Part shown: positions 1 to 6,399 of the stretch, in pieces
How positions within the stretch are numbered: position 1 is the first letter of the stretch
How the letters are laid out: the number at the start of each line of letters is the position of its first letter
NCBI GenBank assembly: GCA_026981635.1
Contig: JALSIF010000016.1
Span: forward strand, 1 to 6,399
Source of the DNA: JALSIF01 sp026981635 [NCBI: bacterium]
Lineage (GTDB): Bacteria; 4484-113; JALSIF01
DNA: 6,399 bases
Reading direction: 5' to 3'
The notes under the pieces: model-generated
Databases searched by the model: none
What the model was told of the DNA's origin: nothing
What the model saw: the letters and a program-made list of their open reading frames with translations, nothing else
Translations under genes and position numbers: made by a program

Positions 1-319
1 ACAGCAGCAGCTCGCCGGGGACGGCGAGGGTGCCCAGGCGGAGCTTGTAGAGGAGGAGGGGGGCAAGCATAACCAGGGCGGGAAGCAGGAAGACGGCAAG
101 GGAGGGCAGGAAGCCTGAGATGCGAAGGCCGATCTGGCGGTAGCAGAAGCCGTCGCGGTAGAGGGCGAGGAAGATGTAGGCCACCCCCAGGGCGGTAAGC
201 AGGGAGTTGGTGGTGAGGTGACTTACCGGCAGGCGGGGAACCAGCCACTCGCCCGCCAAGACCAGGGCGAGGATCACCGCGTAGTCCACCACCATCCTTG
301 GGGGGAGGGGTCTTGCCAT
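1..319 (-). CDS. Multi-pass membrane protein, N-terminal part (possible CPBP/CAAX-type intramembrane protease)
   Basis: An open frame runs on the minus strand from ATG at 319-317 to the window edge, giving 106 residues with no stop, so the C-terminus is missing. The translation starts MARPLPPRMVVDYAVILALV and has about three hydrophobic segments, near residues 10-28, 39-54 and 68-90, joined by short charged loops. The stretch YRDGFCYRQIGLR (residues 54-66), just before the third hydrophobic segment, resembles the 'GLR' region that often precedes the core of CPBP-family membrane proteins. The diagnostic EExxxR and HxxxH motifs would lie further on and cannot be checked, so the family call is tentative; that it is a membrane protein is clear. 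Neither ATG 319 nor the in-frame ATG at 295 has a good Shine-Dalgarno. A TAGACT hexamer ends 9 nt before ATG 319, so a leaderless start is possible. It is divergent from the zinc-ribbon gene. Confidence 0.6.
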   Translation of the reverse strand, partial: MARPLPPRMVVDYAVILALVLAGEWLVPRLPVSHLTTNSLLTALGVAYIFLALYRDGFCYRQIGLRISGFLPSLAVFLLPALVMLAPLLLYKLRLGTLAVPGELLL

Positions 320-420
320 CCGGGTGTTAGTCTAGAATCCAGGAAAAGCGGAGGGCACCTTTTTAAATCTGACAAGTGGAGTCTCCTTCCTTTACTGAGG
401 CTTTTTAAGGTTGGGTTAGA
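320..420. promoter_or_regulatory. Divergent intergenic promoter region
   Basis: This 101-bp gap separates the minus-strand membrane protein from the plus-strand zinc-ribbon gene, and it is more AT-rich than its surroundings. On the plus strand CTGACA (369-374) and TTTACT (391-396) are 16 bp apart and match the sigma-70 -35 and -10 boxes at 5/6 and 4/6 positions. That predicts a transcript start near 403 and a leader of about 18 nt. AAGG at 407-410 is the only weak ribosome-binding candidate before ATG 421. On the minus strand TAGACT (334-329) could be a -10 box for a nearly leaderless transcript, but it has no clear -35. All of this is inferred from consensus matching. Confidence 0.35.
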
Positions 421-855
421 ATGCATCCTGTGAGCCAGGAGGAGGTAAGGGAGGAGGAGTTTGACTGGTCCCAGGTGGACCCCGAGGTCAGGGCGCGCTT
501 CAGGCCGGAGGGGCCGCCCGAGCGCATCGCCTGCCCCCGCTGTGGGGGGATTATCCAGACCACCGCCCTCTACTGCTACCACTGCGGGCTAAGACTTAGG
601 GAGCCCACCGAAGAGGAGCTGGAGCGGCGCATGCGGGGCTACGGGATGGGCTCGGCCAAATTTGACGAGACGGCCCGGCGCAGGGTGCAGGAGGAGGTGG
701 AAAAACTCCTGGAGGAGCGGGGCAGGCCCGACTACGGAGCCACCGCCACCGCCATCAGGATGACGGTGATTGCGGCGGTGATCCTGGTCCTGCTGCTCTA
801 CGGACCCAAGCTCTACCGGCTGGTGGCTCCCCTGATCGCTGGACTGTTCCGCTAA
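421..855 (+). CDS. Zinc-ribbon protein with C-terminal membrane anchor
   Basis: A 144-residue protein of unknown function. Residues 38-55 carry a CPRCG-x(9)-CYHCG pair, with Cys38, Cys41, Cys52 and Cys55. This is a compact four-Cys zinc ribbon like the small 'zinc-ribbon domain' found on many bacterial membrane-associated proteins. An acidic N-terminus (residues 6-13) precedes it. A charged, probably helical stretch (62-101, rich in E and R) follows. One or two hydrophobic segments close the protein (about 113-127 and 132-143). The expected topology is a cytoplasmic zinc ribbon tethered by the C-terminal tail. It is divergent from a membrane-protein gene and convergent with metG, whose stop codon lies 6 bp away. 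The start is the only sensible ATG before the acidic N-terminus. No catalytic motif is visible; the ribbon suggests a binding or scaffold role, which is inference. Confidence 0.85.
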   Translation: MHPVSQEEVREEEFDWSQVDPEVRARFRPEGPPERIACPRCGGIIQTTALYCYHCGLRLREPTEEELERRMRGYGMGSAKFDETARRRVQEEVEKLLEERGRPDYGATATAIRMTVIAAVILVLLLYGPKLYRLVAPLIAGLFR

Positions 856-861
856 CTGGTC

Positions 862-2910
862 TTAGCTGAGTTTGCTTCCCGGGGCCACCTCGCCGTCCAC
901 CGTAACAATCCGCACCACCCGCTCGCCCTGGCTCTCGTCGGTGGCGGCAAGGAGCATCCCTTCGCTCAGGACACCGCGGAGCTTCTTGGGCTTCAGGTTG
1001 TCCAGGATGACGATGGTCCTCCCCACCAGCTCCTCCGGGTCGTACCAGGGGCGGATGCCCGCCACCAGCACCCGGTCCTTACGGGAGCCGTCGTCCACGG
1101 TGAGCTTGATCAGCTTGTCGGCCCCCTCCACCGGCTCGGCGCTGAGCACCTTGGCGGTGATGAGGTTTAGCTTCATAAAGTCGCCGATCTCAATCCATTC
1201 CTTCTCCTCGGTTGGCTTTTCGGCCATCTTCTCCTCCTTGGGGGCAGGCTTTTCCTCTGCTGCGATGCGCTCCACCTTCTCGCCGGTGAGGGCCTCTTTG
1301 CGGCGGATGAACTCCTCCTCCAGGTCCTCCAGGTCCAGGCGGGGGAAGACCACCTCGGGCTGGCCCACCTTGTGGTTTTCGGGCAGGGTTTCCGAGAGGG
1401 CGTCAAAGGTAAGCTCACTTACCCGTCCCTCAAAGCCCAGCTGCTGCCAGTAGCGGTCGCAGGCTCCCGGCATCACCGGAGAGAGCACAATGAGCAGGCG
1501 GCGGATGGCCTCAATGAGCAGGTGGAAGATGGTGCCGATCTCCTCCTTTTTGCCCTCCTTGTTTAGCTCCCAGGGCTTGGTGGTATCTATATAGCGGTTT
1601 AGCTCCCTCACCAGCTCCCAGGCCAGCTCCAGCCCCTCCTTGAAGCGGAGGCTTTCGTAGTGCTCAATCACCTCGCCGGGCACCCGGTCGGCAAGCTCCT
1701 TGATCTCCAGGTCGCGGGGGAAGACCACGGTGGGGGCGGGGATCACCCCGCCGAGGAACTTCAGGGCCATGTTGAGGGTGCGGTGGAGCAGGTTGCCCAG
1801 GTCGTTGGCCAGGTCGTAGTTGTAGCGCTCGGCCAGGGCGCGGACGGAGAAGTTGCCGTCCAGCCCCACCGGCACCTCCCGCACCACGAAGTAGCGCACC
1901 CCGTCGGCCCCTACCAGGGCGACGGCGTCCTTGGGGTGGAAGACGTTGCCCTTGGACTTGCTCATCTTGGTCCCCTCAAAGTTCCAGAAGCCGTGGACGA
2001 GAAGCTTTTTGGGGGCGGGGATGCCGAAGCTCTTTAGCATGGCCGGCCAGATGACGGCGTGGAACCAGGGGATGTCCACCGCCATGATGTGAAGGTCGCA
2101 GGGCCAGAAGTTGGCCGCAGGCTGGACCGCCATGGGGTCCTCCCCCCTCTCCAGTGCCGCAAGGGCGGCGTCGATGTCAAACCCTGAGCCGGTGAGGTAG
2201 GTGAGCAGGGCGTCCACCCAGACGTAGAAGACGTGGTTTCTATCCCAGGGCAGGGGGATGCCCCACTCGGTGGAGGAGCGGCTGATGCAGAGGTCCTTCA
2301 GGCCCTCCCTGATGCGGTTTAGCATCTCGGTGCGGCGAAAGTCGGGGTGGATGAAGTCGGGGTGCTGGTCATAGAACTCAAGCAGGTAGCCCTCGTACTT
2401 GCTCAGCCTGAAGTAGTAGGCCTCCTCGGTGAGGAACTTGAGGTAGGGCTTGCTCTCCGGGTCCTCGGGCACCTCGGAGGGGTCCAGGAAGCGGTTGTCG
2501 GTGGTGTGGTACCAGCCGGAGTAGGTCCCCTTGTAGATGTCGCCCAGCTCATAGATGCGCTGGAAGAACTTCTGCACCACCTCCCGGTGGCGGGGGCTGG
2601 AGGTGCGGTAGAACTCGTAGTCGGAGATCTCAAGTAGCTTCCACGCTTCAAGGAAGGCGGGGATGTTTCGGTTGCAGAACTCAAGGGGGTCCAGGCCCAG
2701 CTCGGCCGCCTTGTCGGCGATGTTCTGGGAGTGCTCATCGGAGCCGGTGACGAACTTGACCCGGTAGCCCTGCTTGCGCTTGGTGCGGGCCACGATGTCG
2801 GCGAGTATCGTGGTGTAGCCGGTCCCCATGTGGGGGGCGGCGTTGACGTAGTAGATGGGGGTGGTGACATAGAACTTCTTTTCCTCGGGGGGGCTTTGTT
2901 TGCTCTCCAT
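862..2910 (-). CDS. metG: Methionyl-tRNA synthetase with C-terminal tRNA-binding domain
   Basis: A cytoplasmic class I aminoacyl-tRNA synthetase of 682 residues that charges tRNA-Met with methionine using ATP. The N-terminal Rossmann fold starts FYVTTPIYYVNAAPHMGT, with the HIGH motif as HMGT (27-30). GSDEHSQ (56-62) stands for the usual GTDEHGQ, and KMSKS (315-319) is intact. The connective region (132-165) has no CxxC knuckle, so this is a zinc-free form. The methionine-pocket segment reads AVDIPWFHAVIWPAML instead of GKDI-x(3)-H; the Asp and His are kept and the Lys is not. An anticodon-binding helical domain (about 365-525) with WELNKEGK follows. An E/K/P-rich linker (about 530-572) then leads to a tRNA-binding OB fold (573-682) with KLIKLTVDDG and AGIRPWYDPEELVG, as in long bacterial MetRS. 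AAGGAGG ends 10 nt before the ATG. It lies downstream of the DUF3084 gene on the same strand. Confidence 0.97.
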   Translation of the reverse strand: MESKQSPPEEKKFYVTTPIYYVNAAPHMGTGYTTILADIVARTKRKQGYRVKFVTGSDEHSQNIADKAAELGLDPLEFCNRNIPAFLEAWKLLEISDYEFYRTSSPRHREVVQKFFQRIYELGDIYKGTYSGWYHTTDNRFLDPSEVPEDPESKPYLKFLTEEAYYFRLSKYEGYLLEFYDQHPDFIHPDFRRTEMLNRIREGLKDLCISRSSTEWGIPLPWDRNHVFYVWVDALLTYLTGSGFDIDAALAALERGEDPMAVQPAANFWPCDLHIMAVDIPWFHAVIWPAMLKSFGIPAPKKLLVHGFWNFEGTKMSKSKGNVFHPKDAVALVGADGVRYFVVREVPVGLDGNFSVRALAERYNYDLANDLGNLLHRTLNMALKFLGGVIPAPTVVFPRDLEIKELADRVPGEVIEHYESLRFKEGLELAWELVRELNRYIDTTKPWELNKEGKKEEIGTIFHLLIEAIRRLLIVLSPVMPGACDRYWQQLGFEGRVSELTFDALSETLPENHKVGQPEVVFPRLDLEDLEEEFIRRKEALTGEKVERIAAEEKPAPKEEKMAEKPTEEKEWIEIGDFMKLNLITAKVLSAEPVEGADKLIKLTVDDGSRKDRVLVAGIRPWYDPEELVGRTIVILDNLKPKKLRGVLSEGMLLAATDESQGERVVRIVTVDGEVAPGSKLS

Positions 2911-2920
2911 CTGGGCGGCT

Positions 2921-2927
2921 CCTCCTT
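2921..2927 (-). promoter_or_regulatory. Ribosome binding site of metG
   Basis: On the minus strand AAGGAGG (2927-2921) is a seven-base Shine-Dalgarno match, with 10 nt between it and the metG ATG at 2910. It is the strongest ribosome binding site in the minus-strand operon and fixes the metG start. Confidence 0.8.
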
Positions 2928-2936
2928 GGGCAGGGA

Positions 2937-2942
2937 ATTATA
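2937..2942 (-). promoter_or_regulatory. Candidate -10 box of an internal metG promoter
   Basis: The minus strand reads TATAAT at 2942-2937, a perfect -10 hexamer inside the 48-bp gap between the DUF3084 stop and the metG start. The predicted transcript start, near 2930, lies just before the AAGGAGG ribosome binding site. No good -35 is seen 16-18 bp upstream (GGAGTA or similar) and there is no TG extension. A promoter is plausible because such a hexamer is rare by chance in this GC-rich DNA. It would let metG be expressed apart from the DUF3084 gene. Confidence 0.4.
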
Positions 2943-2958
2943 GGCCCGCCACCGGCCG

Positions 2959-4206
2959 CTACTCCTCCACCACCAGCGCAAGGTCGTCCATCCGGTCAAG
3001 CACCCTGAAGTCTCGCTTGGCGACGATCTTTGCCCGGGCGGGCCTTTCCCGGCCGGCAAGCTGATCTATCCAGCCGGTCAGGGTATCGCGGCTCATGGTG
3101 CCCACCGAGAGGTCCTGGGGGCTGGGCAGGATGCCGTCTTTTACCGCCTGGTCGTGGAGCTTGTTTAGCTCCTGCTCCAGCAGGCGGGCGGCGGCCGAGC
3201 GGGAGAGACCAGCGGGGACCTTGAAGCGGGAAAGCACCTCACCGCGACGGTAGACCACCTTCTGCTCGGTGGCCAGAAAATCAAGCCTCAGGCGGTCGCC
3301 CACAAAGAGGTTCTCCCGCGCCACCACGATGAGAACCATGTCCTGGTCGCTCTGGGAGAGCCGCTCGGCCACTCCGCTGATGATCTCTGGATCGGGCGGC
3401 TCAACCTCAATGTTTCGCTTCTCAAACTCAACCGTGAGTTTCTTTACCACCTGGCGTACCGCCTGCTCCACCTGGGCCTTACTCCAGCTTTTGGGGATGA
3501 GCAGGTAGAGCAGGGGGTTGTTGGCATAGAGCAGGACCTTGCTGTGGCGCAGGCGAAAGAGCTCCTCCTCCAGCTCCTGCCCCTCCTTCACCAGCGCGTC
3601 GCGCATCTGGCGCTGGAGCTCAATCTGCTTCTGCAGGCGGTCGCGCTCTTTGCGCAGCTCATCAATCTCCTTCTCAAAGCGGCTCTTTTCGGCAGAAAGC
3701 TCCTCCCTCACCCGTTGGTAGTCGCGGCGGGTCTTCTCCAGGTCGGCCTGGAGGGAGGCCAGCTCACCGGTAAGCTGGCTCAGGCGCCGGTTCTGGGCGG
3801 CCACTTCGCGGGAGAGGGTATCAAGCTGTGCGCGAAGCTCGTCCCGCTGGCGGGAAACCTTCTTTAGCTCTTCCTCGGCCCGCTCCCGCTCCCGGGAGAC
3901 CTCGGCCAGCCTGGCCCTGGCCTGCTGTAACTTCTCTCCCGTCTCACTCACCTGGCGCTGGAGCTGGTCAAACTCCAGGATCATCTCGCGCACGTTGTCG
4001 GAGCTTATGAGCAGGACGCCCAGGGTGGCGAGGGCGATGACGATGCCGGTGAGCACCGCGATGGCGCTGGAGATGACCCGGGGGCGCAGGCCCATGAGGG
4101 AGATCTTCCGCTTGGCCACCCGCCAGCCCACCCGGTCGGCGGTGTAGGCCACGATGCCCGAAAGCACCGCCAGAACCAGGGTAAAGATAATGCCCGTCCA
4201 GTTCAT
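2959..4206 (-). CDS. DUF3084-family membrane-anchored coiled-coil protein
   Basis: A 415-residue protein. Two transmembrane helices (about 5-21 and 44-68) flank a short basic loop, ADRVGWRVAKRKISLMGLRPR (residues 23-43). That loop is the hallmark of DUF3084 proteins, known from Cyanobacteria, Deinococcota and some Bacillota, whose function is not established. A long charged coiled coil (about 72-222, rich in E, R, Q and L heptads) follows, then a folded C-terminal domain (about 225-415). The protein is probably a membrane-tethered coiled coil, possibly envelope-related. The start is ATG 4206: the protein begins MNWTGIIF there, and AGGTGGA (4219-4213) lies 6 nt upstream. The same frame stays open upstream to 4701, but that part lies opposite the glutaredoxin gene and is not plausible protein. 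It is followed after 48 bp by metG on the same strand and is divergent from the glutaredoxin gene. Confidence 0.9.
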   Translation of the reverse strand: MNWTGIIFTLVLAVLSGIVAYTADRVGWRVAKRKISLMGLRPRVISSAIAVLTGIVIALATLGVLLISSDNVREMILEFDQLQRQVSETGEKLQQARARLAEVSRERERAEEELKKVSRQRDELRAQLDTLSREVAAQNRRLSQLTGELASLQADLEKTRRDYQRVREELSAEKSRFEKEIDELRKERDRLQKQIELQRQMRDALVKEGQELEEELFRLRHSKVLLYANNPLLYLLIPKSWSKAQVEQAVRQVVKKLTVEFEKRNIEVEPPDPEIISGVAERLSQSDQDMVLIVVARENLFVGDRLRLDFLATEQKVVYRRGEVLSRFKVPAGLSRSAAARLLEQELNKLHDQAVKDGILPSPQDLSVGTMSRDTLTGWIDQLAGRERPARAKIVAKRDFRVLDRMDDLALVVEE

Positions 4207-4254
4207 CGCCGCTCCACCTGAGCCTAAGTTTAGGTGGCCTATGATTAGGCCTCC
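4207..4254. promoter_or_regulatory. Divergent promoter region with CCTAA/TTAGG inverted repeats
   Basis: Only 48 bp separate the divergent DUF3084 and glutaredoxin-like genes. The sequence contains CCTAAGTTTAGG (4223-4234), two 5-bp arms around a 2-bp centre. Two further nested pairs are GCCTAA (4222-4227) with TTAGGC (4245-4250), and CCACCT (4214-4219) with AGGTGG (4232-4237). Such alternating repeats could form an operator for a dimeric regulator of both genes. AGGTGGA (4219-4213, minus) also serves as the ribosome binding site for the DUF3084 gene. No convincing -35 is seen for either direction. Confidence 0.4.
4240..4245 (+). promoter_or_regulatory. -10 box of a probably leaderless transcript for the glutaredoxin-like gene
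   Basis: TATGAT matches the -10 consensus at 5/6 positions and ends 9 nt before the GTG start at 4255. A transcript start 6-8 nt after the hexamer falls at about 4251-4253, so the mRNA would begin at or within 4 nt of the start codon. The upstream bases hold no Shine-Dalgarno. This geometry is typical of leaderless genes, which are common in Deinococcota and some other GC-rich lineages. Applying it here is inference. Confidence 0.4.
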
Positions 4255-4521
4255 GTGGCGGGTGAAAAGCTCGACTTTGTGATCTACATGCGCAGGGGCT
4301 GTCACCTGTGCGAGGTGATGTATGAGCGCCTGCTCCTCCTCATTGAGGTGACCGGCTGGGAGGCGGAGGTTGAGCTGGTTGACATTGACCAGGACCCCGC
4401 CCTCCGGGAGCGCTATGGTGAGCTGGTGCCGGTGCTTGAGCTGAACGGCGAGGAGCTCTGCCACTTCAGGCTGGACGAGGAGCGGGTAAAGAGGGCGGTG
4501 GAGGCGCTCAGACCAGGCTAG
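4255..4521 (+). CDS. Glutaredoxin-like (DUF836-type) thioredoxin-fold protein
   Basis: An 88-residue protein starting at GTG 4255 and read MAGEKLDFVIYMRRGCHLCE. The active-site pair is C16-H-L-C19 after the first beta strand, in the GCHLC context typical of the glutaredoxin-like DUF836 family. The segment VELVDIDQDPALRERYGELVPVLELNG follows, with the cis-proline signature V58-P59 characteristic of thioredoxin folds. A third cysteine (C69) lies near the end. The length fits this family (about 75-95 residues) and there is no signal peptide, so it should be a cytosolic disulfide or thiol oxidoreductase; its partner is unknown. It is divergent from the DUF3084 gene and precedes the thiolase-like gene on the same strand after 180 bp. 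It may have its own leaderless promoter (TATGAT 4240-4245). Confidence 0.85.
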   Translation: MAGEKLDFVIYMRRGCHLCEVMYERLLLLIEVTGWEAEVELVDIDQDPALRERYGELVPVLELNGEELCHFRLDEERVKRAVEALRPG

Positions 4522-4525
4522 ATCA

Positions 4526-4598
4526 GGGCTCAGCCGAAATCCCCCGCTGCTAACAATCAACAGGTGTTGATTAGTCTGTTGACTTATGGGCTGAGCCC
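4526..4598 (+). repeat. Perfect 10-bp inverted repeat pair, long-range stem
   Basis: GGGCTCAGCC (4526-4535) and GGCTGAGCCC (4589-4598) are exact reverse complements 53 bp apart. Three further outer pairs (GAT 4521-4523 with ATC 4601-4603) follow a 2x2 mismatch, so the arm begins at the last base of the glutaredoxin stop codon. Each arm is also a near-palindrome around one base (GGGCT-C-AGCC and GGGCT-G-AGCCC), with centres 62 bp apart, about six helical turns. No T-tract follows, so a simple intrinsic terminator is unlikely. Twin protein-binding sites, or a folded leader or attenuator, are the alternatives. Confidence 0.6.
4555..4572. repeat. 18-bp palindrome AATCAACA-GG-TGTTGATT, operator-like
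   Basis: The arms AATCAACA (4555-4562) and TGTTGATT (4565-4572) are exact reverse complements around a 2-bp centre. This is the size and symmetry of a site for a dimeric helix-turn-helix regulator. It sits between the two GGGCT elements and just upstream of TTGACT (4579-4584), so a bound protein could block or help a promoter there. A 2-nt loop makes it a poor RNA hairpin unless the inner pairs open. The regulator is not in this window. Confidence 0.55.
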
Positions 4599-4656
4599 GT
4601 ATCAGGAGCGGAGAAACGACCGGTTGATAAAGCCCGCCGCGGTGGCCGGTGTTGAT
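4556..4656. repeat. Cluster of five GTTGAY half-sites
   Basis: ATCAAC occurs at 4556-4561 (reverse orientation), GTTGAT at 4566-4571, GTTGAC at 4578-4583, GTTGAT at 4623-4628 and GTTGAT at 4651-4656. The first two form the centre of the 18-bp palindrome. The first and third form a wider inverted pair, TCAACAG (4557-4563) with CTGTTGA (4576-4582). The last two sit in similar contexts (CCGGTTGATAA and CCGGTGTTGATAT). This density in 101 bp suggests several binding positions for one regulator. Confidence 0.45.
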
Positions 4657-4689
4657 ATCGGTTAAGCTTTCTGTGGAAAACTTTTGCCT

Positions 4690-4696
4690 GGGGGTG
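4690..4696 (+). promoter_or_regulatory. Ribosome binding site deciding the TTG start of the thiolase-like gene
   Basis: GGGGGTG (4690-4696) differs at one base from GGAGGTG, and 5 nt separate it from TTG 4702. The in-frame TTG at 4684 has only a weak GTGGAAAA stretch upstream. No ATG or GTG before the first conserved strand (VYIV) would keep the domain whole. Confidence 0.5.
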
Positions 4697-4701
4697 GCCA
4701 T

Positions 4702-6096
4702 TTGCAGCGAAGGACGAGCGAGGTCTACATCGTGGCGGGGGGCCTTACCCCGTTCAGTCGCGCTCAGCAGGAGGCCGACTTTCGGGAGCTCTGCCGGCAG
4801 GCCTTCGCCAGCGCCCTGGGACAGCTACCCGATCTTTCCACTGACGACATTGACGCGGCGGTGATGGCCTACTACTCGGACTACTTCACCAAGCAGTCCT
4901 CGGCCCATCTTGCGGTCCACGACTACCTGGGGCTTGCCCCTAGGCCCTGCATCCGGGTGGATGCGGCCAGCGCCAGCGGGGGGGCGGCGCTGCACACCGC
5001 CTACCTCATGGTGCAAAGCGGCTATGCCCATGTGGTGGTGGTGCTGGGCTTTGCCACCCTGGGGAGGGTCTCCACCAACCAGGCCATTGACCTGCTGTCT
5101 CTTTCCAGCGACATCAACTTTGAGTATCCCCTGGGGGTCTTCTGGTCGGGCTTCTTCGGCATGGTGGCCAACCGCCAGATCCACGAGCTGGGCTGGGACC
5201 CCAAGCTGTTTGACATGGTGAGCATCAAAAACCACGTCAACGCCACCTACAACCCCTACGCCCAGCGGCCCCTGGAGCTCACTCCGGAGGAGATCCACCG
5301 CTCAACCCTGGTCTCCACCCCCCTGCGCAAGCTCCACTGCTCGCTGATCAGCGAGGGGGCGGTCTGTCTGGTGGTGGCCAACGAGGAGTGGGCCTGGCGG
5401 CTGACCGAGCGGCCGGTGCGTATCGCCGGCATCGGGGCGGCCTCCGACACCCTCAGGCTGGCCGACCGGGACCACGGGCAGGTACCCCTGCTCCAGCACG
5501 AGGACCCCAGGCAGTATGAGAAGATGTACGAGCAGGGACTGCGCTATCCGGGAGTGCACCACTTTCGGGCCACCCGCATCGCCGCCCGGGAGGCCTACAT
5601 GGCGGCGGGGATCCACTTCCCGGTGGCGGAGATTGACTTTGCCGAGATCACCGACGCCTACGCCAACCTGGAAATCGCCACCTACGAGGACCTGGGCTTC
5701 TGTCCCCTGGGGGGTGGGCCCGACTTCCTGAGCTCGGGGGCGCCCATGATGCCGGGGATTGACTATGGGATGAGGGACCTGCCTGAGCGGGGAAAGCTCC
5801 CCGTCAACCCCTCGGGGGGGCTTTTGGCCTGCGGCCACCCCATCGGCGTCGGGGGGCTGATGCAGGCGGTGTTCGCCCTCTGGCAGCTCAGGGAGGAGCT
5901 GGCCAGCCGGTTTGCCGATCTCAGGAGCGAGGCGCAGATCTCCTTTACCCCCCTGCAGCTTGAGCGCCCCTTGCGCGGCCTGGTCCACTCCATGGCGGGG
6001 ACCGGCACCATGGCCACGGTGACCATCCTGGAAAGCCCCCTGGCCCGGGAGGTGGAGACGGTGGCGGGTGAGGGGGCGGGGGGATTCATGGAGTAG
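4702..6096 (+). CDS. Thiolase-superfamily protein lacking both catalytic cysteines
   Basis: A 464-residue protein of the SCP2/archaeal-type thiolase family, counted from TTG 4702. It opens with EVYIVAGGLTPFSR, the first strand of thiolases. VDAASASGGAALHTAY (86-101) matches the nucleophile loop (usually VxxACASGGAAL), but Ser90 (AGC, 4969-4971) stands at the Cys position. Next come KNHVNATYNPYAQ (176-188) and LISEGAVCLVV (215-225; usually SDGAAA). In EITDAYANLEIATYEDLGFC, Thr317 replaces the usual His or Asn of HDAF/NEAF. GGLLACGHPIGVGG keeps the catalytic His379. HSMAGTGTMATVTIL (429-443) has Ser430 where biosynthetic thiolases have the second Cys. A DUF35 gene follows after 15 bp, so the two are likely one operon and one complex. 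It probably binds CoA thioesters, but ordinary thiolysis by a Cys nucleophile is not expected. Aldolase-like, acyl-transfer or non-catalytic roles remain open. Confidence 0.9.
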   Translation: MQRRTSEVYIVAGGLTPFSRAQQEADFRELCRQAFASALGQLPDLSTDDIDAAVMAYYSDYFTKQSSAHLAVHDYLGLAPRPCIRVDAASASGGAALHTAYLMVQSGYAHVVVVLGFATLGRVSTNQAIDLLSLSSDINFEYPLGVFWSGFFGMVANRQIHELGWDPKLFDMVSIKNHVNATYNPYAQRPLELTPEEIHRSTLVSTPLRKLHCSLISEGAVCLVVANEEWAWRLTERPVRIAGIGAASDTLRLADRDHGQVPLLQHEDPRQYEKMYEQGLRYPGVHHFRATRIAAREAYMAAGIHFPVAEIDFAEITDAYANLEIATYEDLGFCPLGGGPDFLSSGAPMMPGIDYGMRDLPERGKLPVNPSGGLLACGHPIGVGGLMQAVFALWQLREELASRFADLRSEAQISFTPLQLERPLRGLVHSMAGTGTMATVTILESPLAREVETVAGEGAGGFME

Positions 6097-6103
6097 GGAG
6101 GTG
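6096..6103 (+). promoter_or_regulatory. Ribosome binding site of the DUF35 gene
   Basis: GGGAGGTG starts at the last base of the thiolase stop codon and lies 8 nt before ATG 6112. It is the strongest Shine-Dalgarno on the plus strand, and its overlap with the stop suggests translation coupled to the thiolase gene. Confidence 0.75.
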
Positions 6104-6111
6104 TAGCGACC

Positions 6112-6399
6112 ATGGCCATTGACCCGGAGTTCAGACTGCCCGAGGATGAGAGCCTGGCCGAGGGGAGCGTCATCTTCTCGGTGGAGCCGCTGGTGCTCAG
6201 GGACCACTTTGAGCTCACCTTCCTCCACTCCCTCGCCCAGGACTCCCCCTTCTTTACCAGCCTGGCCGAGGGGGTGCTCACCGGCAGCACCAACCCGGTG
6301 ACCGGGTTTACCTTTGCCACCCCGCGGGCCTGGGACCCCAGCCAGGGCCAGCCCACCCACCCCCAGGAGCTCCCCCCGGAGGGGCGGGTGCACACCTGG
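6112..6399 (+). CDS. DUF35 (OB-fold) protein with a cysteine-free zinc-ribbon relic, partial
   Basis: The frame from ATG 6112 stays open for 96 codons to the window edge, so the C-terminal part is missing. The protein starts MAIDPEFRLPEDESLAEG. Residues 44-59 (DSPFFTSLAEGVLTGS) match the N-terminal helix and 'FxxGLxxGxLxG' part of DUF35 proteins. NPVTG (61-65) and DPSQG (75-79) then sit exactly where the two CPxCG knuckles of the zinc ribbon belong: the knuckle starts are 14 residues apart and PR (71-72) lies between them, as in CPKCG-x(5)-PPR-x(2)-CPRCG. All four cysteines are gone. ELPPEGRVHTW (86-96) matches the start of the OB fold (usually GRGTVYTFT). DUF35 proteins bind a thiolase partner and may help deliver acyl-CoA. 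Its 15-bp distance to the thiolase-like gene supports one complex. The family call rests on position-by-position pattern, not on a search. Confidence 0.7.
   Translation, partial: MAIDPEFRLPEDESLAEGSVIFSVEPLVLRDHFELTFLHSLAQDSPFFTSLAEGVLTGSTNPVTGFTFATPRAWDPSQGQPTHPQELPPEGRVHTW

Follow-up and report, generated by a model that had tools for sequence, protein, structure and literature searches.

Known complexes of thiolase-fold and DUF35 proteins include thiolases, HMG-CoA modules, acylases and steroid aldolases. The window analyzed in this work (the whole stretch of 6,399 nucleotides, which makes up all of contig C16 in an assembly of 1.75 Mb and 317 contigs that is about 85% complete) ends in a gene pair of this kind, in which the thiolase has Ser at the position of the nucleophile and the DUF35 protein lacks its metal site. 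A preliminary description of the locus had recognized both features, which were confirmed here, and had taken them as losses that evolved together. The locus raises two questions: whether the two losses are coupled, and what a thiolase-like protein of this kind may do.

The features of the locus are collected in Table 1. The thiolase-like gene is likely to start at TTG 4702, behind GGGGGTGG, which is a better fit than the program-called start at 4684. The gene pair was described before as lying 15 bp apart with a ribosome binding site that touches the first stop codon, and the sequence agrees, since the ATG at 6112 is located 15 bp past the end of the thiolase stop codon at 6096. Another contig of this genome, C13, overlaps the end of the window when reverse-complemented, with 145 of 146 identical bases, and joining C16 and C13 completes a DUF35 protein of 173 amino acids. 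The sole mismatch in the overlap changes residue 90, read as Glu from C16 but as Val from C13. To the left of the pair are a DUF3084 gene, on the opposite strand, and, at 4255-4521, a glutaredoxin-like ORF; to the right, on C13, is a converging ORF, named coaX-like by reading its sequence. These surroundings indicate that the thiolase and DUF35 genes form a two-gene unit. The genes past the right edge had been expected to show the pathway; since the next gene is the converging coaX-like ORF, no pathway is visible in that direction. The palindrome 5′ of the pair is a possible candidate operator. A genome search with WTCAACANNTGTTGAW returned the palindrome at 4556 as the single match and no second site, and therefore gave no hint of a pathway through a regulon. 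The genome, at its approximately 85% completeness, includes one match to PF22691 (Thiolase_C_1) and one to PF01796, both in the window pair.

Table 1. Features of the thiolase-DUF35 locus. Residue numbers of the thiolase-like protein are those of the program-called 470-aa ORF that starts at 4684.
Feature	Position	Strand	Remarks and basis
Palindrome ATCAACA-GG-TGTTGAT, 16 bp	4556..4571	.	5′ of the pair; read in sequence
Thiolase-like ORF	4702..6096	+	464 aa from TTG 4702; Pfam, NCBIfam, AlphaFold2, Foldseek, VIA-align
Ser96 codon, nucleophile column	4969..4971	+	Cys in thiolases, Gly in relatives; alignments
TDAY, residues 323-326	5650..5661	+	HDCF in thiolases, HDAY/HDAF in relatives; alignments
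His385 of the GHP motif, kept	5836..5838	+	Alignments
Ribosome binding site GGAGGTG	6097..6103	+	Directly 3′ of the thiolase TAG; read in sequence
DUF35 protein, first 96 of 173 codons	6112..6399	+	ATG 6112; rest on contig C13
Former zinc site	6292..6345	+	N61 6292-6294, T64 6301-6303, D75 6334-6336, Q78 6343-6345; DUF35 alignment

The thiolase-like ORF matches the Pfam families Thiolase_N (2e-13) and Thiolase_C_1 (9e-24), and its best family model in NCBIfam is NF004982 / PRK06365. This model is named "thiolase domain-containing protein", a name that carries no function. The score of the window protein, 456.4 bits, is below the cut-off of 695, as are the scores of all five relatives with Gly in the nucleophile column that were scanned (L035, 674; L043, 633; L088, 591; L123, 659; and L124, 355 bits). 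The AlphaFold2 model (464 aa) has a pLDDT of 84.8 and a pTM of 0.90 and is weak at its residues 124-135; the nearest solved folds identified by Foldseek and VIA-align are thiolases, several of them with DUF35 partners. The VIA-align Z values for DUF35-bound thiolase folds were 47.6 (6esq), 43.8 (Ltp2, 6ok1) and 42.4 (Sal, 9myr). Pfam, the alignment and the predicted structure all assign to the window protein the fold of the thiolase superfamily with its GHP motif. In the alignments, Ser96 is located within the sequence DAASASGG, in a column where the solved SCP2-type thiolases 6esq and 7yvy have Cys. The nucleophilic Cys of acyl-enzyme-forming thiolases is absent from the window protein as well as from its relatives, which have Gly. 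Changes extend to the second half of the catalytic set, which reads EITDAYA in the window protein versus EVHDCFA in thiolases; neither the window protein nor its relatives have the full His and Cys set of HDCF (TDAY in the former, HDAY or HDAF in the latter, and YDAY in L046). Two His residues that nearly all relatives have are absent in the window protein, namely that of HDxx (67 of 68) and the second one of HSHAG (68 of 68), while the clade-specific residues E273, Y278, Y288, H292, R295 and R298, in the stretch from about 273 to 298, are kept.

A scan of named genomes led to 61 loci with relatives of the pair, in phyla that include Nitrospirota, Planctomycetota, Bacillota, Thermoplasmatota, Chloroflexota, Myxococcota and Methylomirabilota. 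The relatives share about 39-50% identity with the window thiolase-like protein (42-50% in 50 aligned rows), and best-segment identities in the named loci were at most 48% where the locus is nearly full-length and up to 53% for fragments. A genome search at E 1e-50 matched 19 of 385 genomes, including the window's own, the others with at most 49% identity; at E 1e-60 no match was found in 9 other genomes of the window's phylum. The nucleophile column is Gly, in EGGGATGG and similar sequences, in all 56 named loci where it could be read, and likewise in L005; it was unread in five of the 61, as L089-L092 stop short and L094 has no thiolase ORF. The same residue was found in 17 of 17 additional loci, six of which form a second subclade with KTGGATGG and MHAVG or MHSVG. 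L019 and L033 form a third subclade, characterized by STGGATGG and ATGGATGG. At more distant loci the column is mostly Cys, with some cases of Ser (L011, L015) or Pro (L016, L024). On the tree, the window protein groups with 68 EGGG-type rows in a single clade supported at 99/79, which upholds the earlier proposal of a distinct branch of CoA-ester enzyme. The pairing of the two genes, also part of that proposal, is a conserved gene order: the DUF35 gene is on the same strand and 3′ of the thiolase gene, at no more than 400 bp, in 55 of the 61 named loci. The remaining ones have the DUF35 gene further off (L041 and L068), none found (three loci) or no thiolase ORF (one locus). The DUF35 gene of L041 is located 3 kb from the thiolase gene. 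A literature search of titles and abstract openings found no description of a nucleophile-free thiolase-DUF35 clade.

The end branch of the window protein on the thiolase tree has a length of 3.48, versus a median of 0.16. Its position outside all 68 EGGG-type rows had a support of only 95/21, and its exact placement is unsure because the branch is very long. Of the 127 positions at which the 68 relatives are invariant, the protein departs at 40, while in a leave-one-out comparison the most deviant relative departs at 17 of 144 invariant positions. The His of HDAY is outside the 127 positions because L046 has Tyr there. When the invariant positions were divided into those common to Cys thiolases (present in at least five of six Cys-type thiolases) and those specific to the clade, 7 of 45 and 33 of 82, respectively, were altered in the window protein. 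These numbers indicate that most of the fold core was kept and that the clade-specific part was remodelled. The sequence comparisons assign the window pair, as a strongly diverged member, to a nucleophile-free, SCP2-type thiolase-like clade with a stand-alone DUF35 partner.

The C4 (or C3H1) zinc knuckle is missing in the window DUF35 protein, which has N61, T64, D75 and Q78 at the four positions. The part encoded in the window, taken alone, gave no Pfam match. The part encoded in C13, which was scanned alone, has PF01796 (OB_ChsH2_C) as its single Pfam match (2.5e-13; 50.2 bits, cut-off 27.1), and its AlphaFold2 model (pLDDT 90.2) has the DUF35 of 6esq as best PDB match. The DUF35 chains of 6esq, 6ok1 and 9myr match the predicted fold of the partner, and no hydratase domain is fused to it.

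The zinc site could be scored in the DUF35 proteins of 72 of the 77 tree rows, those without a scorable one being L036, L069, L085, L108 and L116. Four zinc Cys residues were present in 53, none in 18 and three in one (L072). The 18 zinc-less proteins are that of the window and 17 from Chloroflexota, and in all 17 of the latter, position 3 is Asp while positions 2 and 4 are each Ser or Thr. The N-T-D-Q set of the window protein resembles this zinc-less set. The thiolase sequences of L049 and L105 are identical. On the thiolase tree the zinc states require at least three changes (four if L072 is counted as lost), and the AU test rejected a single zinc-less clade (p 1.6e-8). On the short DUF35 tree, built without the zinc columns, a single zinc-less clade was not rejected (p 0.09), so that the case for separate losses depends chiefly on the thiolase tree, in which the window row has a very long branch. 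The DUF35 tree groups the window protein with the zinc-bearing L034 and L046, with weak support (90/55).

Pairs with a Cys thiolase supplied the other side of the comparison. Plasmid pairs were added from sixteen records, chosen among 60 of 320 (two of the sixteen, L135 and L138, have no DUF35), together with six further pairs from more distant loci; neither duplicates among L025-L032 nor distant loci lacking a recognized DUF35 were included. The DUF35 proteins of Cys thiolases were scored by eye, and the alignment columns that read CCCW in L007 and CCCG in L012 belong to proteins with the fourth Cys at a shifted spacing. A zinc-incomplete DUF35 was found in 19 of 77 non-Cys pairs versus 3 of 15 Cys pairs (Fisher p 1.0, kinship ignored). 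The three Cys thiolases, L014, L141 and L144, are accompanied by DUF35 proteins with no or one zinc Cys, and the genome of L014 belongs to the window's own class. Nucleophile loss and zinc loss dissociate both ways in this family, and the most direct reading is that the loss of Cys is older and general and that of zinc later and partial. The preliminary description suggested that both losses evolved together, in which case the traits should co-occur in adjacent pairs and a Cys thiolase beside a zinc-less DUF35 would speak against it. An intact zinc site in 53 of 72 nucleophile-free pairs, the lack of a difference in the Fisher test and the three contrary Cys pairs do not agree with that view, and give the outcome that the description itself had named as refuting it. 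The coupled-loss reading was rejected for the family on pair counts, tree changes and AU tests.

The relative loci were fetched with up to 10 kb on each side. Acyl-CoA dehydrogenase clusters were found in 25 of the 61 loci, B12 acyl-CoA mutase clusters in 15 and metallo-beta-lactamase-fold clusters in 10, all rough counts because the genes were called as greedy longest ORFs. Directly 5′ of the thiolase gene, at no more than 300 bp, there was a dehydrogenase gene in nine loci (five from Thermoplasmata) and a mutase gene in seven. Representatives of some clusters were run against Pfam and NCBIfam; those of acetyl-CoA acetyltransferase, 3-hydroxybutyryl-CoA dehydrogenase, branched-chain 2-oxoacid dehydrogenase and ETF were named by reading the sequences. 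A dehydrogenase, one of the neighbours that the preliminary description proposed to read, is often present near relatives. The window pair stands alone.

Phe/Gln at two positions of the mutases presumably marks isobutyryl-CoA mutase, and Tyr/Arg methylmalonyl-CoA mutase. Thirteen of 17 mutase large subunits have Phe/Gln, two have Tyr/Gln, one was unreadable and that of the window genome has Tyr/Arg. According to this rule, the neighbouring mutases would often be of the isobutyryl type, and the one mutase found in the window genome of the methylmalonyl type. The isobutyryl-type assignment is inexact as to substrate, because the best PDB match of one neighbour mutase is a 2-hydroxyisobutyryl-CoA mutase (4r3u). 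IcmF catalyzes both the isobutyryl/n-butyryl and the pivalyl/isovaleryl rearrangements (PMC10481361). In the pair-bearing genomes, the only ones searched, a mutase was found at E 1e-100 in 18 of 19 and crotonases at E 1e-20 in 19 of 19, and the presence of crotonases in all of them means that the neighbourhood names no missing step. Gene runs of the L054/L058 type, with ORFs read by eye, seemed complete save a crotonase. The idea that the pair replaces an enoyl-CoA hydratase found no support, crotonases being present in all 19 pair-bearing genomes, to which those of L054 and L058 do not belong.

Comparison with solved systems places the pair close to thiolases with DUF35 partners. 6esq is the best PDB sequence match and the best Foldseek match for both window proteins, but its thiolase has Cys where the window protein has Ser. 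The HMG-CoA synthase gene that would be expected for an HMGCS/thiolase/DUF35 complex is not beside the pair, whose neighbours are the glutaredoxin-like and coaX-like ORFs. The benzoylsuccinyl-CoA thiolase BbsAB (7pxp) is also a thiolase with a DUF35 subunit; however, BbsB has Cys in the nucleophile column of the alignment, and the window protein scored 115 bits with the model for this enzyme versus a cut-off of 750. The nucleophile of PhlC is Cys88 (PMC6392133). The thiolase-like protein ST0096 (4yzo; Z 49.1) shares with the window protein a Ser in the nucleophile column of the alignment, but it has 373 amino acids and, as aligned, lacks the longer C-terminal half. Ltp2 and Sal are DUF35-bound, thiolase-fold retro-aldolases that cleave C-C bonds, and PMC12329534 names Tyr294 and Tyr344 as the catalytic residues of Ltp2 and Tyr302 and Cys304 as those of Sal. 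The Ltp2-ChsH2 (6ok1) and Sal-Shy (9myr) complexes have the same thiolase fold and a DUF35 partner, which in the window is encoded 15 bp downstream, and in them, as is proposed for the window clade, catalysis depends on residues other than the thiolase nucleophile. They differ from the window pair in other respects. Their YDHF or YDCY motif begins with Tyr, while the window protein has Thr and the relatives have His, with Tyr in L046 alone; the equivalence of these motifs to TDAY and HDAY was taken from the description in PMC12329534 and not from a direct alignment. Their DUF35 is fused to a hydratase and that of the window is unfused, the Sal partner binds zinc by Cys3His1 and the window DUF35 has no ligand Cys, and the window protein is 22-24% identical to Ltp2 and Sal. 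DUF35-bound thiolase folds that do not carry out the thiolase reaction were already known in the steroid aldolases, and a clade without their Tyr (but for L046) adds a new variation to this kind.

Homology, the conserved gene order, the nucleophile-free clade, the predicted folds and the loss of zinc in part of the family are the facts that an explanation has to accommodate. The one we tentatively prefer, while rating its chances at somewhat below even, is that the pair is a non-covalent CoA-ester C-C lyase that would act like the Ltp2/Sal aldolases without belonging to them, in complex with DUF35. The thiolase-like protein and DUF35 would associate as in 6esq, 6ok1 and 9myr. The acyl-CoA would be bound in the usual CoA site with no covalent acyl-enzyme, and a C-C bond beside the thioester would be broken or made by acid-base and oxyanion chemistry of the aldol type, as in Ltp2 and Sal but with different residues. 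The relatives may use the HDxx His, absent in the window protein, and the His of the GHP or MHA/MHS motif, both of which they retain. Their substrate could be a beta-hydroxyacyl-CoA made after an acyl-CoA dehydrogenase during branched-chain acyl-CoA oxidation. DUF35 would be a structural subunit, with its zinc-less knuckle probably held by a hydrogen-bonded cluster of polar residues (Asp/Asn, Ser/Thr, Asp, Ser/Thr/Gln). As the motif Tyr of Ltp2 and Sal is absent, the aldol reaction is suggested only by analogy. The lack of a fused hydratase domain, the isolation of the window pair and the methylmalonyl-type mutase in its genome count against an aldol reading. Because the His of HDAY is also lost, the window protein probably has another substrate or is drifting to a non-catalytic role.

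With more of the conserved residues lost, a changed substrate and non-catalytic acyl-CoA binding become real alternatives for the window protein. The preliminary description had suggested either new chemistry or an acyl-CoA carrier or sensor, and the analysis supports these as the alternatives. A pseudo-enzyme, that is, a scaffold, carrier or sensor that binds acyl-CoA and keeps the fold and the CoA site, appears rather unlikely. It would account for the disappearance of two His residues that nearly all relatives have while fold-core positions were mostly kept, for the long branch and for the isolated two-gene unit, and a DUF35 protein was proposed to deliver acyl-CoA non-covalently in the SSO2064 paper (PMC2954200). 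On the other hand, both ORFs are uninterrupted, the ribosome binding site and its spacing are good, and the GHP His and the 273-298 residues are kept, which suggests an occupied pocket. Replacement of the nucleophile with retention of the oxyanion residues is known within the thiolase superfamily, and nucleophile-replaced ketosynthase domains decarboxylate malonyl-type thioesters. With this precedent and the acyl-CoA mutase neighbours, the clade could carry out another non-covalent CoA-ester reaction, such as decarboxylation of malonyl-type thioesters or hydrolytic beta-keto cleavage, but the commonest neighbour cluster is acyl-CoA dehydrogenase and we consider this unlikely. It is very improbable that Ser96 acts as the nucleophile of an acyl-Ser thiolase. 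Ser does occupy the nucleophile column itself, and Ser is found there in other thiolase-like proteins (4yzo, L011, L015), but the His and Cys of HDCF are also lost in the window protein, and Gly in the relatives indicates that no nucleophile was maintained. Barely credible is a single coupled event that removed nucleophile and zinc and created a new complex. The two losses do coincide in the window and the DUF35 tree tolerates one zinc-less clade, but nucleophile loss extends to the whole clade with zinc mostly intact, Cys thiolases exist beside zinc-less DUF35 proteins, and the thiolase tree rejects one zinc-less clade.

Returning to the non-covalent lyase, a more specific version of it is possible but doubtful. 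The clade as a whole may be responsible for a C-C bond step, non-covalent in mechanism, within the branched-chain acyl-CoA catabolism linked to B12 mutases in bacteria and Thermoplasmata. Its DUF35 would have repeatedly replaced the four zinc Cys residues with residues of the Asp/Ser type, which are DSDS in Chloroflexota and NTDQ in the window, giving a metal-free or hard-metal knuckle, and the window pair would be a further re-purposed branch, known from one genome.

The clade is widespread and little studied, and the window pair is its unusually divergent member. Because zinc-free and zinc-bearing partners are found within one family, it offers a natural experiment on the role of the DUF35 zinc. 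A whole clade without the nucleophile occurs from Thermoplasmata to Chloroflexota, in many cases with acyl-CoA dehydrogenase and isobutyryl-type mutase genes nearby, and this suggests that a step in the breakdown of branched-chain acyl-CoA has yet to be described.

The four cysteines of the DUF35 zinc knuckle are replaced by an Asp/Ser-type set in Chloroflexota DUF35s, with the rest of the protein conserved. The Chloroflexota loci carrying the replacement are L061, L063, L064, L067, L071, L075-L083, L086-L088, L090 and L094, and the commonest set among them is DSDS (11 of the 19).

In the thiolase of the related locus L046, which branches early, the HDAY motif, the counterpart of the thiolase HDCF, reads YDAY; no other family member starts this motif with Tyr. 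Ltp2 and Sal, DUF35-bound thiolase-fold aldolases, likewise have Tyr at this position. The L046 thiolase adjoins genes read as 2-oxoacid dehydrogenase.

The features upstream of the window pair are listed in the table. A genome search found the palindrome ATCAACAggTGTTGAT at one site only across the assembly.

Features of the window and of two related loci
Feature	Sequence	Positions	Strand	Location
DUF3084 coiled-coil gene	window	2962-4203	opposite	5' of thiolase-DUF35 pair
Glutaredoxin-like DUF836 ORF	window	4255-4521		5' of thiolase-DUF35 pair
Perfect palindrome, 7-bp arms	window	4556-4571		between glutaredoxin-like ORF and thiolase
Thiolase	L046	3507-4760		
Metallo-beta-lactamase-fold protein	L034	6475-7341		

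A metallo-beta-lactamase-fold protein recurs in the fetched loci (L034 and nine others); its nearest match is to the YtnP-type lactonases, with a score below the YtnP cut-off. At L124 (genome G028), an STGGATGG-type pair adjoins an acyl-CoA dehydrogenase gene and two CoA-transferase subunit genes. Locus L130, in a genome of the window's own class (G003), combines an HMG-CoA-synthase-like gene with a Cys thiolase and a DUF35 that has one of the four zinc cysteines, and biotin carboxylase and carboxyltransferase genes lie close to this set. The L130 genes possibly constitute a leucine-pathway module.
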